64,000 nucleotides of DNA. It comes from an uncultured Geobacteraceae bacterium. Lineage in GTDB: Bacteria > Desulfobacterota > Desulfuromonadia > Geobacterales > Pseudopelobacteraceae. The stretch covers positions 1-64,000 of the forward strand of contig CAIUSO010000132.1 in assembly GCA_903901875.1 (NCBI GenBank), in the 5' to 3' direction. Under the pieces are notes generated by a model. The model saw only the letters and a list, made by a program, of their open reading frames with translations, ran no database searches and was not told where the DNA came from. How positions within the stretch are numbered: position 1 is the first letter of the stretch; every line of letters starts with the position of its first letter. The translations under genes and the position numbers were made by a program. Positions 1 through 64,000 of this stretch are shown piece by piece.

Positions 1-298
1 CAGAAATAAGTTCCCGTACGGCATCTTTTTCCGACGGTTCCCCTTGGATGGCACTGGTGAAATTTTCAACGGCACCGTTGTAATCACCGGTCTCCTTCTG
101 ACATAACCCGGTGTAATAATCGCTCAGTGGGGTTCTTTCCCCGGTTCCTCTGATCTGCTGAAGAAGTTGCAATGCTTCTTCGTAGTTTTCCGCTTTATAT
201 TCATCAATGGCATGCAGCACTCCGGCATCACTTGCCGCAGAAAATGTGGGCACGACAAATGGCAACATCGCGATAAGAAACATAAAAACTATTTTCAT
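1..298 (-). CDS. Secreted TPR-type protein, 3' end outside window
   Basis: About 99 codons are visible; the gene runs off the left edge. The start ATG at 298 is followed by a hydrophobic signal peptide (MKIVFMFLIAMLPFVV...) with a likely cleavage after the SAAS region, so the product should be exported. The mature part reads as helical repeats with TPR-like spacing (YKAENYEEALQLLQQI; then a second unit around DYYTGLCQKETGDYNGAVE). TPR proteins are protein-interaction scaffolds; nothing here names a partner. The upstream leader is very AT-rich. The family assignment rests on repeat appearance only. Confidence 0.6.
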   Translation of the reverse strand, partial: MKIVFMFLIAMLPFVVPTFSAASDAGVLHAIDEYKAENYEEALQLLQQIRGTGERTPLSDYYTGLCQKETGDYNGAVENFTSAIQGEPSEKDAVRELIS

Positions 299-407
299 AA
301 TCCCTCCGACCTTATAGGACCATAATTTTAGTTATAAACACCTCTTATTTCAAGTTATTTATTATTTACGACTTATTAGCGTTTTTTGTTTTTTTCGAGC
401 GGGGAGC

Positions 408-430
408 ATCCCCCGGCAGAACCGGGGGAT
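408..430. repeat. Perfect GC hairpin between two minus-strand genes
   Basis: TCCCCCGG (409-416) pairs with CCGGGGGA (422-429) around a 5-base loop. It lies 84 bases past the stop of the 71-residue gene, where a terminator would be expected, but on that strand it is followed by A-runs, not a U-run. It may be a transcript-end stabiliser or a small dispersed repeat rather than an intrinsic terminator. Confidence 0.4.
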
Positions 431-513
431 TACCTGAAGGAATTTGAGTCGTTATACGTAAAGATTGAAATTGTGGGGATCATGGGGTTCTGGAACCGAG
501 CGAAAAACTTCGG

Positions 514-729
514 TTATCGGGAAGGCCTGTCCAAGAGTGGTTTGAGGAATTTTTCAAAGGTTGCCACCTGCTTTGCGGACAGTAGGTCCACGTTCCCCTC
601 GTTATCAAGTAAAAAGGTCGCAACGCCAACGACAGTCCGTGCCAGATATCCGGTTCCTTCAACGGCTCGTTCTATCTCATCCCTTTGCTTGGTTATCACG
701 TTGCGCAGCGTATGTAGATCAATGCCCAT
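514..729 (-). CDS. Unknown 71-residue protein coupled to nitroreductase
   Basis: I do not recognise this family. The chosen ATG at 729 has a good ribosome site (AGGAGTGG, 5 bases upstream) that lies inside the end of the nitroreductase gene; the two genes overlap by 11 bases, a layout typical of translational coupling. The product (MGIDLHTLRNVITKQRDEIE...) is predicted to be largely helical and soluble, with a basic C-terminus (KPLLDRPSR). There is no signal peptide or membrane segment. The reading frame extends a further 37 codons upstream, but that part lies inside the nitroreductase gene and has no ribosome site. It is the last gene of the kinase/regulator/nitroreductase operon. Confidence 0.6.
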   Translation of the reverse strand: MGIDLHTLRNVITKQRDEIERAVEGTGYLARTVVGVATFLLDNEGNVDLLSAKQVATFEKFLKPLLDRPSR

Positions 730-1261
730 GGTTCCCACTCCTGTCATAATGGTTATTCCTGATTTTGCCGTACTCCAGCGTGTCCCCGGCCACCGGAATT
801 TTGTGTTCGGCAGGACGACCGATGCCGAGTATGCATTCAACCTTTACCTGCTCTGGTATCCCAAGCAACTCCTGCACGTACACCTCGGCAGTTCTCCCGT
901 CGCCATGCTGCCGGTTGCGAATCTGTGCCCAGCAGCTTCCGAGACCCAGCGACACCGCCGTAAGCTGGATGACAATGGCAGCTATTGAGCTGTCCTCCAC
1001 CCACACATCAGATTTGGTGCTGTCAGCGCACACCACGATGGCCAAGGGAGCATCTTTCAAAAACTGAGAACCGTGGGTCTTGGCACGTGCCAACTCTGCA
1101 AGCGTCTCCGGTTCATCCACCAGTACAAATTCCCACGGGTTTATGCCCCGCGATGACGGTGCCCTGAGCGCGGCTTCCAAAAGCAACGTGACGGTGGACT
1201 CGTCGATTTTTTCCGGTACATATGCGCGGATACTGCGCCGCTGCCTTAATAGATTGATCAT
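719..1261 (-). CDS. Nitroreductase-family FMN oxidoreductase
   Basis: A 180-residue nitroreductase-like flavoprotein. It opens with the family FMN-phosphate signature RRSIRAYVPEKI (residues 8-19) and APSSRGINPWEFVLV, and carries the central helix and loop with GLGSCWAQI and the C-terminal ILGIGRPAEHK block. Members use FMN and NAD(P)H to reduce nitro, quinone or flavin substrates; the natural substrate cannot be read from sequence. Length is normal for the short, single-domain subgroup. The start ATG at 1261 has a GGAG site. It follows the response regulator by 36 bases and overlaps the next gene by 11, so it is probably co-transcribed with the sensor pair upstream, which is an unusual partner. 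Confidence 0.88.
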   Translation of the reverse strand: MINLLRQRRSIRAYVPEKIDESTVTLLLEAALRAPSSRGINPWEFVLVDEPETLAELARAKTHGSQFLKDAPLAIVVCADSTKSDVWVEDSSIAAIVIQLTAVSLGLGSCWAQIRNRQHGDGRTAEVYVQELLGIPEQVKVECILGIGRPAEHKIPVAGDTLEYGKIRNNHYDRSGNHGH

Positions 1262-1297
1262 GATTTACTCTCCTGGTTGTTCAGTGACGCCCGCCGA

Positions 1298-2098
1298 TTA
1301 TTCTTCCAGACTTTCCCGGAGTACCAACACCACGGTATCCTGCTCATTACGGTGGAGAACATTTCCCCGCACCTGGAACATTCTGTTATGAAACTCGATT
1401 TCAAATAGTTGTTGTTTCTCCTGTCGTACTTCCGTGACTATTTCTTTTAGTCGACTATCACAGGAGACTTGAATCTTGCCATCGGCATCACATTCTCCAC
1501 ATAAGTCTTGTGCGATGCTGTTGCAATAAACAATAGCATTGTCTCCATCTACCGCCACAACCCCCACAGGAAGAGCTGCCAGAAGATTTTTCAAAAAAGT
1601 AAAAGTACTGACGTGGTTGCCCTGCTGTTCGGTACTCCCCTGAACATTTTCTTCCAGCTCCAAATTTGCGTTGGCTGAATTCTGCATAGTTGCCGGATTA
1701 TTTTCACGGCGCGCAAAGCGTTCGAGGCATTCCTGGATAGTGCTCCTCAGTTCATCGTCATCCCAGGGCTTGGGAATGAATTTATAAATTCGCCCTTCAT
1801 TAATAGCCGAGACCACTGCACCGATATCTGCATAACCCGAGAGAACAATACGGATCGTTTCAGGCCAACGATCATACACCGAATGCAAAAAATCAACGCC
1901 GTTCATTGCCGGCATACGATAATCGGAAACGACCACCTGAAACGGGCCCTCTTCTGCAAGATATTTCAAACCCTCTTCCCCGGAACTGGCAAGGACTATT
2001 TCATAATCATCATCAATAAAAATACGTTGCAATGCCCGCAACACATTTGGTTCATCATCGACGCAGAGAATTCGTCCTTGTGCGCTGTTTTCACCCAT
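1298..2098 (-). CDS. Response regulator, REC plus PAS-like domain
   Basis: Residues 8-125 are a receiver: acidic pocket DDE at 14-16, phospho-acceptor D59 in VVVSDYRMP, a switch residue in VLSGYAD and the conserved lysine in FIPKPW. This receiver subtype (SAINEGRIYKFIPKPW) is the one usually joined to HD-GYP or similar outputs, but the rest (about 165-266) looks like a degenerate PAS domain (LAALPVGVVAVDGDNAIVY). No DNA-binding or enzymatic output is visible. Strong GGAGGT site before ATG 2098. It begins 31 bases after the stop of the kinase gene, its likely phosphodonor. The same architecture recurs at 32932-33678, so the two are paralogues. Confidence 0.85.
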   Translation of the reverse strand: MGENSAQGRILCVDDEPNVLRALQRIFIDDDYEIVLASSGEEGLKYLAEEGPFQVVVSDYRMPAMNGVDFLHSVYDRWPETIRIVLSGYADIGAVVSAINEGRIYKFIPKPWDDDELRSTIQECLERFARRENNPATMQNSANANLELEENVQGSTEQQGNHVSTFTFLKNLLAALPVGVVAVDGDNAIVYCNSIAQDLCGECDADGKIQVSCDSRLKEIVTEVRQEKQQLFEIEFHNRMFQVRGNVLHRNEQDTVVLVLRESLEE

Positions 2099-2129
2099 AG
2101 TGTACCTCCAAAAGATTGTTCCCGCTCTG

Positions 2130-5006
2130 TCATAAACGACTCTCTTCAGGTACGTTGTTTACTGTGCAAATATCCGAAGAATGAGGTACCAAAAGGGGGA
2201 TCCGTACCGTGAATGTTGAGCCTTTGCCAATTTCACTTTCAACGAGAATGTCGCCACCATGTTTTCTGACAATATCATAACTGATTGAAAGTCCAAGCCC
2301 GGTGCCCTTGCCAACTTCTTTTGTGGTAAAGAACGGCTCAAATATCCGCTTTAATATGTTTTCCTGAATCCCGCTTCCCGTATCGGAAATTGCCACAAAC
2401 ACGTCGGATTCATTATTCCAGGTACGTACCGTAATTACCCCCTTGGTACCCCCCAAAGAGTGGGCCGCATTAACCAGAATATTGAGGAATACCTGATTCA
2501 ATTGTTGTGGATAACAAAGAATCTCAGGAATAGGACCAAACTTCCGGTCGAGGACAGCTACATACTTGATTTCATTCCAGGCGATATTGATGGTCGTTGC
2601 CAGTAACTCATTCAGGTTTGCAGGGGCCCGTTCAAGCTGATCAACACGGGAAAAATCCTTTAAGTCTTTGACAATGCTGCGGACCCTCGCCGCACCATCC
2701 AAACTTTCAAGAAGCAACTGTCGTGAATCGTTCATGATAAAATCAATCTTCAGCTTCTTTCTTTTCTCATTAAGAGGCCCTTTCAACCCGGTATCGCAGG
2801 ACAGTTCAATGACACTGTCACTTGCGTCTATAAACTCCGTTATACGAGCAATGTACTTACCAAGAGAGGTCAGATTACTGGAAATGAAACCCATGGGATT
2901 ATTGATTTCGTGGGCGACTCCCGCAGCCAACTGTCCGATTGACGCCAGTTTTTCCTGTTGAAATATCTGTAGTTGGGCATCCTTTAATTCGGCATACGCA
3001 TTTTTCAATTCCTGTGTGGCGGTACGCAGTTCCGTTGTGTCATTCATTGACACAACATAGCCGCTCAAATGTTCCCCATCCCCGATCGGATACACGGTAA
3101 TATCATAGGTACAACCGGTTGGCGGATGAAACAGCTCACCGTTACAGCCATTAAAAGTCACAAAATTGAAGTCAGCTTCTTCGATCAATTCCCGCCAATC
3201 CAACCCCATAAGATCACTGTGCGAACGACCGGTTGCATCCGCCAGGAGTTTGTTGCAGCGCCGAATGCGATGGTCCGCATCGGTAAGAATAATGAAATCA
3301 CGTAAGTGGTCAAGAGTTTCCTCCCACTCCCTTTTGCCATGCTCCACCTCGGCAAAAAGAAGCTCCAGCTTTAAATGATTTTCCTCCAGTGACCTCCGGC
3401 TCTCAAGTAATTCCGCTTCTACCGCCTTGCGTTCGGTAATATCTTCCTTCACGGCAAGATAACCGGAGATCACCCCATTTTTATCAAAGAGCGGTGATAT
3501 TGAGGCAAACTCCCAGAATAACGTGCCGTTTTTCCTCCTGTTATGCAGTTCTCCCCGCCATTCGTTGCCCGATGAAATCGTCTTCCATAGCTTGACATAC
3601 TCATCATCTGACATTTCCCCCGATTTAAGTACCCGGGGATTCTTGCCAATAGCTTCCTGGGCGGTATATCCGGTTGTCTGGCAAAACTTGGGATTAACGT
3701 ATTCAATGTCGCCATCAATATTCGTAATAAGAATCGTAGTGGGACTTTGCTCTATGGCTTGGGACATTTTACGTATCTGATCGTCCAATCGGTGCTGTTC
3801 AGTAATATCAACAAATGCGCCGACAATACCACCAATTTCACCATTTCCCTTGAAAAACGGTGCCTTCGTTATGAGTACGGACCGATCCAATCCATCAAAC
3901 CGCAAAAGTTCAGTTTCATAATTATAACCCGCTTTCTCCCTGATAGCCACGGTATCATGCAGTTTTGCTTCTTCAGCATAGCGGAGCGGCATCACGTCTG
4001 CGATGGTTTTACCGGTTATTTCATCGAAAGAGAGGCCAACAAAAGACTGAAATGCTTTATTGCAACCAATATAGGCACCATGAGTATCCTTGTAAAAGAC
4101 CGGATTCGGTATAGCATCGAGAATTTCCTGGAGAAACAGATTATGGTTGGCAATGGCCTCCTGGGCCAACTTTCGTTCTGAAATATCTTCCAAGGTTTCT
4201 ATGACCGCAATAATCTCGTTATTAGCATTCTTTACGGGGGCCGTTTCAAAAAATATATAACGACGCGCCCCACCTATATTGTCAAACCATCCTTCAGCGC
4301 GAAGTGCACCATCAATAAGCGGAGAGGAGGTAATACCGGAATAGAGCATATCAATGCTCTGTAACTTGTGATCAAGAACCAAATCCGCAAGAACCGGCCG
4401 TTTTTTTGAATAGAAAGCTGACCATTGCTGTTTCGTTCCGGTCATCTGAAAAGAACTCTTTCCGGTCATTTTAGCCAGAGCATTATTCCAAAAAATAATT
4501 TTGTGATGCTGATCAATGACAAACATGGGGGCTGCGGCATTCTGAATGATGCCACTTAAAAATTCCTTCTCCTGCTTGAGAAGCTGCTTTGTTCCTTGTA
4601 TTTCGCTCATCAAGACATTGAATGCCCTGGCAAGTTGCTCAATTTCATCTCCGGAGTGTAACTCCAGTTCCTGCCAATCTGCCTCACCGCGACTGATGGC
4701 TCCGACATAGTCCGTCAACCGGTTCAGGGGCAATATCAACCGATTGGTTACATACCAGGTTACTACCAATGTGCATGAGGCACCAATAAGCAGCAGCACC
4801 AGAATGTTCACAGACATCTGGTAAAGTGGCTTAAATGCCTCCCCATAGGGAGTCTGTTGAGAATAGATACTTTCTTTGAAAAGTGACCGGCAACTGAGGA
4901 AGAGGAGTAAAGATATACCGATAATAAGGCCCGTGACGACGGCAAGAGTAGTGAGTAACACTTTGGTTTTTAAACTGAGATTTCGAATCATCGTGCGGGG
5001 TTTCAT
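2130..5006 (-). CDS. Membrane histidine kinase: HAMP, four PAS, HisKA, HATPase
   Basis: A 958-residue sensor kinase. Two membrane helices (about 15-38 and 63-85) enclose only a short extracytoplasmic loop, followed by HAMP (86-140) and about four PAS domains (155-660), so sensing is probably cytoplasmic or in the membrane. The HisKA motif SIGQLAAGVAHEINNP places the phospho-acceptor at about H699; the ATPase domain has the N box (LVNAAHS), DTGSGI and GKGTGLGLS. No receiver is fused; the regulator gene directly downstream probably takes the phosphate. I chose ATG 5006, with GGAGGT four bases upstream, over the in-frame ATG at 5024. The HisKA subtype closely matches the kinase at 30894-32963. 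Confidence 0.88.
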   Translation of the reverse strand: MKPRTMIRNLSLKTKVLLTTLAVVTGLIIGISLLLFLSCRSLFKESIYSQQTPYGEAFKPLYQMSVNILVLLLIGASCTLVVTWYVTNRLILPLNRLTDYVGAISRGEADWQELELHSGDEIEQLARAFNVLMSEIQGTKQLLKQEKEFLSGIIQNAAAPMFVIDQHHKIIFWNNALAKMTGKSSFQMTGTKQQWSAFYSKKRPVLADLVLDHKLQSIDMLYSGITSSPLIDGALRAEGWFDNIGGARRYIFFETAPVKNANNEIIAVIETLEDISERKLAQEAIANHNLFLQEILDAIPNPVFYKDTHGAYIGCNKAFQSFVGLSFDEITGKTIADVMPLRYAEEAKLHDTVAIREKAGYNYETELLRFDGLDRSVLITKAPFFKGNGEIGGIVGAFVDITEQHRLDDQIRKMSQAIEQSPTTILITNIDGDIEYVNPKFCQTTGYTAQEAIGKNPRVLKSGEMSDDEYVKLWKTISSGNEWRGELHNRRKNGTLFWEFASISPLFDKNGVISGYLAVKEDITERKAVEAELLESRRSLEENHLKLELLFAEVEHGKREWEETLDHLRDFIILTDADHRIRRCNKLLADATGRSHSDLMGLDWRELIEEADFNFVTFNGCNGELFHPPTGCTYDITVYPIGDGEHLSGYVVSMNDTTELRTATQELKNAYAELKDAQLQIFQQEKLASIGQLAAGVAHEINNPMGFISSNLTSLGKYIARITEFIDASDSVIELSCDTGLKGPLNEKRKKLKIDFIMNDSRQLLLESLDGAARVRSIVKDLKDFSRVDQLERAPANLNELLATTINIAWNEIKYVAVLDRKFGPIPEILCYPQQLNQVFLNILVNAAHSLGGTKGVITVRTWNNESDVFVAISDTGSGIQENILKRIFEPFFTTKEVGKGTGLGLSISYDIVRKHGGDILVESEIGKGSTFTVRIPLLVPHSSDICTVNNVPEESRL

Positions 5007-5082
5007 TGCGACCTCCAGCGACATCTTCTATAATTCTAATCCGTCGATACTCTCATGTTGTCGTTCGTCGTTGTACGGGGAT

Positions 5083-5343
5083 TCAAACATGGCTTTTCCC
5101 TTCAAGCGGAATAATATTGAAGGTCTCGGATAGCAGGTCAAATACCACGTTCGCCCTGCCATCCTTCAGCTGCTGGATTACCTGTTCGATTTTGTTTTCA
5201 AACGTGTAGCCTGCATCTGAAAGTTCACTCCACTCCCGCGTCACAAATTCCTCGATCATCTTTCGTAAGGTTTCCGGATTGATGCGATCTAACGGCACGA
5301 CGACACCCTCTTCGGCCTTGTCGTCCTGCTTGTCCCGCTCCAT
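5083..5343 (-). CDS. UPF0270 (YheU-like) small protein
   Basis: The core INPETLRKMIEEFVTREW followed by FENKIEQVIQQLKDGRA and VVFDLLSETFNI matches what I know of the YheU/UPF0270 family (PETL..LIEEFV.REG, then a QL..G.A block and a terminal IMP). Function is unknown; E. coli YheU is a cytosolic protein of about 72 residues. Three in-frame ATGs (5400, 5364, 5343) compete and none has a strong ribosome site; I chose the shortest because the family core begins just after it. It lies between the TauE/SafE transporter and the sensor kinase, all on the minus strand. Confidence 0.75.
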   Translation of the reverse strand: MERDKQDDKAEEGVVVPLDRINPETLRKMIEEFVTREWSELSDAGYTFENKIEQVIQQLKDGRANVVFDLLSETFNIIPLEGKSHV

Positions 5344-5413
5344 GGTAATTTCTCTTTGATCCATACCAAATTGCACCTTTTCCGATCCTGATCTGTACAT
5401 AACCGTCTTACCA

Positions 5414-6175
5414 TCAAATCCGAATAAACAGCCAAATGGTAAGAACTGTTCCTACTAAGATGATAAACCCCCGTAACAGTTTTTCTGATACTCGATGCAG
5501 GAGCCACGAGCCAAAGAAACCGCCTCCGATACCACCTACCCCAAGAGCAATCACAGCCTGCCAATTTACCAGCGGAGAGAACGCAAAAATGAGCACTGCG
5601 GAGGCATTCATCGTCATCGCTAAAAAGTTTTTATTCGCACTGGCAGCACGAACAGGCAAACCAGCTATTGTAAGTGCGGCCAACATGAGAAAACCGATAC
5701 CCCCGCCAAAATAGCCACCGTAAATCGCAATACAGGTCTGGATTACGATCAATAATGTTGGTGATACAGCATGAACCGCGTGTAATGGCTTGCGACGATA
5801 GGTGCCCCAGGCGAATATACTGGTGGCAAACAACACCAACCAGGGAACAAGCTTGGCAAAAATAGTGACAGGGGTATTCAGGAGCAACATGGCACCACAT
5901 ATTCCCCCGAGACAGCTCGCTAAGAATAAGCGACGGAAACTGAGCGAACCAACATCACTCAGTAAACTGCGCCCAGCAATTGCTGAGGTAATCTGATTCG
6001 GGAAAAGGGCAATGGTCGATGTCATGTTGGCAGCCAACGGGTTGAGGCCAACCAACAATAATGTCGGGAAGGTGATAAACGAACCACCACCGGCCAGAAC
6101 ATTCTGTGTGCCAGCGTAAAAGCCAGCAACTGCCATAATAAGTACCGAGTGAAAATCAATATGTGCCACTGGCAT
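5414..6175 (-). CDS. TauE/SafE-family membrane transporter
   Basis: A 253-residue integral membrane protein with about eight hydrophobic helices and the family signature near the N-terminus (GFYAGTQNVLAGGGSFITFP, about residues 17-36) repeated in weaker form in the second half (IGVGGIGGGFFGSWLL). TauE/SafE proteins are proposed exporters or importers of sulfonates, sulfite and other small organic anions; most are uncharacterised and the substrate cannot be inferred here. The first ATG (6187) lacks a ribosome site; ATG 6175 has GGAG six bases upstream and was chosen. Stop is close to the UPF0270 gene, so they may share a transcript. Confidence 0.88.
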   Translation of the reverse strand: MPVAHIDFHSVLIMAVAGFYAGTQNVLAGGGSFITFPTLLLVGLNPLAANMTSTIALFPNQITSAIAGRSLLSDVGSLSFRRLFLASCLGGICGAMLLLNTPVTIFAKLVPWLVLFATSIFAWGTYRRKPLHAVHAVSPTLLIVIQTCIAIYGGYFGGGIGFLMLAALTIAGLPVRAASANKNFLAMTMNASAVLIFAFSPLVNWQAVIALGVGGIGGGFFGSWLLHRVSEKLLRGFIILVGTVLTIWLFIRI

Positions 6176-6239
6176 CAAGTGCTCCATAGTTTTATGAGAA
6201 GGCAGCCTCTTTTCTCATGTTTTTTTACCATACACCCGT

Positions 6240-6755
6240 TCACAACAATGATGTCAACCTTTTAATGAGAGATGAGTGTTGAGGAAACTGGCTCAGTAAT
6301 ATCGATCTATCCCCCATCTCAAAATCGGCGAAATCAAAGCCGGGCGCAACGGTGCAGCCGACGAATGCGTAGGGCCCTTCACCGGAAACTTCCGCACCAA
6401 ACCAGCAGCCGGCAGGAACAACAGCCTGAAATGTGTCACCGTTAAGAACAGCAGCCCCCAACGGGAGCTGCCGATAATCACCTTCAGGGGTGATCACGTG
6501 GATAGTCAGCGTAGTTCCGGCATGAAAGTGCCAAAGCTCATCGGACTTGATGCGGTGGAACGCAGATATATCGCCACGCTCAAGGAGAAAGTAGATGGCG
6601 GTACAGCAGGAACGGTCACCATCAAACTGCCGGGGCAGAGCAGCATCAGGAATTATGTCGGTTGAGCGATAGGTCTCCCGATACCATCCCCCTTCCGGGT
6701 GACGGAGCAATTCCAGTGCCGTGATCAACTCAGTTGCACACATTTCATTATTCAC
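6240..6755 (-). CDS. Cupin of the DUF985 family
   Basis: The sequence carries the DUF985 signatures in order: LRHPEGGWYRETYRS, then FHRIKSDELWHFHAG (metal-ligand type histidines and a glutamate on the cupin fold), VPAGCWFGAEV, and CTVAPGFDFADFEMGDR. The product is a single-domain cytosolic cupin of about 171 residues. The enzymatic role is unknown; some relatives have been suggested to be epimerases or isomerases. GTG 6755 has a GGGAG site six bases upstream and is preferred to ATG 6743 and an upstream TTG at 6782. The gene follows the iron-sulfur flavoprotein by about 34 bases. Confidence 0.85.
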   Translation of the reverse strand: MNNEMCATELITALELLRHPEGGWYRETYRSTDIIPDAALPRQFDGDRSCCTAIYFLLERGDISAFHRIKSDELWHFHAGTTLTIHVITPEGDYRQLPLGAAVLNGDTFQAVVPAGCWFGAEVSGEGPYAFVGCTVAPGFDFADFEMGDRSILLSQFPQHSSLIKRLTSLL

Positions 6756-6789
6756 GCTCCGCTCCCTGAAGGTCTCTGGCAAGAAAATT

Positions 6790-7461
6790 TCATGGTTTGA
6801 GTTTCTCAGCCCAATAGTCCCGCTCGAAGGGCCAGTAATCCTTCATCATATCAACCAGACCGGCCATGCGTACCCTGAACTCTGCACGAAAACTATCCTG
6901 CTCTGCGTAAATCCGTTTTTCGCCGATGCTGTGACAGAGCTCCCGCCCCAGTGTGCGTGCCGAGGCATAGAGGTTCTCCTCATCGGGAAAGGTTCTGACA
7001 CCTGCCATGGGTGAGCCCACACCTCCTACGGAGTTCGCCCCGAGGGTGTTGACGAAACGCTCCATGTACTTCAGCACTTCCGCATCTTCACCGCCACCGG
7101 ATGTTTCAACCATGGCAGCGTATTTACCTTCAAGTGCCATACAGTGGATCAGACCATTGCAACGATCAAAAAGTGCTTTCATCTGGGCAGAAACGCTCCA
7201 GATGTAATTGGGGCTGGCCAAAATAAAGCCGTCACAGGCAAGAAGTTTTTCTTTGATAAGCTCGTAGTCATCGTTGATGTTGCAGATGCCGGTTTTATGA
7301 CAGACGTCACACGCAACACAGGGATTGACCGTAAGCGTTTTCAGCGAGAGAATTTCTGTTTCTCCGCCGGCGGCAGTTACCCCGGCGATCACTTCTTCCA
7401 GCAAACGTCCGGTATTGCCCTGCATTCCGCGCGGACTGGCGATTAGTGCAAGTATCTTCAT
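6790..7461 (-). CDS. Flavodoxin-like iron-sulfur flavoprotein
   Basis: A 223-residue NADPH-dependent FMN-reductase-fold protein: phosphate-binding loop SPRGMQGNTGRL (9-20) and the flavin-contacting LASPNYIWSVSAQMKALFDR region. Between them is a compact cysteine motif, C48-x2-C51-x2-C54-x5-C60, which fits the CX2CX2CX4-7C cluster ligand of the Isf family of iron-sulfur flavoproteins; these pass electrons between ferredoxins and oxygen or peroxide-type acceptors in anaerobes. The C-terminus (about 160-223) is the extended helical tail of that group. Start ATG 7461 has an excellent GGAGGT site; the nine upstream codons are not used. The physiological acceptor is not evident. Confidence 0.82.
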   Translation of the reverse strand: MKILALIASPRGMQGNTGRLLEEVIAGVTAAGGETEILSLKTLTVNPCVACDVCHKTGICNINDDYELIKEKLLACDGFILASPNYIWSVSAQMKALFDRCNGLIHCMALEGKYAAMVETSGGGEDAEVLKYMERFVNTLGANSVGGVGSPMAGVRTFPDEENLYASARTLGRELCHSIGEKRIYAEQDSFRAEFRVRMAGLVDMMKDYWPFERDYWAEKLKP

Positions 7462-7655
7462 TGTAGACCTCCTCTCGTTAGTTTCCAAACAGACATATTT
7501 AATACACTGATACTATTATTTTTTGCGTATATTCCAGCCGAAGTTTTTACTCCTCCACCCAGCGGGGGGAGGGGACTTTTTTTATCTTCACTAATGTACA
7601 GTTCCTTATACATCAGTCAGTTAAGCAGTAAAGACATTTTTCGTTCTGGCACTCG

Positions 7656-9497
7656 TTAGAAAAGCCCGTGCAATGGTGAGCCGGGGGCGGCAAGTTTTTC
7701 AATTTTTCGCTCTACTTCCGGGTCCTCGATGAGGGGAGGAGCATGAAACGGCTTAATCCGGGCATCGATCACCAGGGGACCACGGCACCCCCAGTGCCTG
7801 CCCCGCTGCTCCGGCTGGATACCATAGATATCGGTGGCCGGATTGGAGCGGGTGAAGGTGACCCAGAGGAAGTTGTTCAGGGTCGTGGCGGTAAAGGGAG
7901 CGTCGTCACAGATGATTATCAGGGGAAATCGGTCGAACAGCTCCCGCTCGGCGTAAAAACGACAAAATTCTTCAATCAGTGGGTCCCCCTCTCCCCGCGG
8001 CTGATGGGAGACGGGGCCCTGAATTGCCAGTATACCGGGGAGACAGAGGGTAACCGGGCCAAAGCCGGGGGGAAGTTCGAAACCGACGGGCGTTTCGGTC
8101 CCCAAAGTTCTCCGAACCGGACCGGCAACGGCAACCACCAGTTTGGAACCCTCGTTAAGTCCGGAGCCGCTGTAATCCAGGGTATCAATAGTCGTGGCGG
8201 TCTGGAAATGCAGATTGCTCCGCCAGTCGGCCCGCTCCAGCATATGGGCCAGGAACCGGGCAATGTCGTGGGTATGGAGGGCGGGGGAATCCTCCTGGGC
8301 GGCGATGAACAGATATTTGGCCAGGGAGAGCTGCCCCTGCCCCAGAATGGCATTGGCCACGGTCAGCAGTTCCTGAGGCCGGCGCACCGGGGCATAGGGG
8401 ACGTAGCGTTCGGTGGCAATGGCCAGCAACAGGGGATGGACTCCGGCGGCATCAACGGCGTGAACCTCCTTTACCCCGGACACAACGGTCGGAATCAGCG
8501 GGCCGGTCAATTCATGAATAAAGGCTCCGAAACTGGTATCTTCCTGGGGAGGTCTCCCGACGGTCGTAAAGGGGAAAATCGCGTCACGCCGATGGTAGAC
8601 GGCGTCAACCTCAAGATAGGGAAATTCGTGAGTCAGACTGTAGTAGCCCAGATGGTCGCCAAAGGGCCCCTCCGGGAGCGTCTTTGCCGGATGGACCAGG
8701 CCGGTGATACAGAAATCAGCCTCCGAATAGACCGGCAGCTTACCCGGCAGCCGGGACATGGGGAGCCGGTGTCCCGCCAGAAGCCCGGCAAAGGAGAGTT
8801 CCGGCATCCCTTCCGGCAGCGGCATCACCGCCGCAACGGTCATGGCGGGCGCTCCCCCAAGAAAGATAGTAACCCTGAGCGGTTCCCCCCGTTCAATGGC
8901 CTCGGCATGGTGGGCACCGATACCCCGATGGATCTGGTAATGGAGCCCCACCTGGCGATCCGCTCCATAGCTGTTGCCGGAGATCTGAATCCGGTACATG
9001 CCGAGATTTGACTTGGCAAAACCGGGGTGGGATGGTTGTTCGCTGTAGACCTGTGGCAGGGTCAGAAAGGCTCCTCCATCACCGGGCCAGGAGATGAGCT
9101 GTGGCAGGGCAGAGAGCTTGGTCTGGCAGTCAAGCACCGGCGCATGTCCGGTGACAGTGGGAAGCAGGTGCCAGGCGGCACAGGGAGCTTTCACCAGGTT
9201 AAGGGGGTTTTTCAGAAGAGAAAACGGATTGATCTTGATATCCACCAGCCGTTGAATATCTTCAAGGGTGTCCCGGAAGATACAGCGGGTTCGCTCCAGG
9301 GTACCGAACAGATTGCCCAGGAGGGGAAAGCCACACCCCACCGGGTTGGTGAAGAGCAGGGCTGGTCCCCCCGCCTGATACACCCGCCGCTGTACGGCAC
9401 CGATCTCAAGATGAGGATCCAGTGGCACGGCAATCCGACGCAGATGCCCCAGTTTTTCCAGATCGGCAACACATTCCTGCAAGTTTCTATAGCCCAT
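7656..9497 (-). CDS. UbiD-family prenylated-FMN decarboxylase
   Basis: A 613-residue UbiD-type (de)carboxylase. Diagnostic segments are the N-terminal GNLFGT, the cofactor and substrate region with an IQISGNSYGADRQ-type motif, and the catalytic block LPEGPFGDHLGYYS with its conserved glutamate. UbiD enzymes need prenylated FMN made by UbiX and decarboxylate aromatic or unsaturated acids. At over 600 residues it resembles the menaquinone (futalosine pathway) group, but the substrate is not settled; no UbiX or futalosine gene is in the window. It starts 6 bases after the Memo-like gene stop and is likely the last gene of the trpS-scpAB operon. Confidence 0.88.
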   Translation of the reverse strand: MGYRNLQECVADLEKLGHLRRIAVPLDPHLEIGAVQRRVYQAGGPALLFTNPVGCGFPLLGNLFGTLERTRCIFRDTLEDIQRLVDIKINPFSLLKNPLNLVKAPCAAWHLLPTVTGHAPVLDCQTKLSALPQLISWPGDGGAFLTLPQVYSEQPSHPGFAKSNLGMYRIQISGNSYGADRQVGLHYQIHRGIGAHHAEAIERGEPLRVTIFLGGAPAMTVAAVMPLPEGMPELSFAGLLAGHRLPMSRLPGKLPVYSEADFCITGLVHPAKTLPEGPFGDHLGYYSLTHEFPYLEVDAVYHRRDAIFPFTTVGRPPQEDTSFGAFIHELTGPLIPTVVSGVKEVHAVDAAGVHPLLLAIATERYVPYAPVRRPQELLTVANAILGQGQLSLAKYLFIAAQEDSPALHTHDIARFLAHMLERADWRSNLHFQTATTIDTLDYSGSGLNEGSKLVVAVAGPVRRTLGTETPVGFELPPGFGPVTLCLPGILAIQGPVSHQPRGEGDPLIEEFCRFYAERELFDRFPLIIICDDAPFTATTLNNFLWVTFTRSNPATDIYGIQPEQRGRHWGCRGPLVIDARIKPFHAPPLIEDPEVERKIEKLAAPGSPLHGLF

Positions 9498-9503
9498 AGC
9501 AGT

Positions 9504-10313
9504 TCACCATACCGTCATGGCGGCGTACCCCACCACCCGTTGATTGTCACCGGTCACATCACCACTGGTGGCATAGGCCACCAGCTCGGTCTGTTTTGCT
9601 CCACCAATCAGGGCCGCCTCGATCATTACGGTGGCCGGCATCACGCCGCACATGGTAATCCGATTTCTCTGGCAGACCTCCATCAACCCCTTACCGTCGA
9701 GGGCCACGGCCCGGTCCAGTGCCAACTGGTCCTTCTGCCGGGCCACCGGGGCCGCTTCGTAATGGCTCATGTCCGAGCTGGCAACGATCAGCACCTCCGA
9801 ACCATATTCGGCAATGGCCGCGGCAATTCCCCTGCCAATTTCACAGAGGGCCCCATAGGGACCATGCCCCAGACAAAGGGCGGAAATGGTGACATCGGGG
9901 CGAAGGTACTGGAGAAAAGGCAACTGGACTTCCAGTGAATGTTCACGCTGGTGGGCAGCGGTATCGGTCGTCAGATAGGGGGAATGCTTCAGCAACAGCG
10001 TGTTGAGTCGGCCATTGATGGGGGTGGCACCCAGGGGGGTGAGCCATTCCCCTTCCGGATAGAGGGCGGCGGCTGCCCCCACACCATGGTGATTGGGGCC
10101 GATGATCAGCACCGTATCGGGAATGGTTATCCGGGAGAAGAGCCGACCGGCCACCCCCCCCGAATAGACGTACCCCGCATGGGGCGAGATGACCCCCAGG
10201 ACCGATCCGGCAGTGGGCGATGGGCTGTCCGGCATCACTTGTGACAGGGCAGTACGAAGAGAAGTTTCAGTGCCGGGATAAAACTGACCGGCGACGGCAG
10301 GTTGTCGTTGCAT
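9504..10313 (-). CDS. amrB: AmmeMemoRadiSam system protein B (Memo family)
   Basis: A 269-residue protein with all the hallmarks of the Memo/dioxygenase-like fold: N-terminal PAVAGQFYP, SPHAGYVYSGG, GPNHHG, REHSLEVQLPFLQ, SSDMSHY, and CGVMPA with YATSGDVTGD at the end. In bacteria this family is named for its usual association with an AMMECR1 protein and a radical SAM enzyme; neither partner is adjacent here. The molecular role is unknown; the fold and conserved histidines suggest metal binding. It starts 17 bases after scpB and is followed 6 bases later by the ubiD-like gene. Confidence 0.9.
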   Translation of the reverse strand: MQRQPAVAGQFYPGTETSLRTALSQVMPDSPSPTAGSVLGVISPHAGYVYSGGVAGRLFSRITIPDTVLIIGPNHHGVGAAAALYPEGEWLTPLGATPINGRLNTLLLKHSPYLTTDTAAHQREHSLEVQLPFLQYLRPDVTISALCLGHGPYGALCEIGRGIAAAIAEYGSEVLIVASSDMSHYEAAPVARQKDQLALDRAVALDGKGLMEVCQRNRITMCGVMPATVMIEAALIGGAKQTELVAYATSGDVTGDNQRVVGYAAMTVW

Positions 10314-10330
10314 CCTCTTTCCCCTTTCGT

Positions 10331-10936
10331 TCAGTCAAATGGCAGGTCGCTCTCAACCGGTACCGGCTTCCCCGGCTCCAGTTGCAGCTCTTCCTGACGT
10401 TCGTAGAGCGGTTGTTCATCCAACGCCTTGATCTCTTTCAGGGTTGGCAGTGATTTAAGATCTTTTAGTCCGAATATTTCCAGAAATTGTTTGGAAGTAC
10501 CGTAGATGAGCGGACGTCCCGGTATGTCTTTCTTGCCGAGAATACGCACCAGATTTTTCTCCAGCAGCGACTTGAGGACACCGCCGCAGTCAACTCCCCG
10601 CAGATGTTCGACCTCGGCGCGGGTAACCGGCTGGCGATAGGCAATGATGGCCAGGGTCTCCAGGGCCGATTGGGAAAACTTGGCCGAGCGCGCCTTGATA
10701 TGACGGGTAATGTAGCTCTGCAAAGAGGGTGGAGTTCTGAACTGCCAGCCACCGGCCACTTCAACCAGCTCAAAGCCCCCTCCCCGCCCCTGATGGTGCT
10801 CGACCAGTTCGCTAATGGTGGTTTTAATGACGCTCCGTTCAAATTCAGTCAGGAGGTCACAGAGACGATCAAGGGAAAGGGGGGTATCGGCGGTAAAAAT
10901 GATACTCTCGATAATGGCAGATATTTCAGTGCTCAT
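10331..10936 (-). CDS. scpB: Segregation and condensation protein B
   Basis: ScpB is a winged-helix dimer that binds ScpA and joins Smc to form the bacterial condensin that compacts and segregates the nucleoid. The protein begins EISAIIESIIFTADTPLS (two-winged-helix start), has the central ALETLAIIAYRQPVTRAEVE block that is the family signature, and RGVDCGGVLKSLLEKNLVRI. The length of 201 residues is typical, with a variable acidic tail. It overlaps scpA by four bases (ATGA), indicating translational coupling. Confidence 0.95.
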   Translation of the reverse strand: MSTEISAIIESIIFTADTPLSLDRLCDLLTEFERSVIKTTISELVEHHQGRGGGFELVEVAGGWQFRTPPSLQSYITRHIKARSAKFSQSALETLAIIAYRQPVTRAEVEHLRGVDCGGVLKSLLEKNLVRILGKKDIPGRPLIYGTSKQFLEIFGLKDLKSLPTLKEIKALDEQPLYERQEELQLEPGKPVPVESDLPFD

Positions 10937-11742
10937 TCGGATTCAACCTCTGAAGAATCGGCAGCAACCGCCGGAACGAACCAGATGGAGCCATGTTCAC
11001 TCCCCTGAAAGATCCGGATCAGCTTGAGACGACATAATTCAAGCAAGGCCAGAAAGGATACGATGACCCGCTCGCGGGTAAAATCATCGCGAACCAGGTC
11101 GTCAAACTGAACCGTTTCCCGTTCCTGGAGCAGGGAGAGGATTTCATTGATGCAGTCGGCGATACTCAGCGTTTCACCGGGGGCCACATCATGGAAACTT
11201 TCGGCCGGAATCCGTTGCAGGAGCAACCGAAAGGAGTCAACCAGCTCAAACAGAGTTACTTCAAGGGGCCCCTCCACGCTCTGTGCCGCAGCGATAAGTG
11301 GATCGGCGGCGGTCCGGACGAACACTTCCCGCCCCAGCAGTGCCCGCGCCCCGATAACCATGCCCGCCTCTTTGTACTGCTGATATTCCAGCAGGCGGCG
11401 GACCAGTTCATTCCGGGGATCGACCTCTTCCGCATCCGGTTCATCCTGCTCGTCAAGGGGGAGCAGTTGCCGGGACTTAATCTGCAGCAGGGTGGCCGCC
11501 ATGACCAGAAAATCCCCCGCTACCTCCAGATTCAATTCCTTCATGATCTTGATGAAATCCAGATACTGGCGGGTGATGACCGCAATGGAGATATCACAGA
11601 TATCAAGTTCGTTTTTTTTAATCAGGTGAAGCAGCAGATCCATCGGCCCATCGAATTTTTCCAGATGGACGCTGTACTGCTCATGGAAACCATCCAGTAA
11701 CGGCAGATTTTCATCCTGACGATGGTGCGGTGCCGTCGCCAT
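10933..11742 (-). CDS. scpA: Segregation and condensation protein A
   Basis: ScpA is the kleisin subunit of the Smc-ScpAB condensin. The N-terminal Smc-neck binding region contains the signature KFDGPMDLLLHLIKKNELDI (about 34-53) and ITRQYLDFI, followed by a MAATLLQIKSRQLLP segment; the C-terminal winged helix (about 200-250) includes RERVIVSFLALLELCRLKLI. Length 269 is normal. The start codon shares one base with the trpS stop (TGATG), and the stop overlaps scpB by four bases, so trpS, scpA and scpB are a single translational unit. Confidence 0.95.
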   Translation of the reverse strand: MATAPHHRQDENLPLLDGFHEQYSVHLEKFDGPMDLLLHLIKKNELDICDISIAVITRQYLDFIKIMKELNLEVAGDFLVMAATLLQIKSRQLLPLDEQDEPDAEEVDPRNELVRRLLEYQQYKEAGMVIGARALLGREVFVRTAADPLIAAAQSVEGPLEVTLFELVDSFRLLLQRIPAESFHDVAPGETLSIADCINEILSLLQERETVQFDDLVRDDFTRERVIVSFLALLELCRLKLIRIFQGSEHGSIWFVPAVAADSSEVESE

Positions 11743-12722
11743 CAGAACTTGAGCGCTCCGCGAACCTCGGTCATGACCGCATCGGAGATGATGGAAGCTT
11801 TCCTGCTCCCCTCCCGCAACAGCTCATCGATAAAGTCGGGGGACGCCGCCAACTCTTCCCGTTTGGCCCGGAAGGGTGCCAGACGTTCGTTCAGATAACC
11901 GGACAAAATTTTCTTGCACTCAACACAGCCGATCGTGGCATTACGACAGGCCGGAATGATTTCATCCCGTTTTTCCTCCGGAACGTAGATACGGTGCAGA
12001 TTGAACGCGATACAGACGTCCGGATCGCCCGGATCGGCTTTGCGCACCCGGTTGGTATCAGTCACCATGGACCTGATCTTCTTGTCGGTCTCCTCGGCAC
12101 TATCGGAAAGGTATATGGAATTATTGTATGACTTACTCATCTTCCGGCCATCGAGGCCGGGAAGTTTGGGGGTTTCGGTAAGCAGGGCCTCCGGTTCGGG
12201 GAACACCGCGCCGTAGAGGTGGTTAAAGCGCCGGGCTATTTCGCGGGTAATTTCCAGATGGGGAAGCTGATCATGGCCGACCGGAACCCGGGTCGCCTTA
12301 TAGAGAATAATGTCGGCCGCCATCAGTACCGGGTAACCGAGAAAGCCGAAGGTTGTCAAATCCCTCTGTTCAATATTGTCAAGCATCTCCTTGTAGGTCG
12401 GATTACGTTCCAGCCATGACACCGGGGTAATCATGGACAGTATGAGGTTCAATTCCGAATGATGGGGCACCATACTCTGGCGGAACACCACACATTTTTC
12501 CGGATCAAGTCCAAAGGCGATCCAGTCAAGTACCATTTCCCTGATACTCTGGGCGATTGCCGACGTGTCAGCATATTCGGTGGTCAGTGAGTGCCAGTCA
12601 GCCACAAAAAAGAAACAGTCATAGGAATCCTGCATTTTTACCCAGTTTTCCAGTACTCCGTGATAATGTCCGATATGCAGCCTGCCGCTCGGTCTCATGC
12701 CGCTGACAACCCGTTGTTTCAT
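11742..12722 (-). CDS. trpS: Tryptophanyl-tRNA synthetase
   Basis: Class I aminoacyl-tRNA synthetase that charges tRNA-Trp. The ATP-binding signatures are present: MRPSGRLHIGHYHG (HIGH-type) near the N-terminus and GRKMSKSYNN (KMSKS) about two thirds along. The C-terminal domain contains CVECKKILSGYLNERLAPF. ATG 12722, with AAGGAG about eight bases upstream, gives a 326-residue enzyme; ten extra upstream codons are not supported. It is the first gene of the minus-strand operon and is transcribed divergently from dut across an 80-bp gap. Confidence 0.95.
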   Translation of the reverse strand: MKQRVVSGMRPSGRLHIGHYHGVLENWVKMQDSYDCFFFVADWHSLTTEYADTSAIAQSIREMVLDWIAFGLDPEKCVVFRQSMVPHHSELNLILSMITPVSWLERNPTYKEMLDNIEQRDLTTFGFLGYPVLMAADIILYKATRVPVGHDQLPHLEITREIARRFNHLYGAVFPEPEALLTETPKLPGLDGRKMSKSYNNSIYLSDSAEETDKKIRSMVTDTNRVRKADPGDPDVCIAFNLHRIYVPEEKRDEIIPACRNATIGCVECKKILSGYLNERLAPFRAKREELAASPDFIDELLREGSRKASIISDAVMTEVRGALKF

Positions 12723-12801
12723 GGTAAAACGCTCCTTGTATCCGGTTGGCATCTTCTGTTACAGTGCTTTTCCGATAACGTAATAAAGATAGGAAATTTA
12801 C

Positions 12802-13266
12802 ATGAACCCACCCAAAATTGAAACCAAAATCATAAATCCATTAATCGGCAGCAGTATTCCGCTCCCCTCATACGCCACCCAGGGTGCCGCGGCCATGGAT
12901 CTGCGAGCCTGTCTGGAAGAGCCGAAAACCGTTCAACCGGGGGAAACCGTGCTGATCCCCAGCGGCATCGCCATCAGCATCCACGATCCCGGTCTGGTGG
13001 CACTGCTGGTCCCCCGTTCCGGTCTGGGCATCAAACATGGCATTGTGCTGGCCAACACCATCGGGGTCATTGACTCCGACTACCAGGGAGAGATCGGCAT
13101 AGGCATCGTCAACCGGGGCACCGTTCCCTATACCATTGAACCGGGAGAACGGATCTGCCAGATGCTGTTTGTCCCGGTGCAGCAGGCACAGCTCTGCGTT
13201 GTTGCCGAATTCAGTCAGGAAAGTGAACGGGGCGCAGGAGGGTTCGGCTCTACCGGAAGCCGGTAG
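12802..13266 (+). CDS. dut: dUTP diphosphatase (dUTPase)
   Basis: Trimeric dUTPase, hydrolysing dUTP to dUMP and pyrophosphate to keep uracil out of DNA and supply dTMP synthesis. All five family motifs are visible: AAMDLRA (motif 1), PRSGLG (2), GVIDSDYQGEI with the catalytic aspartate (3), GERICQML (4) and the P-loop-like RGAGGFGSTG at the C-terminus (5). The length of 154 residues is typical. AGGA precedes the ATG by seven bases. It is the only plus-strand gene in the first 26 kb and converges on the degraded ppx remnant. Confidence 0.95.
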   Translation: MNPPKIETKIINPLIGSSIPLPSYATQGAAAMDLRACLEEPKTVQPGETVLIPSGIAISIHDPGLVALLVPRSGLGIKHGIVLANTIGVIDSDYQGEIGIGIVNRGTVPYTIEPGERICQMLFVPVQQAQLCVVAEFSQESERGAGGFGSTGSR

Positions 13267-13275
13267 GAAGACGCC

Positions 13276-13498
13276 TTATTCAAATACCACCGTGCCACCG
13301 AAGGCTTTTTCAAACAGATCCTTTTTGGCCGTTCCACCATAAATATCCACGGAAATATCTTCTGTACCGAGCAGTTTAACAAAGAATTCCGTGCCGTTTT
13401 TTCAACGCCACCACCTCAACCAATCCGCTCCGCCTCCGGTCAAAACCATCGGCCAGGCGGAGAATTCCCCCCAATCAACTGTCTATCTGCTGGTCCTC
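13276..13498 (-). pseudogene. C-terminal remnant of an exopolyphosphatase (Ppx/GppA) gene
   Basis: Read on the minus strand, the sequence encodes DRQLIGGILRLADGFDR, then RRSGLVEVVALK, then NGTEFFVKLLGTEDISVDI, ending KKDLFEKAFGGTVVFE and a stop at 13276. The ILRLADGFDR motif is the HD-domain signature of the Ppx/GppA C-terminal half. Two frame breaks are needed, one in a C6 run (13467-13472) and one in a T6 run (13397-13402); each is fixed by removing one base. Homology begins immediately next to the long hairpin at 13499, and everything 5' is gone. The gene at 55139 is a short homologue without this domain, so the lost gene was a separate copy. Confidence 0.7.
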
Positions 13499-13554
13499 GG
13501 CTCACAAAGAAAAGGCGAAGCCATTGGAGGGGCTTCGCCTTTTCTTTGTGAGCC
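13499..13554 (-). terminator. 24-bp perfect hairpin ending the restriction-modification operon
   Basis: Arms 13499-13522 and 13531-13554 are perfect reverse complements with an 8-base loop. The inner part is a terminator (GGCGAAGCC stem followed on the minus strand by TTTTCTTT), extended by a further pairing of GTGAGCC with GGCTCAC. It lies 28 bases past the endonuclease stop and faces dut, so it may stop transcription from both sides. The inner core is the same as in the pnp terminator at 16281. Confidence 0.8.
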
Positions 13555-13582
13555 TGGAAAACTCAGTGGAAGATAATGGCAC

Positions 13583-14320
13583 TCAGCACCGAGCCGCTTC
13601 CGCGGCAATATGCCCTGCAAGGGTGGTCACAAAAGTCTTTAACCCTGTCAATTCAGAAAGCTCCTTATATTCTCCCGTGGCGGAAGCAGAACGCGGCGAC
13701 ACAATCACGGAAGCCGTGGAATATAGCTGTTCTTGCATGAGCTTCCGACACATGATGTTATACCGCTCAGCATATGAAGCCCCGGCAAATTCAGGGAGTA
13801 GCTTAAAATGAGTCGAAGCATCACGCACAGGGGAACTGGAACCTTTGGCCTGCTCAAGCATCATCATCCAACCGACGAAAGGGCGTGTGTATTCTCCAAA
13901 AGCACCTTCACGGTATGCGGTCCAAAGATCATGAGCCGTTCCAATCGCCTCTTCAGCCCTGTTGTTAAAATTGGTACCAAAAGATGGCCCCACATGACTC
14001 TTAAACTCCAAAGCAGCGATTAGCCGTCCCTGGTTTATCACCAACATATCCCACAGCTTGGTAGGCCTGAAATACCCCGGCAACGTGAGAACTCGACGAG
14101 CTAAATGAATATCGGCATGTACAAGACCATTGGCGTGAACAATGTCCTTCACCAAGGCCAGGAAACCATCCATATTTTTACCGGCTGTAACGCTTGCACG
14201 TTCGCCCTGGTCCTGCTTGCCGCGCTCAACCTGCTTCTGCCGGGCAGCCTCACGGTTACCCCAAAATGCTTTTACAGCTTCACGGACCTTTTCTTCATAA
14301 TTCACAAGATCAATCGCCAT
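13583..14320 (-). CDS. PaeR7I/XhoI-family type II restriction endonuclease
   Basis: A 245-residue protein matching what I know of the PaeR7I family (R.PaeR7I is about 246 residues; recognition CTCGAG). Recognised blocks: the [12 protein letters not shown] start, [18 protein letters not shown], and the nuclease core [20 protein letters not shown] (about 88-107), where D, E and the lysine in EFKS form the PD-(D/E)XK catalytic set, followed by [17 protein letters not shown] and DLWTAYREG. It begins six bases after the methyltransferase stop. Cleavage of CTCGAG is a family-based prediction. Confidence 0.85.
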
Positions 14321-14326
14321 GCTACT

Positions 14327-16054
14327 CTATTTACCATTTCCGCCAATCGCGGACCTTTCCTGTTGTGACAATTCAAACAATTCAAACGTAGCTCGGTTGC
14401 AAGCCTCAATGTCGTCAGCCTTTGCTGCCTCAATGAGAGCATTTCGTAATCGTTCGGAAACGTCCGACCAGCGGGGAATGCGAATCCGCCTGAGATATTG
14501 CGCCTGGAAACGCAGATAGCCGCCACGCATCCGAGTTGAATAAATCGAAACAAAGAGCTTTGCAATGCCTGATTGCAACACCGCCTGGAGTGCGGTTAAA
14601 TCCCATTCTACTGCGGTGATGTAATAAAAATTGTGATGGGGGTACAACTGCCGGTCTTCATAAACTATATTGGCTTCACCTTTGATGTCGGGGATCAACA
14701 GTTTATGCTTCCTGGCAATTTCAGGAGTTATGCGATCAATGGTCTTGTACCAGTTTTTAGGGCTGTTTTGAGCACAATTCCTCTTACTGATCACGTCTCT
14801 GCGTTGTTCCAGGTATTCGGCCAGTTTGGGATAATCTGATAGATTCACAAGTGATCCATTATCATTGAATGGGTTTATCACTGCCATCCCCTGCCACTCA
14901 ACTTTCCCGTTTTTAATATCTTTGGTCGTAACAAGGGGAAGTTTGCGGTCAGGCACTACGTCCAACGTATCATAGTTGCCGATAAAGGCCTTGTCAGCTC
15001 CTGTTGCAACACCAATTCCGACCTTGCAACCAGTTTCTTCAAGGGCCGGAAATCTTTTCTCCAGACGCCGCACAAGTGCCAATTGGTCAAATGAATGGAG
15101 TATCCACGGCTCAGAGCCGTTTACAACCTTTACTACCTCCGTCACGCCGCGATCAACCGTAACCGCATTATTCTTCAAGGCAGCCGCAAGCTGTTTCAGG
15201 GTTGCCCGTTCTATCGGGGGACGATGAGCCAAGCGGGTTGAACCCGGTTTTTCCCGTGTAATGATGGTGATCGCAGGGTAAGCACTCACTTCCGATTGAA
15301 AAGCCGCTGTCTCAACCAAATCAACATAACATTTCAGGTGGAAACTTTTTGCGACCAGTGCCCGGAGCGGCCCGCCATAACGATTTTTCATCCAGCGATC
15401 CGCGCAAATAAAACCGAGTGTTCCGTCCGGTTCCAACAGTTTCAGGCTGCGTTCTATAAACGGTACATATAAATCAGCCCTGTCGTAAATAGTCTCAAAG
15501 CGTTCCCGGTATTCCGCCATGAGTTCATCGGGGATCAGCTCTTGCCGTACGTAAGGAGGGTTTCCAACCGTGAAAGTGAACAGGTGCGGCAACTCCACAA
15601 GTAGAAAATCACCTTCAATAATCCAAGCCGAAACCAGTTTCCCGGCGTCTTTTAGTGAAATCTCTGCATTCACCAAAAGCGTTAACAACTTCACCCTGAC
15701 TTTCTCGATACTGGCATGATCAACCTCAACCGCCCGTATTGCTTGCGCCAGGTCATCGAACATGCAGGAGCCCTCAAGACGGTTTTTGTGGTAGGCAGAT
15801 AAAAGGCGTTCAACGGCAACAAGAAGGAAATCACCATTCCCGAGGGATGGTTCAAGCAGCCGAAAATGGTATAGAGGCTTATCATCCGTATACCCTGAAA
15901 GATCCAAGATAAACTCGACCGTTTCACGGCGGGTATAAACAGCCCCACGCTCCTTGATTCCGGGAACAACCACAGGTTTCGGCTGTGGGTATACCGCAAA
16001 AAAGGGGAGTTGCCGTCCTTGGTCTATGGTGACATGCTTGTGCAATCCAGGCAT
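14327..16054 (-). CDS. N6-adenine DNA methyltransferase of the PaeR7I-type system
   Basis: A 575-residue type II methyltransferase. The SAM-binding region contains [28 protein letters not shown] (motif I) and the catalytic [10 protein letters not shown] (motif IV, N6-adenine type NPPY); the C-terminal half, from about 350, has the TaqI-like target-recognition arrangement with [13 protein letters not shown] and a final [14 protein letters not shown] block. It should protect the host at CTCGAG by methylating adenine. The start ATG 16054 has a close GGAAG site. No controller gene is visible in the 226-bp leader, and the methyltransferase precedes the endonuclease, which fits protection before cleavage. 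Confidence 0.85.
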
Positions 16055-16280
16055 TTTCTTCCGGCTTTCTCTCTTGAGCTAGATTTAACCTGAAATGTAC
16101 AACAATTTTGCCTCTGCTGATAGGCATTTTCGTTGTTGATAACTTCCGAAAAAAAGATGAACGAATCCCTTTTCAGCAGCTATCCGGCCTTCTGCCACCT
16201 TCTCCCACGGGGTGAAGGAATGAGAAAACTTGTAATCTTGGCTTTCACCGAGTCTCCGTGTGAGAACAGACGTTGACGAT

Positions 16281-16322
16281 AAACTCAAAAGGCGAAGCCG
16301 TTGGGCTTCGCCTTTTGAGTTT
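16281..16322 (-). terminator. Terminator of pnp
   Basis: A 19-bp perfect stem (16281-16299 with 16304-16322) and a GTTG loop, 17 bases past the pnp stop. The stem ends in A/U pairs (AAACTCAAAA with TTTTGAGTTT), giving a U-rich 3' arm on either strand. Its core AAAAGGCGAAGCC and complement are shared with the hairpin at 13499-13554; the restriction-modification genes lie exactly between. Confidence 0.85.
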
Positions 16323-16339
16323 AATCTGTGAAAAACAAT

Positions 16340-18448
16340 CTACGGAGTTTCGATCTTCGAGCCGTCCGGGTTAAGGCCAAGGGCTTCCTTGCGGGAGAGC
16401 TTGATCTTGCCGTTCTTATCAATTCCGATGCATTTTACCAGCACTTTATCACCTTCATTCAGGACATCGGTCACAACCTTGACACGGGCCGTATCCAGTT
16501 CTGAAATATGAACCAGACCGTCAGTGCCAGGCATGATTTCAACAAACGCACCGAAATCCATGATTTTACGAACGGTGCCCATGTAGAGTTTACCCTCTTC
16601 GGCCTCATCGGTCAGCCCGCGAATCATCTGTATTGCCAGGTCGCATGCTTCCTTGTTGGTGCTGGCAATATTGATACGACCGGTATCATCGATATCGATG
16701 GTAACGCCGGTGGTTTCGGTGATGTTACGGATATTCTTGCCGCCGGTACCGATGACGTCGCGGATGCGGTCGGTTTTAACGTAGATTGTAGTGATACGTG
16801 GAGCAAACGGAGACATTTCAGCACGGGGTGCTGCCAACGTTTCCGCCATTTTACCAAGGATATGGAGACGCCCTTCACGTGCCTGCTTCAGAGCCTGCTG
16901 CATAATCTCTTTGGTCACGCCGCCAATTTTGATGTCCATCTGCAGTGCGGTAACCCCTTCGGCCGTACCGGCAACTTTGAAGTCCATGTCACCCAGGTGA
17001 TCTTCGTCACCAAGGATGTCTGACAGGATGGCAAACTTCTCCCCTTCCTTGATCAGTCCCATGGCAATACCGGCCACCGGTGCGGTTACCGGGATACCGG
17101 CATCCATCATGGAGAGACAGCCGCCGCAGACGGCAGCCATTGACGAGGAGCCGTTACTTTCCAGTGTCTCGGAAACGATACGGATCGTGTAGGGAAAATC
17201 ATCATGGAGTGGCAGAACAGCGGCAAGAGCGCGCTCGGCCAACATGCCGTGGCCGATTTCGCGGCGACCGGGTCCGAGGCGGAAACTGGTTTCACCAACG
17301 GAGAACGGGGGAAAGTTATAATGGAGCAGGAAGCGTTTCCGTGAACCACCGTACAGGGTATCGATGCGCTGTTCGTCACTGGAGGTGCCGAGGGTTGCGG
17401 CAACCAGTGCCTGTGTCTCGCCACGGGTAAAGAGAGCAGAACCATGGACGCGGGGCAGAAAGCCGGTTTCGGTGGTGATGGGGCGAATGGTATCGGTGGT
17501 ACGGCCATCGATACGGATGCCGGTATCAAGGATGTCGGCACGAACCCGCTCATATTCAAAGTCACCCAGAAATGCCTTAATCCCTTTGGCCGAACCTTCG
17601 AACTCTTCTTTGAGAGCTTCAATGGTTTCGGCTTTGATCAGATCGATCTGGTCATGGCGCTCATTTTTCCCTTTCAGCTTGACCGCTTCGCCGATCCGGT
17701 CATAGGCAAGCTCACGAACCCGTGCCAGCAACACTTCGTTTACCTGGGCAGGAACCACGGTACGCTTGGCAACACCGGCCATTTTCTGCAGTTCCAGCTG
17801 TGCTTCAATCAGCGGCAACATCGCTTCTTTGGCAAAAAAGACCGCTTCAAGCAGATCCGCTTCGGAAACAAACTTCGCTTCACCTTCAACCATGATGACC
17901 GCGTCACGACTGGCAGCAACAACAATTTCGAGGTCGCTTTTTTCCAGCTGTTCGGCAGAAGGGTTGCAAATGAACTGACCCTCAACGCGGGCAACCTTGG
18001 CACCGGCAATGGGACCGTTGAACGGGATATCGGAAATCATCAGCGCAGCAGAAGCACCAAGCATTGAAAGGATGCCCGGGTCATTATCCTGATCGGCGGA
18101 CACAACGGTCGCAATCACCTGGGTGTCGTTCAGGAAGGTCTCGGGAAACAGCGGACGGATCGGACGGTCGATGAGACGGCAGATCAGGGTTTCCGGATCG
18201 GAAGGACGCGCCTCACGCTTGAAAAAGCCCCCCGGAATTTTGCCACCGGCATAGGCCTTCTCGGTGTAGTTGACGGTTAACGGAAAAAAATCCTGCCCCT
18301 CTTTTGCTTCTTTGGAAGCCACAACGGTGACAAGCACCACCGTATCGCCACAACTGACCACCACAGCACCACTGGCCTGTTTGGCCATTTTGCCGGTGGA
18401 AAGCGTTATCGTTCTGCCGCCAAACTCAACCTGTACACTCTGTTCCAT
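16340..18448 (-). CDS. pnp: Polyribonucleotide nucleotidyltransferase (PNPase)
   Basis: 3'-to-5' phosphorolytic exoribonuclease of the RNA degradosome. Two RNase PH-like domains (about 1-215 and 305-545) flank an all-helical linker; the second contains [23 protein letters not shown] and the catalytic [22 protein letters not shown] domain (about 555-615, [17 protein letters not shown]) and an S1 domain (about 620-690, [24 protein letters not shown]) follow. Length 702 is standard. It follows rpsO across a terminator-like hairpin, the same arrangement as in E. coli, where read-through and processing set pnp levels. Confidence 0.97.
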
Positions 18449-18531
18449 TGGTAAATCTCCTCTTCTGGTTGCGTTGGGGCCGTCGCTACAACCGTTGCGT
18501 AGATCGCAGCGGCTCTATCCACGCCCCCAAC

Positions 18532-18560
18532 AAAAATAAAAAGGGCCGCATGGCCCTTTC
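18532..18560 (-). terminator. Terminator or attenuator between rpsO and pnp
   Basis: AAAGGGCC (18540-18547) pairs with GGCCCTTT (18552-18559) around a GCAT loop; on the minus strand it is followed by TTTTTATTTTT. It sits 63 bases past rpsO and 84 bases before the pnp start, so part of rpsO transcription would stop here and the rest continue into pnp. Confidence 0.85.
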
Positions 18561-18622
18561 ATACAATGAGCACCCCGTAAACAGGCGCGGTATAACTGCG
18601 GTTGCAGGTATACCGCCCCCTT

Positions 18623-18889
18623 CTATCTACGGATGCCGAGTCGTTCAATAACCGTTTTGTATCTAGCCAGCTCTTTACCCTTCAGGTAGTCGAGCAGGCG
18701 TCTTCTCTGACCTACAAGCTTAAGAAGGCCACGGCGGCTGTGGTGATCTTTTTTGTGGGTTTTGAAGTGCTCGGTCAGATAGGTAATCCGCTCGGTCAGT
18801 ATGGCAATCTGAACTTCCGGTGAACCGGTATCGCTGTCATGTTTCTTGAATGCGTTGATAATCTCCTGCTTTTTTTCGGTTGCCAGCAC
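18623..18889 (-). CDS. rpsO: Ribosomal protein S15
   Basis: Primary 16S rRNA-binding protein of the small subunit platform. The sequence from [34 protein letters not shown] through [31 protein letters not shown] is unmistakable. The ORF is open to an ATG at 18904, but GGAGGAG lies inside that extension, and the GTG at 18889 lies seven bases downstream of it and gives the expected 88-residue protein; I therefore place the start at GTG. Confidence 0.95.
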
Positions 18890-18969
18890 AGTCAACTCCT
18901 CCATTTACCTGATTAATGTGGTGATACGAAACGGGATGTTCCCATAAAACGTATAAAATAAGTTGTTCT

Positions 18970-18998
18970 ATTTATCACAGTCGCACTTCATTTGTAAA
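18970..18998 (-). promoter_or_regulatory. rpsO: Candidate sigma-70 promoter of rpsO-pnp
   Basis: On the minus strand TTTACA (18993-18998) is separated by 17 bases from ATAAAT (18970-18975), preceded by a TGTG that could act as an extended -10 element. It lies about 80 bases upstream of the rpsO start in a non-coding AT-rich stretch. Match to consensus is moderate. Confidence 0.45.
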
Positions 18999-19070
18999 GT
19001 ATTAACTTGAAAGAGAATGTGGATTTGAGATGTGCCTGCCATCGCAGGGGGGACAGACCCCGGAATAAAC

Positions 19071-22067
19071 CTAAGTCCGACAGACTCCGAGCGACCGAAT
19101 CACCTCGCTCAGGACACTCATCTTATATGGTTTTTGAATAAAACCGGCCAGACCCTTGCCAACAAACTTCTGGGTGACCTCCTGCTCGTTAAAGCCGCTG
19201 GACATGATCACGTTAAGGGCCGGGTTAATCCGGAGCAGCTCCCTGAAGCATTGTTCACCATCCATATGGGGCATGGTCAAATCAAGAATAACGAAGGTAA
19301 TGTGCGGGTTCGCCTTATATATTTCCACCGCTTCCCGGCCATCATTTGCCGTTATCGTCGAAAAACCCAATTCCGAGAGCATCTCCCGCCCGATACCCCG
19401 CACCGACTCCTCATCATCCACCAGCAGCACCGTGCCGCACCCTGTCCAGCCATCTCCCGCAGACACCCCGTTGAACAGTTCGGCCGGTTTTCCGGAAGCG
19501 GGAAGAAGCACCTTGAAGGTGGTCCCCTTCTTCGGCTCGCTATAGACCTTTATGGCACCTTTGTGCCCCCGGACAATACCGAGTACGGCTGCCATGCCAA
19601 GTCCTCTGCCGGTAAATTTAGTGGTAAAAAACGGGTCAAACAGCTTGGCCATGACACTCTTATCCATACCGCAGCCGCTGTCAGCCACTTCAAGAAAAAC
19701 GTAGAGACCGGCGGTAATATGTTCATCAAGCCATACATCCTTCAGGTACTGTTTATCGCAATCCATGCAGCCGGTGGTGATGGCAATCACTCCGCTCCGG
19801 TCTCCGATAGCCTCCGACGAGTTAATGACAAGGTTCATCACTATCTGACGAATCTGTGTCGCATCGGCCTCAACCAGAGGAAGGTGTGGATGGAGATTGA
19901 GGCGAAGTACCGCCTTCTTCGAGATGGAGACCTCCAGCATATGGAGCATGTCTTCAAGAAGGTTATTAAGATCTATGTTCTCGACCACAAATTTACCTTT
20001 ACCAGAATAGGCAAGCATCTGCTTGGCCAGGTCGGCGGCGCGGGCGGCCGCCTGCTCAATGCGGTGGAGATTTTCCGTGGCGGGGGATTCCTTATTTATC
20101 CGCATCAGTGCCAAATCGGCATTGCCGATAATCGCCATCAGAATATTGTTGAAGTCGTGGGCAATGCCCCCTGCCAGCACCCCCAGACTTTCCAGTTTCT
20201 GGGCGTGGAGCAGCTGTTTCTCCAGCTGTTGTTGTTCGGCTTCGGCACGCTTGCGATCCGTAACATCAAGCGCAAAGCCGTTTATCATACCATGTGGGGC
20301 ATCCAGAAAGGCATAAAGGGATAAAGTTTTTACCGTGTCATTCTTTAATTGAACCGTTACTTCGTGCCCCAGCACCTTGTTGTTCTTCAGCAGCAGCCCG
20401 ATAAATTCGTCATATTTTTCCGGACTGCCCCACCGATCCATAACAGGGGAATAATGTGCGTAAAATTCCTCTTCACTTGCACATTCGAACTGTTGCACCA
20501 GTACCGGACTCACATAATGATATTTCCCCGCCAATTCTTTCTTGAATACACCGATCGGAGCATTTTCTATAATATGGCGATATCGGGTTTCACTGTCCCG
20601 CAGACCTTCTTTAGCACGCCTGATTTCCGTAATATCTATCCCCATACCGATCAGCAGGGGCGCATCGTCAATGACGGACAACTGCCCGGTGAGATAATAG
20701 GGTGTGGATACCCCCTCTTTATTCCGCAACTCCGCTTCAACAAAAGATGAGCCCTGCTCAAAGACCTCATGTATCCTCTCCGAGACACCCTTTTTTTCAT
20801 CTTCACCGAATAACTCCTGAAGAGCCATTGTTGACACTTCATGGGGTAAATAGCCGGTAATCTCGTAGAATTTGTCATTAACCCTGATAATACGCCCGTC
20901 CCTGTCAAGGACGTAAAAGATACCGGGAAGACTGTTGATAACCGAATCAGAGAACTGCATTGACTTCAAGAGTGCATCTTCCCGCTGCGCGAGTTTTTGG
21001 GCCATTGAATCAAATGAAACGGCCAGGCGCCCCAACTCTCCCCCTTTGACAAGAGTGGCAACCGGTGCCTGGTGATCACCGTCGGAAAGTCGAAGAGAAG
21101 CCTTTTCCAGCAGCTCAATCCGGGAAACAATCGAACTGGTGCCGATAAAGCTGGAAAAAAAGTAGGCAACTCCCAGAACAAGGCTGAGAAAAGTTAAATT
21201 TCTCAGCAGTTGAGTATTTGCATCGGACAGAACCGATTCCACCGGAATACCGGCCCTGATATACATGTACGGTGTCGCTTCACTTTCAAGGCGAAATTTA
21301 CGGGTGGTAATAATCCGCTCATCGCCGGAAGCCACACTGACACCACGGGCCGTCATTTCGTCGGGTCCTTCCTGGATGAGCTGAAACAGCTGAGAGTCCG
21401 TCGGCTTGCCAATATATTTTTCCGGTTCGACCCCCCGATACAGTGTGACCCCTTTATGATCGAGCAGCGCAAAACTGGCGCTATGGGGCAACCTGCTTCG
21501 CTCAAGAATCTGGGCATATTTTTCCAGGAGAAAACCGACGGAAATAACTCCGGTAACCGTACCGTTGATGTCTTTTATGGGGTAACTGAAATTGAAGGTG
21601 GGACGATTAATAGCCCGTGAAACCACATATTCACCCGATGACAATTCACCGCTTTTCAAGGCGTTTTTGAAATATCTCCGATCCGCTACGATAAAAGGAC
21701 CTTTAACCGGCACCGCAGTGGCCCATACCGTTCCTGACAGGTCCGCAATAAATATATTAGATACTTCGGGGTTTAATTTGAGGATTTCACCAAGGAGGGG
21801 AGTTACTTTTATTGCATCCTGCTGCTTAACTTCAGACAGTTGGGATAAAGCCATCATCAGCTGGCGGGCCGATGCGATTTTGTTTTGTTGCTCATAGGCT
21901 ATCCGGTCGGCAAGTTTCCGCGTCTCCATGGCGGCACTATTCATCGCCTCCGTTCTCTGCCGGATACCGGAGTGAATAATCAAGCCCACAACCGGAAGCG
22001 CCATGATCATAACAATGAGCCGCAACTGATATTTTATCGGCATCCGGTGGAGGAGTGACATACGCAT
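19071..22067 (-). CDS. Hybrid histidine kinase: dCACHE, HAMP, two PAS, HisKA, HATPase, REC
   Basis: A 998-residue membrane kinase. Helix 1 (about 14-32) and helix 2 (about 288-310) enclose a periplasmic double-CACHE ligand-binding domain (NIFIADLSGTVWATAVPV..., FNFSYPIKDINGTVTGVISV). HAMP follows (about 311-370), then PAS domains at about 377-490 and 500-610. The HisKA motif LGVLAGGIAHDFNNIL gives H637; the ATPase box includes NLVINSSEAIG and DSGCGM with GRGLGMAAV. The C-terminal receiver has D929 (VILDLTMPHMDG). The second gene of a two-gene operon, 17 bases after the CHASE kinase. Small organic molecules are usual CACHE ligands; none can be named. Confidence 0.88.
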   Translation of the reverse strand: MRMSLLHRMPIKYQLRLIVMIMALPVVGLIIHSGIRQRTEAMNSAAMETRKLADRIAYEQQNKIASARQLMMALSQLSEVKQQDAIKVTPLLGEILKLNPEVSNIFIADLSGTVWATAVPVKGPFIVADRRYFKNALKSGELSSGEYVVSRAINRPTFNFSYPIKDINGTVTGVISVGFLLEKYAQILERSRLPHSASFALLDHKGVTLYRGVEPEKYIGKPTDSQLFQLIQEGPDEMTARGVSVASGDERIITTRKFRLESEATPYMYIRAGIPVESVLSDANTQLLRNLTFLSLVLGVAYFFSSFIGTSSIVSRIELLEKASLRLSDGDHQAPVATLVKGGELGRLAVSFDSMAQKLAQREDALLKSMQFSDSVINSLPGIFYVLDRDGRIIRVNDKFYEITGYLPHEVSTMALQELFGEDEKKGVSERIHEVFEQGSSFVEAELRNKEGVSTPYYLTGQLSVIDDAPLLIGMGIDITEIRRAKEGLRDSETRYRHIIENAPIGVFKKELAGKYHYVSPVLVQQFECASEEEFYAHYSPVMDRWGSPEKYDEFIGLLLKNNKVLGHEVTVQLKNDTVKTLSLYAFLDAPHGMINGFALDVTDRKRAEAEQQQLEKQLLHAQKLESLGVLAGGIAHDFNNILMAIIGNADLALMRINKESPATENLHRIEQAAARAADLAKQMLAYSGKGKFVVENIDLNNLLEDMLHMLEVSISKKAVLRLNLHPHLPLVEADATQIRQIVMNLVINSSEAIGDRSGVIAITTGCMDCDKQYLKDVWLDEHITAGLYVFLEVADSGCGMDKSVMAKLFDPFFTTKFTGRGLGMAAVLGIVRGHKGAIKVYSEPKKGTTFKVLLPASGKPAELFNGVSAGDGWTGCGTVLLVDDEESVRGIGREMLSELGFSTITANDGREAVEIYKANPHITFVILDLTMPHMDGEQCFRELLRINPALNVIMSSGFNEQEVTQKFVGKGLAGFIQKPYKMSVLSEVIRSLGVCRT

Positions 22068-22084
22068 TTCCCTCGTGGATCAGT

Positions 22085-25000
22085 TTAGTGTGCTGGACGC
22101 ATAAAATCTTTTAACGCAGTGACAAGACGCTCAAGTTCACCGGCAAACAGAGTGACGGAACTCTCGATTGAATCAGACGGTTCGTCGGTTTCAATGGCTG
22201 TTTCCACCATCTGCGCCAATCTTTGCAATTTTTCTGCCCCTATGATTCCGGCGGTACTTTTTACGGTATGGGCGTGACGGATGGCAGCTCCCCGATCCCC
22301 TTTACGTAACGCATCCAGAATGATCCTTCCGAACTCCTCCCGGTTCTCCACAAAGGAGGCCATCAAGCGCAGGTATATCTCCGTTCTGCCATCAAGACGT
22401 TCCAGGGCGGCAGCAACATCCAGGCCCTCAATGCCCGTTGGCAACTGTTTCTCATGTTCCAAGCCGGCGACCACCCCACGGGACGGTTCGGGGAATGTAT
22501 CGACCACACGATGAACATCCGGTTCCGTGAAATCATCGGCACCAACGGGACTGCCACCCGGCGTCCCGCCGTCAAGAAACGAATTAATAACCTGCAACAT
22601 CATGCGAAAATCGATCGGCTTCGTAATATGTGCGTCCATACCGGACTGCAGGATTCGTTTATGGTCATCCTGCATGGCATGGGCTGTCATGGCAATGATC
22701 GGCAATTCATCAAAACGTCCGTCGCTTCTGATCAGGCGTGTGGCCTCAAAGCCATCCATCTCCGGCATCTGAATATCCATCAACACCAGTTGATACGTAA
22801 TATCGCCGGTACAGACCATGGACACCGCTTCCCTGCCGTTGACAGCCACATCTATGTCGGCAGCGGTATTTTTGAGCAGTTCCAGGGCCAACTCCTGATT
22901 AATCACATTATCTTCGACGAGGAGAATACGATTCCCGGAAAAATTGAACGACGTGAGAAAATCCATGGTATCACGGGAGCTGTCAACGCTCCGCGTATTC
23001 AAGGTATCGGTCTGGCCGATGCCAAACCACGCGGTAAAGCAGAAGTTACTCCCCTTTCCCGGGATACTTTCACACCAGATGCTCCCTTCCATCATCTCAA
23101 CCAACAACTTTGAGATCGAGAGTCCCAGGCCGGTGCCGCCATACTGGCGGGTAGTACTGGCATCGGCCTGGGTAAAGGGGCTGAAGAGCCGGTTGAACTG
23201 TTCCGAGGAGATGCCGATACCGGTATCACGAATTGAAAAGAGCAACTGCTGCCGGCCGTATTCCTCCTTGAGCAGCGACACCTCAAGCTCTATTTCCCCT
23301 TGCGCGGTAAACTTGACGGCATTACTCAACAGGTTGACCACGACCTGCACCAGACGGTAGGGGTCCCCCACCAAAAACGGTGCAATGTCAGCGGAAGAAC
23401 TCTTCAAGAGACGCAGCCCTTTTCTCTGGGCCAACTGATGCACCATACCCAGCGCATTATCGATCACAATGGCCGAGCTGAACGATATTTCTTCAAAGGA
23501 GAGCATGCCGGTTTCAATTTTGGAAAAATCAAGAATATCGTTTATGGTATTAAGCAACAGTTCACCGGACGAGTGGATTCTCTCGATGTAGGTAAGCTGG
23601 GTTGGGGTTAGGGTAAAACTCCGCATCAGTGAGGAATAGCCAATAACCGCATTCAAGGGTGTCCGTATTTCGTGGCTCATATTGGCAAGAAATCTGCTCT
23701 TGGCAGTATTGGCTGCCTCGGCTGCCAGATAGGCCTGTTCGCGCTCGGCTTCGATCCGCTTACGGTGGGTTATGTCACTATCAACGCCACGATATCCGGT
23801 AAAGTTTCCCTGTTCGTCACTGACCGGCACACCATTGGTCAACAGCAGCACCAGGGTGCCGTTTTTATGAAAATTCCAGTTTTCCAGATTGATGATACGG
23901 TCCCTTCGACCACATACTTCAGCAAAGGTGGCGGAGATTTTTTGAACCTCATCTGGCGGCATGAAATCAAATGGGGTTTTACCGATGAGCTCCTCCGGTG
24001 AGTAACCAAGCACCGCTTCCACCTGGGGGGAACAGTAGATATAGCGTCCCTGGTCATCCACTTCCCACACCCAGTCGGATAAGGTGAGAATGATGGCATT
24101 GAGGGTTTCGTAGGCTGTCTTTACCTTACTGTTGGCGTCCCTGATGGCACTGTCCGCCAGCTTGAGTCCGGTAATGTCGTACACCACCCCCGCCATCCTG
24201 AGTGGTGCTCCCTGATCATCCCGTTCCAGCAGGGCATGTACTTTCAGGTGGCGCTCCGAACCATCGGGCCACTGAACCCGAAATTCTGAACTGACCTCCT
24301 TCTCCCCCTGGGATGCAGAAATAATTTCCGCCTCAACCCGTTCCCGATCATCGGGATGCACACGCTCTTTCCAGATTGCGGTAACATCTGCCGTTTCAAC
24401 CGGAGGAGTCCCAAAGAGACGGTACATCCATTCATCCCATATAAACGTATTGTCACGCAGATACCAGTCCCACACGCCAATACCACCGGAATTGACCGCG
24501 AGCCGGAAACGGTTATGCAAAATTTCCAGCCGCATTTTTTGTTCAACCACTTCCTGGGACATCGAACGGGCAAAGGTCATGGCCTTGTTTCTGGTGTTCA
24601 GTAACAAAGAACTAATCCAGGTAAGCAGCAGCGATGTTAAAACGCCGATGGCCAGAACGGAGCGAGTATGCCCTTTTTCCAGCCGCCGGGAAAAATCTGG
24701 CAGCGTTTTAAAATTTATACACCACGTTTTCCCGTACAAATTAATTTTGGTCTGACTGGAGAAAACCGGAGTATATCCTGCGGGGACGACCTGCGGGGCC
24801 ACCTGGGTACTCGAAAACATCAGGGAATCTTTACTTCCCGTTTCATCGCCATACAGCTCGAATGCCACATCCTGGGGAAGTTTTTCCAGGGTGCCAAGAA
24901 CAAAATCATTCATTCTGATCGGTGAATATACCAATCCCCGAAACGCGCTCCGACGCTGTTCAACCGAATCTTTCGGCATCCCCAACCGGTAGACCGGTGC

Positions 25001-25690
25001 GTACATGAGCATGCCCGACTGTTTATCCTTGTCGGTCTCCTGCACCAGAATTATTTTGGCGGCAACCGTCGTTTTTCCACTGTCAATCGCTTTATCAATG
25101 GCTTCATGCCGCACCGACTCGGTATACATATCGTAACCGAATGCCCGCTGATTTCTCCAGCTGAACGGTTCAAGATAGATAATTGAAGTGTAATGGGGGC
25201 GGATTCCTTCAGGTTTTATGACATATTCCGGGAAACCTTCCCGGTGAAGAGCCTTTTCGTTGGCCACTTTTTCCTGGGGAGAAAGCCAGATGCTGTAACC
25301 AACACCAAGGATGCCGGGGTGATTTTCATCAAGCTGGAGCGTGGAAACATACTCGCGCCACTCTTGGCGTGTCACCGTGTTACCGGCGTTGAACAACCCC
25401 ACTCCCCCCAGAAGTATCTGCTCATGGTCATGGAGTCGCCGCACAATATGTCCGGTGACATCCGAAACCATATCAGAATAAACCGCCTGGGCCTTGTCAC
25501 GGTAACTTTGGGAGAGCATCCACCAGGCGACCAGAGAGGCTCCCAGTGAAATACACAGAACAGCTATCGGCAAAAAACGGCAAGCAGATTGTGAACCGGC
25601 CTCGCCGCACAGCACAGGCAGTACCGGGTCAACGCCGATATCCCGACTATTTTCGTTTCCTGACATACTATTCATAGGCTTTATTCTCAT
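22085..25690 (-). CDS. Hybrid histidine kinase: CHASE, two PAS, HisKA, HATPase, REC, HPt
   Basis: A 1201-residue sensor with a full phosphorelay. Membrane helices at about 37-59 and 342-363 bound a periplasmic CHASE domain (GVGLFNAGNTVTRQEW...; GYSIWLSP...; IIYLEPFSWRNQRAFGYDM). Two PAS domains follow (about 400-505 and 525-645). Phospho-acceptors in order: H673 ([12 protein letters not shown]), D972 in the receiver (LVLMDIQMPEMDG) and H1141 in the HPt (HAHTVKSTAG). The kinase-to-HPt half is strikingly like the divergent gene at 26379, so the two are paralogues with swapped sensor halves. An ATG-rich start lets 25690 or ATG 25675 be used; I kept the longer form. Confidence 0.88.
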   Translation of the reverse strand: MRIKPMNSMSGNENSRDIGVDPVLPVLCGEAGSQSACRFLPIAVLCISLGASLVAWWMLSQSYRDKAQAVYSDMVSDVTGHIVRRLHDHEQILLGGVGLFNAGNTVTRQEWREYVSTLQLDENHPGILGVGYSIWLSPQEKVANEKALHREGFPEYVIKPEGIRPHYTSIIYLEPFSWRNQRAFGYDMYTESVRHEAIDKAIDSGKTTVAAKIILVQETDKDKQSGMLMYAPVYRLGMPKDSVEQRRSAFRGLVYSPIRMNDFVLGTLEKLPQDVAFELYGDETGSKDSLMFSSTQVAPQVVPAGYTPVFSSQTKINLYGKTWCINFKTLPDFSRRLEKGHTRSVLAIGVLTSLLLTWISSLLLNTRNKAMTFARSMSQEVVEQKMRLEILHNRFRLAVNSGGIGVWDWYLRDNTFIWDEWMYRLFGTPPVETADVTAIWKERVHPDDRERVEAEIISASQGEKEVSSEFRVQWPDGSERHLKVHALLERDDQGAPLRMAGVVYDITGLKLADSAIRDANSKVKTAYETLNAIILTLSDWVWEVDDQGRYIYCSPQVEAVLGYSPEELIGKTPFDFMPPDEVQKISATFAEVCGRRDRIINLENWNFHKNGTLVLLLTNGVPVSDEQGNFTGYRGVDSDITHRKRIEAEREQAYLAAEAANTAKSRFLANMSHEIRTPLNAVIGYSSLMRSFTLTPTQLTYIERIHSSGELLLNTINDILDFSKIETGMLSFEEISFSSAIVIDNALGMVHQLAQRKGLRLLKSSSADIAPFLVGDPYRLVQVVVNLLSNAVKFTAQGEIELEVSLLKEEYGRQQLLFSIRDTGIGISSEQFNRLFSPFTQADASTTRQYGGTGLGLSISKLLVEMMEGSIWCESIPGKGSNFCFTAWFGIGQTDTLNTRSVDSSRDTMDFLTSFNFSGNRILLVEDNVINQELALELLKNTAADIDVAVNGREAVSMVCTGDITYQLVLMDIQMPEMDGFEATRLIRSDGRFDELPIIAMTAHAMQDDHKRILQSGMDAHITKPIDFRMMLQVINSFLDGGTPGGSPVGADDFTEPDVHRVVDTFPEPSRGVVAGLEHEKQLPTGIEGLDVAAALERLDGRTEIYLRLMASFVENREEFGRIILDALRKGDRGAAIRHAHTVKSTAGIIGAEKLQRLAQMVETAIETDEPSDSIESSVTLFAGELERLVTALKDFMRPAH

Positions 25691-26001
25691 GAGTCAACTC
25701 TTATTTGCCTGCTACTAAGGTAGTGAGCACCAGTAAGTAGTTCGCCCTTCAGACAACGACGGGCGTGGCGTCACATCGTACAGATTCATATGTATTATAA
25801 GCTTTGTCAAGTGAATATACACGACAAATGAGTTAATGAGAATAATTTATTTATTGACAAAACAGTTCCCTCTATTCTACATTTCCAAGATACGTATTCA
25901 TTTCATAAAAATCAGCCGCCGGTACATAAGGTTTCGCTCTCATTGGGCGCACACGTTTCGCCTTACGTTAGTCCGTTGGCACCATTACAAGGGAATATCT
26001 C
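25691..26001. promoter_or_regulatory. Divergent promoter region between kinase operons
   Basis: 311 bp without a gene, AT-rich in the middle, separating two divergent signalling operons. On the plus strand TTGACA (25854-25859), an 18-base spacer and TACATT (25878-25883) form a plausible sigma-70 promoter about 110 bases before the regulator gene. On the minus strand there is a TATAAT (25794-25799) with a nearby TTGACA that is too close to pair with it. No operator repeat stood out. Confidence 0.5.
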
Positions 26002-26373
26002 ATGGCTCATATACTGGTAATTGATGATGATTCGGATATTCTCTACATCCTGACTGAATTGCTCACGGGTGAACATCATACCGTTGCAGTCGCTTCCGAC
26101 GGCAAGGCCGGCATAGCACTGGTCGTCGGGCAGAAGTTCGATTTGGTTATTACCGATATGGTAATGCCCGAAATGGATGGCATTGAGGTTATTTCCGCCA
26201 TCAGGGAGCGAGCTCCCGAAGTTCGTATCATTGTCCTCACCGGTGGCACGTCAAAACTTAACAAAGAATACCTCATGGCCATGGGCAAAGCCATGCATGC
26301 CAATAAGGTTATAGCCAAACCGATAAACTTCAAAGAGCTGAAAGAAGCGGTACACGACGTTTTAACCACGTAG
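26002..26373 (+). CDS. CheY-like single-domain response regulator
   Basis: A 123-residue stand-alone receiver: acidic pocket DDD (8-10), phospho-acceptor D52 (LVITDMVMPEMDG), switch threonine in VLTGG and the conserved lysine in VIAKPINF. There is no output domain, so signalling must be by protein contact or by passing phosphate to an HPt domain. It is the first gene of the rightward signalling operon, five bases before a hybrid kinase ending in REC and HPt, which makes it a natural relay intermediate or phosphate sink. The ATG follows AAGGGAAT. Confidence 0.9.
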   Translation: MAHILVIDDDSDILYILTELLTGEHHTVAVASDGKAGIALVVGQKFDLVITDMVMPEMDGIEVISAIRERAPEVRIIVLTGGTSKLNKEYLMAMGKAMHANKVIAKPINFKELKEAVHDVLTT

Positions 26374-26378
26374 CAGGC

Positions 26379-29300
26379 ATGGGCACTTCTTCCATTACAT
26401 TCCCCCTCGGCCTTCGTCTTTCGGTTGTTCAGACAGTGCTGGTCGTCATCGTCATGGGTTTTTTCCTCAGCTTCATGACGAATGAGATCGTGCTTCGTTT
26501 TGAAAAACATGCGGAAGCGGAACTGACACAGCAGGGAACCTTACTGGCTGACTCCCTCGTTTCATATAACAACTCGTTGTCTGATAACGTAACCAGACTG
26601 GCGACAACATTTCAAAGCAACTTTTCCTCCCCCTTCTCCCGGGATCTGTCACACATGATCACTGCGGGAGCGCATCAGGCACCTGTTCTAAAAAGTGGTT
26701 CAACCACCCTGAACATCAATTTCCAGGCCATTGACAAGTTTACCTCCACAACACATATTGATTGCACCATTCTCGTCCGTTCAGGAGACGACTTTGTCAC
26801 CATCGCCTCGTCCCTGAAAGACACGCAGGGAAGCAGATTTACCGGTACCCTGCTGGAACAGGGGCAGGCCCGGCATAATTTGCTGAGAGGTAAAGGTTTT
26901 ACCGGTCGGACGCAGCTCTTCGGCCGGGAATACATGACCGCATACCTCCCCATAATCGACTCCGGCGGCAGGGTGATCGGAGCATCAAGTGTATCACTCG
27001 ATTTTACTGATAATCTTAAGGACCTCAAAGAGCGTATCCGAAACACCCGCATTTACCCCGCCGGGTACATCTATGTTCTCAATGCCCGACAGGGGAAAGA
27101 TGCGGGAACACTTGTTATCCATCCGGCAAAAGAGGGTCGCAATATTGCAGACTCACGGGAAAGTGATGGACGGGAATTCATCAGGGAGATCCTGGACAAA
27201 AAGAACGGCACCATTCGCTACCACTGGCTGAACAGTGAACTGGGGGAGCATCGTCCCATACAGAAGCTGGTCGCCTACCGCTACTTCAAGGAGTGGGAGT
27301 GGATTATCTGTGTCGGGGTCTCACTTGACGAATACCTGACTGAAGCCCACAGTATCCGTAATGCCATGGCACTGGCAGCTCTGTTCCTGGTTGTGATCAT
27401 GGTGTTGACGATCGTCCTCAGTGTCAGGTACTGGATCACCAAGCCGCTGGCATCGTTTACCGATCAGCTTAACGGATTGGCAAACGATAACTTTACGAGA
27501 GGCCAACGTCTCAAGACCATCCGCAACGATGAACTTTCCTTCCTGGCACGCTCGTTTAATTCCCTGCTCGACATTGTACAGGATAATGGAACAAAGTTAC
27601 TCATCCGTGAAGCCCAGATTCTCCAGATTAATGAGACCCTTGAGGAACAGATCGCCGCACGGACCGAAGAATTGATGAACAGCGAGTTGCAATTCCGTTC
27701 CTTCGTGGAAAATGCCAACGACATCCTCTTTACCCTGTCTCCGGAGGGAACCATAGAATATGCGACCCCCCTCTGGTCACAGGTTTTTGGCCATGACCTG
27801 AGTGAAGTAATCGGTCATTCATTCTTCTCGTTTCTCCACCCCGATGATGTTGCCGGTTTTACCACTTTTATCCAGATGATTTTTATGTACAAGCTCAAAC
27901 AGGGGGGAGCCGAATATCGCCTGTTATGCACCGATGGCGACTATAAATGGTACACCGCCAATGGGTCTCCGGCCGTTGATCCGGTGACCGGTGCCGACAT
28001 CCTCTTTGGCATCGGAAGAGATATCACGGAACGCAAAATGCTCGATGCCACTCTCAGGGCCAGCAAAGAATTATACCAGGCCATGATTGATGCCTTCGAC
28101 GGCCTGATGTATGTCACTTCACCGGACTACCGCGTTGAATTCATGAACCACCGACTGATTGAGAACATAGGCAGAGATGCAATCGGCGAATTTTGTTATG
28201 AAGCACTCTATGGCCTGAAAGCTCCCTGTAGCTGGTGTGTTATGGAGCAGGTACTGACCGGAGGAGCGGCCGTCTGCCGGGAAATCAAAAAAACATCGGG
28301 AGACGGCTGGGATGAGGCACATTGCTCACCACTTACCCATTCAAACGGCTCCGTATCACTACAAATGATCATCACCGATATCACCGCACGCAAGCATGCC
28401 GAAATCCAGTTGCTGGAGGCGAAACAGTTCAGCGAGCAGGTCATTTGCAGTGCCCAGGAGGGGGTGATCGTCTATGACCGCGACCTGTTATATCGTGGCT
28501 GGAACCCCTTTATGGAACGCCTAACCGGCATGACCAGCACTGAAGTCATCGGGAAGCACCCCCTGGAACTGTTCCCCTTCCTGCAGGAAACCGGCATGAT
28601 GGAACGCCTGGCAAGCGTCCTGGCCAATGGCGTCCCGACGTCTCTGGACTTCCCCTATGCCGATTCCCTCAAGAACTCCTGCGGCTGGGCATCGGACCTG
28701 AGTGCCCCCTTGCGAAACGGTGAAGGTCACATTGTGGGTATTATTGCCACCGTTCGAGATATTTCCCATCGGAAGAGGCTGGAAGAGGAACTGAATCAAA
28801 AAAACACCCAGCTCTCCCTGGCTGCCAGTTTGGCAAAGATTGTTTCCTGGACTTTCGACACCGAACAAAAGGGTTTTGTGCTCAATGATCAATTCTATGA
28901 GCTGTACGGTACCACAGCGGAACGGGAGGGGGGGTATTTCTTCCCCGCCGATACATTTATCCGTGAATTTATTCACCCCGAAGATAGTCACCTGATCGAG
29001 CAGCAGATTAACGCCGTGTTTGCCGATGGCAGTGAAATTCACTTCATTGAAACTGACCATCGCATCATCGGTCGGAACGCTGAAGTACACCATGTCATGA
29101 CCCGTATCACCATTGACCGGAATGAGTCAGGTGCCATTGTCAGTTTGTACGGTATTAATCAAGACATTACCGATCGCAAGTTGATTGAGCAGAAACTTTT
29201 CCGTGCCATGGAAACGGCCGAAGAGGCGAGCCGGGCCAAGAGCCAGTTCCTCTCCAACATGAGTCATGAGATTCGCACTCCGCTTAACGCCATCATCGGA

Positions 29301-30797
29301 TTTTCCGGTTTGATTCTGAATACCGGGTGGCTCCCCACGTATCAGGAATACATCAGAAAGATACATTCTGCCGGTCAACTGTTGTTAACAACGGTAAATG
29401 ACATACTTGATTCGTCAAAAATTGAAGCGGGCAAACTCACCTTCGAGGAGATAACATTCTCACCATCCGAGTTGATCGTCAATGTGGCAGAGCTCCTGCA
29501 AGACAAAGCTCAGGAGAAGGGTCTCACATTTCAGGTCGAACTATCACCCGCCATTGCATCTTATATAGTGGGTGACCCCCACCGATTGACCCAGGTTTTG
29601 CTGAACCTGCTTAATAATGCAATCAAATTCACCGACAGCGGAGAGATCACCCTCTCCTCCCTGCTACTGAAAGAAGAAGAGGGGCGTCAGCAGCTCAAAT
29701 TTTCCATTACCGACACCGGAATAGGACTTTCCCAGGATCAAATCGTCAAGCTGTTTGCCCCCTTTACCCAGGCCGATGAAAGCACCACCCGCCGCTACGG
29801 CGGCACCGGCCTTGGCCTGTCGATTTCCAAGCACTTGGTGAATCTGATGGGAGGGGACCTGTTGGTTGAAAGCCAGCCCGGCGAAGGGAGCACCTTTCAT
29901 TTTACGGTCTGGTTCCCCATCGGAAAGGAGAGCGACGCTACCCCGTTATACCCCTCCCTGGCACCGGTACCGGACAGCGGAACACCCCTTGATCTTTCCG
30001 CCTACCGGATTCTGCTGGTGGAAGACAACGACATCAACCAGGAACTGGCGTTGGAGCTATTGAGATGCACCGGTGCCGAACTGGTTATTGTTGATAACGG
30101 TGCCAAAGCGGTTCAGATGGTCATCAACGGCAAGGGCATTTTTGATCTTGTTTTGATGGACGTTCAAATGCCGATCATGGATGGATACGACGCAACCCGG
30201 TTGATCAGAAAAGATGGACGCTTTAACGATCTTCCCATCATCGCCTTGACCGCCCATGCCATGCAGGAAGAGCGGCAGAAGCTGCTTCAGGCAGGTATGA
30301 ATGCCCATATTGCAAAACCGATTAACGCGAAAATAATGATGGAAACCATCGGGCTTTTCCTTGGTAACGTACACAAGCAATCGGCACTCCCTGCCGGTAC
30401 CCCGTTGAGATTGATCGCTCCTCCCGACGACAAAGCCGACGATGACCGGTTAGACAGGGCAAGCGCACTGGATCGACTGGATGGAAATATAAAAATGTAC
30501 CACTGGCTGTTGCGCTCTTTTATTGAAAAAAATGAGTCGGCCCTTTTGGAAATTGAAGAGGCGTTACAAGCGAATGATACCACACGAGCTATTCGTGCCG
30601 CCCATACGATGAAAAGCAGTGCTGCCACCATCGGTGCCGACAGACTGGCTCAGCAGGCCCGAACTCTCGAACGGTCCATTGAAGAACAGACAGCGCAGGA
30701 CCTGCTCTGGGAAGAATACCGGCTGTTTGTCACGGAAATGGAACTGGTCATTCCCCTTCTTCAGAGTGAAGTACAGGCGCAACAAACGGAAGGGTAA
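26379..30797 (+). CDS. Large hybrid kinase: dCACHE, HAMP, four PAS, HisKA, HATPase, REC, HPt
   Basis: A 1472-residue sensor. Membrane helices at about 9-31 and 329-352 flank a periplasmic double-CACHE domain; HAMP 353-405. Four PAS domains follow (about 438-555, 565-670, 683-800, 811-930), the second with a short cysteine pair (KAPCSWC) typical of some PAS4 domains. Phospho-acceptors: H963 ([12 protein letters not shown]), D1261 ([13 protein letters not shown]) and H1409 ([10 protein letters not shown]). ATPase boxes include [15 protein letters not shown] and GGTGLGLS. It starts five bases after the CheY-like gene. The kinase-to-HPt half is a close paralogue of the divergent gene ending at 22085. 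Confidence 0.9.
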
Positions 30798-30893
30798 CGG
30801 AAGAACCGGTTTTTTTTAATAGGTGTTTTTGCTCAATTAGCGTATTTCCATCTCCCCCGGCATGATCAACTGGGGCTGTTTTTTGCATAACCG

Positions 30894-32963
30894 GTGCCTC
30901 CCATGGTCGTGAAAGATACCATTACAAAATTAGGCAGAGATGTGCAACCGGCGGTAACACCGCTCAGCCGACGCGTTACGGTAATAATGATCTGCGTCTT
31001 CGGCTTGGCAATGACCGGCACTCTTTTCGCCATCATCTGGCGCACCTCGGTGGCTGAATACCGGCACAGTTTTAGCTCCGATGCTGCTATCCTCAGCAAT
31101 GCTGCAACCAACGGTCTTGGTACCTGTTTACACGATCTGGAAGCGGTACAACGGTATCTGGCGGTCTCTGACCATGTTGACCAACGATCCTTCCAGCTAT
31201 TTGTCAAGCCGATGCTGGAACGGAACGGCATGCAAGCGGTTGCATGGATGCCGGCAGAGACGACTCCCCGTCCACCCCATGGCCAAACGACTCCTCCCCC
31301 CACTCTCTCGGTTCTCTTTGCAGAACCACACCAGGGAGATAACAATCTTTTTAGACTGGACCTGACCACTGACCGTCAGCAATTTGATCGAATCACTGCG
31401 GCAATCCGGAGAGGCTTTCCCCAGGCCGATTTTCTCCGACTTCCGTCACATCAGCTCTGTTTCCAGATTATCGTTCCGGTGTATGACGTTGGGGGGACTT
31501 TCCGTGGTGTGGTCGTGGGACAAGCTGCTGTCACTGAATTTCTTTCCAGCGTTCGTTCCCATACCCGAAATAGTGTTCTTGACGCTGAACTCAATGACCT
31601 TGTCCTGTCAAGAAAAGAACATGTTGCGTCACAACAGGTAAGACCGAGCACTCAGACTGCCCAAACCATTTCCACCCACTCGCTGCTTTTTCCGGTGCTG
31701 GAGCAGAACCGGCCCATTGAATTTGCCGGTCGAAGCTGGAATCTGCACCTGACGGCAACCCCGGAGTATCTGGTCAATACCGCCTCCATTCGAAGCATTG
31801 TCATCCCCCCCATTGGTATTCTGTTGACTATTGCATTTTCGGTCATGTGCATCACATTACAGGCACGGCGAGAACTTTTTGCCCGTAAAGCATTTGAAAC
31901 CGGTACCCACCGGGCGACTGCTGAGGGCAACAGAGAACAGTATCAGGTGGAACTGTCACATGCCCAGGAAGCCCTTCAACAGGCAAATACACTGCTCGCA
32001 CAGGAACAGCAGGAACGTAAGAATATTCAGGAAGAATTGTTGATAAAACAGATTCAGCTCCAGTCGATGAATGAGAACCTTGAGCAGTGGATTGCAACAG
32101 AATTTGAGATTAACCGGGCCAAGGATGCCATTCTACTTCAGCAGGACAAACTTGCCTCCATCGGCCAACTGGCCGCAGGGGTAGCCCACGAAGTCAACAA
32201 CCCTATCGGCTTCATCATGAGTAATCTCAATACATTTCGCAGCTATTCCCAAACCATCATATCCTACGTTCAAGCCGCCGATGAAGCGGTTTCCCATTCC
32301 TGTTCTCCAGAAAGCATCAATCGTCTTGGTGAGTTGCGGGAGAGCATGAGCGTACCCTATGTACTGGAAGATATGCCGGAACTCATCCTCGAATCACTGG
32401 ACGGAGCCGAGCGGGTAAAGCAGATTGTCATGGATTTAATGGCGTTTGCCCGTCCGGGTAACACCGGTGTCATGGACACGGATATCAATAAATGTATCCA
32501 GAGTACGGTTAATATTGTCCATAACGAGATCAAGTACGTGGCAGATCTGGTCCTTGAATTGGGAGATATACCGCTGATTTCCTGCAATCCACAGCAGATA
32601 AATCAGGTTATTGCCAATCTTCTGGTCAATGCCGCCCACTCAATAACCGGTTTTGGAAAGATCACCGTTACCTCCCGATATGAATACGAATCGGTGATTA
32701 TAACGGTTGGGGACACCGGATGTGGCATTTCTCAGGAAATAATTTCAAAAATATTTGATCCGTTTTTCACGACCAAGGATGTGGGAAAAGGGACCGGGCT
32801 CGGTCTCAGCATCTGCTTTGATATTATCAAGAAACATGGTGGTATCATCTCTCTGGAAAGTACTCCCGGCTCAGGCACAACATTTACAATTACTCTACCG
32901 GCAAAAAGTTATCACGATACGGGAGAAGAAAATGCCCCAGAAACCAAGGCTACTGGTAGTTGA
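30894..32963 (+). CDS. Membrane histidine kinase with CHASE-like sensor, HisKA, HATPase
   Basis: A 689-residue kinase. Helices at about 29-50 and 301-322 enclose a periplasmic region resembling CHASE (LEAVQRYLAV..., VAWMPAE..., FQIIVPVYDVGGTFRGVVVG). A long glutamine/glutamate-rich coiled coil (about 340-420) replaces PAS domains and leads to SIGQLAAGVAHEVNNPIGFI with H432. ATPase boxes: NLLVNAAHS, DTGCGI, GKGTGLGLS. No receiver is fused; the response regulator gene overlaps its 3' end by 32 bases. The start is uncertain: GTG 30894, ATG 30903 and GTG 30909 all lack a clear ribosome site. The catalytic half is a paralogue of the kinase at 2130-5006. Confidence 0.85.
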   Translation: MPPMVVKDTITKLGRDVQPAVTPLSRRVTVIMICVFGLAMTGTLFAIIWRTSVAEYRHSFSSDAAILSNAATNGLGTCLHDLEAVQRYLAVSDHVDQRSFQLFVKPMLERNGMQAVAWMPAETTPRPPHGQTTPPPTLSVLFAEPHQGDNNLFRLDLTTDRQQFDRITAAIRRGFPQADFLRLPSHQLCFQIIVPVYDVGGTFRGVVVGQAAVTEFLSSVRSHTRNSVLDAELNDLVLSRKEHVASQQVRPSTQTAQTISTHSLLFPVLEQNRPIEFAGRSWNLHLTATPEYLVNTASIRSIVIPPIGILLTIAFSVMCITLQARRELFARKAFETGTHRATAEGNREQYQVELSHAQEALQQANTLLAQEQQERKNIQEELLIKQIQLQSMNENLEQWIATEFEINRAKDAILLQQDKLASIGQLAAGVAHEVNNPIGFIMSNLNTFRSYSQTIISYVQAADEAVSHSCSPESINRLGELRESMSVPYVLEDMPELILESLDGAERVKQIVMDLMAFARPGNTGVMDTDINKCIQSTVNIVHNEIKYVADLVLELGDIPLISCNPQQINQVIANLLVNAAHSITGFGKITVTSRYEYESVIITVGDTGCGISQEIISKIFDPFFTTKDVGKGTGLGLSICFDIIKKHGGIISLESTPGSGTTFTITLPAKSYHDTGEENAPETKATGS

Positions 32964-33678
32964 TGACGAGCAGAACATACTCAATTCACTCCAGCGTTTT
33001 TTCAAGTTCAAAGGTTACGAGGTTGTCACCTGTTTATCAGGTGAAAAAGCATTGGAGGTACTTGGCCAGAGTCCTCCCTTCAGTGTGATCATATCTGATT
33101 ATCGGATGCCCGGAATGAACGGAGTTGATTTTCTGAAATCAGCCCGTAACCTCTGCCCCCATACGGTGCGCATTGTCCTGTCCGGATTTGCTGATCTGGT
33201 TGCCATCATTTCCGCCGTTAATGAGGGGAGCATTTTCAAGTTCATCGCCAAGCCGTGGAATGATGAAGAGCTTCACACCACGATTCAGGATGCCGTTGAA
33301 TACTATAATGCCAAGATAGCACGTCAGGACGCTCTCTCGTCAATGGAAACCAACCATCTGCAACAGTCCCCTGATTTTCAGCTTTACAAATCGTTATTCG
33401 AGGGAATGCCGGTCGGCTTCGTCGGCATCAACAGCAACAATAACATTCGCATCTTCAATGAGTATGCCGGCAAAGCCCTGAATATCTCAAACTCCGTCAT
33501 CGGGGCAAGTGCCTCCACGGCACTCCCCCCGGAACTGTTTGACCAACTCAAAAGGCCGGGCTCAGAGGTCAACGTTCACACGTTTCATTTTACCTTCAAC
33601 AACAGAGGGATTACCTGCCTGGAACAATATGTTCCCGATTATGATCTCACCGGACTCACGTTGATTGTCGACCAGTAA
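32932..33678 (+). CDS. Response regulator, REC plus PAS-like domain
   Basis: A 248-residue regulator whose ATG at 32932 has GGGAG upstream and lies inside the end of the kinase gene (32-base overlap), implying coupled translation. The receiver has DDE at 11-13, D56 (VIISDYRMPGMNG), VLSGFAD and FIAKPW; residues about 150-248 are PAS-like (FEGMPVGFVGINSNNNIRIF). It shares architecture, receiver subtype (SAVNEGSIFKFIAKPW) and operon position with the regulator at 1298-2098. There is no DNA-binding or enzymatic output. A longer in-frame ORF from 32755 is inside the kinase and is not the start. Confidence 0.87.
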   Translation: MPQKPRLLVVDDEQNILNSLQRFFKFKGYEVVTCLSGEKALEVLGQSPPFSVIISDYRMPGMNGVDFLKSARNLCPHTVRIVLSGFADLVAIISAVNEGSIFKFIAKPWNDEELHTTIQDAVEYYNAKIARQDALSSMETNHLQQSPDFQLYKSLFEGMPVGFVGINSNNNIRIFNEYAGKALNISNSVIGASASTALPPELFDQLKRPGSEVNVHTFHFTFNNRGITCLEQYVPDYDLTGLTLIVDQ

Positions 33679-33701
33679 GACGGGAAAGCCCCGAGGCAGC
33701 T

Positions 33702-35999
33702 ATGGATATCAGAACAGCGACCAGAAAAAAGAGAATCAACGACATCAGTGCCTTAATGATCGTCGGCTGGACTTTTGTTGTGTTGATCTCCCTGGCACTT
33801 TATCAGGATCAGGCGGAGCAATCCCTGACAATCAACAGCGTTGCCATCGCCCGGGCACTCTATTCAAAAGAAGTAGCATTCCGTAAATGGGCGGCAGCCT
33901 ATGGCACATTGGCCCCCGGCCATAACCGTACCAGCACCGCCATTCCCTTGACGAGCAGCCTGATTCCCCCCTCTGAAAATCCCTCTGTCCAACTGAATCC
34001 GGCAGTAGTACACCGACAGATATTCGAATTGACCAAAGATGACAAAGACGCCCCGCAGAGTCATTTAACGAGTCTGAATCCGCTTCGCCCTGAAAACAGG
34101 CCCGATGAGTGGGAGCGCAGCGCACTTACGTCATTGGGAAACGGAGCAACCGAGGTAAGCGAGCTGTTTAAAGATACCGAACCACCGACTGTCCGCTTCA
34201 TAAAACCATTGCTGACAGAGCAGTCCTGCCTGGATTGCCACGAAAAGCAGGGAAACAAGGAGGGGGATATCCGTGGCGGTATTTCTATCACGGTGCCGAT
34301 CTCGCCGCTTATGGAAAAAATGGACCGTGACACCTGTAACCAGTATGGATTTCATTTTATTGCCTGGCTTCTTGGCGCAGTTGGTCTGATTGCGGCACAC
34401 CGCTACATAAATGGTACCCAACGGGGAGTTGAGGTAATTTCCCAATTGGTTGGGGCAACGGCCCAGGGGATCTATGGCATTGACCGCAATGGTCTCTGCA
34501 CATTTATCAACAGGGCCGGACTGGAGATTCTCGGTTACACGTTAGCGGATTGTCTTGGCAAGAATATGCATCACCTTGTTCACCACAGTCATGGCGATGG
34601 TTCTCCCTATCGTCAGGAAACGTGTCCCATTTTTCGGGCAAAAGACCATGGAGAGGGGTGTCACGTCAGTGATGAGGTTTTCTGGAGAAGCGACGGAACC
34701 TCTTTCCCGGTGGAATACTCATCATGTCCCATCAGTGTGGACGGAAGCATTTACGGGGCGGCAATCAGCTTTTCGGACATATCGGAGCGGGTACGCTCCC
34801 TGAATGAGCTGCAGACGGCAAAGGAGCAGGCGGAACTTTCCCGTGAACGTGCCGAAGCGGCCACCCAGACCAAAAGCGATTTTCTTGAAAATATGAGTCA
34901 CGAATTTCGTACTCCCTTAAACGGAATATCCGGAATGGTCGAGCTCCTCAAAATGACCGAACTGACAGCAGAGCAACTCAAATATCTTAATTCGCTTGAT
35001 AAATCAGGCGATGACCTTACAACCCTCATCAATAATGTGCTCGATCTTTCAAATATTGATGCCGGACATATCTCGCTCAAGCTCACCCGGTTCAACCTGA
35101 AATCATGTATTGACGATGTGATCCAGAGTCAAATGCCATTTATTACTTCAAAACAGCTTACTATTGGAGTAGATTACTCCAATGATATTCCCTTTGGAAT
35201 TGTGGGAGACAAATTTCGCTTCAAGCAGATTTTCCTCAATCTGCTGGGAAATGCCATCAAGTTTACCGTCAAAGGCGGTATGTCAATTGCTGTTTCGGTG
35301 ATTAAGTACAATGATCCGTTTGTTGTGGTGCAGATAGTGGTGCGGGATACCGGTATCGGCATAGCGCACGAATCGCTGGAGCATATTTTTGAAACCTTCA
35401 GCCAGGTCGAACGTTCCGCAACCCGACAATTTGGCGGCACCGGACTTGGCTTGGCTTTAGCCAAGCGATTGATCCGTATCATGGACGGTACCATTACCGT
35501 AGAAAGTGAGCCGGGTACGGGAAGCTGCTTCACCGTGAGAGTTCCTTTCATCAGCATCAGCAAGGCTATGGTTGAAGAGGAGGAAGACTCCTTACGGCGA
35601 TTAACATCAGAATTTACCAGTAAGCGGGTTCTCGTCGTCGAGGACAATCATATTAACCTTATAGCAGTCACGACCATACTCCGTAAAAACGGCTATATTG
35701 TGGACACTGCATCCAACGGAGTTGAGTGCCTTTCCGTTTTGGAGCACGCCACGTTTGATATCGTCATCATGGATATCCAGATGCCGATAATGAACGGTGA
35801 AGACGCATTGAGGGCCATCAGGAACAAAGAACAGGGCAGCCGCACACATACTCCGGTGCTTGCCCTCACCGCCTATGCACAACCAGGTGACAAGGAACGG
35901 TTACTGGCTCTCGGCTTTGACGGATACATTTCAAAGCCGGTCAAATCGGTGGGGCTGATTGCCGAGATCCATCGCATACTGATATTAGAAGGAAAATAA
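33702..35999 (+). CDS. Hybrid kinase with periplasmic c-type haem domain
   Basis: A 765-residue protein. Helices at about 16-36 and 216-234 bound a periplasmic domain of the Tll0287/DUF3365 type (SLTINSVAIARALY..., RFIKPLLTEQSCLDCH, GDIRGGISITVPI). CLDCH (C176, C179, H180) is a canonical CXXCH haem c attachment site, so the sensor may report redox state or bind a diatomic gas. PAS (about 246-365), HisKA with H400 (NMSHEFRTPLNG), HATPase (NLLGNAIKF, DTGIGI, GGTGLGLA) and a receiver with D691 (IVIMDIQMPIMNG) follow. No HPt is fused; one from a neighbour would be needed. The gene lies 23 bases after the regulator gene. Confidence 0.88.
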   Translation: MDIRTATRKKRINDISALMIVGWTFVVLISLALYQDQAEQSLTINSVAIARALYSKEVAFRKWAAAYGTLAPGHNRTSTAIPLTSSLIPPSENPSVQLNPAVVHRQIFELTKDDKDAPQSHLTSLNPLRPENRPDEWERSALTSLGNGATEVSELFKDTEPPTVRFIKPLLTEQSCLDCHEKQGNKEGDIRGGISITVPISPLMEKMDRDTCNQYGFHFIAWLLGAVGLIAAHRYINGTQRGVEVISQLVGATAQGIYGIDRNGLCTFINRAGLEILGYTLADCLGKNMHHLVHHSHGDGSPYRQETCPIFRAKDHGEGCHVSDEVFWRSDGTSFPVEYSSCPISVDGSIYGAAISFSDISERVRSLNELQTAKEQAELSRERAEAATQTKSDFLENMSHEFRTPLNGISGMVELLKMTELTAEQLKYLNSLDKSGDDLTTLINNVLDLSNIDAGHISLKLTRFNLKSCIDDVIQSQMPFITSKQLTIGVDYSNDIPFGIVGDKFRFKQIFLNLLGNAIKFTVKGGMSIAVSVIKYNDPFVVVQIVVRDTGIGIAHESLEHIFETFSQVERSATRQFGGTGLGLALAKRLIRIMDGTITVESEPGTGSCFTVRVPFISISKAMVEEEEDSLRRLTSEFTSKRVLVVEDNHINLIAVTTILRKNGYIVDTASNGVECLSVLEHATFDIVIMDIQMPIMNGEDALRAIRNKEQGSRTHTPVLALTAYAQPGDKERLLALGFDGYISKPVKSVGLIAEIHRILILEGK

Positions 36000-36021
36000 C
36001 AGCCAGGGAGTTCACCAGGGA

Positions 36022-39000
36022 ATGCTTGATAACTCGGACAACAAGCGTACTTCTTATTCAGATAGGACGTTATGGGCACTGGTACTCGTCGCCCTGCTCG
36101 TGCTGGGGATCGTCTTCGGCGTAAGGATATACATTGACCATGAACGGATAGCACGACGTTCCGTGGAACTGCCCCCCCATCAGATTCAACCTGCCGATAA
36201 AGTAATTACATCTGCACAACAGGACCTTTCCCTCTCACTGGTGCCCTCCTTTGATGCGCCTCGGACTCGGGATGAACTGCTTGACGAGTGGCGCATAGAT
36301 GGGGCCATTGAAACGTCCATCTACCTCTTGTTTGCCATTGCCAGTCTGATTACCACCAGAATCATATTGTTGCACCAGGCAAAACTGAAGCTGATGGCGG
36401 CAATGCAGGCCCATCTGGCCCTGATAGTCGAAAATTCCGATGATGCCATCATTTCAAAAGATCTGGACGGTAAAATCCTCAGTTGGAACAGAGGTGCCGA
36501 GCTGCTTTTTTCCTATACGGCAGAAGAGATCATCGGTGAACCCGTCAGAGTTCTCATCCCGACAGAACAACAGGCGGAAGAAGCCCGTATACTGGAACAA
36601 TTAAAGGCAGGTATTCCCGTTGATCACTATGAGACGGTGCGTAAGACCAAAGAGGGGCGTGAACTCAGCGTCTCAATCACCTCTTCACCGATGAAGGACT
36701 GTGCCGGCACCATTATCGGTGCCTCAAAAATAATACGCAATATCACCGAACAGAAGCTTGCGGAACTGGCATTGAAAGAGGCCTATAACCAGCTTGAATC
36801 AGTGAATGAGCAACTTCAGCTGCAATACGAGGAACTGGAACTGCAGAGTGAAGAGCTGCTTTCCCAGAGCGAAGAGCTGCAGGAAAGCGAAGAACGTTTC
36901 AGGCAACTGTTCGATGAATCTCCCGACGCCTATCTGCTTATGCATGAAGGGGTTTTCACCGACTCCAATACTACGGCTGAGCTTCTGCTCCACTGCTCTA
37001 AACAGAACCTTCATGGCATGTCCCCCGCTTCCTTTTCCCCCCAGCAGCAACCTGATGGTCGTGACTCGTCAGAAGTAATTGCAGAACAATTTATTGCCGT
37101 TTTCTCCCACGGCCTTGAAACGTTTGAATGGTTCTGCCTTCGCCCCGATGGTTCAGAATTCTGGGCTGACATCTCACCCAAGGTGATTACCCTGCAGGGA
37201 AAACAGGTGATGCTCGTCGGTCTCCGTGACATTTCCGTACGCAAAGAGGTGGAAAAAGAACTTGAAGCGGCACACCAGGAGACAGAACAGTCAAACAGAA
37301 TTCTGACTTCCATCCTGGAAAACATGGCTGACTGGGTGTGGGAACTGGATCCCACGGGACATTACACCTACTGTTCCCCCCGGGTCGAACAGTCCCTCGG
37401 GTATACCCCGGCGGAGATGTGTGACAAATCCCCCCTGGACATGATGCCAGACGCTGATATTGAACGGCTGAGGGCCATTTACCTTGAGATAAGTGAATTC
37501 ATGTTGCCGATACAGAACCTGGAGTTCTGGGGTATTGCGAAAGATGGCCAGCGACGTCTGTTTGTGGCAAATGGAGTTCCCATGAGCGATCATGACGGCA
37601 ACCTCCTCGGATATCGGGGAGTTGCCCGTGATATCACCGACCTGCGGCTCTTCGAGTCAAAATTGCGCAAACTGTCACGGGCGGTCCGGCAAAGTCCCGT
37701 GTCAATTGTCATCACCGACCTTGATGGCCGTATCGAGTTCGTTAATCCGAAATTCAGTGAAGTCACCGGTTACAGTTTTGAAGAGGCCATTGGTCAGTCG
37801 CCACGGATCCTCAATTCCGGTCTGACCCCGCCAGGCACCTATGAGGATATCTGGGCCATCATTACCCAGGGAGGAACATGGGAGGGTGATCTGCTCAACA
37901 AGAGTAAACAGGGAGAGCTTTTCTGGGAACATGCGCTGATTTCAGCACTCTGTGATGAGTCGGGCGTTATCACAAACTATCTTGCCGTTAAGGAAGACAT
38001 TACCGAAAAGAAGCAGATCATTGACCAGCTCAATATTGCCAGAGAAAAGGCTGAGGCGGCAACGGATGCAAAAAGTTCGTTCCTGGCAACCATGAGCCAC
38101 GAAATCCGCACACCGATGAATGGTGTACTTGGCATGAACAGTATGCTGCTTGAGACCCAACTCACCGCCGAACAGCGTGAATTTGCCGAAATAGTACGGA
38201 AAAGCGGTGAAAATCTCCTCACCATCATCAATGAGATTCTTGACTTCTCAAAGATTGAAGCGGGAAAACTCGATCTGGAAATTCTCGATTTTGATTTGCG
38301 CATAACCCTGGAAGATACGGTAGAACTGCTCGCCATGCGGGCCAATGAAGCCAAGCTTGAGCTGATCTGCCAGATAGACCCGGCGGTGCCGATCTTCTTG
38401 AGGGGTGATCCGGGAAGAATCCGACAAATTATTATCAATCTGGTAGGCAATGCCATTAAATTTACCCGAAAAGGTGAAGTTGTCATCCGGGTATCACTCA
38501 AATCCGAGCAAGGCGTTGACTGCGTCATTCTTTTTGAAATACAGGATACCGGCATCGGAATTCCTCCCGAACGGCTTTCTTCCATTTTTGACCCCTTCAC
38601 CCAGGCCGACGGGAGTACCACCCGCAAATTCGGCGGCACGGGCCTTGGCTTGGCCATCTGCAAGCAATTGGCCGAATTAATGGAGGGGGAAATAGGTGTA
38701 ACCAGTGAAGAGGGGGGCGGATCGACCTTCTGGTTTACCCTTTGTCTGGAAAAGCAGACTAATCAGAATAGTGATGCCTATAAAGCCCTGCAACTGACCG
38801 GTAAGGGAGAACTGGTCCACGAGCGGATTCTGGTTGTCGACGATAACGCAACAAACCGGATTTTTATGAAAAACCTGCTGAGACAGTGGGGGTGCCGCCA
38901 TGAAGTAGCCGCCCATGGAGCAGAAGGACTTGAGATGCTCCGCGATGCGGTGGACGCAGGTGACCCCTTCCGTATCGCCATACTTGACCAGGAAATGCCG

Positions 39001-40035
39001 GACATGGACGGCATGGAAATGGGGACCAGAATCAAAGCGGACCCGCTTCTGGCCCCAACCCTGCTGGTAATGCTTACCTCCATCGGGCTTCGCGGCGATG
39101 CCACTATTCTCGAACGTATCGGCTTTGCCGGTTATCTCCATAAACCGGTTCGCCAGAGCCAGCTCTACGATTGCCTCGAATTGATTATCGGTCGGGATAT
39201 TGAATCCAATACCCTGGGCAATGACGCCACCCCCCACGGTATCATAACCAGACATATCATTGCGGAATCGCTCCATTCAGGCGTGCGCATCCTGCTGGTG
39301 GAAGACAATATTATCAACCAGAAGGTTGCCCAGTTCATGCTTAAATCACTTGGGTACCGTGTCGATGTGGCCGCCGATGGTCAGGAAGCGGTACGGGCCC
39401 TTGAGATGATTGATTACAGTCTGGTACTGATGGATTGTCTGATGCCGGTCATGAACGGCTATGAGGCCACCGGTGCCATACGAAAAGGTGGTTCACGAAT
39501 TCTGAATCCCGAAGTGCCAATTATCGCCATGACCGCCAATGCAACGCAGGGTGACCGTGAAAAATGCCTTGAGGCGGGAATGAATGACTATCTGTCAAAA
39601 CCGGTTAAAAAACAAACCTTGGCAGAATTGATCGAAAAATGGTTGAAATTCAACTCCGCACACCCAATTGAACAGCCAACCGACGACATCACCTCTGACC
39701 TGGTTTTTTTCAACAAAGATGAAATGTTTGAAGTTATGGATAATGACGGGGAGTTTATGCGTTCGATTCTCGATGAAGCCACCGCAACATTACCCGGTGA
39801 ACTTGATAAATTGAATGAAGCGGTTGAAACCAATGATGCAGCGGCTATCCGCATTCTGTCACACACCATGAAGGGTATGGCAGCAAATATTTATGCACCG
39901 GCCCTCCAGGAGGTCTGCCTGAGACTTGAGACCGCCTCCAAGGCCAATGACATTGAAACGGCCCGTGAGATGATCCCCGAACTAATGGAGACCATCTCCC
40001 GAACCATTGAGACGATCAAGGGAACCTATCTTTGA
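36022..40035 (+). CDS. Hybrid kinase: four PAS, HisKA, HATPase, two REC, HPt
   Basis: A 1337-residue BarA-like hybrid kinase. Two helices (about 14-36 and 94-115) enclose only about 57 residues of periplasmic sequence, so sensing probably relies on the four PAS domains (about 132-245, 291-410, 425-540, 552-665). A heptad coiled coil (EELELQSEELLSQSEELQ, about 270-290) separates PAS1 and PAS2. Phospho-acceptors: H693, D989 in the first receiver (AILDQEMPDMDG), D1138 in the second (LVLMDCLMPVMNG) and H1281 in the HPt (SHTMKGMAAN). The last gene of the rightward operon, 22 bases after the haem kinase. Confidence 0.9.
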   Translation: MLDNSDNKRTSYSDRTLWALVLVALLVLGIVFGVRIYIDHERIARRSVELPPHQIQPADKVITSAQQDLSLSLVPSFDAPRTRDELLDEWRIDGAIETSIYLLFAIASLITTRIILLHQAKLKLMAAMQAHLALIVENSDDAIISKDLDGKILSWNRGAELLFSYTAEEIIGEPVRVLIPTEQQAEEARILEQLKAGIPVDHYETVRKTKEGRELSVSITSSPMKDCAGTIIGASKIIRNITEQKLAELALKEAYNQLESVNEQLQLQYEELELQSEELLSQSEELQESEERFRQLFDESPDAYLLMHEGVFTDSNTTAELLLHCSKQNLHGMSPASFSPQQQPDGRDSSEVIAEQFIAVFSHGLETFEWFCLRPDGSEFWADISPKVITLQGKQVMLVGLRDISVRKEVEKELEAAHQETEQSNRILTSILENMADWVWELDPTGHYTYCSPRVEQSLGYTPAEMCDKSPLDMMPDADIERLRAIYLEISEFMLPIQNLEFWGIAKDGQRRLFVANGVPMSDHDGNLLGYRGVARDITDLRLFESKLRKLSRAVRQSPVSIVITDLDGRIEFVNPKFSEVTGYSFEEAIGQSPRILNSGLTPPGTYEDIWAIITQGGTWEGDLLNKSKQGELFWEHALISALCDESGVITNYLAVKEDITEKKQIIDQLNIAREKAEAATDAKSSFLATMSHEIRTPMNGVLGMNSMLLETQLTAEQREFAEIVRKSGENLLTIINEILDFSKIEAGKLDLEILDFDLRITLEDTVELLAMRANEAKLELICQIDPAVPIFLRGDPGRIRQIIINLVGNAIKFTRKGEVVIRVSLKSEQGVDCVILFEIQDTGIGIPPERLSSIFDPFTQADGSTTRKFGGTGLGLAICKQLAELMEGEIGVTSEEGGGSTFWFTLCLEKQTNQNSDAYKALQLTGKGELVHERILVVDDNATNRIFMKNLLRQWGCRHEVAAHGAEGLEMLRDAVDAGDPFRIAILDQEMPDMDGMEMGTRIKADPLLAPTLLVMLTSIGLRGDATILERIGFAGYLHKPVRQSQLYDCLELIIGRDIESNTLGNDATPHGIITRHIIAESLHSGVRILLVEDNIINQKVAQFMLKSLGYRVDVAADGQEAVRALEMIDYSLVLMDCLMPVMNGYEATGAIRKGGSRILNPEVPIIAMTANATQGDREKCLEAGMNDYLSKPVKKQTLAELIEKWLKFNSAHPIEQPTDDITSDLVFFNKDEMFEVMDNDGEFMRSILDEATATLPGELDKLNEAVETNDAAAIRILSHTMKGMAANIYAPALQEVCLRLETASKANDIETAREMIPELMETISRTIETIKGTYL

Positions 40036-40055
40036 TGCACTCGCAATAAAGCAGA

Positions 40056-40163
40056 CCTTCCCCCTCCCCAGGAGGGGGAAGGTTAGGGAGGGGGCGTTTT
40101 CTGAGATTATCTCAACAAGATTCAAAACATCCCCCCTCCTGACCTCCCCCCGCTTGGGGGAGG
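40056..40163. repeat. Nested G/C-rich inverted repeats between convergent genes
   Basis: Three stacked palindromes: a perfect 12-bp stem at 40056-40067/40071-40082 (3-base loop), a perfect 8-bp stem at 40143-40150/40156-40163, and a looser outer pairing of GGGAGGGGGCGTTTT (40086-40100) with AAAACATCCCCCCTCC (40124-40139). A T5 run follows on the plus strand (40171-40175). The element resembles the CCCTCCC/GGGAGGG dispersed intergenic repeats of many bacterial genomes and probably also ends transcription from both sides. Confidence 0.75.
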
Positions 40164-40209
40164 AAATTACTTTTTGCGAGAGCATCCTCTTGAGGAGGGG
40201 TACAAGCAC

Positions 40210-42654
40210 CTATACCTTGAATTTTTCAATAATCCTGTCGAGATCTGAAACCACTGAGTTCATGCCGGAAATTGCGGTCGTAATGCCGGTGACGGCGGTG
40301 GAAAACTCGTGTGAGAGGGAAGACATACTTTCCATATCACGGGAAACCGAACCGGCGGTAACAGACTGTTCTTCTGAAGCCGTGGCCATCCTCTGAATCA
40401 TTTCAACAACCGTCGTGACAGAAGCAGAAATGGAACCGATTGCCCGCAACGCCTCAGCGGTTTTTTCCTTTACCCGCCCGACCCCTGCCCGCTCGTCCAT
40501 CATGCCGGCCACCGACTGCCTTACCCCTTCCTGCATATCCTTGATCATAACGGCAATATCATTGGTAGCAGTGGTGGTACGGACAGCAAGGGTTCTCACT
40601 TCATCGGCCACAACCGCAAACCCCCGTCCCATTTCTCCTGCCCGAGCCGCTTCTATGGCGGCATTGAGGGCAAGCAGATTGGTTTGGTCCGCCACACCAC
40701 GTATCAGACTGAGAATTTCACCTATCTGCTCCGATTTCGCCCCCAGTTGCTCAATTTTCTGGCCTGACACTTCCACATCCAAAATAAATGAATCGAGGGC
40801 CGTGGCGGTCTCCGTGATCGTTGTCGTACCGAATACCGCCATTTTTTTCATTTCATGGGCGGCATCGGAAACGGCGGTGGCATCATGGGCCATCTCGTTT
40901 GACACCATTACCATCTGTGACATCGCCTCTTTCGTCATGGCGACGGTTCTGCTCTGTTTTGTAACACTTTCATTGACGGTACCAACCGCACCGTTCAGCC
41001 GACCACTGTTATCATCGAGAAGTGACACCACACTTCTCAGTTCGTGTATCATGCCATGCAATCCGCCAGACATGGTACACATCGATGTTTGAACAGTGCC
41101 CATTTCATCATTTTCCGCCCCGGACAGATCAACCCGCAGATCCCCCGATGCGATGGTGTCGGCGGCGGAAATAAGTTTTTTAAGGGGAGAAGTCACGGAC
41201 CGGTAAATCCAGACGCCGAAAAATGAGCCGGCAAGAGCCGCAACGATCCAGATAATACCGATGAGCATGGTACTGGTGCCGACAACCTTGTTGAGCGATG
41301 TTACAGACTTTTCCTGGGAATCCCGGGCGTTTTCAAGATTTTTCAGACCTATGACCGCCTGCTCCTCTGCATACTTCCGTAATTCGGCAGCGGCGGCCCC
41401 CGATTTTGTGCGTAAATCAATACTTCTGGTTATCTGAAAAATCACACCGCTTTCAGAGACAATCATCCGCTCCACGTTTGAAAGGGCGGCGGACGCTGCG
41501 GAAAGAAGTGTCAGCTCATCTTTGGCATTTATTTTTTTCAAACCGGCTTCGAGGGTTTTTCGGGAAACGCCCAGCTCATTTCTCACGGTATCGATCTGTT
41601 TTTTGAGATCATCCACCTCTTTGCGACTGGTTGCGGAAAAGAGTCGGCTGGCAAGACCATCCAGAATAAGCCCCTGGGAAAGAAATGACGCATTGACGAC
41701 GAGAACGTCAGTTGAATTTCCGTTATTTTTATACAATTTATCCTGACGCCCCGTTTCATTTTGATAATTTTGCTGTGATGAATTAATCGTCTGCTCCACC
41801 AGTATGAGGGCAGCACCAATCCGTTCCCCCGCTTCGGAGCTTAAACGGTCCCGAACCGCACCATCCCCCTTTCCGTTATTCCCTGCAATGAGCTGTAATT
41901 CCTTTATCAGCTCCTGAATCTTTACCTGAGCCGACTTTAAATCTTCTGCAAGGGCAGAATTTCCTTTCGTATGCTCGCTGTTTTTTGCCTTATTAAGAGC
42001 CGCATTGAACTTCCCCTGTGCCAGCATGATGGATTTTTTACTGTTGGCACGCTGCAGTTCGTTATAAGCGAGTTGCATATCCTTTATGGTCAGACGTAAC
42101 AGTTCTATGGTACGTAGATTGGTAGAAACCTTTGCTGTGGTGGTTACGGACTGGGAATAGGAGCGACTGGTTGAAGCCTGAAGCATCTTCACTTTTTTAT
42201 CCAGTGCAGCCAACCGCTGCTTGATCCCCCCCATTTCCGCCACAATTTTATGGGATGATTGCTGTGCGGCCTCTTCGGCATCAATCCTCTGACCCGTCAG
42301 TGACGCCAGTTCGTCGGCAAGTACCTTTAATCTGGTTTCAGAGGCAACGCTCCCCATGGATGCAAGGTCCGCAGCGGCTTTCAAAGACTCGGCAACCGTC
42401 TTGTCCGCCCTGGTTTTCGCCGTCTGATAGTCCCCCTTTGTCTGGGTCCCGGCCAGGGTTGCAAGCTCTGACAGGGCAGCATGGAGTGTGCGCTGGGACT
42501 CCATGGTTTTGACCTGAAAAGGGGTACTCTTCTGGGTCAACTCCCGCAGGGTTGCCCGTACTTTAGCCATCCCGGCAATGCTGGTTACGGCAACCGCCGT
42601 CGCAATAACAAGAACGAACAGAGTGTTTATCAGCAGTTTAGATCGTATTTTCAC
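40210..42654 (-). CDS. Methyl-accepting chemotaxis protein with large helical sensor
   Basis: An 814-residue chemoreceptor. Membrane helices at about 9-30 and 465-490 enclose an unusually long periplasmic domain (over 430 residues) rich in A, L, K, Q and E that reads as long helices; no CACHE signature is visible. HAMP follows, and the signalling tip [25 protein letters not shown] is intact, so it should bind CheA and CheW. Glu/Gln-rich methylation helices flank the tip. GTG 42654 has GGGAG six bases upstream and is preferred to the TTG before it. It starts 24 bases after the binding-protein gene, which suggests that the receptor reads that protein. Confidence 0.88.
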
Positions 42655-42678
42655 CAAGTTCTCCCATTTACATCACCA

Positions 42679-43443
42679 TTACGGTTTGACATATTTCTGA
42701 CCGGCTCCCGTGATATATTGCAGGAGTCTGGTAACTTTGGCTGTGGGCTTCCCTTTGGTAATGGCAGTTACCGGCCGTTCATAGGTGGGAATTTTCGGTA
42801 ATTTATTCCCTTCGCCAATACTGAAAGGGCCAAAACCGATTGCACCCGGATTGGAAGCTATCATATTTGTCATTTCGGGAAACGTTGGGGTATCAAGACT
42901 GTCCTTTAGAAAGTCCTCATTATTAAGAGCAAGTTTTCTGAATGCTCCCATGGTGGCAGGGTTTTGTGTTGACACAACAACCATAATCGGCTCGTCGTTG
43001 CCACCGACCTCCTTCCAGTTCTGAACCTTCCCGGTAAATATACCCTTAACCTGGTCTGCCGTGAGATTCGCCACCGGGTTGTCCTTGTTCACTGCAATAG
43101 CGAGGGCGCTCTTGCCGATGACTTCCGAATGGTACAGGGACTTGTCCTTAATTTCATAGGACTCTTTTTTCAGTGACGCAAGGAGATCATCAAAAGAAGT
43201 ACCGGCCAGTACCACATCGGACCCACCCCGATCCATTGTTTTGAACGAAATGGTGGCTCCACCAAAAATCAGCGTGATCCGGTCACCGGTCGCTTTTTCA
43301 AAATGGGGAGTTACCGGTTTAACGATGCTGTCCACCGGAGCACCACCGGCTGACAATCGAATTTCGTCGGCCATGCAATTGACGGAGAACAGTGACATAC
43401 CACTCACACACAAACAACAGAGTAACTTTCGGGCCCTTTTCAT
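42679..43443 (-). CDS. PstS-like periplasmic substrate-binding protein
   Basis: A 254-residue exported protein: signal peptide (RARKLLCCLCVSGMSLFSVN, then a cut near CMADE; the cysteine might be lipidated) and the PBP_like_2 fold with RLSAGGAPVDSIVKPVTPHF, GSDVVLAGTSFDDLL, ALAIAVNKDNPVANLT and VKGIFTGKVQNWKEVGG. The last motif is the phosphate/sulfate-type hallmark. ATG 43443 has GGGAGG upstream; the 43 codons before it are non-coding leader. No transport permease or ATPase genes accompany it; its only partner is the chemoreceptor downstream. Confidence 0.85.
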   Translation of the reverse strand: MKRARKLLCCLCVSGMSLFSVNCMADEIRLSAGGAPVDSIVKPVTPHFEKATGDRITLIFGGATISFKTMDRGGSDVVLAGTSFDDLLASLKKESYEIKDKSLYHSEVIGKSALAIAVNKDNPVANLTADQVKGIFTGKVQNWKEVGGNDEPIMVVVSTQNPATMGAFRKLALNNEDFLKDSLDTPTFPEMTNMIASNPGAIGFGPFSIGEGNKLPKIPTYERPVTAITKGKPTAKVTRLLQYITGAGQKYVKP

Positions 43444-43512
43444 TACCAACCTCCCTGTTCTGCTCGTATTAGTCCTGCTCCCGGGACAACTTCCCCAGAA
43501 ACCGGTCGGACG

Positions 43513-43530
43513 AGGAGCCTGTCGGCTCCT
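43513..43530 (-). other. Hairpin in the leader of the binding-protein operon
   Basis: AGGAGCC (43513-43519) pairs with GGCTCCT (43524-43530) around a 4-base loop, just inside the predicted transcript. It has no U-run. It does not match a riboswitch class I can recognise, but its place between promoter and first gene would suit translational or stability control. Confidence 0.4.
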
Positions 43531-43544
43531 AGAATTATCGGTGG

Positions 43545-43572
43545 AGTATAATCCTCTGACTGTGCATGTCAA
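43545..43572 (-). promoter_or_regulatory. Strong sigma-70-like promoter of the binding protein/MCP operon
   Basis: On the minus strand a perfect TTGACA (43567-43572), 16-base spacer and TATACT (43545-43550). It predicts a start near 43538 and a leader of about 95 bases up to ATG 43443. Confidence 0.75.
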
Positions 43573-43884
43573 CAGGATACTGTGTACGTTTATTACACGT
43601 AAAATCCAGGGGTTGGGGAGTACACTGGAAATTCGAGAAACATTGCCAACCAGAGGTGTACCGGTCCGTATTGCCCCTGCAAATAGCGTGAGAGCTCACC
43701 GGCATGCTTCGTAATTCAAGGACAAGGTGGCTGACCCTCTGAGTTGTAAGGTCATCGCGCAAAATATATTTTGAATATAGCGTGTTGGTTATTTTGTAGA
43801 CAAGCGGGAATAGCAACACAATGGAAAACAATGATCCTGATATGGACTGGTTCATCGATTGCGCATCATGGACGAACGTACCAT
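43573..43884. other. Intergenic stretch without a recognisable gene
   Basis: About 310 bases between the binding-protein promoter and the small HTH gene. A short minus-strand ORF (about 117 codons) spans it but has low-complexity, non-protein-like content and no ribosome site. An AT palindrome AAAATATATTTT is present near 43760. I see no further supported feature. Confidence 0.4.
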
Positions 43885-44118
43885 TCACCCGACCTGCGCC
43901 ATCAATCTAAACGTATCAGCGGCAGCTATTATGAATTCCATCCTGCCATGATCGCTGAATGGTTTCTCTTCAACACTGAAAAGTCCAGCCTCAGTGAGCT
44001 TGTCAATATCACGCTTTACCGCACTCCGATCCCGGTGGAGAAGGCGAGCTATCTCGGCAATAGATCCAGCTTCCTCTTTTACCGCTTTGAAGAGATTCAT
44101 TCTGGCTGTCGTAACCAA
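43885..44118 (-). CDS. Small winged-helix HTH protein, probably 5'-truncated
   Basis: Residues include MNLFKAVKEEAGSIAEIARL and LHRDRSAVKRDIDKLTEAGL, a clear winged helix-turn-helix like the HVO_A0114 family of small DNA-binding proteins that often act as antitoxin-type repressors. Those proteins run to about 110 residues with a FEDLE-type lead-in; here the frame continues upstream as FEDPSELLEL but hits a stop (TAA near 44154), before a full N-terminus. Only TTG 44118 and an internal ATG (44100) could start it. No toxin-like partner is adjacent. Likely a remnant, possibly still translated. Confidence 0.5.
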   Translation of the reverse strand: MVTTARMNLFKAVKEEAGSIAEIARLLHRDRSAVKRDIDKLTEAGLFSVEEKPFSDHGRMEFIIAAADTFRLMAQVG

Positions 44119-44148
44119 TTCAAGAAGCTCTGATGGGTCCTCAAACGG

Positions 44149-45516
44149 TTACCTCTCTAATACGGCACTAATTGAATCCCGCAACACATCCAACAGAAAT
44201 TCCAGTTCGGCATCGGTAATAACCAGTGGGGGATAAATCACAAGGGTGTTTCCGAGGGGGCGGGAAAACACCCCCCTGGCACGTGCCTCCTGACACACCC
44301 TGATGCCGATTTTATCCTGCCAGGGGAAAGGAGTACCATTTTTTTTGTCGGCCACCAGTTCGATGCCGGCCGCCAAACCACAGTGGCGAACATCTCCCAC
44401 GAAAGGCATAGCGGCAAACTCGGTCAGGCGCTGGCCCAGGCGGGCTATTTTTGGTGCCAGCGACGTCAGTAGATCGTCTTCCTCGAACAGCTCCAGGCTT
44501 CTCAGTGCAACGGCACACGCTAATGGATTGCCGGTAAAGGTATGGCCATGGAAAAAAGTTTTCAATTCGGCATAGGGGCCCAAAAACGCCGAATAGACGT
44601 TCTCCGTGGTCACCGTCGCGGCCAGAGGCAGATAGCCGGCGGCGATCCCTTTGGATATGGCCATAATGTCCGGAATCACCTCTTCGTGCTGGCAGGCGAA
44701 CATAGTTCCGGTTCTGCCAAAACCGGTGGCGACTTCGTCGGTTATCATCAAAATATCGTACCGGTCGCACAATTCCCGGACCCGGCGAAGAAAACCGTCC
44801 GGCTGAACCAGCATTCCTCCCGCCCCTTGCAGGAGTGGTTCAATGACAAGGCCGGCTACGGTACCGGCGTGCTGTATCATCAGGTTCTCCAGCGTATCCA
44901 GGCAGGCCACGCCACACGTGTGGAGACTGCATCCCAGTTCACAGCGGTAGCAGTACGGTGCCGGTGCCTGAATGGTCTCAAACATGAGCGGCTTGAATGT
45001 GGCATGGTATATTTCAATCCCCCCCACACTGACCGCCCCCAGCGTATCGCCATGGTAGGCATGATGGAAGGTGATAAAGCGGCTTCGCTCGGGGCGTCCC
45101 CGGTGTATCTGGTACTGGAAGGCCATCTTGACGGCAACTTCCATGGCCGTTGAACCGTTATCGGAATAAAAAAACCGGTCCAGACCGGCGGGAGTAATTT
45201 CGGCAAGACGTGCTGCCAGAATGATGCTCTGTTCACTGGCAAGTCCAAGCAGCGTTGAATGTTCAAGCCGCTCCACCTGTGCCGTGAGTGCTTCATTCAG
45301 CTCCCGGCGACAATGGCCATGGACATTGGTCCACATGGAGGCAACACCATCCAGATAGCGGTTCCCTTCACTGTCAATCAGCCAGCACCCCTCCCCCTTG
45401 ACGATGACGATCTGTTCATCACGCTGCCAATCCTGCATCTGGGTAAAGGGATGCCACACATGGCGTTTATCCCACTGACGTAACTGTTCGGTTGTAATGG
45501 CACTGCTGTCGGACAT
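44149..45516 (-). CDS. bioA: Adenosylmethionine-8-amino-7-oxononanoate aminotransferase
   Basis: PLP-dependent aminotransferase of biotin synthesis, converting KAPA to DAPA. The fold-type I class III features are clear: WHPFTQMQDW near the start, GVASMWTNVHGH, YSDNGSTAMEVAVKMAFQY, DEVATGFGRTG and the PLP lysine K289 in MAISKGIAAGYLPLA. It carries a cysteine-rich insertion (CYRCELGCSLHTCGVAC, about 189-205) found in one bacterial subgroup. Length 455 is typical. GAGGTGA precedes ATG 45516. No other biotin gene is in the window. The amino donor (SAM or lysine) cannot be settled here. Confidence 0.9.
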   Translation of the reverse strand: MSDSSAITTEQLRQWDKRHVWHPFTQMQDWQRDEQIVIVKGEGCWLIDSEGNRYLDGVASMWTNVHGHCRRELNEALTAQVERLEHSTLLGLASEQSIILAARLAEITPAGLDRFFYSDNGSTAMEVAVKMAFQYQIHRGRPERSRFITFHHAYHGDTLGAVSVGGIEIYHATFKPLMFETIQAPAPYCYRCELGCSLHTCGVACLDTLENLMIQHAGTVAGLVIEPLLQGAGGMLVQPDGFLRRVRELCDRYDILMITDEVATGFGRTGTMFACQHEEVIPDIMAISKGIAAGYLPLAATVTTENVYSAFLGPYAELKTFFHGHTFTGNPLACAVALRSLELFEEDDLLTSLAPKIARLGQRLTEFAAMPFVGDVRHCGLAAGIELVADKKNGTPFPWQDKIGIRVCQEARARGVFSRPLGNTLVIYPPLVITDAELEFLLDVLRDSISAVLER

Positions 45517-45550
45517 GGTGCGTCACCTCTGATTGACACGTATTTCATGC

Positions 45551-45582
45551 AAAAAGACCCACCGAAACGGGTCCGGTGGGTC
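45551..45582 (-). terminator. Terminator of the fab-rpiB-glyA transcript
   Basis: GACCCACCG (45556-45564) pairs with CGGTGGGTC (45574-45582); on the minus strand it is followed by TTTTT. It lies 24 bases past the glyA stop and insulates bioA. Confidence 0.88.
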
Positions 45583-45605
45583 TCTATGTGCGGGCGTTCT
45601 CTTGT

Positions 45606-46853
45606 TCAGGCAAGCCTGTCAGCGTACAGGGGAAAGTTTTTCATCAATCCATTCACCCTGGTTTTGATGGCTGCAAGTTCGGCATCATTGCCGATATTGG
45701 CCACCGCATCGGCGATAAATCCGGCCACCTGCTCCATCTCAGCCTCTTTGAGTCCGTGGGACGTACAGGCAGGAGTACCGACCCGTACACCCGATGTTAC
45801 AAAAGGGGAACGGGTTTCAAACGGAACGGTGTTCTTGTTGACGGTGATACCGGCCTTGTCAAGAGCCTCTTCGGCTGCCTTTCCGGTAATGTCCGAACCG
45901 GAGAAATTGATCAGCATGAGGTGATTGTCCGTGCCGCCGCTGGTCAGGGTAAAGCCGCGCGTGATCAGCCCTGCGGAGAGTGCTTTGGCGTTTTTGACAA
46001 TCTGCTCCTGATACGTTTTGAATTCAGGAAGAAGAGCCTCTTTGAATGCCACCGCCTTGGCTGCAATGACATGCATGAGCGGCCCGCCCTGAATACCGGG
46101 GAAAATCTGGGAGTTGATCCCCTTGGCGAACTCTTCACGGCAGAGAATCATGCCGCCCCGTGGTCCCCGCAAGGTCTTATGGGTGGTAGTTGTGACATAC
46201 TCCGCATAGGGAACCGGGCTTGGATGGACGCCAGCGGCAACCAGACCGGCGATATGGGCCATATCAACCATTACCTTGGCACCCACCTTATCGGCTATGG
46301 CACGGAACGCGGGGAAATCGATAATGCGGGGATAGGCACTGGCACCGACAACAATCATTGTTGGTCGATGTTCCTCGGCCAAACGCTCAACCTCGGCATA
46401 ATCAATCGTCTCCGTTTCCGGGGATACACCGTAGGGAACAATGTTAAAAAAGCGCCCGGAAAAATTCACCGGACTGCCGTGGGTCAGATGACCACCATGG
46501 GAAAGATTCATCCCTAAAATGGTATCGCCCGGCTTACAAGCGGCAAAATAGACAGCCATGTTGGCCTGTGAACCGGAATGGGGCTGGACGTTGGCATGTT
46601 CGGCACCGAAAAGCTCCCTGGCCCGGTCAATTGCCAGCTGCTCCACCACATCAACATGCTCACAGCCACCATAATATCGCTTGCCGGGGTACCCCTCAGC
46701 ATACTTGTTGGTCATGATCGAGCCCTGAGCTTCCATAACGGCAGCGGAAACAAAGTTTTCGGAGGCAATCAGTTCAAGATTGAATTCCTGCCGTTCGGTT
46801 TCATGGCGAATGGCATCGAAAACCTGGGGATCGAAGTTGGAAAGGACAGACAT
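45606..46853 (-). CDS. glyA: Serine hydroxymethyltransferase
   Basis: PLP enzyme interconverting serine and tetrahydrofolate with glycine and 5,10-methylene-THF, the main one-carbon source. Signatures: [53 protein letters not shown] and the PLP-lysine block [14 protein letters not shown]. Length 415 is standard. ATG 46853 has AAGGAG upstream; twelve more codons in frame are leader. It follows rpiB by 16 bases and ends the operon before a terminator. Confidence 0.96.
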
Positions 46854-46869
46854 TGGGTTCTCCTTGTGG

Positions 46870-47313
46870 CTATGAATATTTCTTTTCAATTTCAGTTATT
46901 TTATCAAGGCGGGACTGGTGCCTTCCCGCCTCAAACTCTGCATCCAGCCAGGCACCGACCAGTTCACACCCCTTCTGCCCGTCCATGATACGACCACCAA
47001 GCACCAGGACGTTGGCATTGTTATGTTCCTTAGCCATGCGAGCCATGAATGAATCCGTCACGAGGGCAGCACGAATGCCGGGGACTTTGTTGGCGGCGAT
47101 GGACATGCCAATGCCGGTTCCACAGACCAGTATTCCCCGTTCTGCCTCACCGCAGGCAACCGCTTCCGCCACTTTCAGGCCGAAATCCGGATAGTCAACA
47201 GACGAATCATTGTCCGTCCCTGCATCGCTTACGGCGAAGCCTCTCCGCTCCAGATAACTCTTCAGGTCCCCTTTCAGCTGAAGACCACCATGGTCACTTC
47301 CGAGTATTATCAT
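46870..47313 (-). CDS. rpiB: Ribose-5-phosphate isomerase B
   Basis: Interconverts ribose-5-phosphate and ribulose-5-phosphate in the pentose phosphate pathway. The RpiB/LacAB family motifs are present: GSDHGG (5-10), VDYPDFG, and the active-site [13 protein letters not shown] with C64, followed by NVLVLGGRI. Length 147 is normal. It lies between fabF (15 bases) and glyA (16 bases), a gene order I know from Geobacter-type genomes. Confidence 0.94.
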
Positions 47314-47328
47314 CTGTACCGTCCCGAC

Positions 47329-48561
47329 CTACAGTTTTTTAAACAGCAGAGTGGCGTTGGTACCACCAAAACCGAAGTTGTTGCTCATGGCATACTCAAG
47401 TTTGGCATCCCGTGCGCTGTTCGGCACATAATCAAGATCACACTCGGGATCCGGCTCCGAATAATTGATGGTCGGCGGAACAACACTCTTATCCATCGCC
47501 ATGAGGGTGAACACCGTCTCGATCCCGCCAGCAGCACCGAGCAGATGTCCGGTCATTGATTTTGTGGAAGAGACCATCAGTTTATAGGCATGATCGCCAA
47601 AAATACTCTTGATAGCCATGGTCTCATACATATCACCGATGGGCGTCGAAGTACCATGTGCATTGATGTAGTTCACCTGTTCAGGGGTGATTCCGGCATT
47701 TTTAAGGGCCATTTTCATACTGCGGGCCCCACCTTCTCCCCCCGGTGCCGGAGAGGTTAGATGATAGGCGTCACCGGTCAGGCCATAGCCCACAACTTCC
47801 GCATAGATCTTGGCGCCACGGGCCTTGGCAGACTCATACTCTTCGAGGACAACGATACCGGCCCCCTCTCCCATGATAAAACCGTCACGGTTCTTGTCAA
47901 AGGGGCGGGAAGCGGTTTGAGGATCATCATTTCTGTCGGAAAGGGCCTTCATTGCGGCAAAGCCGCCAATTCCCAGCGGTGTGATGACCGATTCGGTTCC
48001 ACCGGCAATCATGGCATCCGCATCGCCCCGTTTGATGACATGGTAGGCGTCACCAATGGAGTGGGTACTGGTTGCACAGGCCGACACGGAAGAAAGATTG
48101 GGCCCCTTGGCTCCGTACTTGATTGAAATATGGCCGGGAGCCAGATTGATAATCAGCATCGGAATAAAGAAGGGGGATATTTTTTTAGGACCGCTCTCGT
48201 GAAGGATGGTATGGTACTTCTCGATCGTCGGCAAGCCTCCCAGACCGGCTCCCACCAGCACTCCGACCCGTTCGGCATTTTCTTCATTGATCACCAGTCC
48301 GGAGTCTTCCATTGCGTAATGAGCTGCCGCCAGAGCGTACTGAATAAAGAGATCCATTTTCTTGATCTCTTTCTTGTCAATGAACTCCTCTGCATTAAAA
48401 TCAGTGACTTCCCCGGCAATTTTAACCGGCATGTCGCTCGTATCAAAACGGGTAATCAGGCCAATGCCCGATTTTCCAGACGTTACTCCATCCCAGTTTT
48501 TAGCATTACCGCATCCGAGGGGAGAAACAGCTCCAACACCAGTAACTACGACTCTTCTCAT
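47329..48561 (-). CDS. fabF: 3-oxoacyl-ACP synthase II
   Basis: Condensing enzyme that elongates acyl-ACP with malonyl-ACP. The start [16 protein letters not shown] is typical; the catalytic triad is C162 ([11 protein letters not shown]), H302 ([11 protein letters not shown]) and H339 ([13 protein letters not shown]). Length 410 is standard. It is separated from acpP by 80 bases containing a terminator, so part of its expression may need its own or read-through transcription. Confidence 0.95.
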
Positions 48562-48603
48562 AATAAATGCTCCGTATTAGAAGTCTTTTTCAAATTGTCG
48601 GAA

Positions 48604-48629
48604 TAAAAAGAGAGGGGCCTGCGCCCCTC
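48604..48629 (-). terminator. Internal terminator between acpP and fabF
   Basis: GAGGGGC (48612-48618) pairs with GCCCCTC (48623-48629), followed on the minus strand by CTTTTT. It sits 13 bases past the acpP stop and before fabF, the place where many bacteria limit read-through so that acpP stays abundant. Confidence 0.85.
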
Positions 48630-48641
48630 CCCGGTATCACA

Positions 48642-48875
48642 TCAGCTATGGTCTGTGATGTATTCGATGGCATCATTCACCGTCTGGATTTTCTCGGCAT
48701 CTTCGTCAGGAATTTCAATATCGAATTCTTCTTCCAGTGCCATTACCAACTCAACCGTATCGAGGGAGTCGGCCCCGAGGTCGTCCATAAAGGATGATTC
48801 CGTTTGTACCTGGGATTCTTCAACGCCAAGCTGCTCAGCTACAATTTCTTTAACCCGTTTTGCGATATCAGACAT
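48642..48875 (-). CDS. acpP: Acyl carrier protein
   Basis: A 77-residue acidic carrier; S37 in the [10 protein letters not shown] motif is the 4'-phosphopantetheine attachment site. It shuttles acyl chains through the fatty-acid enzymes encoded around it. Length and four-helix pattern are standard. GGAGGT precedes the ATG. It is about 100 bases after fabG, a leader long enough to hold its own promoter, though I could not assign one. Confidence 0.96.
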
Positions 48876-48978
48876 TCTCCACCTCCATGTGATTTTAAAC
48901 CTTTTCAGGTTTCGTGTATAAAGCTTCGTGCTTAATTAAGCATGAAACATTCAAATGTCAACCGATATTTCTTGTTTT

Positions 48979-49716
48979 CTACATGTACATGCCGCCATTC
49001 ACCGAAAGTACCTGTCCCGTAATATATCCAGACTCCGGTGACGCGAGAAATTTAACCCCATGGGCAACGTCTTCGACCGAGCCAAGGCGTTCCATCGGAA
49101 TGCTCTGCAGCAACGCTTCACGCCCTTTTTCCGGTAGTACGGCGGTCATATCGGTTTCAATAAAACCGGGGGCAACGGCATTCACGGTAATATTCCGCTT
49201 AGCCAGTTCCCGCGCGGCAGATTTAGTCATACCGAAGAGACCCGCCTTGCTGGCACAGTAGTTAACCTGCCCGGCATTGCCCATTTCTCCCACAACGGAG
49301 CTGATATTGATTATCCGCCCGTAACGGGCCTTGGTCATAATTTTAGACGCTTCCCGCATGCAGTTGAATGCACCTTTCAGATTGGTGTCAAGCACTGTAT
49401 CCCAATCGGCGTCCTTCATCCGCATCATCAGGCCATCCTTGGTAATGCCGGCATTGTTCACCAGAATATCAAGTCGCCCCTGCTCGGCAACTATTTTTTT
49501 AAACAGGGCTTCCACCTCTGCCGAATTGGTAACGTCCAGTTTCACGGCACAGGCTTTACCCCCCGCGGCTTCGATGGCGGCAACCGTCCCGGCGGCACCG
49601 GTTTCACTGGTGGCCGTTGCCACAACAAACACCCCCTCTGCCGCAAGCTGCAGCGCAATAGCCTGACCGATACCCCGTGATGCTCCGGTTACCAGAGCGA
49701 CCTGTTCCGTCATCAT
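48979..49716 (-). CDS. fabG: 3-oxoacyl-ACP reductase
   Basis: NADPH-dependent short-chain dehydrogenase for the first reduction of each elongation cycle. TGASRGIGQAI (10-20) is the cofactor loop, NNAG at 87-90, and the catalytic S140, Y153 and K157 (YCASK) are in place; the C-terminal GQVLSVNGGMYM is typical of FabG. Two adjacent ATGs (49716 and 49713) follow a GGAGG site; I took the first, which overlaps the fabD stop by four bases. Confidence 0.95.
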   Translation of the reverse strand: MMTEQVALVTGASRGIGQAIALQLAAEGVFVVATATSETGAAGTVAAIEAAGGKACAVKLDVTNSAEVEALFKKIVAEQGRLDILVNNAGITKDGLMMRMKDADWDTVLDTNLKGAFNCMREASKIMTKARYGRIINISSVVGEMGNAGQVNYCASKAGLFGMTKSAARELAKRNITVNAVAPGFIETDMTAVLPEKGREALLQSIPMERLGSVEDVAHGVKFLASPESGYITGQVLSVNGGMYM

Positions 49717-50645
49717 TGTGTACCTCCCGCGCCCTTCACTCCGGCACAATCTTCAATATTTGCCAGCTTTGCCTCTTTGTTGATCCGCTTGACGAGCCCG
49801 CTCAGAACCTTACCTGGGCCGATTTCCACAAACGTAGTGACCCCCAATGTCCCCATGGCGTGTACCGACTGTTCCCACAACACCGGAGAGCATACCTGGG
49901 TAACCAGCAGCTGTTTGACCCGTTCTTTATCACTGTTGGGGGCGGCATCGGCATTGGCAATAACCGGAATTGACAGATCAGATGACGTGAGAGCATCGAG
50001 TACGACGGCCAGGCGATCAGCCGCAGGCTGCATCAGCGCACAATGGAACGGAGCACTGACCGGAAGCTGCATCGCCTTCCTGAAGCCACGCCCCTTGGCG
50101 ATTTCAATGGCACGGGCAACTGCCCCAACGGTACCGGCAATAACAATCTGCCCCGGTGAATTGAAGTTTGCAGGTGACACAACCTCCCCTTCAGCTGCGC
50201 AGCGGCAGATATCTTCGAGGATGTCGATTTCAATACCGAGCATGGCAGCCATGGTGCCGGTGCCAACCGGTACGGCTTCCTGCATGAAGGTTCCCCGGGC
50301 ACGCACCGTACGAACCGCATCGGCAAAGGACAAGGCCCCGGCGCACACCAGTGCCGAATATTCACCCAGCGAGTGTCCGGCCACGTAATCGGCCTTCAAG
50401 TCGGTTTCCTGGGCAACAACCCGTAACACGGCAATGCTGGCGGCCAGAATGGCCGGCTGGGTGTTGGCCGTCAGCTTAAGATCGGCCTCGCTGCCACTGA
50501 AACAGAGCTCGGAAAGTTTGAAACCGAGGGCATCGTCCGCCTCTTCAAACAATTGACGGGCAACAGGATAGGCATCGGCCAGTTCCTTTCCCATTCCCGA
50601 ATACTGGGAACCTTGACCGGGAAAAATAAATGCAGTTTTAGACAT
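49713..50645 (-). CDS. fabD: Malonyl-CoA:ACP transacylase
   Basis: Transfers malonyl from CoA to ACP to feed chain elongation. FIFPGQGSQYSGMGKEL opens the protein, the nucleophile is S92 in GHSLGEYSALV, and the partner histidine is in PVSAPFHCALM. ATG 50645 has AAGGA about nine bases upstream and gives 310 residues; twelve preceding codons, including another ATG, are less well placed. It follows fabH by 36 bases. Confidence 0.95.
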   Translation of the reverse strand: MSKTAFIFPGQGSQYSGMGKELADAYPVARQLFEEADDALGFKLSELCFSGSEADLKLTANTQPAILAASIAVLRVVAQETDLKADYVAGHSLGEYSALVCAGALSFADAVRTVRARGTFMQEAVPVGTGTMAAMLGIEIDILEDICRCAAEGEVVSPANFNSPGQIVIAGTVGAVARAIEIAKGRGFRKAMQLPVSAPFHCALMQPAADRLAVVLDALTSSDLSIPVIANADAAPNSDKERVKQLLVTQVCSPVLWEQSVHAMGTLGVTTFVEIGPGKVLSGLVKRINKEAKLANIEDCAGVKGAGGTQ

Positions 50646-50681
50646 ATACATTAATCCTTGTCGAAGTGGATTGTACTGCAA

Positions 50682-51662
50682 CTACCAGGTAATGAGGGCG
50701 GAACCGTAGGCAAAACCGCCACCAAAGGCAACCAGCAGGACCTTGCCGCCAGGTTTGATGACGTTCAGACGATTCGCCTCATCAAGAGCAATCGGAATTG
50801 AAGCCGAAGAGGTGTTGCCGTAACGGTGGAGGTTGGTATACTGCCGGTCCGCTTCAATGCCAAGCCGTTTTGCCGTGGCATCGATGATTCGCCGGTTGGC
50901 CTGGTGGGGTATCAGAAGAGAAATGTCGTCGGCCACAAGTCCATTGGCCTCAAGGGCTTTGAGAGAAGCTTCCTCCATGGCACGGACCGCGTGTTTGAAG
51001 ACCTCATTTCCCTCCATGGTTATATGGAGCATCTCGCCATCAATGGTGCGGCTGTCCGTTGCCGGATGGCGGCTGCCGCTCCCCGGCTGATAGAGCAGAT
51101 TCCAGTGGGCACCGTTGCTGAAGGTGTGGGTCGAACAGAGCTGGTGATTCCCTTCCGACGCCTCCAGTACCACGGCACCGGCACCATCACCGAAAAGTAC
51201 GCAGGTATTGCGGTCCTTCCAGTTGACAATACGGGACAGCACTTCTGAACCGATAATGAGGATTTTCTTGGCTGAACCGGAACGGAGATATTTTTCTGCG
51301 ACCGAGAGACCGTAGATGAACCCGGAACAGGCAGCAGAAATATCGAAGGCGGTGGCGTTGACCGCACCAAGCATATCCTGAACGATACAGGCTGTCGAAG
51401 GAAAGGGAAAATCGGGGGTTACCGTGCTCAGGATGATAAGATCAAGTTCCCGTGGGTCCACACCGGCCATGGCCAGGGCATTGCGCCCCGCTTCGGCCGC
51501 AAAGGTGGACGTATACTCCCCCTCGCCTGCAATGCGGCGCTCTTTAATCCCTGTTCTGGTGGTAATCCATTCATCACTGGTGTCAACCAACGTTTCAAGT
51601 TCGGCGTTGGTGAGAATTCTGCCTGGCAAAGCTGAACCGGTTCCGGTTATTCTGATATTCAC
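50682..51662 (-). CDS. fabH: 3-oxoacyl-ACP synthase III
   Basis: Initiates fatty-acid synthesis by condensing acetyl-CoA with malonyl-ACP. The catalytic triad is C112 (SAACSGFIYGL), H253 (IPHQANRRI) and N283 (YGNTSSAS), at the same positions as in E. coli FabH, which supports the start. The ORF stays open for 56 more codons inside plsX, but GTG 51662, behind GGAGC, gives the standard 326 residues. It lies 13 bases after plsX. Confidence 0.95.
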   Translation of the reverse strand: MNIRITGTGSALPGRILTNAELETLVDTSDEWITTRTGIKERRIAGEGEYTSTFAAEAGRNALAMAGVDPRELDLIILSTVTPDFPFPSTACIVQDMLGAVNATAFDISAACSGFIYGLSVAEKYLRSGSAKKILIIGSEVLSRIVNWKDRNTCVLFGDGAGAVVLEASEGNHQLCSTHTFSNGAHWNLLYQPGSGSRHPATDSRTIDGEMLHITMEGNEVFKHAVRAMEEASLKALEANGLVADDISLLIPHQANRRIIDATAKRLGIEADRQYTNLHRYGNTSSASIPIALDEANRLNVIKPGGKVLLVAFGGGFAYGSALITW

Positions 51663-51675
51663 GATAGAAGCTCCA

Positions 51676-52713
51676 CTATTCTGCCGAGGGCGCAGGTGCC
51701 ACATCCCCTCGTATCGAGACCAGACGATTTTCCGATAACTTCTCGGCCACATGCTCTGAAACACCATTTTTGGCATACTCATGGGCAAAACGGATGGCAT
51801 TTTTGATAGCCTTGACGTTGGAACCGCCATGGCAGATCATTCCGACGCCATTTATTCCCAGTAATGGCGCACCACCATACTCGGCATAATCAACTATTTT
51901 TTTGAAACGCCCAAAGGCACCGGCAACAAAGAGGTAGCCGATCTTGGAAATCCAGCTCTTGACTATTTCCCGTTTCAGCATCTTGCCGGCAGCGTCGGCC
52001 AATCCTTCGGAAAGCTTCAGAACGATATTACCGACAAAGCCGTCACAGACTACCACATCGACCGCGCCGGCAAAAATATCCCGCCCTTCGATGTAGCCGC
52101 AATAATTGAGGGATGACGTGCGAAGGGAACCGTTGGTTTCACGGGTAAGTTCATTCCCTTTTGAATCTTCCTCACCATTGGAGAGCAGACCGACCTTGGG
52201 AGAGGCGATACCCATTGCATAACGGGCATACACCTCGCCCATAATGGCAAACTGCACCAGATGGAGCGGTTTACAGTCTACATTACCACCGACGTCGAGA
52301 ACCAGAGTCTGCCCTTTCAGAGTTGGAAACAGCTGGGCTATGGCCGGTCGCTCGATCCCCTCGATCCGTTTCAGTACGAACATCCCCGCAGCCATGGTTG
52401 CCCCGGAATTACCGGCACTTACCGCGGCGCACGCCTTGCCGTCCTTAACAAGCTCAAATGAACGCCGCACCGAAGAGTCCCGCTTTTTGCGAATCGCATC
52501 GGAAGCGGAGTCATGCATGCCAACAACTTCACTGGCATGAAAGATATCGATATCGAGCCCATTGACCGAATGCTTGGCAAGCTCGGCTTCCAGACGTTCA
52601 CGGTTGCCGACCAGGGTTACCGACAGTCCGAATTCCCGGCAGGCGGCAATGGCACCTTCAACTTCAACGGCGGGCGCATTATCCCCCCCCATTGCGTCAA
52701 CGGCGACCCTCAT
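51676..52713 (-). CDS. plsX: Acyl-ACP:phosphate acyltransferase PlsX
   Basis: Makes acyl-phosphate from acyl-ACP, the donor for the first acylation of glycerol-3-phosphate with PlsY. The [20 protein letters not shown] start is diagnostic, followed by [39 protein letters not shown] and AIRFAHEYA. The ATG at 52713 begins exactly at the family start; a GTG six codons earlier is possible. Length 345 is typical. It follows rpmF by 29 bases. Confidence 0.94.
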
Positions 52714-52742
52714 CTGTAGTGGCTGCAGCACGGAATAATTCT

Positions 52743-52931
52743 CTAGGCTTGAGCTACAGTAAGGGTGCTAACCTCTTTACCTTTGTACGTACCACAGGTC
52801 AGGCAGGCACGATGGGGCAATTTGGCAGCTTTGCACTGGGGGCAGATTGACAGGGACGGAGTCGTTAAAAAGTCATGGGCCCTTCTCATATTCTTACGGG
52901 ATTTGGACGTTTTTTTCTTGGGTACAGCCAT
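52743..52931 (-). CDS. rpmF: Ribosomal protein L32
   Basis: A 62-residue large-subunit protein. [20 protein letters not shown] is the family start, and two cysteine pairs (CPQC, then CLTC) form the zinc-ribbon, so this is the zinc-containing form of L32. GGAGAAA precedes the ATG. It is the second gene of the yceD-rpmF-plsX-fab operon. Confidence 0.96.
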
Positions 52932-52979
52932 GGTATTTCTCCTTTTTCTGGTGTTACACGTACACGTGCCACCGCTCTA

Positions 52980-53522
52980 TTACTGATTTACCTTAAAATT
53001 TTTCAGCGCACTAAAGGTCATATGTACCGGCTCGTTGCTGCATGAGCAGGAAGTGACATTCAAATCGGTCCCACATCCGTGGCAGAGCCCTTTACACTCT
53101 TCGTCACAGAGCGGTTTCAACGGGATCTCCATGGCAATCTGTTCTTCAATCTCATGGGTCAGTTCTATCTCATCACCACTGTAGGTCGATGACAACAGGT
53201 CCAGCTCGCCAAGCTCAAGCTCATCTTCAGCTGTCAAGGCATCGGGGCTTTCCTTGCGAAAAAATATGGTGAAACTGGTATCCACAAAGGAGCCATAATC
53301 AACGAGACAACGGGAACACGAAAGAGCAAGCGGCACCGAAACCCTACCGGTCACCCGGATTGTGTCGTACTCCTTGGTGGCGACCAGATCGCCGACCACG
53401 TTTCCGGTTATTCGGCAGCTTTGATCCTTCTGCATGGCGTCCAGCAACGGAAACGCCTCCGCAGGCTCTTCAAAATGGAGCGGGACAGGTATATCCTTTA
53501 TATGATCAATTACCAGTTTCAC
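52980..53522 (-). CDS. yceD: YceD/DUF177 protein with C-terminal zinc-type cysteines
   Basis: DUF177 proteins precede rpmF in many bacteria and are implicated in 23S rRNA or large-subunit maturation. The protein starts MKLVIDHIKDIPVPLHFEEP, has the central CSRC motif, and ends with PLCDEECKGLCHGCGTDLN, a cysteine knuckle likely to bind zinc. I chose GTG 53522 since it gives the family MKL start; the upstream ATG at 53549 would leave only about 12 bases of leader after the predicted transcription start and has no ribosome site. It is the first gene of the operon. Confidence 0.88.
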   Translation of the reverse strand: MKLVIDHIKDIPVPLHFEEPAEAFPLLDAMQKDQSCRITGNVVGDLVATKEYDTIRVTGRVSVPLALSCSRCLVDYGSFVDTSFTIFFRKESPDALTAEDELELGELDLLSSTYSGDEIELTHEIEEQIAMEIPLKPLCDEECKGLCHGCGTDLNVTSCSCSNEPVHMTFSALKNFKVNQ

Positions 53523-53567
53523 ATGCACCATCCGGCGGATCAGAGCCATTATTATTTAAAGCAACCT

Positions 53568-53595
53568 AGTATAGAGAATCTACCTGTTTTGTCAA
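53568..53595 (-). promoter_or_regulatory. Promoter of the yceD-rpmF-plsX-fab operon
   Basis: On the minus strand a perfect TTGACA (53590-53595), 16-base spacer and TATACT (53568-53573). It predicts a start near 53561, about 40 bases before the GTG start of yceD, and is one of the best consensus matches in the window. Confidence 0.8.
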
Positions 53596-53616
53596 GACAT
53601 TTACTGACTGTTTTTT

Positions 53617-55149
53617 TCAGCCCCGAGGATTCAGCCGGCCAAAGCATTCAAGCTGGATTCTAACCCGCTCCGCAAGATCGGCGGGAACCATCTCCCACTC
53701 AAATCGCCACCCCCAGTTACCATAGGCTGTACCGGGAATATTCATACGTGCGGCACTCCCCAACCGGAGCAGATCCTGGAAAGGAATTAGTGCGGTAGTG
53801 GCAACGGAACGGAGCAGTAACGCCTGAATCGCTCCAACGGTATCGTCACCTCCCCCCACATAATAGTCAACCCGCTCACGTTGCCGATCAGAAAGCGCAT
53901 CATACCATCCAACGGTGGTGTCATTATCATGGGTGCCGGCATAGACCACACAGTTACGCTGGTAGTTATGGGGAAGATAGGGATTTGTCGGTCCGGAATC
54001 AAAGGCAAACTGGAGTATTTTCATGCCGGGAAAGTCATAACGATCCCGCAGTTCTTCAACTTCGGCTGTAATCACGCCAAGGTCTTCGGCAATGAGCGGC
54101 ATTGTACCCAACGCCTGTTCCAGTGCATCGAATAATTTTACCCCGGGTGCCGTGACCCACCTGCCGTTAATTGCCGTTGATTCGCTGACCGGCACATGCC
54201 ACGCGGCCTCAAATCCCCGGAAATGATCAACCCTGACGACATCAAACAGCTCAAACATGGAGCGGAACCGCTCGATCCACCAGCCGAAATTATTCTGTGC
54301 CATCGCCTCCCAGCTGTAGAGGGGATTGCCCCACAACTGTCCGGTTTCACTGAAATAATCAGGAGGGACACCAGCTACTACCGTCGGTTTTCCTTTGGCA
54401 TCAAGTAAAAACAGTTCCCGGTTGCCCCAGACGTCCGCCGAATCATACCCCACGAAGATGGGGATATCTCCAATGATGGCAATACCTCTATCGGCAGCGT
54501 ATGACCGCACATTGCGCCACTGTCTGAAAAACTGCCACTGCAGGTATTTCTGTATCCCAATTTCCGGGCCGAGATCCACGGAAGCTTTCTCATACCTTTC
54601 CGGTGTCAGTAGTGCATATGAGGCGGGCCATGTATCCCAGGAGCGTCCCTTATAGCGGCGTTTCAGGGCCATAAACAGCGCATACCGGTGGAGCCACGGG
54701 GTCTGGTTGCAAAAATCCCAGAATTCCTGTTTCCCCGGTGCGTCAGCGGTGGCGAGAAAAACGGCAGCTTCCCGCTCAAGCCACTTCATCTTGGATTTGG
54801 CAACCCGCTCAAAATCCACCGAGCAGGAATCGGTCGGCCCCTTACCGGGAATAGCAGTGGACGAGGAACTTTCACTGCGGATCTGTTCCAGATCAATCAG
54901 CAGGGGATTGCCCGCAAAGGCCGAAAAAGCGGAATAGGGAGAGTTACCACAGGCCGGCGGAGTAAGTGGCAATACCTGCCAGTAGGTCATGCCCATGGAG
55001 GCCAGCAGATCGACGAACCGGAAAGCATCCTTTCCGAAGCAACCGATCCCCCCCGCCCCCGGCAATGACGTGGGGTGCAGCAGGACACCGCATGAACGTC
55101 TCTGAAGCAGAGCATCCGCCGATGTAGATGAACCGGTGTTATTTCCCAT
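53617..55149 (-). CDS. malQ: 4-alpha-glucanotransferase (amylomaltase)
   Basis: GH77 enzyme that transfers alpha-1,4-glucan segments, used in glycogen and maltodextrin turnover. Family motifs: GVLLHPTSLPG at the start, YWQVLPLTP, SPYSAFSAFAGNPLLID, VRVDHFRGFEAAW with the nucleophilic aspartate, LIAEDLGVI with the acid/base glutamate, and the GTHDNDTTVGW transition-state aspartate. Length 510 is normal. ATG 55149 has AGGAGGAG upstream, inside the end of the ppx-like gene, which it overlaps by 11 bases. The last gene of its operon. Confidence 0.95.
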   Translation of the reverse strand: MGNNTGSSTSADALLQRRSCGVLLHPTSLPGAGGIGCFGKDAFRFVDLLASMGMTYWQVLPLTPPACGNSPYSAFSAFAGNPLLIDLEQIRSESSSSTAIPGKGPTDSCSVDFERVAKSKMKWLEREAAVFLATADAPGKQEFWDFCNQTPWLHRYALFMALKRRYKGRSWDTWPASYALLTPERYEKASVDLGPEIGIQKYLQWQFFRQWRNVRSYAADRGIAIIGDIPIFVGYDSADVWGNRELFLLDAKGKPTVVAGVPPDYFSETGQLWGNPLYSWEAMAQNNFGWWIERFRSMFELFDVVRVDHFRGFEAAWHVPVSESTAINGRWVTAPGVKLFDALEQALGTMPLIAEDLGVITAEVEELRDRYDFPGMKILQFAFDSGPTNPYLPHNYQRNCVVYAGTHDNDTTVGWYDALSDRQRERVDYYVGGGDDTVGAIQALLLRSVATTALIPFQDLLRLGSAARMNIPGTAYGNWGWRFEWEMVPADLAERVRIQLECFGRLNPRG

Positions 55150-56062
55150 CACATTCTCCTCCTGACAAAGCCAAACCTTCAAGCAACCCAAAATCGCTCA
55201 CCTTCATCCGTACGAAAGAAAAGCGGTCCATGACAGCCATCAGTATGAGCATTCCGGCTATGATCAGATCTTCCCGACCCTTTTCAAGTCCCTTGACCGC
55301 CAGCCGTTCCTGCAGGGTCAACCCGGAGAGTCGCGTAAAAATATCACCTATGGCGAGCCTGCTCACCGTCGCATTATTTACCTTACGGTAATCGTAATCT
55401 TCCATTTCCAGATGTACCGCAGCAATGGTCGTTGCGGTACCGGCCGTCCCCACCAACTCGGCATCGGGCGGCACCGATATGCCAGCAGTCTGTAGATCAT
55501 TCACCAGCTGATCGATCACGGATTCAACCCGCTCAACCATCCCGCCATGGGTCGGAAAGCCTTCAATCAGACGGACCACACCGATCGGCATGCTCCTGAT
55601 AAATACCGGAACACCACCGCGGGAAAGGGTAAACTCCGTACTCCCCCCTCCCACATCCAGAATAACAAGTGACTCCGGTTGACTGTCAAGACAGGAGAGC
55701 ACACCGGCCAAGGTCAGTCGCGCCTCCCGTTCACCATCGATAACTGCCAGCTTGATCCCACTTTCCGCCAGAGCTTCCGCAACGAAGGCAGCACCGTTCA
55801 CCGCATCCCGAACCGCACTGGTTGCCGAAGCATTGACCTCGGTAACACCGTACCGTGAAAGCAGAAGGGAAAATCGCTTCAGACAGGCCTGACCTCGTGA
55901 CCAGGCTTCGCCAGAAATCCCTTTTTCATCGGTAAAACCGCCACCAAGCCGTACAATCTCACGTTCAACATGAATCGGGGTGATCCCGCCCCCCTCACGC
56001 CGGACTATGAGCAGACGGGCGGTATTGGTTCCAAAATCCAGTGCGGCGCATAAGTCACTCAT
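55139..56062 (-). CDS. Short-form Ppx/GppA phosphatase
   Basis: Exopolyphosphatase or pppGpp phosphatase of the actin-like ASKHA fold. Two phosphate loops are visible, ALDFGTNTARLL near the N-terminus and LDVGGGSTEF centrally, with the connecting VIDGEREARLT and TAGTATTIAAV. At 307 residues it is the short form without the C-terminal HD-like domain, so polyphosphate or (p)ppGpp preference cannot be told. A GTG directly precedes the chosen ATG. It begins 17 bases after ihfB and overlaps malQ. Confidence 0.9.
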   Translation of the reverse strand: MSDLCAALDFGTNTARLLIVRREGGGITPIHVEREIVRLGGGFTDEKGISGEAWSRGQACLKRFSLLLSRYGVTEVNASATSAVRDAVNGAAFVAEALAESGIKLAVIDGEREARLTLAGVLSCLDSQPESLVILDVGGGSTEFTLSRGGVPVFIRSMPIGVVRLIEGFPTHGGMVERVESVIDQLVNDLQTAGISVPPDAELVGTAGTATTIAAVHLEMEDYDYRKVNNATVSRLAIGDIFTRLSGLTLQERLAVKGLEKGREDLIIAGMLILMAVMDRFSFVRMKVSDFGLLEGLALSGGECDGK

Positions 56063-56079
56063 CACATTTTTCTCGCCGT

Positions 56080-56355
56080 TCAGCCGAGCACCATTTCCTT
56101 CAGCTCTTTACCCACTTTGAAAAAAGGAAGCTTTTTGGGACTCACTTCGATCGGTTCTCCCGTCTTGGGATTACGCCCGGTATAGGTGCCGTATTCCTTG
56201 ACCACAAAGCTTCCCAGACCACGGATTTCGATGCGCTCCCCCTGTACCATGGCATCACCCATCGACGTGAAGATCAGGTTCACCAGCTCCTCTGCCCGTT
56301 TCACCGGTAAATCCCTGCGTAACGCCACCTGCTCAATCAATTCCGACTTATTCAT
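56080..56355 (-). CDS. ihfB: Integration host factor, beta-type subunit
   Basis: A 91-residue HU/IHF-fold DNA-bending protein. MNKSELIEQVA, ERIEIRGLGSFVVKEY, GRNPKTGEPIEV and FFKVGKELKEMV match IHF-beta more closely than HU. It should bend DNA as a heterodimer with IHF-alpha (not in window) and support promoters, recombination and replication. ATG 56355 follows a G-rich site; 13 in-frame codons upstream are leader. It lies between the TPR gene and the ppx-like gene. Confidence 0.9.
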   Translation of the reverse strand: MNKSELIEQVALRRDLPVKRAEELVNLIFTSMGDAMVQGERIEIRGLGSFVVKEYGTYTGRNPKTGEPIEVSPKKLPFFKVGKELKEMVLG

Positions 56356-56424
56356 ACCCCCCCCGTGATCAGAGCCGTACCGGCCGAATTGCAACCTGAA
56401 TTATGTGAAGCGTGAAACTTACAA

Positions 56425-57450
56425 CTAATGACAGGATTTTTTCAAATACTTTTTGAAAATAACCGCCGCATCGTCGTGGCGACCAACTTCTTGCAGCAGC
56501 GTATGGAGCCGTTCTGCGGCAGCCCGTGCCAGGGGAGACGCCAGCAGCTCGACATACAGATTGATGGCACTTTCATGGTGGCCGGTACACTCAAGGATAT
56601 CGGCACGTAACAGCAAAGCCTGTTCGGGGAGTATGTGGGCGGCCACCATGGTATCAACCGTCGCCATGGCTTCGGCGAATTTTCCCGTTTCCCTCAGCAT
56701 CATGGCCAGGGTAACCCAGGCCAGTGAATTGCCTTCATTACTCTGAATTGCACTGCGAAGGTGCTGTTCCGCTTCCCGGTCGCGACCCAGTCGATGGAGT
56801 ACTTTTCCTTTTTCGAAATGATAGATATCCGGTGGCAAGGTAGCAACACAGCCGTCAAATCCGGAAAGGGCCTCTCCATGGTGGTCCCGACTGGCAGCAA
56901 TGTAGGCACCGGCAAAGTCTTCTCCAAGTCCGGCATAACGCTGATGCAGTTCTTCCGGCAGCTGGTGGATAAGCAGCTCATAATATTCGAGGAGCGGGAG
57001 AGAGTCATCAAGATATGAGCTGTCGGACAGCTCCCCCCCTGAGGAACCGGAACAGGAGGCACAGGAGGAGGACGTCCCACGGGATGGGGCCGGTTCGCTC
57101 TCTTCAAGTGAGATGTTTTTCAGCAACGTGTCCGCCTTATGCCTGATGGCCTGACTGGTAGTCTGGGTCAATGCCAGCTCAAGATGGTCCACCGCTTTTA
57201 CGGCGTCCCCCCGCCCCAGGGCACATTCAGCCTCCGAGATGTTCCGTTCGGCAAGACCGTTGTTGGCAGCTTCTCTGCCTTTCAGCAGGGAAGTACGCAC
57301 GGTGTCATCCACCGGATCAGTGGTACAGAGTTTCAGACCATCCTCGTAGCAAACTCTGGCATCGAAATAGCTCTCCGACGCCATATACTTGTCACCCTTT
57401 GCCAACAGATCCGAGGGGGACTTGGAAAACCAGCGGCTGATAAAATTCAC
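56425..57450 (-). CDS. Cytosolic TPR-repeat protein with serine/cysteine-rich linker
   Basis: A 341-residue protein made of TPR-like helical pairs: SYFDARVCYEDGLKLC and DAVKAVDHLELALTQ in the first part, and DREAEQHLRSAIQSNEGNSLAWVTLAMMLRE, GKFAEAMATVDTMV and HHESAINLYVELLA in the second. Between them (about 118-142) a linker contains SSCASCSGSSGG, two close cysteines in a flexible Ser/Gly tract. No signal peptide. The start overlaps the rlmD stop by four bases. TPRs imply protein binding; partner unknown. Confidence 0.75.
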   Translation of the reverse strand: MNFISRWFSKSPSDLLAKGDKYMASESYFDARVCYEDGLKLCTTDPVDDTVRTSLLKGREAANNGLAERNISEAECALGRGDAVKAVDHLELALTQTTSQAIRHKADTLLKNISLEESEPAPSRGTSSSCASCSGSSGGELSDSSYLDDSLPLLEYYELLIHQLPEELHQRYAGLGEDFAGAYIAASRDHHGEALSGFDGCVATLPPDIYHFEKGKVLHRLGRDREAEQHLRSAIQSNEGNSLAWVTLAMMLRETGKFAEAMATVDTMVAAHILPEQALLLRADILECTGHHESAINLYVELLASPLARAAAERLHTLLQEVGRHDDAAVIFKKYLKKSCH

Positions 57451-58793
57451 GTTACATCACCTTTCCCGGCTTTACCGAGTACTGTTATACTTTCAATATG
57501 GTATGTCTGGGGAAACATATCCAGCGGCACAGAGGTCACAACCCGGTAACCACCCGCCATGAGCCGCTCACAGTCCCGCGCCAGCGTGCTCGGATCGCAG
57601 GACACGTAGATGATTCGATCGGGCTGAAGGGTCAGAATCCCGGAAAGCACATCTCCGGCACCGGCCCGTGGCGGGTCCAGCAGCACGACATTAAATGTTC
57701 TCCCACGGCCAATGAGGCGTGCCACCCCGGCGGCTGCATCATCACAAAAAAATTCAACATTTGCAACCTTGTTGATGTCACAATTGTACTTTGCTGCGTT
57801 ACAGGCCTCTGCATTACTCTCCACACCGGTAACTGACGCAACTTCTGCTGCAAGGGGGAGGGAAAAATTCCCGTTGCCGCAATAGAGGTCCAAAAGAGTT
57901 TCAGAGGGGCGGAACACAGCAAGTTTACTGACGAGGGACACCATGGCACTGTTTTGCAGGCGGTTTACCTGGGCAAAACCACCGGAGGGATAGGTAAGTG
58001 ACACCGAGGTACCCGCCTGACCAGGAGAATCAAGGGAGTAACAGACATCGCCATTTCCCCCTATTTTTAGGGAGCCTGAGCCATCACCGGCAGCCAGATA
58101 CAGCCCGGTACAGGGTCCGAAATTGCGGGCCGGGTCCGCAAGATACCGCCGTTTCCCCGCCGTCACCTTTCCCCGGTCATGAATAATCAGAACGACACCG
58201 TTTTCCCCGGCATCGATGGTTAACTGGGTAAACGCTTCATAATCGGGGCAGTTCGGTAACTCGCTTCGGCACCGTTCCAGCAGCTGATTCACCTCCGGAA
58301 TGGCAACCGGACAGCCGGCGACGGCATCCACTACCCCGTGGGAACCGTGTCGAAAAAAACCGATCAGAAACCGGCCCTGTACCACCGCAACCTTGAACTG
58401 CACCCGCGAACGATACCCGTACTGCCGGGGGGCGGCAACGGTTTCTTCCACACAATCAGCCGGTACACGGGCCCCCTTTCGGAGACATTCGGCCAGAATA
58501 TTCCGTTTCTGCTCAAGCTGAACACCATAGTTGATATGCTGCCAGTTACAGCCGCCACACTCACCGAACAGGGCACACACCGGCGTCACCCGGGAGGGGG
58601 AGGCTTCCCGTATTTCTGCCAGAGAAGCGGTGGAGTAGGATTTTTTTTCAGAGGTAATCCGCAGCGATACCCGATCACCGGGGCAACTGTACGGCACGAA
58701 GCAGACCTTGCCATCAATACGACAGACACCGTTACCGCCAAAGGCAAGTCTCTCAATGGTTGCAACCGGAAGTGCCACCTTACCTCCTGCCAT
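57447..58793 (-). CDS. rlmD: 23S rRNA (uracil-5)-methyltransferase of the RlmD/TrmA family
   Basis: SAM-dependent RNA m5U methyltransferase. An N-terminal TRAM domain (about 1-60) is followed by the iron-sulfur ligands C73, C79 and C82 (CALFGECGGCNW) with a fourth in AGCPV. The catalytic half has the SAM loop LLDLYCGNGNFSLPLA, LLDPPRAGA and the nucleophile cysteine in YVSCDPSTLARDC. Length 448 fits. RlmD (U1939) is most likely, but RlmCD or a tRNA-specific relative is possible. Overlaps the unknown gene upstream by 14 bases and the TPR gene by four. Confidence 0.87.
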   Translation of the reverse strand: MAGGKVALPVATIERLAFGGNGVCRIDGKVCFVPYSCPGDRVSLRITSEKKSYSTASLAEIREASPSRVTPVCALFGECGGCNWQHINYGVQLEQKRNILAECLRKGARVPADCVEETVAAPRQYGYRSRVQFKVAVVQGRFLIGFFRHGSHGVVDAVAGCPVAIPEVNQLLERCRSELPNCPDYEAFTQLTIDAGENGVVLIIHDRGKVTAGKRRYLADPARNFGPCTGLYLAAGDGSGSLKIGGNGDVCYSLDSPGQAGTSVSLTYPSGGFAQVNRLQNSAMVSLVSKLAVFRPSETLLDLYCGNGNFSLPLAAEVASVTGVESNAEACNAAKYNCDINKVANVEFFCDDAAAGVARLIGRGRTFNVVLLDPPRAGAGDVLSGILTLQPDRIIYVSCDPSTLARDCERLMAGGYRVVTSVPLDMFPQTYHIESITVLGKAGKGDVT

Positions 58794-59151
58794 GGACCGG
58801 CTTCTTCATACGTTTCCGGTATTCGCTCTGCACAAAACGGGGAGCAAAACCGGGGACCGTCAGGTACCGGACAGACGTTTCACGGAACGTCTCTATCAGC
58901 TGACTGCGCACCGCAGCAACATCCGACTCCGGTACAGCCATTTTCTCCAGAATCCGCTCAAAGCGGACCGATGCACCGACTTTCGCCACCACCGCTTCCC
59001 ATTCGGCAGCGGTTTCAAAATAGGATTTGAGCACCGGCATTTCGCACCAAACCAGTACCTTCACATGAAAATAACCACCAAAATAATGCTGTGTCTGATC
59101 AACAAGCGTGACCGTATGGGCACCATCCAGCAAAATAGTTTCAATAATCAC
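58780..59151 (-). CDS. Unknown 123-residue protein between queE and rlmD
   Basis: I do not recognise the family. It begins at GTG 59151, overlapping the queE stop by four bases (GTGA), and overlaps rlmD by 14. The N-terminal half is beta-rich (TILLDGAHTVTLVDQTQHYFGGYF, broken by HVKVLVWCEM); the C-terminal half is helical and ends in a basic tail (RKRMKKPVHGRR) that could contact nucleic acid. No signal peptide or membrane segment. Tight coupling to two RNA-modification genes suggests a related role, which is inference from position only. Confidence 0.7.
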   Translation of the reverse strand: MIIETILLDGAHTVTLVDQTQHYFGGYFHVKVLVWCEMPVLKSYFETAAEWEAVVAKVGASVRFERILEKMAVPESDVAAVRSQLIETFRETSVRYLTVPGFAPRFVQSEYRKRMKKPVHGRR

Positions 59152-59897
59152 AGTGCCCCCAGCATTCGATGCATCTGGGGAATCACCCGCACATCGGAGA
59201 GTCTGGTGGAGACCAATTCCTGTAACAGCAATAGCGCACCGGCACCGATGCCGACCGAACCATCAGGCAGTGAGAGTGGCTGGATAAAAAGAGGAATGGC
59301 CGCGTCCACCGCAGAGATCACATCTGCAACCTGCCGGACCTCCTCCGGGGTGGTCAGGCCGCTGACCACTATTTTTACCGCCAGGGACGTGCCATAGGCT
59401 TCCCTGAGGAACAGGGCGTGTTCCTCCCATAACGACCGGTCGATGCCGGAGGTGGAAGGGAGTTTAATGTCCATGCTGATGTGGCGTACCAGCGGTTTTA
59501 CCTGTTGCAGGGCCCGGTGGAGCGTACCGTTTGTTTCCAGGTGGACCGGCAATAATCGCCCCAACTCCGGGAGCCATTCAATCAGCGTATCCACCGAAAC
59601 CAGCGGTTCCCCGCCGGTAAGACTAATGGAGTGATGCGCTCCGGGCAACCGGGTCACCCACTCATTCATAAGCGACGTAATTACCGGCAGGGTTACGGGC
59701 TGAGGAAAATCGCGGTAAACCCCGGAACCGGGTGCGGTTTCACACTTTCCTCCGGGTGACAAGGCGAAATCGGTGTCGCAGTAACGACAGTCCAGATTGC
59801 ACTCCATCAGGCGAAGAAATATCTGTCGCCGACCGGCAAAAAGCCCCTCCCCCTGTACGGAGGAAAACAGCTCACTGATGAAAGCGGTTTTACTCAT
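59148..59897 (-). CDS. queE: 7-carboxy-7-deazaguanine synthase
   Basis: Radical SAM enzyme converting 6-carboxytetrahydropterin to 7-carboxy-7-deazaguanine on the queuosine route. The start MSKTAFISELFSSVQGEG is typical and the cluster motif is C33-x3-C37-x2-C40 (ECNLDCRYCDTDF); SLTGGEPLV follows. Length 249 is normal. ATG 59897 overlaps the queD stop by eight bases and has no strong ribosome site of its own, so translation is probably coupled; 19 earlier in-frame codons lie in queD. QueC and QueF are not in this window. Confidence 0.92.
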   Translation of the reverse strand: MSKTAFISELFSSVQGEGLFAGRRQIFLRLMECNLDCRYCDTDFALSPGGKCETAPGSGVYRDFPQPVTLPVITSLMNEWVTRLPGAHHSISLTGGEPLVSVDTLIEWLPELGRLLPVHLETNGTLHRALQQVKPLVRHISMDIKLPSTSGIDRSLWEEHALFLREAYGTSLAVKIVVSGLTTPEEVRQVADVISAVDAAIPLFIQPLSLPDGSVGIGAGALLLLQELVSTRLSDVRVIPQMHRMLGAL

Positions 59898-60258
59898 AAT
59901 AGCGGGCAGAAGCGTTGTCCGACTCCCAGACAGTAATGGAATCAACGGTAACATTATCGTTGTTCATCCGTTCAGAAATACGTCCGTACAGATATTTGGC
60001 AATATGCTCCGAAGAAGGAGACAATTCGAGAAACGCTTCGTTCTCATTGAGATACTTATGATCCAGTTCATTAATTATGGCACATGCTTCACGTTTAAGA
60101 ATCTTGAAGTCAATACCAAGGCCCGCTTTATCCAGTTCCCGAGCGGTAACCGCCACTTCAACTTTCCAATTATGGCCATGGAGATTTTCACAATCCCCCT
60201 GATAATTTCTCAGATTATGTGCTGCGGCAAAACTGCTCCGGATGGTCAGCAAAAACAT
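59890..60258 (-). CDS. queD: 6-carboxytetrahydropterin synthase
   Basis: Converts 7,8-dihydroneopterin triphosphate to 6-carboxytetrahydropterin, the step before QueE. Zinc ligands H14 (AAAHNL), H27 and H29 (LHGHNW) and the catalytic C23 (DCENLHGH) are visible; VDSITVWESDNASARY is the family C-terminus. Length 122 is typical. It is the first gene of the long minus-strand operon running to malQ, and starts about 55 bases from a terminator that insulates it from metY. Confidence 0.93.
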   Translation of the reverse strand: MFLLTIRSSFAAAHNLRNYQGDCENLHGHNWKVEVAVTARELDKAGLGIDFKILKREACAIINELDHKYLNENEAFLELSPSSEHIAKYLYGRISERMNNDNVTVDSITVWESDNASARYYE

Positions 60259-60314
60259 AATGAACGACTCCTCTGATTGGCAGAAAGTAATTTCAGATAC
60301 CGGCAGATACTACA

Positions 60315-60344
60315 CAAAAAAAAGGGCAACCACAAGGGTTGCCC
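60315..60344 (-). terminator. Terminator of metY
   Basis: GGGCAACC (60324-60331) pairs with GGTTGCCC (60337-60344), followed on the minus strand by a run of eight T. It sits 27 bases past the metY stop. Confidence 0.92.
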
Positions 60345-60371
60345 TGATTATTCGTAAAAAAGAGCTGGCTA

Positions 60372-61682
<1,311 letters not shown>

Positions 61683-61695
61683 TCATTATCTATAG

Positions 61696-61724
61696 ACAGT
61701 ACAATTTCCGCCTAAAAGAGTCAA
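61696..61724 (-). promoter_or_regulatory. metY: Candidate promoter of metY
   Basis: On the minus strand TTGACT (61719-61724), a 17-base spacer and TACTGT (61696-61701), about 40 bases before the metY start. The -35 is good and the -10 weak; TATAGA a few bases on is an alternative. Confidence 0.4.
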
Positions 61725-61793
61725 GTTCAATTATTACACAGATCACACACATCACATTAATAACACCATATTTTGCTAATCCCCCCCTGCCCG

Positions 61794-61964
61794 CTACCCC
61801 TTTACCACAGCCAATGACCGGGCCACCCCGATGATGATCTGCCTCACTTCACTTTTGGTCTGACGATACGGATAAGACACCTCCGGTTCACTTTTCACCT
61901 CAACAATTGATCGAATCAGAGACATGACGATCTCACTCTTGCCAACGGCCTGAATACCACGCAT
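61794..61964 (-). CDS. Possible 56-residue protein
   Basis: ATG 61964 follows AAGGGGG at a good distance, and a TATAAT lies about 65 bases upstream, so the frame has its own signals. The product (MRGIQAVGKSEIVMSLIRSI...) is a short basic protein with an amphipathic helix and a second helical tract (SEVRQIIIGVARSLAVV). No relative is recognised, no signal peptide is present, and it is isolated between metY and the SulP gene on the opposite strand. Chance ORFs of this size are common. Confidence 0.4.
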   Translation of the reverse strand: MRGIQAVGKSEIVMSLIRSIVEVKSEPEVSYPYRQTKSEVRQIIIGVARSLAVVKG

Positions 61965-62028
61965 TTGAAGTGCCCCCTTGTGGAATGGTAGATTCACAGT
62001 AGAAAAACTCTGGGGTTACTAATTGCAG

Positions 62029-62034
62029 ATTATA
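62029..62034 (-). promoter_or_regulatory. -10 element before the 56-residue ORF
   Basis: A perfect TATAAT on the minus strand. The matching -35 region is weak (AT-rich, no TTGACA-like hexamer at 16-18 bases), so promoter activity is only suggested. Confidence 0.3.
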
Positions 62035-62100
62035 TGCCATGAGTCGTGAGATAAATTTCATAATGATTGAGTACATTTACGCAACAATATCAAAACAGAC

Positions 62101-62199
62101 CCCTGCGACAAAAGTTGACAGACCACATAACCAGATGTGATACAACTGATGGATAACGGCTAGATAGGATTTTTTTGACAGGCAACATTTGTCGCAGGG
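62101..62199. repeat. Imperfect long inverted repeat upstream of the SulP gene
   Basis: 62101-62119 and 62181-62199 are reverse complements at 17 of 19 positions, including an unbroken CCCTGCGACAAA, with 61 bases between. The interior holds TTGACA and no ORF. It may be a degenerate mobile-element end pair, a two-site operator or a large stem in a leader; nothing decides among these. The 381 bases between the small ORF and the SulP start contain no other supported gene. Confidence 0.55.
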
Positions 62200-62221
62200 A
62201 GGGGAATGAACGCGTGGACTG

Positions 62222-62250
62222 TTGACGGCCACCCTCACGTCATGTATATC
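62222..62250 (+). promoter_or_regulatory. Candidate promoter of the SulP gene
   Basis: TTGACG (62222-62227), a 17-base spacer and TATATC (62245-62250), about 95 bases before ATG 62346. Confidence 0.5.
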
Positions 62251-62345
62251 GGATAGCGGAGACATTATACCCGATAGTTTGTCTTTTTGGTGTACAGTAA
62301 CACCACATCGACACACACCACCGGCATGACAGTCAGGACAGGGAT

Positions 62346-64000
62346 ATGCGTAATCTGATCCAGCAGGCATTACAGTTGATTCCTATTATAACCTGGCTCC
62401 CCCGCTACCAGGTTGCCTGGCTGCTGCCGGACCTCATCGCCGGCATCACCCTGGCTGCCTATGCCGTACCAGTGGCCATGGCGTACGCCACCCTGGCCGG
62501 CCTGGCTCCCCAAACCGGCCTCTACTGCTATATTTTTGGCGGTATCGCCTTTGCGCTGTTTACCACCTCACGCCATCTGTCCATCGGACCGACCGCCGCC
62601 ATATCGGTCATGGTAGCCAGTGTGGGCGGTTCCATGGCGGCGGGAAACCTCTCCAGCTATTCTGCCATCGCAGCCATGACCGCCGGCATGGTCGGCTGTC
62701 TCTGCCTCCTTGCCTGGCTGCTCCGACTTGGCTCCTTTGTTAATTTCATTTCCGAGTCGATCCTGCTCGGCTTCAAAGCCGGTGCTGCCGTCAGTATTGC
62801 CACCATGCAGCTTCCCAAACTCCTTGGCATAGCGGGAGGAGGTGAAAATTTTCCGGACCGCATGCTCACGCTGTTTCATCAACTTGGCACCGTTAACCCC
62901 ATGGTCACCGCCCTCGGCGTCGGCTCCTTGCTGTTGATTTTCGCAGGAAACCGGCTGCTGCCCGGCCGGCCGGTTGCCTTACTGGTGGTACTCGGTTCCA
63001 TCGGCGTGGTAACCATGTTCGGATTAGACCGCCAGGGAGTACACGTTGTCGGTCACATCCCGGCCGGATTACCGTCATTCCAATTTCCCACCTTTCGCAG
63101 CGATCAGATCGAAGGGTTGCTGGAACTTGCATTCGCCTGTTTCCTGCTTTCCTATGTGGAAAGCATTGCAGCGGCACGGGCCTTTGCCTCCCTCCATCGC
63201 TACCCGGTCAATCCCCGCCAGGAATTTCTGGCACTGGGTGCAGCCAACCTGATTGCCTCCGTCAGCTACGGATACCCGGTGGCCGGTGGATTATCACAGT
63301 CGGCTGTTAACGAAAAGGCCGGTGCCCGAACCCCCCTTTCTCTCATCTTTGCGTCATGTACCCTGATACTGGTGACCACCTTCATGACCGGACTGCTTCA
63401 CAATCTTCCGGAAACCGTTCTTGCCGCAATCATCCTGGCTGCGGTATCCGGCTTTATCAGGATTGCCGATTTCAAGCAGCTTCGCCACATCAGCCGAAAT
63501 GAGTTCAACGTTGCCCTGGTAGCTTTTACGGGAGTGCTGTTGTTCGGAATTCTGAAGGGGGTTACGGTTTCGGCAATCACCTCAATCCTCTTCCTGCTCA
63601 GGATGCTGGCCAAACCCCACGTCTCCGTGCTTGGCAGAATCCATGGCAGTACCCGCTTCAGCGATTCGGTCCGTCATCCAAGTAATGAACTCTTCCCCGG
63701 ACTGTTTTTGTTCCGGGTCGAGGCCCCCCTGCTCTATTTCAACGTAAACGCCGTCAATACCCAGGTGCTGGAGGCGTTACATGCCGAAAGCAGTCCGGTA
63801 CAGATGGCGGTATGTGACCTGTCAACCTCACCCTACATCGATGCCGCAGGTGCAAAAATGCTGCAACAACTGGTTGAAGAATTGCGTCTGGAGGGAATTC
63901 ATTTCAGAGTTGCCGAAGCCCATGCGGAAGTTCGGGAGATTCTCCGGGCCACCGGCATCAGTGAATCCCTGGGAGGGGTAAGCAGATATACGTCACTTGC
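62346..64000 (+). CDS. SulP-family anion transporter, 3' end outside window
   Basis: About 551 codons are visible with no stop. The N-terminal consensus DLIAGITLAAYAVPVAMAYA and GLYCYIFGGIAF are SulP hallmarks, followed by STSRHLSIGP-type sequence (TTSRHLSIGPTAAISVMVA), SYGYPVAGGLSQSAVNEKAG and about 12-14 hydrophobic helices (to about residue 420). A STAS domain begins near residue 450 (LFLFRVEAPLLYFN, then VCDLSTSPYIDAAGAKMLQQL). SulP proteins carry sulfate, bicarbonate or other anions; the substrate is not evident. Start at ATG 62346 behind AGGACAGGG. Confidence 0.9.
   Translation, partial: MRNLIQQALQLIPIITWLPRYQVAWLLPDLIAGITLAAYAVPVAMAYATLAGLAPQTGLYCYIFGGIAFALFTTSRHLSIGPTAAISVMVASVGGSMAAGNLSSYSAIAAMTAGMVGCLCLLAWLLRLGSFVNFISESILLGFKAGAAVSIATMQLPKLLGIAGGGENFPDRMLTLFHQLGTVNPMVTALGVGSLLLIFAGNRLLPGRPVALLVVLGSIGVVTMFGLDRQGVHVVGHIPAGLPSFQFPTFRSDQIEGLLELAFACFLLSYVESIAAARAFASLHRYPVNPRQEFLALGAANLIASVSYGYPVAGGLSQSAVNEKAGARTPLSLIFASCTLILVTTFMTGLLHNLPETVLAAIILAAVSGFIRIADFKQLRHISRNEFNVALVAFTGVLLFGILKGVTVSAITSILFLLRMLAKPHVSVLGRIHGSTRFSDSVRHPSNELFPGLFLFRVEAPLLYFNVNAVNTQVLEALHAESSPVQMAVCDLSTSPYIDAAGAKMLQQLVEELRLEGIHFRVAEAHAEVREILRATGISESLGGVSRYTSL

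Follow-up and report, generated by a model that had tools for sequence, protein, structure and literature searches.

A PaeR7I-type restriction-modification (R-M) pair in this Geobacteraceae genome is bracketed by two copies of a local terminator, next to a broken ppx gene, an arrangement that is well supported by comparison with the sequences of relatives from the same genus. The R-M genes now occupy the former junction of pnp and ppx in the window, that is, the whole stretch of 64,000 nucleotides that was analysed. We consider it fairly probable that the locus was split at this terminator with duplication of the target, and that the two resulting hairpins were lengthened into palindromes by a fold-back process.

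The left hairpin (13499-13554) consists of the arm GGCTCACAAAGAAAAGGCGAAGCC, an 8-nt loop and the perfect complement of the arm, giving a 24-bp perfect stem. The right hairpin (16280-16323), with the arm TAAACTCAAAAGGCGAAGCC, a 4-nt loop and again a perfect complement, forms a 20-bp perfect stem and is one base longer on each side than the 16281-16322 of the original prediction. Both contain AAAAGGCGAAGCC and its complement GGCTTCGCCTTTT, which bears out the claim that hairpins with a common core surround the PaeR7I-type genes. A TTGG motif had been placed in both loops; it does lie in the loop of the left hairpin, but in the right hairpin part of it belongs to the stem. On the minus strand, the loops are unlike (CCTCCAAT on the left versus CAAC on the right). 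Beyond the common 13-bp core, the outer arms (11 bp on the left and 7 bp on the right) are perfectly paired and mutually different.

These are the longest perfect stems with a loop of 3-10 nt in the window; the third longest, at 40055-40083, has 13 bp and a 3-nt loop and adjoins a G-rich run. Both fold much more strongly than shuffled sequences (z of -9.9 and -9.4), and perfect stems of at least 18 bp are rare, six more being found in partly overlapping loci that total 1.85 Mb. The stretch common to the two hairpins is short (18 nt at 94%, or 13 + 14 nt exact), and when the flanks were compared for their longest common word, 8 of 300 control pairs equalled or exceeded the 14 nt of the window locus. 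The 13-mer AAAAGGCGAAGCC occurs in the 4.3-Mb window genome only inside the two hairpins, while a reversed control pattern gives three matches, and the joined pattern AAAAGGCGAAGCCN{3,12}GGCTTCGCCTTTT is found in one of 39 genus genomes, the window genome itself. The hairpins are therefore taken as real copies because of their genome-wide uniqueness and the evidence of the relatives, and not because of repeat length.

In relatives, the left border of the locus is formed by dut (dUTPase), which is intact in the window (12802..13266, plus strand; PF00692, 1.2e-31) and convergent with ppx. What is left of ppx (13276..13498, minus strand) is its 3' end, about 74 of about 508 codons, frameshifted and lacking a start; the gene beyond the left hairpin is thus broken, as had been stated. 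Homology to ppx runs from 13282 to about 13500, and a 2-base gap near 13400 shifts the frame. An apparent extension of this homology into the left hairpin (from residue 420) was attributed to chance, as two aligned ppx genes have no hairpin there. Compared with its relatives, the window genome has lost about 85% of ppx, the 5' part, up to the ppx-side hairpin. At 55163-56050, the window encodes a distant Ppx-like protein (about 31% identical), and two further genes of this kind (58-60%) are present at other places in the genome. Since other Ppx-like genes are still present, the loss may be tolerated.

Between the hairpins lies a type II R-M pair, whose endonuclease and methyltransferase genes are full open frames on the minus strand, 6 bp apart. 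The endonuclease (13583..14320, 245 aa) is of the XhoI/PaeR7I type, with PF04555 at 2.3e-91 and 305.3 bits against a cut-off of 25, PADLOC REase_II at 9.9e-114, and no match in NCBIfam. The adjacent adenine-type methyltransferase (14327..16054, 575 aa) is of the Eco57I/TaqI_C type; PF07669 (1.1e-20) and PF12950 (4.9e-9) are both above cut-off, and PADLOC MTase_II reaches 2.2e-244. The left hairpin starts 28 bp past the endonuclease stop. Just inside the right hairpin, 136 bp (16144..16279) have no counterpart in the R-M cassette of the relative G004 and no significant match among the compared loci. Beyond the right hairpin lies an intact pnp (16340..18448, minus strand), encoding polynucleotide phosphorylase with the Pfam domains RNase_PH, PNPase, KH_1 and S1. 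The right hairpin would end the pnp transcript and the left one the R-M transcript, termination itself being predicted from the sequence. The motif CTCGAG is absent from the 64-kb window against 6.8 occurrences expected under a Markov model; in 18.6 kb of a second contig from this genome it occurs once against 1.4, and presumed R-M-free relatives are also short of it, with 19 versus 39.2.

The significance of the two hairpins becomes apparent from the pnp-ppx junction in the genus, which was classified in 38 relatives from their loci, while 39 whole genomes were scanned for patterns. In 20 of the 38, pnp and ppx lie on the same strand, 119-138 bp apart, with a single terminator hairpin between them and a ppx frame open over at least 508 aa. 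This corresponds to the empty site that the original prediction had described (pnp, a single terminator and an intact ppx), and as judged from these loci such a site is widespread in the genus. The sequence of which these 20 relatives have one copy at the empty site thus stands on both sides of the R-M genes in the window, over a short common stretch, which is the pattern of a target duplication. The hairpin of the 20 intact loci has the form GGCGRRGCC-loop-GGCTYCGCC, with one change in G006, and TTTTCTTTT follows it in all of them. The pattern GGCGRRGCCN{3,10}GGCTYCGCCTTTT has 27 distinct occurrences, spread over 25 of 39 genomes and all located at the 3' end of pnp or on the 5' side of ppx; the scan is one of exact matching, which diverged hairpins escape. 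Two such places occur only in the window genome and in G004. As every place lies beside pnp or ppx, the terminator belongs to this one locus, and the concern that the core might be a common terminator of many unrelated genes does not apply; a terminator common throughout the genus is likewise ruled out. The junction, the single-terminator relatives and the restricted core together indicate that one of the two window hairpins was copied from the terminator native to this locus.

The C-terminal part of pnp has a match of at least 90% in 37 of the 38 relatives, G024 giving a weak match. The 18 relatives without an intact junction are G003, G004, G022, G024 and 14 genomes that have pnp but no ppx match of at least 72% identity; dut adjoins pnp in five of these 14. 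Neither pnp nor ppx was found in the compared loci of G024, and no hairpin of the GGCGRRGCC-loop-GGCTYCGCC form was found near pnp in G002, G012, G016 and G028. The pnp contig of G001 is too short for a hairpin call. Besides its intact locus, G017 carries pnp a second time, on a different contig and without ppx. In G003, pnp and ppx are 2.56 kb apart, with a terminator at pnp only. The G003 insert (L165:4041-6591) carries, on the opposite strand, a single-Cache gene (Pfam) and a chemotaxis-receptor gene (by eye).

The two copies can be assigned to their sides. The left hairpin retains TTTTCTTT. These eight bases begin the ppx-side tract that is conserved across the 20 intact loci, so the left hairpin looks like the ppx-side copy. 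The right hairpin looks like the pnp-side copy because it follows a pnp 3' UTR that resembles the pnp 3' UTR of G004. Counted outward from the arms, the window stems comprise 24 and 20 pairs without wobble, against 9-13 pairs in 18 of the 20 intact loci. The stem of G006 has 2 pairs owing to a change within the arm, and in G010 (L155, ppx upstream; intact locus) AAAAGAAAA pairs with TTTTCTTTT to give an 18-pair stem with one wobble, the inner arm AAAGAAAA being the same as in the window. The idea that the new hairpin arms are unique to the window is weakened by this stem. Given its equal inner arm, only the outermost 7 bp of each window hairpin are clearly new, and given its intact locus, lengthening of the stem needs no insertion. 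The case for duplication is unchanged by G010, as it does not rest on stem length. Reverse-complement copying of the flank is a natural source of longer stems, and may have produced those of the window.

The nearest relative of the window genome is G004, its sister in the tree, with 95.8% identity over 643 residues of three proteins. G004 has a terminator at pnp (C16) and another at ppx (C56, with a leader like that of the relatives), on separate contigs and with no R-M genes between; an R-M match was sought in its dut-ppx locus, and none was found. An empty site that already had both hairpins had been named as the observation that would overturn the predicted duplication on entry. G004 comes close to it, but it is not an empty site because its pnp and ppx are on different contigs. 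Its two copies without R-M genes between them suggest that the duplication may predate the R-M pair. Next to the right hairpin, on its inner side, G004 and the window gave no significant local alignment (693 of 2000 shuffles score at least as high), and we make no claim of a common inner flank there, the anchored shuffle fractions being 0.013 to 0.24 at five lengths. G022, which belongs to a different part of the tree, also has pnp and ppx on separate contigs (L166, L167) with a terminator copy at each, the pnp-side hairpin departing from the GGCGRRGCCN{3,10}GGCTYCGCCTTTT pattern. An HTH-domain gene precedes its ppx, and ABC-permease genes follow its pnp (by eye). The assembly of G022 is fragmented, and the contig with ppx could be a contaminant. 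The window genome, G004 and G022 belong to separate species, each represented by one genome. From these loci it would appear that either the terminator duplication predates the R-M pair at pnp-ppx, or a split with duplication happened repeatedly.

G004 carries its own R-M pair at a different place. The two copies have 90.25% DNA identity over 13589-16143 of the window and no further, which sets the bounds of the R-M cassette (13589..16143); since the homology is confined to this segment, the hairpins are not parts of the cassette. In G004 C12 (L097:1-5229), the pair and an ORF with a JetD C-terminal domain lie between direct repeats, followed by a phage-integrase-family gene. The repeats (142 nt, 99%; one copy begins at the contig end) hold a stretch resembling a tRNA 3' end and a hairpin with a 13-bp stem. 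ARAGORN found no whole tRNA in them, and the best match of the tRNA-like stretch in the window genome is a tRNA-Pro(CGG) gene. Judged by these features, the G004 copy looks like part of an att-type island with an integrase at a tRNA-like site. G020 C412 (L098:3699-3895) has the first 41 methyltransferase codons only, near a tRNA-like stretch and a hairpin with a 14-bp stem; a frame at the end of this contig resembles an integrase start (by eye). Divergence between the window and G004 at 4-fold sites is 0.276 for the methyltransferase and 0.292 for the endonuclease, with 0.213-0.368 for eight core genes. From this similarity, the R-M copies separated at about the same time as the core genes, and there is no sign of a recent R-M transfer between the two lineages. 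At least one lineage, that of the window or that of G004, has moved its R-M copy, unless both gained it separately.

XhoI-type R-M loci were surveyed for bracketing repeats more widely (81 loci including the window, of which six were dropped for flanks below 300 bp, leaving 75). An exact word of at least 17 nt across the R-M genes was found in 6 of the 75, two of the six words being 17 nt long, versus 0 of 300 control pairs. Among the four longest cases, the two contig ends of L226 are identical over 119 bases, and this contig looks circular. The repeats of L188 and L254 are diverged (80% and 76%) and taken to be coding, and only that of L176 (G004) is clearly of the att type.

It is possible, though we would not call it probable, that the terminator duplication is older than the R-M pair and independent of it. 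The ancestor of the window genome and G004 would have had the order pnp-T ... T-ppx, T being the terminator, separated by other DNA, and the R-M genes would have moved into the gap later. The terminators of G004 beside pnp and beside ppx, with no R-M match in its dut-ppx locus, favor this order of events, and the position of the R-M genes beside tRNA-like DNA in G004 and in the G020 remnant makes the pnp site look derived. However, the pnp-ppx separation of G004 is not ancestral to the window locus (pnp and dut 3.1 kb apart), which would call for two events in one gap, and the inner flanks of the two genomes are not detectably homologous. A second explanation is that the left hairpin belongs to the R-M operon as its terminator and has converged on that of pnp. 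Its distance from the endonuclease stop would suit this role, and the repeat length is not extreme, given the control pairs that reach 14 nt. Yet the 90% identical cassette of G004 lacks the left hairpin, in 39 genomes the core was not found outside the pnp-ppx locus, and the left hairpin bears the locus-specific TTTTCTTT; we have rejected convergence on these grounds as highly improbable.

The original prediction had further suggested that the terminator acts as an integration or recombination site, and it might accordingly be the attB of a lost integrase island, with the hairpins as attL and attR. Two copies around an insertion are indeed the att pattern, and the R-M island of G004 displays it at its tRNA-like site. 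That cassette island, with its hairpin-containing repeats, is comparable to tRNA-targeting integrase islands (tyrosine recombinase, att direct repeats), whereas the window locus has neither an integrase nor a long att repeat between or at the hairpins. No integrase and no ORF longer than 102 aa besides the R-M genes was found between them, two scans of viral contigs with hairpin patterns returned 0 stretches and hence no viral carrier, and inspection by eye of the ORFs listed for the gaps of G022 and G003 revealed no integrase (one ORF of each was Pfam-scanned). A dedicated integration site is therefore not supported, and an att origin of the hairpins is very doubtful.

We propose instead that the locus was split at the terminator with target duplication and subsequent fold-back lengthening. 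The ancestral order would have been pnp, one intrinsic terminator and ppx. A split at the terminator may have left a full hairpin on each side, and about 85% of ppx, its 5' part, would have been lost up to the ppx-side hairpin. The hairpins would then have become longer perfect palindromes by copying their own flanks, through template switching or fold-back synthesis, and the R-M operon would have come to lie between two strong hairpins. Split and duplication may have been a single event; this, its order relative to the arrival of the R-M genes and the mechanism behind the palindromes we infer. The prediction that the island duplicated the terminator on entry thus holds in that one hairpin is a copy; the R-M pair as its maker is possible but unproven, as G004 has both copies without R-M genes between and G003 has an insertion without a second hairpin. 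A bolder proposal, which we regard as unlikely, is that the pnp-ppx terminator is a recurrent break-and-duplicate site. Its loop would be opened by replication or hairpin cleavage, each half rebuilt into a whole, longer hairpin by fold-back copying of the flank on its side, and any joining DNA, such as an R-M pair or other genes, insulated between two terminators, the window, G004 and G022 being repeated outcomes.

According to PMC3031569, earlier work (Nobusato et al. 2000; Furuta et al. 2010) has R-M systems inserting with long, variable target duplications and linked to inversions and translocations, and the article itself describes IS-linked movement of a PaeR7I R-M system. The window R-M pair is similar in being flanked on both sides by a sequence of which relatives have one copy, and in belonging to the PaeR7I family. 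Unlike such long duplications, the duplicate in the window is a short terminator hairpin with both copies extended into palindromes, and the sister genome G004 has both copies without R-M genes between them. Template switching is described in PMC8794818 as making perfect hairpins whose stems are extended by reverse-complement copying, similar to the extension proposed here for both window hairpins. That study treats RNA genes, and the word "terminator" does not occur in its main text, whereas the window stems border an insertion. No title on terminators duplicated around R-M genes was found with the terms used in the limited literature searched, which is not a claim of absence.

The window locus is an instructive example of an event whose kind is known; what is unusual about it is the target and the length of the perfect palindromes. 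Together with the many relatives, it indicates that an R-M cassette can settle at a junction of housekeeping genes without a visible mobility gene, and that copies of the local intrinsic terminator can come to flank the incoming cassette on either side. If breakage and healing at the terminator did take place, terminators would be sites where a genome can be opened and rebuilt, with ready-made insulation of the newcomer.
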